DNA of 10,655 nucleotides from Aliarcobacter sp. Its GTDB lineage: Bacteria; Campylobacterota; Campylobacteria; Campylobacterales; Arcobacteraceae. Of the stretch, positions 1-10,655 are shown in pieces; the stretch's first letter is position 1; each line of letters starts with the position of its first letter. The notes beneath the pieces were generated by a model that worked only from the letters and a program-made list of their open reading frames with translations, was not told the origin of the DNA and ran no database searches. Position numbers and translations under genes: made by a program. The stretch is taken from assembly GCA_017996075.1 (NCBI GenBank), contig JAGOHQ010000020.1, positions 1 to 10,655 on the forward strand, given 5' to 3'.

Positions 1-1115
1 ATGATGTTATAGCTATTGTTTCTGCTATGAGCGGTGAAACAAACAAGTTAATAGAATATGCTGAATATTATACAAAAACTCCTGATTTAAAAGAGATGGA
101 TATGCTTTTAAGTTCAGGTGAGAGAGTAACTTCAGCCCTTTTATCTATTGCTTTAAATAGTATTGGCTACAAAGCTATATCTATGACAGGAAGAGAAGCT
201 GGAATTATGACAACAGATACTCACACAAAAGCAAAAATAGAAAAAATAGATACACAAAAGATGAAAAATGCTTTAAGTGAGGGAAATATTATTATAGTTG
301 CTGGATTTCAAGGAGTTACACTTGATGGTTCAAGAGTTACGACTTTAGGTCGAGGTGGAAGTGATTTATCTGCTGTTGCAATTGCTGGTGCTATAAAAGC
401 TGATGTTTGTGAAATTTATACTGATGTTGATGGTATTTATACAACAGATCCTAGAATTGAGCCAAAAGCTAAAAAGCTAGAGAAAATATCTTATGATGAG
501 ATGTTGGAACTTGCAAGTCTTGGTGCAAAAGTATTACAAAACAGATCAGTTGAAATGGCAAAAAAATTAAATGTAAATCTAGTATCAAGAAGTAGTTTTA
601 CACCCGATGTAGAGGGAACTTTAATAACTAATGAAGAGGAAATTATGGAAAAACCAATAGTAAGTGGAATAGCTTTAGATAAAAACCAAGTAAGAGTTGG
701 AATGTATGGTGTTGTTGATAAACCAGGTGTTGCAAGTGCAATTTTTACAGCTCTTGCTGATGCAAATATCAATGTTGATATGATTGTTCAAACAAGAGGA
801 CTTGATGGGACAACAGATTTAGATTTTACAATTCCTACAACAGATTTAGAGATTTGTAAAAAAGTTATGGAACAATTTAGACCTCAAGCAAAAAATATAG
901 ATTATAATGAGGCAATTTGTAAAGTTTCTATTGTTGGTGTTGGAATGAAATCAAATACTGGAGTTGCTTCAAAAGCATTTACAGCTATGGCAAATGAGAA
1001 TATTAATATTAGAATTATCTCTACAAGTGAGATTAAAATATCTATGATTATTGATGAAAAATATGCAGAGTTAGCCGTAAGAGCTTTACACGATGCATAC
1101 GAGTTGGACAAATAG
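1..1115 (+). CDS. lysC: Aspartate kinase (5' end outside window)
   Basis: Aspartokinase phosphorylates aspartate, the first committed step toward lysine/diaminopimelate, threonine and methionine; cytosolic. The frame is open from position 3 and reads DVIAIVSAMSGETNKL, so the ATG at 27 is internal and the true start lies upstream; roughly 30-35 residues carrying the family's KFGGTSVG motif are missing. Counting from the Met at 27, the kinase domain shows SSGERVTSALLS, GRGGSDLSAVAIA and YTDVDGIYTTDPR, the usual substrate and ATP contacts. Two C-terminal ACT regulatory domains follow, with KPGVASAIF and the end motif IISTSEIKIS, typical of lysine/threonine feedback-sensitive enzymes. It is the first visible gene of a compact run; hobA starts 23 bases before its stop. 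Family assignment is secure; the effector specificity cannot be read from the sequence. Confidence 0.96.
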   Translation, partial: DVIAIVSAMSGETNKLIEYAEYYTKTPDLKEMDMLLSSGERVTSALLSIALNSIGYKAISMTGREAGIMTTDTHTKAKIEKIDTQKMKNALSEGNIIIVAGFQGVTLDGSRVTTLGRGGSDLSAVAIAGAIKADVCEIYTDVDGIYTTDPRIEPKAKKLEKISYDEMLELASLGAKVLQNRSVEMAKKLNVNLVSRSSFTPDVEGTLITNEEEIMEKPIVSGIALDKNQVRVGMYGVVDKPGVASAIFTALADANINVDMIVQTRGLDGTTDLDFTIPTTDLEICKKVMEQFRPQAKNIDYNEAICKVSIVGVGMKSNTGVASKAFTAMANENINIRIISTSEIKISMIIDEKYAELAVRALHDAYELDK

Positions 1116-1668
1116 TTTGCAAGAGTTTTTAAATTGGACAGTTGATACAATCAGGGAAGATAAGCTTTTATCTCCTTGGTTGGAAGAAAAAAAGTTTGAA
1201 TGGGCACCATTAGTATCAAAAAATATTACAAATATTTTAGATAAAAGTTACTCTATCTTGATTATTACAGATAAAGAGAGAGAATGGTTCTTAAACTATA
1301 TTTTATCTAACATAAACTCTTCAAAACTAAATAGACCTTTTTTACCATTTTATGATTTTAGTTCATTTTATAAAAATCTTGATCAAATAAAATCAGAGGA
1401 TGATATTTCAAATATTAAAGATATGCTAAAAATATCTTTTCCAAACGGATACTGTTTTTGGTATATTGGAAAAAGTCAAGATAATAGATCTACTCTTGCA
1501 AAAATCACAAAAAGCTCTTTTTTATGGATTTTTGATGAGGAGAGACAAGGTTCTATAAACTTAAAATCAAATGATGATGGACTTGATATGAAGCTTCTTC
1601 AAATGTTTAGATTATATAACAAAACAATAAGTGCAGCACTTTTTGCAAATATTAATGTAGAGAGCTAA
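1093..1668 (+). CDS. hobA: HobA, DnaA-associated replication initiation factor
   Basis: HobA binds domain I of DnaA and promotes assembly of the initiator on oriC in Helicobacter and relatives; it is a structural counterpart of E. coli DiaA (SIS-like fold). The 191-residue product is close to the roughly 180 residues of H. pylori HobA. Visible segments are LNWTVDTIREDKLLSPWLEE near the N terminus, ILIITDKEREWFLNYIL (about 55-71), RPFLPFYDF (81-89) and CFWYIGKSQDNRS (121-133). Placement between lysC and holB matches the H. pylori order HP1229-HP1232. The ATG at 1093 lies inside lysC and has only a weak TAAGAG upstream; a TTG at 1117, just after the lysC stop, would give MQEFLNWTV and is a reasonable alternative start. 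Identification rests on recalled family features plus synteny. Confidence 0.85.
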   Translation: MHTSWTNSLQEFLNWTVDTIREDKLLSPWLEEKKFEWAPLVSKNITNILDKSYSILIITDKEREWFLNYILSNINSSKLNRPFLPFYDFSSFYKNLDQIKSEDDISNIKDMLKISFPNGYCFWYIGKSQDNRSTLAKITKSSFLWIFDEERQGSINLKSNDDGLDMKLLQMFRLYNKTISAALFANINVES

Positions 1669-1670
1669 TC

Positions 1671-2294
1671 TTGGAGATAGTTAAAAACTCCTCAATTTTT
1701 ATTGTAAATAGCATTGAAGATAGTTTAAGCAAAATTCTAGCTGTTTATCCAATTCATCAAACTAGAGTTATTAAAAATGAAGAGAAAGATGAGTTCCAAA
1801 TAGAACAAGCAAATAAAACTCTAAAAGAGGCATATATTGCATCAAATGAGACAAAATATCTATTTTTGTGTGGTGCTACATTTAGAGTTGAAGCACAAAA
1901 TGCTCTTTTAAAAATTTTAGAAGAACCGCCAAAGAATATAGTTTTTATTCTTTTAGTCTCTTCTAAAAATTCCTTACTTCCTACAATTTATTCAAGATTA
2001 CCATATAAAAATCTTAAAAAAGTTGTGGAAAAAGATAATATTGAACTAAATATAAAAAAATTAGATTTAAAAGATATATACACTTTTATAAAAAACAGTC
2101 AAAAAATTACAAAAGATGAAGCTATAAATATTGTTGAAACTATCTTAATAAAAGCAAATAAAGAAAATGTCAAACTTAACCAAAAAGAGTTGGATATATT
2201 TTTTAAATCTATAAAACTTTTGGAACTAAACTCAAAACCAACTACGGTTTTAACTTATCTTCTTCTATCTATTTTAGAAAAAGAGTCAAAATGA
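1671..2294 (+). CDS. holB: DNA polymerase III delta' subunit (HolB-like), minimal form
   Basis: Delta' is the stator of the clamp-loader complex that places the sliding clamp on DNA. The product has 207 residues, much shorter than E. coli HolB (334). The key block is FRVEAQNALLKILEEPPKN (71-89), followed by SLLPTIYSRL (101-110), matching the family's sensor region. Where the usual family motif is SRC, this protein has SRL. No Walker A motif and no zinc-binding cysteine cluster are present (the only cysteine is C67), so it is probably not an ATPase; E. coli delta' is also non-hydrolysing but keeps a zinc module. The start is TTG, two bases after the hobA stop, with a weak AGAG upstream; no nearby ATG precedes the conserved region. 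Its stop overlaps the folP start as ATGA, implying translational coupling. Confidence 0.85.
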   Translation: MEIVKNSSIFIVNSIEDSLSKILAVYPIHQTRVIKNEEKDEFQIEQANKTLKEAYIASNETKYLFLCGATFRVEAQNALLKILEEPPKNIVFILLVSSKNSLLPTIYSRLPYKNLKKVVEKDNIELNIKKLDLKDIYTFIKNSQKITKDEAINIVETILIKANKENVKLNQKELDIFFKSIKLLELNSKPTTVLTYLLLSILEKESK

Positions 2295-3430
2295 AACTAT
2301 ATAAACTATCTTTAAATGAGACAAAAACATTTTTAAGCACTCTAAAATGTGATAAAAGTGGTGTTGCTATTATGTCAAAAAAAGCAAAAATTCATACACT
2401 TTTTATAAAAGATTTACATGTAGGTGCTGCAAATATATTAAAGCAAGATGCTTTATCTATTGGTGCTGATTTAGCTGTTCCAGAAGGTGTAATAATAGCA
2501 AAAGACAAGTTTGTTAATGCCCTACTTATAGGAACTACAAAACATTTTGAAATTCTAAGTAGAAAAGAGTTATCACAACCTTTTGGACTTAAAGAGTTAG
2601 CAAAGAGTTTAAAAGATTTTGTAAAAGAGCAAAAATTTTCTACAAAAATAATGGGTGTTTTAAATGCAAATGAAGACTCTTTTTTTAAAAATAGTAGATT
2701 TGATAACTCAAGTGCTTCACAAAGAATAGAACAAATGATAGAAGATGGTGCAAATATTATAGATATTGGTGCTGTTTCAAGTAGGCCTGGAAGTTTACCA
2801 ATAAGTTGTGAAGAAGAGCTTGAAAGAGTAAAAAATATAGCCCATACAATATATAAAAATAGATATTTTGAAAAAGTTGATTTCTCTATTGACTCTTTTT
2901 CTCCAAAAGTTATAGATTTTGTTTTAAATCATGGTTTTAAAATAGTTAATGATATAACAGGTTTGCAAAATGATGAAGTTTGTAAGATAGCTTCAAAATA
3001 CAAAGCTCAAGTTGTAATAATGCATATGCAAAAAGATCAAACAACTATGCAAAATAATCCTTTTTATGAAGATATTATGGTTGAAATTGATGATTTCTTT
3101 AAAGAAAGAATCCAAAAGGCTAAAAGTTTTGGCATAGATGATATTGTCTTAGATGTTGGAATTGGTTTTGGAAAAACATTGGAGCATAATCTACTTTTAC
3201 TTAAGAATTTAGAACATTTTAAGCATTTTGGATATGAACTTCTAATTGGAGCTAGTAGAAAATCTATGATAAATATGATTACTCCAAGTGAGATTGAAAA
3301 TAGGCTTCCAGGAACTTTGGCTATACATCTTGAATCTTTAAGATATGGTGCTAGCATTATAAGATGTCATGATGTAAAAGAGCATTTTCAAGCAATTAAA
3401 GTTTTTGAAGCTATAGAAAATATCAATTAA
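2291..3430 (+). CDS. folP: Dihydropteroate synthase with N-terminal extension
   Basis: DHPS condenses p-aminobenzoate with dihydropterin pyrophosphate in folate synthesis and is the sulfonamide target. The TIM-barrel domain begins near residue 119 and is complete: IMGVLNANEDSF (120-131), IDIGAVSSRPG (157-167), FSIDSFSP (198-205), IVNDITG (218-224), VVIMHM (241-246), LDVGIGFGKT (287-296), IGASRKS (319-325) and CHDVKEH (359-365). The N-terminal ~115 residues have no counterpart in the ~280-residue E. coli enzyme; a similar extension is usual in Campylobacterota, and its role is unknown to me. The first loop reads NANEDSF where most enzymes have NVTPDSF. The ATG overlaps the holB stop (ATGA). 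The stop lies 3 bases from that of the convergent nrdG. Confidence 0.95.
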   Translation: MKLYKLSLNETKTFLSTLKCDKSGVAIMSKKAKIHTLFIKDLHVGAANILKQDALSIGADLAVPEGVIIAKDKFVNALLIGTTKHFEILSRKELSQPFGLKELAKSLKDFVKEQKFSTKIMGVLNANEDSFFKNSRFDNSSASQRIEQMIEDGANIIDIGAVSSRPGSLPISCEEELERVKNIAHTIYKNRYFEKVDFSIDSFSPKVIDFVLNHGFKIVNDITGLQNDEVCKIASKYKAQVVIMHMQKDQTTMQNNPFYEDIMVEIDDFFKERIQKAKSFGIDDIVLDVGIGFGKTLEHNLLLLKNLEHFKHFGYELLIGASRKSMINMITPSEIENRLPGTLAIHLESLRYGASIIRCHDVKEHFQAIKVFEAIENIN

Positions 3431-3439
3431 GAGTTAATT
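3425..3439. repeat. Short AT-only palindrome spanning convergent stop codons
   Basis: AATTAA-GAG-TTAATT is a perfect 6-bp inverted repeat containing the folP stop (TAA, 3428-3430) and the nrdG stop (TTA on the plus strand, 3434-3436). The stem is A/T only and no U-run follows, so it is not a convincing intrinsic terminator. Transcripts of the two operons therefore probably overlap at their 3' ends. Confidence 0.3.
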
Positions 3440-4138
3440 TCTAAATTCTATTTTTAATAAATCATCTCTTATTTTATCTTTTTCTAAAATCTTTTTTTGA
3501 GTAATATTTCCAATATTTGTAGAAGTTTGTAAAAAATTCTGTATGTAATAAATACCATTATATCCTAAACGATAAAGTTTCTCTATAATTTTATTTATAT
3601 CTTCAAAGTCCAATAAATCAGCATTTACAGTAGTTCTTACTTCAAAATTAAAATTTATACTTAAAAGATGTTTTATTGTACTTATCATACTTTCATAACT
3701 ATTTTTTTGAGTTACAATTTTAAACTTTTCTTTTGGAGATTTAAAATCTAAAGATATAAAATCTATAAGGTTTTTTGATATTAAATCTTTTATAATTTTG
3801 GTATTTATTCCATTTGTATCTAGTTTTATTTTAAATCCTAGTTTTTTAACTTCTTTACAAAAAGGTTCTAAATTGTGCATAGTAGCTTCTCCACCACTTA
3901 AAACAACCGCACTTAAAAGCCCAACTCTAGATTTTAAAAAATCTAAAATATCATTATGAGAATAATATCCTTGTTTGGAAAAAACTATATTATCATTGTA
4001 ACAATAGCTACATAGCAAGTTACAAGAAATATGCCAGACTATACAAGATATTTCATCTTGGTAGTCTGTTGTTGTAAATTTTGTAAAACTATAAACAATC
4101 TTTTTGTTCAATAAATTTAACTCTTTGTTTATGTTCAC
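3434..4138 (-). CDS. nrdG: Anaerobic ribonucleotide reductase activase (radical SAM)
   Basis: NrdG uses S-adenosylmethionine and a [4Fe-4S] cluster to abstract a hydrogen from the glycyl-radical glycine of class III ribonucleotide reductase. The cluster motif CxxxCxxC is C39-NLL-C43-SY-C46, preceded by ISCIVWHIS and followed by YNDN, as in PflA-like NrdG proteins. VVLSGGEATMHN (78-89) is the SAM-binding GGE segment, and KLDTNGINT and FISLDFKSP follow later strands of the radical SAM barrel. At 234 residues it is of the longer PflA-like type rather than the ~155-residue E. coli NrdG. The start is GTG, with AGGA at 4149-4146 seven bases upstream; an in-frame TAG at 4150-4148 excludes any earlier start. 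The gene begins 50 bases inside the small glycyl-radical ORF, whose product is its presumed substrate. Confidence 0.92.
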   Translation of the reverse strand: MNINKELNLLNKKIVYSFTKFTTTDYQDEISCIVWHISCNLLCSYCYNDNIVFSKQGYYSHNDILDFLKSRVGLLSAVVLSGGEATMHNLEPFCKEVKKLGFKIKLDTNGINTKIIKDLISKNLIDFISLDFKSPKEKFKIVTQKNSYESMISTIKHLLSINFNFEVRTTVNADLLDFEDINKIIEKLYRLGYNGIYYIQNFLQTSTNIGNITQKKILEKDKIRDDLLKIEFRN

Positions 4139-4253
4139 CTTTTTTTCCTATATTAAAACTTTCAACTGGTCTATGATAACCCATAACCCTAGTATATACT
4201 ATACATTTAGTTCTTTTTTCTATATTTTTCTCAAGCAATTTTATTTTTTCCAT
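4089..4253 (-). CDS. Separate glycyl-radical domain of class III ribonucleotide reductase (54 aa)
   Basis: This 54-codon ORF starts at ATG 4253-4251 and ends at TAG 4091-4089. Its product carries TRVMGYHRPV (21-30) and SFNIGKKGEHKQR (32-44), matching the C-terminal glycyl-radical signature of NrdD proteins (RVxGYxxPV, then FNxGKxxExxxR); the radical glycine would be G25, codon GGT at 4181-4179. It overlaps the nrdD end by 23 bases in the +1 frame and the nrdG start by 50 bases. AAGGAA at 4266-4261 sits seven bases before the ATG, arguing for translation in its own right. The upstream 705-residue NrdD lacks this motif. I infer a detached subunit that docks on NrdD and is activated by NrdG, comparable in concept to YfiD/GrcA supplying a spare glycyl domain to pyruvate formate-lyase. 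A frameshift-fused product or a sequencing indel is the alternative. Confidence 0.85.
   Translation of the reverse strand: MEKIKLLEKNIEKRTKCIVYTRVMGYHRPVESFNIGKKGEHKQRVKFIEQKDCL
4146..4149 (-). promoter_or_regulatory. Ribosome binding site fixing the nrdG GTG start
   Basis: On the minus strand AGGA is followed by seven bases and then GTG at 4138-4136. It lies within the small glycyl-radical ORF, so nrdG translation is likely coupled to ribosomes finishing that ORF. Confidence 0.6.
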
Positions 4254-6348
4254 CTTCTAATTCCTTTTTTAAAATTTCATCATCACATTTTGGACAATAC
4301 TCATATTCTCCAACTAAATATCCATGAACAGGACAAACTGAAAAAAGTGGAGTAATTGTAATATATGGCAATCTAAAGTTTGAAATTACATTTTTTACCA
4401 TCTTTTTACAAGCTTCACTGCTTGATATTTTCTCTTTCATATACAAGTGTAAAACCGTTCCACCAGTATATTTGCACTGTAAATCATCTTGTAATGTAAG
4501 CGCTTCAAAAGGATCATCTGTAAAATCAACTGGTAGCTGAGATGAGTTTGTATAATAAATATTCTTCCCAAAACCTGCTTGAATAATATCTTTGTATCTT
4601 TTTATATCCTCTTTTGCAAATCTATAAGTTGTTCCTTCAGCTGGTGTTGCTTCAAGATTATATAAATTTCCAGTTCTTTCTTGATATTCAAGCATCTTAG
4701 CTCTCATAAAATCTAATAACTCCATAGTAAACTCTATACCTTTTTCATTTGATAAATCTATAGTTTCATTAGTAAAAAAGTTTTTTAACATTTCATTTAT
4801 ACCATTTACTCCAATAGTTGAAAAGTGGTTGTTAAAGTGTGGTAAATATCTTTTTGTATAAGGATAAAGACCTCTATCATACATCTCTTTTACAAAAATC
4901 CTCTTTCTTTCTAAACTATCTTTTGCTAAATCCATAAGCTCTTCAACTCTTGAATATAGTCCTTTTATATCATTTTTATATAAATATCCAAGCCTTGCCA
5001 TATTTATTGTAACAACTCCAATACTTCCAGTCATTTCAGCACTTCCAAAAAGTCCTCCACCTCGTTTTAAAAGCTCTCTTAAGTCAAGTTGAAGTCTGCA
5101 ACACATACTTCTTACATGTCCTGGTTTATATGCCTCTTCATTTGGTATTTTATTTCCAGATTTATCTTTTTTGTATTGGCTTCCTATAAAATTTTGAAAA
5201 TAGCTACTTCCTATTTTTGCTGTATTTTCAAATAAAATATCTGTATTTTCTCCATCCCAGTCAAAATCTTCAGTTATATTTACAGTTGGAATCGGAAAAG
5301 TAAATGGCTGACCTGTTTTATCCCCTTGTGTCATAATCTCGTAGTAAGCTTTGTTTATTTGATTCATCTCTTTTTGAAAATGTTTATATGTAAGCTCTTC
5401 AAAAGTTGAAACTCCCCTATTTTTTGCCTCTTTTAAAAGCTCATCATCTTTTAAATCTTTAAATAGATGCTCTTGATTTCGTGTTGGTATTTGATCTTTT
5501 AAATCACTAGGAACCGTCCAATCGATAGTTATATTTGTAAATGGACTTTGTCCCCATCGTGCAGGAACATTTAAGTTATAAACAAAGCTTCTTATAGCTT
5601 TTTTTATCTCTTTGAATTCAAGTTTATCTTTAAAAACATAAGGTGCTAAATATGTATCAAAAGAGCTAAAAGCTTGAGCTCCTGCCCACTCACTTTGAAG
5701 TATTCCTAAAAAATTTGCCATCTGTCCCAAAGCTTCTCTAAAATGATTTGGAGCCTTACTTTCAACTCTTCCTCTAACTTCATTAAATCCCTCATCAAGT
5801 AAAACTCTCAAACTCCATCCAGCACAATAAGCACTTAAACAATCTAAATCATGAATATGAATATCAGCATTTCTATGAGCATATCCTTGCTCTTTTGTAT
5901 ATATTTTATCAAGCCAATAGTTTGCTATTAGTTTTCCAGCACTATTGTTTATAAGTCCAGCATGTGAATATCCTGTATTTGAATTTGCTTTTATTCTCCA
6001 ATCTTCACCATTTATATACTCTTGTATTGTTTGAGTCGAGTTTACATAAGTTGTATCATTCGTTAATCCTAAAATCTGCTCTCTTTGGATTTTATGAAGA
6101 TGTCTATAAAGCATAAAACTTTTCATAACATCAAAATATTCACTTTTGAAAAGCTCTTTTTCTATTAAATCTTGAATATCTTCAACAGCTTTTAGATTTT
6201 TAGATTTTATCTCAAATAAAACTGAAAAATATATTGATTTATCATAAATAGTATTTACACTTTTAAATGCTTTTTTTATAGCATCTTCAATTTTAAAAGC
6301 TTCAAATTTCTCTTTTTTACCATCTCTTTTTAAAATCTCTATTTGCAT
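4231..6348 (-). CDS. nrdD: Class III ribonucleoside-triphosphate reductase, catalytic subunit lacking the glycyl-radical motif
   Basis: NrdD reduces ribonucleotides to deoxyribonucleotides without oxygen. The 705-residue product has an N-terminal ATP-cone (about 1-90, MQIEILKRDGKKEKFEAFKI) for allosteric control and a ten-stranded barrel domain with HIHDLDCLSAYCAGWSL (164-180), VPARWGQSPFTN (261-272), SMCCRLQLDL (414-423), GSIGVVTINMARLGY (441-455) and NLEATPAEGT (564-573). The end bears a Cys/His zinc knuckle, C672-PV-H675 and C685-PK-C688. The protein stops 17 residues after C688, before the RVxGY glycyl-radical loop that normally completes the chain; that loop is in the next ORF. AAGGAA at 6358-6353 precedes the ATG by 6 bases. 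Order nrdD, glycyl ORF, nrdG suggests one anaerobic operon. Family is certain; activity alone is doubtful. Confidence 0.95.
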   Translation of the reverse strand: MQIEILKRDGKKEKFEAFKIEDAIKKAFKSVNTIYDKSIYFSVLFEIKSKNLKAVEDIQDLIEKELFKSEYFDVMKSFMLYRHLHKIQREQILGLTNDTTYVNSTQTIQEYINGEDWRIKANSNTGYSHAGLINNSAGKLIANYWLDKIYTKEQGYAHRNADIHIHDLDCLSAYCAGWSLRVLLDEGFNEVRGRVESKAPNHFREALGQMANFLGILQSEWAGAQAFSSFDTYLAPYVFKDKLEFKEIKKAIRSFVYNLNVPARWGQSPFTNITIDWTVPSDLKDQIPTRNQEHLFKDLKDDELLKEAKNRGVSTFEELTYKHFQKEMNQINKAYYEIMTQGDKTGQPFTFPIPTVNITEDFDWDGENTDILFENTAKIGSSYFQNFIGSQYKKDKSGNKIPNEEAYKPGHVRSMCCRLQLDLRELLKRGGGLFGSAEMTGSIGVVTINMARLGYLYKNDIKGLYSRVEELMDLAKDSLERKRIFVKEMYDRGLYPYTKRYLPHFNNHFSTIGVNGINEMLKNFFTNETIDLSNEKGIEFTMELLDFMRAKMLEYQERTGNLYNLEATPAEGTTYRFAKEDIKRYKDIIQAGFGKNIYYTNSSQLPVDFTDDPFEALTLQDDLQCKYTGGTVLHLYMKEKISSSEACKKMVKNVISNFRLPYITITPLFSVCPVHGYLVGEYEYCPKCDDEILKKELEDGKNKIA
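4261..4266 (-). promoter_or_regulatory. Ribosome binding site of the glycyl-radical ORF
   Basis: AAGGAA on the minus strand lies inside the end of nrdD, seven bases before the ATG at 4253. Its quality and spacing equal those of nrdD and argF, which supports independent initiation of the 54-codon ORF. Confidence 0.65.
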
Positions 6349-6394
6349 AACTTATTCCTTTTTTATAATCACTGGAAGTTTAAAAGAGTTTTTA

Positions 6395-6423
6395 TTAATA
6401 GCTGTTAAGTAAAAAAGTCACAA
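6395..6423 (-). promoter_or_regulatory. Candidate promoter of the nrdD operon
   Basis: On the minus strand TTGTGA (6423-6418), a 17-base spacer and TATTAA (6400-6395) resemble a sigma70 promoter, predicting a start near 6388 and a leader of about 40 bases. The -35 part overlaps the palindrome CAC-AAAA-GTG (6419-6428), which could bind a regulator. Each box matches consensus at only four of six positions. Confidence 0.35.
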
Positions 6424-6434
6424 AAGTGTTATTT

Positions 6435-6450
6435 TAAGCCTATTGGCTTA
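6435..6450. repeat. Perfect palindrome in the nrdD/argF divergent region
   Basis: TAAGCC-TATT-GGCTTA is a perfect 6-bp inverted repeat. It overlaps the candidate argF -35 box (TTGGCT, 6443-6448) and lies about 12 bases from the candidate nrdD -35. It does not resemble the ArgR, NrdR or FNR consensus as I know them. A transcription factor operator is the likeliest meaning; a weak hairpin followed by TTTTCTTT is the other. Confidence 0.4.
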
Positions 6451-6471
6451 TTTTCTTTAAGTGTTTATAAA
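6443..6471 (+). promoter_or_regulatory. Candidate argF promoter
   Basis: TTGGCT (6443-6448), a 17-base spacer and TATAAA (6466-6471) form a plausible sigma70 promoter with a start near 6478 and a leader of about 40 bases. The -35 box falls in the right arm of the 6435-6450 palindrome. Many Campylobacterota promoters lack a conserved -35, so the -10 is the stronger part of the call. Confidence 0.4.
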
Positions 6472-6519
6472 GAAAAATTAACTAAAATATTTGCTTTTAA
6501 TCCATATAAGGAAAATATT

Positions 6520-7449
6520 ATGAGACACTTCTTAAGTTTATTAGACTTCTCAAAAGATGAAATTTTAGAAATTCTTCAATTATCAAAACAGATTAAAGAT
6601 GAGACAAAAAAAAGAGTTTTTAAAGAGTATATGCCTAAAAAAGTTTTAGGTATGATTTTTGAAAAAAGCTCTACAAGAACTAGAGTATCTTTTGAAACTG
6701 GTATATATCAACTAGGTGGTGTTGGGCTTTTTCTTTCATCAAATGATATTCAGCTTGGTCGTGGTGAACCTATGAAAGATACTGCTAGAGTAATCTCTAG
6801 AATGGTTGATATGGTGATGATTAGAACTTTTGAGCAAGAAAAACTTGAAGAGTTTGCTTCATACTCAAAAGTTCCTGTTATAAATGGACTTACAGATAAA
6901 TATCATCCTATACAGTTAATGGCTGACTATCTTACAATTATGGAAGAAGGACTTGATAAAAATTTAGTTGTAGCATATATTGGAGATGGAAACAATATGG
7001 CACACTCATGGCTAAATTTAGCAGCAAAACTTGGATTTGAGCTTAGAATTGCTACTCCAAAAGATTATCAAGTAGATAGCAAAGTTTTACAAACTGCTTT
7101 AGAAGAAGCTAAAAAAAGTGGTGCAAAAATTACAACTTCTTTTGACCCTAAAGAGGCTATAAAAGACTCAACTGTTGTTACAACTGATACTTGGATATCT
7201 ATGGGACAAGAGTCAGAAAAAGAGAAAAGAGTAAAAGATTTTTCTGGATATATGGTTGATGAAAATATGATGAAATTAGCAAAAGAAAATGCAATATTTC
7301 TACACTGTTTACCTGCATATAGAGATTATGAAGTTAGTGAAGCTGTATTAGAAGGAAGCCAAAGTAGAATTTTTGAAGAGGCTGAAAATAGACTTCATGC
7401 ACAAAAAGGTATTATGGTTTGGCTTGATAAAAAAAGAGATGAGAAATAG
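6520..7449 (+). CDS. argF: Ornithine carbamoyltransferase
   Basis: The enzyme makes citrulline from ornithine and carbamoyl phosphate in arginine synthesis; cytosolic trimer in the family. The 309-residue product is of normal length. It carries the carbamoyl phosphate loop STRTR (51-55), HPIQ (129-132), DTWISMG (223-229, the DxxxSMG ornithine-site motif that separates it from aspartate carbamoyltransferase), FLHCLPA (260-266) with the catalytic cysteine C263, and HAQK (293-296). AAGGA at 6508-6512 precedes the ATG by seven bases. hemN begins on the next base after the stop, so the two are almost certainly cotranscribed. The same two genes lie close together in Campylobacter jejuni as I recall. 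It could be called argI or otc elsewhere; the reaction is not in doubt. Confidence 0.97.
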
Positions 7450-8817
7450 ATGATAGATTATGAAAAATTTGTAAAATACTCAAAACCAGGTCCTAGATAT
7501 ACTTCATATCCAACAGCACCTGAGTTTAGTGAAAATTTTAAACAAGAAGATTTAAAAGATTTCTATAAGAAACAAGATAAAAATAGAGCTTTGTCTTTAT
7601 ATATTCATCTTCCTTTTTGTAGAAGTGCATGTTATTTTTGTGGTTGCAATACTATTTTTACTTCAAAAGAAGATAAAAAAACAAGATATATTGAGTATTT
7701 AAAAAAAGAGTTAAATATATTAAAAAATCACTTAGATACATCTAGAGTTATAACACAAATGCACTTTGGTGGAGGAACTCCTACATATTTTTCACCGCAA
7801 CAACTAGAAGATGTTATAAAATCTATAAAAACTATTTTTCCAAATTTTAGCAGTGATGCTGAAATATCTTGCGAAGTTGATCCTAGATACTTTACAAAAG
7901 AGCATATGGATGTATTAAAAGCTGGTGGTTTTAATCGTCTTAGTTTTGGAGTTCAAGATTTAGATGAAACTGTTCAAAAAACGATTCACAGAATTCAACC
8001 TTTTGAACTAACTTTAAATGTAATAAATATAGCAAGAGATGCTGGTATTAAATCTATAAATACAGATTTAATCTATGGTTTGCCTCACCAAACAAAAGAG
8101 AGTTTCAAAAAAACTTTAGAGAAAATGCTAACACTAAATGTAGATAGATTTGCAGTATTTAACTATGCACATGTTCCTTGGCTTATGAAAACTATGAGAA
8201 AATTTGATGAAACAACCTTTCCAACTCCAAACATAAAACTTGAGATGCTAAAAGATACAATAGACTTTTTTACATCAAATGGCTACGAAATGGTTGGAAT
8301 GGATCACTTTGCAAAACCAGAAGATGAACTATTTAAAGCGATAAAAAAAGGTGAATTACATAGAAATTTCCAAGGTTATACAACAAAAGGTGGAGCAGAT
8401 TTAATAGGAATTGGTGTTACATCTATAGGAAATGGTGTTGATTATTATGCACAAAATTTTAAAGATTTAAATGAATGGGAAGAAGCTATTGATAATGGAA
8501 ATCTACCAGTATTTAAAGGTTATAGACTAAGTGATGACGATATTCTTAGACAATATGTAATTATGGAACTTATGAGTAATTTCTCTTTAAATATAAAAAA
8601 AGTTGAAGAGGAGTTTAAAATAGATTTCAAAGACTATTTTAGTGATGCACTAGAATCTTTAAAAGAGTTTGAAGATGCAGAACTTCTTAAAATATATGAT
8701 GATAGAATTGAAGTTTCTCAAACAGGAACTATGCTAATTAGAAATATATGTATGCCTTTTGATGCTTACTTAAATAAAATCCCAGAAGATAAAAGAAGAT
8801 TTTCTAAAACAATTTAA
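7450..8817 (+). CDS. hemN: Oxygen-independent coproporphyrinogen III oxidase
   Basis: HemN is a radical SAM enzyme that oxidatively decarboxylates two propionate side chains of coproporphyrinogen III to vinyl groups without oxygen, in haem synthesis. The product has 455 residues against 457 in E. coli. It begins with GPRYTSYPTAPEF (14-26), carries the cluster motif C57-RSA-C61-YF-C64 followed by GCN (with C66), then HFGGGTP (105-111), LSFGVQDLDE and NTDLIYGLPHQT. The conserved N terminus and CxxxCxxCxC signature favour true HemN over the shorter HemW-like homologues. The ATG directly follows the argF stop; only a weak purine stretch (AGAGATGAGAAATAG) precedes it, consistent with coupling to argF translation. 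A strong hairpin terminator follows the stop. Confidence 0.95.
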   Translation: MIDYEKFVKYSKPGPRYTSYPTAPEFSENFKQEDLKDFYKKQDKNRALSLYIHLPFCRSACYFCGCNTIFTSKEDKKTRYIEYLKKELNILKNHLDTSRVITQMHFGGGTPTYFSPQQLEDVIKSIKTIFPNFSSDAEISCEVDPRYFTKEHMDVLKAGGFNRLSFGVQDLDETVQKTIHRIQPFELTLNVINIARDAGIKSINTDLIYGLPHQTKESFKKTLEKMLTLNVDRFAVFNYAHVPWLMKTMRKFDETTFPTPNIKLEMLKDTIDFFTSNGYEMVGMDHFAKPEDELFKAIKKGELHRNFQGYTTKGGADLIGIGVTSIGNGVDYYAQNFKDLNEWEEAIDNGNLPVFKGYRLSDDDILRQYVIMELMSNFSLNIKKVEEEFKIDFKDYFSDALESLKEFEDAELLKIYDDRIEVSQTGTMLIRNICMPFDAYLNKIPEDKRRFSKTI

Positions 8818-8829
8818 ATTATTTTATTC

Positions 8830-8858
8830 AAAAAATGGGCTTTTTTGTCCATTTTTTT
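8830..8858 (+). terminator. Rho-independent terminator after hemN
   Basis: An 11-bp stem pairs 8830-8840 (six A, then TGGGC) with 8847-8857 (GTCCA, then six T), with one G-T pair, around a six-T loop; the 3' arm runs into a T tract. The A/T symmetry means it could work in both directions. It ends the argF-hemN unit 13 bases after the hemN stop. Confidence 0.85.
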
Positions 8859-8906
8859 AAGCAAACTTTTAATAAAAATTAAGTTTAATCTTACTACACA
8901 ATTTCA

Positions 8907-8925
8907 ATGGTGCTTTTAGCACCAT
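8907..8925. repeat. Perfect 8-bp hairpin just upstream of the relaxase-like gene
   Basis: ATGGTGCT-TTT-AGCACCAT is a perfect inverted repeat, 17 bases before the ATG at 8943. No U-run follows on either strand, so it is not a normal terminator. Relaxases of the MOBV type nick at hairpins found just upstream of their own gene, so this could be an oriT-like site; an operator or a 5' leader structure is also possible. A TTTAAT at 8884-8889 would place it in the leader. Confidence 0.5.
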
Positions 8926-8942
8926 AACATATAGGGGAAAAT

Positions 8943-9971
8943 ATGGGGAAAGCATCTTTTAGTGTAGGAAAATTAACACAACACTCACAATCGCACATAA
9001 ATAGAGAAAATGGTTTAAACTATGCTGTAGTTGAAAATTCAAGAGCTAATAGTTTTAATAAATATTATGAATACGATGATTTTTTACAAAAAGCAAAAGA
9101 TAGGTACAAAGAACAAGTAAAACAAAATATGCAAAATAGTGCTATTGTCAATATATTTCAAGAAGCTATTATTGCAATAGATGGACATCATACATCAGAA
9201 GATATTTTAGATCTATTTTTTGAATTAAAACAAAAATATGGTGGACATGAGTTAATATCTCTTACAATTCATAAAGATGAAGGTTATTTCACAAAAAATA
9301 ATCAAAATTTTTATCCACACAAAAACATATTAAAAAAAGAAGATAACAACTGGTATATAACTCAAGATGGTTTAAATGGTAAAAAACCAGAAGATTTCTC
9401 ACAAAAAGTAGATATTTCGGAATTTTCTACTGTTTTAACTCCTCATGCACATGCTATTTTTTCAATGTTTGACTTCTCTTTAGGAAGAAATGCAAGAATG
9501 CAGAAAAAAGATATGATGGAGAGATTAAAGTTTGTAGCAACTTTGTTAAAAATGGATTACTCTTTACAAAAAATTAATAAAATCTCAAATTATGATACAA
9601 ATCTTAATTTAGAAGATGGTGAAGAGATTAATACAAATAGCCAAATGACAATTAAAAACTCAAATTTGATAGAGATAAACACTCAATTAAGAGCAAAAGA
9701 GCTAGAACTAGAAGAAGTGATTTCAAAACTAAGAATAAAGCAAAATATGTTAAGTGATATTTTAATCAAAATCTCTCAAAAAGAGAATATTTTAGATGAA
9801 TTAAACACTCAAGTATTTATTAAAGAAGAAGATTTAGATAATCTTTCAAATATTATATCTATAAAAAATACGACTATAAATAATCTAAATTTAACAATAA
9901 AACAAAAAGAGTTTAAAATAGACGAACTAGATAGTAAAATTTATGGAAGAAGTCAAACTATGGCTATCTAA
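8943..9971 (+). CDS. Mob/Pre-like (MOBV) relaxase with coiled-coil repeat tail
   Basis: The N-terminal ~210 residues look like a plasmid mobilisation/recombination protein: MGKASFSVGKLTQHSQSH followed by NRENGLNY and NSRANSFNKYY resembles the family's first conserved region, and H110-KDE with P167-H168-A-H170 resembles the split form of the metal-binding HxDE...PHxH motif, here with over 50 residues between the halves. Such enzymes nick one DNA strand at oriT. Residues 249-332 are six tandem 14-residue units predicted to form a coiled coil, and the protein ends ten residues later at 342, shorter than many MOBV relaxases (often 400 or more). AGGGGA at 8933-8938 precedes the ATG. Neighbours are ordinary chromosomal genes, with no replication or transfer gene in view, so it may be a remnant of an integrated plasmid or a domesticated gene. 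Nicking activity is not established. Confidence 0.7.
   Translation: MGKASFSVGKLTQHSQSHINRENGLNYAVVENSRANSFNKYYEYDDFLQKAKDRYKEQVKQNMQNSAIVNIFQEAIIAIDGHHTSEDILDLFFELKQKYGGHELISLTIHKDEGYFTKNNQNFYPHKNILKKEDNNWYITQDGLNGKKPEDFSQKVDISEFSTVLTPHAHAIFSMFDFSLGRNARMQKKDMMERLKFVATLLKMDYSLQKINKISNYDTNLNLEDGEEINTNSQMTIKNSNLIEINTQLRAKELELEEVISKLRIKQNMLSDILIKISQKENILDELNTQVFIKEEDLDNLSNIISIKNTTINNLNLTIKQKEFKIDELDSKIYGRSQTMAI
9687..9938 (+). repeat. Six tandem 14-codon units encoding a coiled coil
   Basis: Residues 249-332 of the relaxase-like protein divide into six 14-residue units beginning LRAKELEL, LRIKQNML, ISQKENIL, VFIKEEDL, ISIKNTTI and IKQKEFKI. Lysine is at position 4 in all six, a hydrophobic residue at positions 1 and 8, and E/D/S/N at 9-10. 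Each unit equals two heptads. The DNA copies have diverged, so the repeat is seen only in protein. Confidence 0.75.
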
Positions 9972-10003
9972 AATTAAAATATTTTTTTATTGAAACTTGA
10001 AAT

Positions 10004-10023
10004 TAGCAATTATCAGATTGCTA
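10004..10023. repeat. Inverted repeat at the benE-like promoter
   Basis: TAGCAAT-TATCAG-ATTGCTA is a perfect 7-bp inverted repeat in the gap between the relaxase-like gene and the transporter. Its right arm overlaps the candidate -35 box. It could be an operator for the transporter gene, or a weak terminator for the upstream gene, though only a broken pyrimidine stretch follows. Confidence 0.45.
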
Positions 10024-10047
10024 TAAATCTTCTCTTTTACTTATACT
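10018..10047 (+). promoter_or_regulatory. Candidate promoter of the BenE-family gene
   Basis: TTGCTA (10018-10023), an 18-base spacer and TATACT (10042-10047) predict a start near 10054 and a leader of about 20 bases ahead of the strong AAGGAG ribosome site at 10064-10069. Confidence 0.4.
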
Positions 10048-10075
10048 TTCACTATCTTATTTTAAGGAGAGAAAA

Positions 10076-10655
10076 ATGGATAGAAAAGTATCAAATATTT
10101 TACCACCAATAATTGCTGGGTTAATTTCAGTTATTGTTAATTACGGTGGAACTTTTATTCTTATATTTCAAGCAGCACAAATGGCAGGATTAAATCCTGA
10201 ACAAACTGCTTCTTGGGTCTGGTCTATATCTATTGGTGTTGGAATTACTGGAATAATATTAAGTTTGTACACAAAAGAACCAATAATAACTGCTTGGAGT
10301 ACACCAGCTGCTGCATTTTTAGTAACTGCTATTGCAACTGTTTCTTACTCTGAAGTTATAGCAGCATATATATTATCTGCTTTTGCTTTTTTTATTTTGG
10401 GTTTGTCTGGATATTTTGGAAAATTAATTCGTCTCATTCCATCTGGAATTGCATCTGGTTTATTAGCTGGAATATTACTACAATTTGGAATTTCTGCTTT
10501 TACAAATATGACAATTAGCCCTATTTTGGCAATTTCACTATTTTTTATTTATCTTATTACAAAAAGATTTTCTGCTAGATATGCTATTGTTACTGTTTTA
10601 ATATTTGGATTTATCATATTAACTATACAATCCCAAATTAACTTTTCTAATCTTG
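10076..10655 (+). CDS. BenE-family membrane transporter (3' end outside window)
   Basis: The frame is open to the window end, giving 193 residues of a protein that is usually about 390 residues long. It is rich in hydrophobic segments and carries LPPIIAGLISVIVNYGGTF (9-27), FQAAQMAGL (31-39), SWVWSISIGVG (46-56), ITAWSTPAAAFL (71-82), ILGLSGYFGKLIRLIP (107-122) and GLLAGILLQFGI (128-139), the signature blocks of the BenE family, named for the Acinetobacter benzoate/proton symporter. About five or six membrane helices are visible. The start is ATG with AAGGAG six bases upstream. No benzoate catabolic gene is in view, so the substrate is unproven; many members are annotated from homology only. 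The inverted repeat at 10004-10023 may regulate it. Confidence 0.88.
   Translation, partial: MDRKVSNILPPIIAGLISVIVNYGGTFILIFQAAQMAGLNPEQTASWVWSISIGVGITGIILSLYTKEPIITAWSTPAAAFLVTAIATVSYSEVIAAYILSAFAFFILGLSGYFGKLIRLIPSGIASGLLAGILLQFGISAFTNMTISPILAISLFFIYLITKRFSARYAIVTVLIFGFIILTIQSQINFSNL

What the first reader, a model, noticed from the sequence alone, without database searches (positions are those of the whole stretch)
4089..6348. Split class III ribonucleotide reductase: glycyl-radical domain encoded by its own small gene
NrdD (705 aa) has the ATP-cone, catalytic barrel and zinc knuckle but ends before the RVxGY loop that carries the obligatory glycyl radical. The loop, with G25 in TRVMGYHRPV and the following FNIGKKGE segment, is encoded by a 54-codon ORF in the +1 frame with its own AAGGAA site and ATG. 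If real, radical generation occurs on a small detachable subunit activated by NrdG, then docks into NrdD. A separate glycyl domain is established for YfiD/GrcA with pyruvate formate-lyase; its use as the normal arrangement of a reductase would be unusual. C688 to the glycine would be 35 residues in a fused protein, longer than the roughly 14-18 I recall in single-chain NrdDs, which favours two chains.
Basis: partly seen in the sequence, partly recalled or inferred. Interest (0 to 1): 0.8.

Follow-up and report, generated by a model that had tools for sequence, protein, structure and literature searches.

The report
Anaerobic reductase with separate radical subunit
Many bacteria, and some of their viruses, encode the oxygen-sensitive radical part of their anaerobic DNA-building-block enzyme in its own tiny gene, so a part that air destroys may be replaceable without remaking the whole enzyme.

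Summary
The window (nearest named relative: Arcobacter cryaerophilus gv. crypticus) encodes NrdD (705 aa) that stops after the zinc knuckle, then a 54-aa gene with the glycyl-radical loop, then nrdG. It is neither an error nor a frameshift. In an even sample of 298 genomes of the phylum (Campylobacterota), 150 have NrdD: 127 carry the loop on a separate short ORF, 3 have this NrdD type fused, 20 have other NrdD types. In 77 named loci the small gene occurs in all three frames, from overlapping to 852 nt away. In six genomes it lies over 58 kb from nrdD but directly beside nrdG. Some extra copies sit in prophages, and many virus contigs carry it with no nrdD in the stretch seen. The same split occurs on proteobacterial plasmids, including Cupriavidus necator pHG1. 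The small gene is under purifying selection. A read-through model fits the canonical NrdD fold. Most likely this is a two-chain class III reductase whose small subunit is activated by NrdG and needed by NrdD. That the subunit is exchanged after oxygen damage, or supplied by phages, is inferred. I found no description in the searches made.

The parts
4231..6348 (-). nrdD: catalytic subunit of class III (anaerobic) ribonucleotide reductase, 705 aa, ends 17 residues after the last zinc cysteine
   Evidence: Pfam NRDD 2-531/562 and ATP-cone; NCBIfam PRK08270 1074.7 bits
6091..6339 (-). ATP-cone domain, residues 4-86
   Evidence: PF03477 E 4.6e-16
5824..5826 (-). C175, active-site cysteine of the GYCAGW motif (role assigned from family knowledge)
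   Evidence: invariant in 13 aligned NrdD
5098..5103 (-). C416-C417, finger-loop cysteines of the SMCCR motif (role assigned from family knowledge)
   Evidence: invariant in 13 aligned NrdD
4285..4335 (-). zinc knuckle CPVHG...CPKC, residues C672, H675, C685, C688
   Evidence: invariant in 13 aligned NrdD
4089..4253 (-). small radical-subunit gene, 54 aa, carrying the glycyl-radical loop TRVMGYHRP and FNIGKKGE
   Evidence: Pfam NRDD 531-562/562; conserved as a separate ORF; purifying selection
4179..4181 (-). Gly25 codon, predicted radical site (GGT)
   Evidence: invariant in 18 chosen small proteins; profile of alignment A3 aligns this loop with the single-chain glycyl loops of 8p23 and 4coi
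4261..4266 (-). AAGGAA, ribosome-binding-like site of the small gene, inside the end of nrdD
3434..4138 (-). nrdG: radical-SAM activase (NrdG2 type); exact start uncertain, listed frame overlaps the end of the small gene
   Evidence: TIGR02495 171.6 bits against a cut-off of 131.15

Best explanation
This is a two-chain class III ribonucleotide reductase. NrdD supplies the ATP-cone, catalytic barrel, finger-loop cysteines and zinc knuckle. A 54-aa subunit supplies the radical glycine. NrdG, encoded next door, makes the glycyl radical on the small subunit, whose loop sits in the barrel next to the finger-loop cysteine as in single-chain NrdD. Shown here: separate genes, conservation, constraint, linkage to nrdG, intact catalytic residues, and a model compatible with the canonical fold. 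Inferred: the radical chemistry, tight or reversible docking, and replacement of the small subunit after oxygen cleaves it at the glycine.
Against: No expression, binding or EPR data. The model was made as one chain by reading a stop as serine, and fused homologues were in its alignment, so it does not test docking. 3 of 130 genomes of this NrdD type are fused, and 38 of 71 viral NrdD loci are fused, so two chains are not obligatory for the chemistry.
Confidence: 0.88

Rival explanations
1. Sequencing or assembly error, or programmed frameshifting, so that one fused protein is really made.
For: In the window the two ORFs overlap by 23 nt in different frames, which alone could suggest a frameshift. 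In 15 of 77 named loci the two are in the same frame with stop codons between, where read-through cannot be excluded case by case.
Against: Separate in 77 of 80 named loci (none seen fused), in all three frames, 49 nt overlapping to 852 nt apart; other genes lie between in two loci examined; 58 kb or more apart in six genomes.
Confidence: 0.01
2. The small protein is only a spare part, like YfiD/GrcA for pyruvate formate-lyase, and NrdD has another radical source.
For: Extra copies in prophages and stand-alone copies in virus contigs look like spare parts.
Against: NrdD itself has no glycyl loop. The draft genome has no other NRDD match, and no PF01228 protein was found in 31 genus genomes.
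Confidence: 0.06
3. The split NrdD is decaying and inactive; cells rely on class I reductase.
For: Class I NrdB family matches in 30 of 31 genus genomes, 29 over the cut-off.
Against: Catalytic residues kept, strong constraint on the small gene, retention across the phylum, and fused forms nested among split ones that keep the motif.
Confidence: 0.03

Closest known systems
Single-chain class III ribonucleotide reductase (T. maritima, P. copri, phage T4, E. coli NrdD)
   Same: ATP-cone (in some), barrel, finger loop, zinc site, glycyl loop and NrdG partner; profile and model match T. maritima, P. copri and T4 structures
   Different: The polypeptide is cut between zinc site and glycyl loop; the loop has its own gene, sometimes far from nrdD and beside nrdG
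YfiD/GrcA and T4 Y06I (spare-part proteins for pyruvate formate-lyase)
   Same: Small stand-alone glycyl-radical protein used with a large partner; one is phage-encoded (PMC8683613, passages)
   Different: Those repair an enzyme that has its own glycine (PFL type, PF01228); here the large enzyme has none and the small protein matched only NRDD in Pfam
Split class II reductase NrdJa/NrdJb
   Same: A reductase divided over two genes of one operon
   Different: NrdJb mediates disulfide exchange, not radical storage. [quoted passage not shown]
Phage nrdD genes broken by introns or inteins
   Same: nrdD coding sequence in pieces (PMC3653736, passages)
   Different: Those breaks are mostly ascribed to mobile elements; here the break lies at one domain border and is kept across a phylum

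Membership tests
Class III ribonucleotide reductase | NRDD catalytic domain with finger-loop cysteines | tested here: met
   Pfam and NCBIfam; C175, C416, C417 invariant in 13
Class III ribonucleotide reductase | glycyl-radical loop of the NRDD C-terminal profile present in the system | tested here: met
   small protein matches model 531-562 over the cut-off
Class III ribonucleotide reductase | dedicated radical-SAM activase NrdG | tested here: met
   TIGR02495 over cut-off
Class III ribonucleotide reductase | actual glycyl radical and nucleotide reduction | not testable with these tools
   needs EPR and an activity assay
Single-chain NrdD (usual arrangement, not definitional) | catalytic barrel and radical glycine on one polypeptide | tested here: not met
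   separate ORFs in the window and in 127 of 130 genomes of this NrdD type
YfiD/GrcA | PFL-type glycyl-radical domain PF01228 | tested here: not met
   only NRDD found for the small protein up to E 1; PF01228 in 0 of 31 genus genomes
YfiD/GrcA | accessory to an enzyme that has its own radical glycine | tested here: not met
   no NrdD with its own glycyl loop found in the window's draft genome, which is 54% complete
Split class II reductase NrdJab | zinc-finger, thiol-disulfide small chain NrdJb | tested here: not met
   the small protein is a 54-aa glycyl loop with one nearly invariant cysteine

The most novel reading that the evidence does not exclude
The glycyl radical is held on an exchangeable cartridge: oxygen cuts only the roughly 55-aa subunit, which is thrown away and replaced while the roughly 700-aa NrdD survives. 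Phages and prophages carry the cartridge gene alone to recharge the host reductase during infection.
Probability: 0.45. Interest if true: 0.92.

Novelty: new variant of a known kind. Interest (0 to 1): 0.82.

Why it matters
The usual picture, in which the class III radical glycine is part of the NrdD chain, fails for most NrdD-bearing genomes sampled in a whole phylum (127 of 150) and for plasmid-borne enzymes of Proteobacteria. Andorfer et al. 2021 wrote that only YfiD and Y06I were validated and that spare parts for other glycyl-radical enzymes are possible (PMC8683613, passage); here is a natural two-part system to test it on, in bacteria of which many live at the oxic-anoxic border. It also points to a very small phage-borne metabolic gene. 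From recall, G650 was reported as the radical site of C. necator NrdD; residue 650 of that 676-aa protein is the G of the zinc-knuckle CPTHGY, and the RVMGY loop is on the next gene. NrdD annotated at about 675-705 aa elsewhere should be rechecked for a missed small gene.

Tried and rejected
Assembly error, programmed frameshift and intron or intein in the window: rejected because frame, distance and linkage vary. A second full-length NrdD in the genome: none found (genome 54% complete). A PFL-type enzyme for which the small protein would be a spare: none in 31 genus genomes. Relatives in cultured phage records: no match by tblastn at E 1e-3, a result against a wide spread in cultured phages. 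The search for homologous proteins gave nothing, so no protein-database-wide survey exists here. Rfam found nothing in two loci of interrupted or partial phage small genes. The second weak hits in G003 and G008 (E about 4e-4) were dropped from the copy counts. My length rule labelled six plasmid loci 'FUSED' (L247, L248, L251, L254, L257, L258); one search shows the barrel and the loop in different frames there, so they are counted as separate. The 79 tree rows were my choice out of 190 loci screened; three loci gave no frame (among them L210 and L211, the other NrdD types). The direction on the tree (fission first, re-fusion later) is parsimony on a biased sample. Literature statements rest on 10 searches of an open-access library and on passages, not whole texts, of 15 papers; subscription papers, Siedow 1999 among them (not held), were not read.

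Full report
WHAT IS THERE. On the minus strand lie nrdD (4231-6348, 705 aa), a 54-aa ORF (4089-4253) and nrdG (3434-4138). NrdD has an ATP-cone and covers positions 2-531 of the 562-position Pfam NRDD model; the small protein covers 531-562. NCBIfam names the large protein PRK08270-type ribonucleoside triphosphate reductase and the third gene NrdG2. The small ATG lies inside the end of nrdD, 7 nt after AAGGAA. The genome is a 54%-complete draft with only these two NRDD matches. The nearest named relative is Arcobacter cryaerophilus gv. crypticus, 96% identical in NrdD (very near records may be left out there).

NOT AN ERROR OR FRAMESHIFT. A scan of species genomes with NrdD kept the best 80 of 302 loci. 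Of the 80 titles, 79 name Campylobacterota groups (among them Arcobacter, Malaciobacter, Sulfurospirillum, Sulfurimonas, Sulfurovum, Sulfuricurvum, Helicobacteraceae); L079 says only 'bacterium'. In 77 of 80 the glycyl motif is in a separate ORF and in none was it seen fused; L035 and L049 are cut by contig ends, and in L071 the ORF is not in the 464 nt available. Relative to nrdD the small gene is in frame 0, 1 and 2 in 15, 28 and 34 loci; it overlaps nrdD in 41, lies 0-100 nt away in 26, 101-500 nt in 5 and 781-852 nt in 5. With nrdG taken by motif, the order nrdD-small-nrdG is seen in 73; in 4 no nrdG was found in the locus. In the two long gaps I looked at, a NifU_N-domain gene sits between, in one of them also a PAC_bac gene.

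PHYLUM SURVEY. In 298 genomes drawn evenly from the phylum, 150 have NRDD and 130 match the small protein; all 130 are among the 150, so none of the 148 genomes without NRDD matched. In 127 of the 130 the matching frame is short (at most 104 aa). In 3 (G165, G237, G336) it is part of a one-piece NrdD. The other 20 of 150 carry other NrdD types: 17 match the model end to end with E near 1e-195 to 1e-201, and G069 end to end, each in one frame; G318 scores far lower (E 1.5e-78, one frame); G222 has E 2.0e-71 but its row fell outside the printed list, so its frame was not seen.

UNLINKED GENES FOLLOW NRDG. In six genomes of one genus (G179, G266, G289, G296, G307, G351) the small gene is 58 kb or more from nrdD, taking contigs as circular where that is shorter. 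In 6 of 6 it is immediately upstream of a gene that passes the NrdG2 cut-off, while the 7-8 kb around nrdD show neither. G230 has the order nrdD-nrdG-small. This ties the small protein to the activase and excludes any cis mechanism of fusion in those six.

EXTRA COPIES IN PROPHAGES. Eleven of the 130 genomes have more than one clear copy. One (G317) is a duplicated operon with a broken second nrdD. I scanned some neighbours of extra copies in seven genomes: in five (G179, G214, G271, G307, G350) they match phage lysis, packaging or transposition families (holin, Rz-like spanin, endolysin, terminase large subunit, DNA transposition protein); in G304 only a nucleotide-metabolism family and one of unknown function; in G327 nothing (one protein scanned). 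G299, G306 and G224 were not scanned.

VIRUS CONTIGS. Two scans with the small protein or its alignment (32 loci, the best 80 of 203) gave 84 different loci. In 74 the motif is in a separate ORF, in none was it fused, and in 10 my motif was not found; 2 of the 74 also hold a large NrdD in the stretch fetched. These are not a fair sample: they were found through the small protein, several are near-identical, and at least one is a contig of a genome used above (same length, same protein: L339 and G307:C21). Of 32 virus records searched whole, 31 match NRDD, one has a clear large NrdD, and one a further weak partial match. Neighbours on 4 of 8 contigs tested match phage families of assigned function (DNA polymerase, polynucleotide kinase, tail fibre, head proteins), on one only a family of unknown function, on three nothing. 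Many virus records are fragments, so absence of nrdD is not proof. Scans with NrdD gave 71 loci: 38 have a fused NrdD and 16 a separate small ORF nearby; the rest were cut or unclear. Of 11 unclear records searched whole, 7 have a small glycyl ORF or part of one elsewhere in the record or missed by my motif.

BEYOND THE PHYLUM. tblastn against plasmids found 28 records; I looked at 16. In 12 the loop is in a frame of its own next to a large NrdD (C. necator H16, C. metallidurans CH34, Bradyrhizobium, Shinella, two Paracoccus, Cereibacter, Aquabacterium, Azospira, Sulfuricystis, Sulfuricurvum, and Thiothrix, whose large NrdD is itself in two frames); in Allochromatium there is a small ORF with no NrdD in the 7.1 kb seen; 3 are fused (Acidiphilium, Actinomyces, Acidithiobacillus). 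Where annotated, most small ORFs bear the name 'nrdD, anaerobic ribonucleoside-triphosphate reductase' (in one record 'hypothetical protein'), so databases hold it without comment. The C. metallidurans genome paper lists NrdDG as Rmet_5137 and Rmet_5139, leaving one number between (PMC2864759, passage).

EVOLUTION. A tree of 79 chosen NrdD cores without the glycyl part needs at least 5 changes between split and fused. Sixteen fused viral NrdDs form one side of a branch (SH-aLRT 86); of the other 61 non-outgroup rows 55 are split and 6 fused, the fused ones nested among split ones. The simplest reading is one old fission with a few later re-fusions, but sampling is biased, many forks are weak and the outgroup is remote. 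The small gene is constrained: mean pN 0.048, pS 0.638 over 36 pairs of nine genes. Frame controls: for the very close L033 uninformative; for L034 the coding frame (pN 0.064, pS 0.337) is the constrained one.

COMPARISON WITH WHAT IS KNOWN. The nearest working parallel is YfiD/Y06I with pyruvate formate-lyase (PMC8683613, passages), which differs in family (PF01228, 0 of 31 genus genomes) and in being a repair part rather than the only radical carrier. [quoted passage not shown] The passages I saw in 13 other papers do not describe a separate glycyl subunit of NrdD; in several only part of the matching places was printed. From recall only: Siedow et al. 1999 reported that G650A in C. necator NrdD abolishes function and took G650 as the radical site. 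In the pHG1 sequence residue 650 is the glycine of the zinc knuckle CPTHGY, and the RVMGY loop is on the next, 66-aa gene.

LIMITS. No biochemical evidence; genomes outside the phylum could not be sampled evenly; the tool for a protein-wide survey was off.

Noticed in passing
L398 (G413:C1:184800-187000), coordinates 403-1432: In a 196-kb virus contig the small radical gene is interrupted directly after the codon of the radical glycine; a 268-aa frame with a LAGLIDADG-type endonuclease domain (PF14528, E 8e-8) follows, and the rest of the gene reads at the end of that frame.
   Followed up: partly
L253 (Allochromatium vinosum pALVIN01): A stand-alone small radical gene beside a CHAP-domain gene (possibly lysis-related), with no NrdD in the 7.1 kb fetched.
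   Followed up: partly
L111:5085-5892 and L039:3111-3608: NifU_N-like genes (in L111 also a PAC_bac gene) between nrdD and the small gene; a link to the iron-sulfur cluster of NrdG is a guess.
   Followed up: partly
L241, L242, L243 and L237; L272, L275-L282: Some viral small proteins carry a longer N-terminal part that ends in a DG.VR- or DG...Q-like turn before the glycyl loop.
   Followed up: no
L285, L291, L298: Fused viral NrdDs with a C-terminal glutaredoxin- or thioredoxin-like domain, perhaps a built-in reductant; weak Pfam matches in 3 of 3 tested.
   Followed up: partly
window 8943-9971 (+): A 342-aa ORF with no Pfam match; its start reads like a Mob/Pre-type plasmid relaxase (from recall, untested).
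   Followed up: partly
window 1093-1665 (+): hobA-type replication regulator (PF12163) next to a DNA polymerase III delta-prime-like gene.
   Followed up: no
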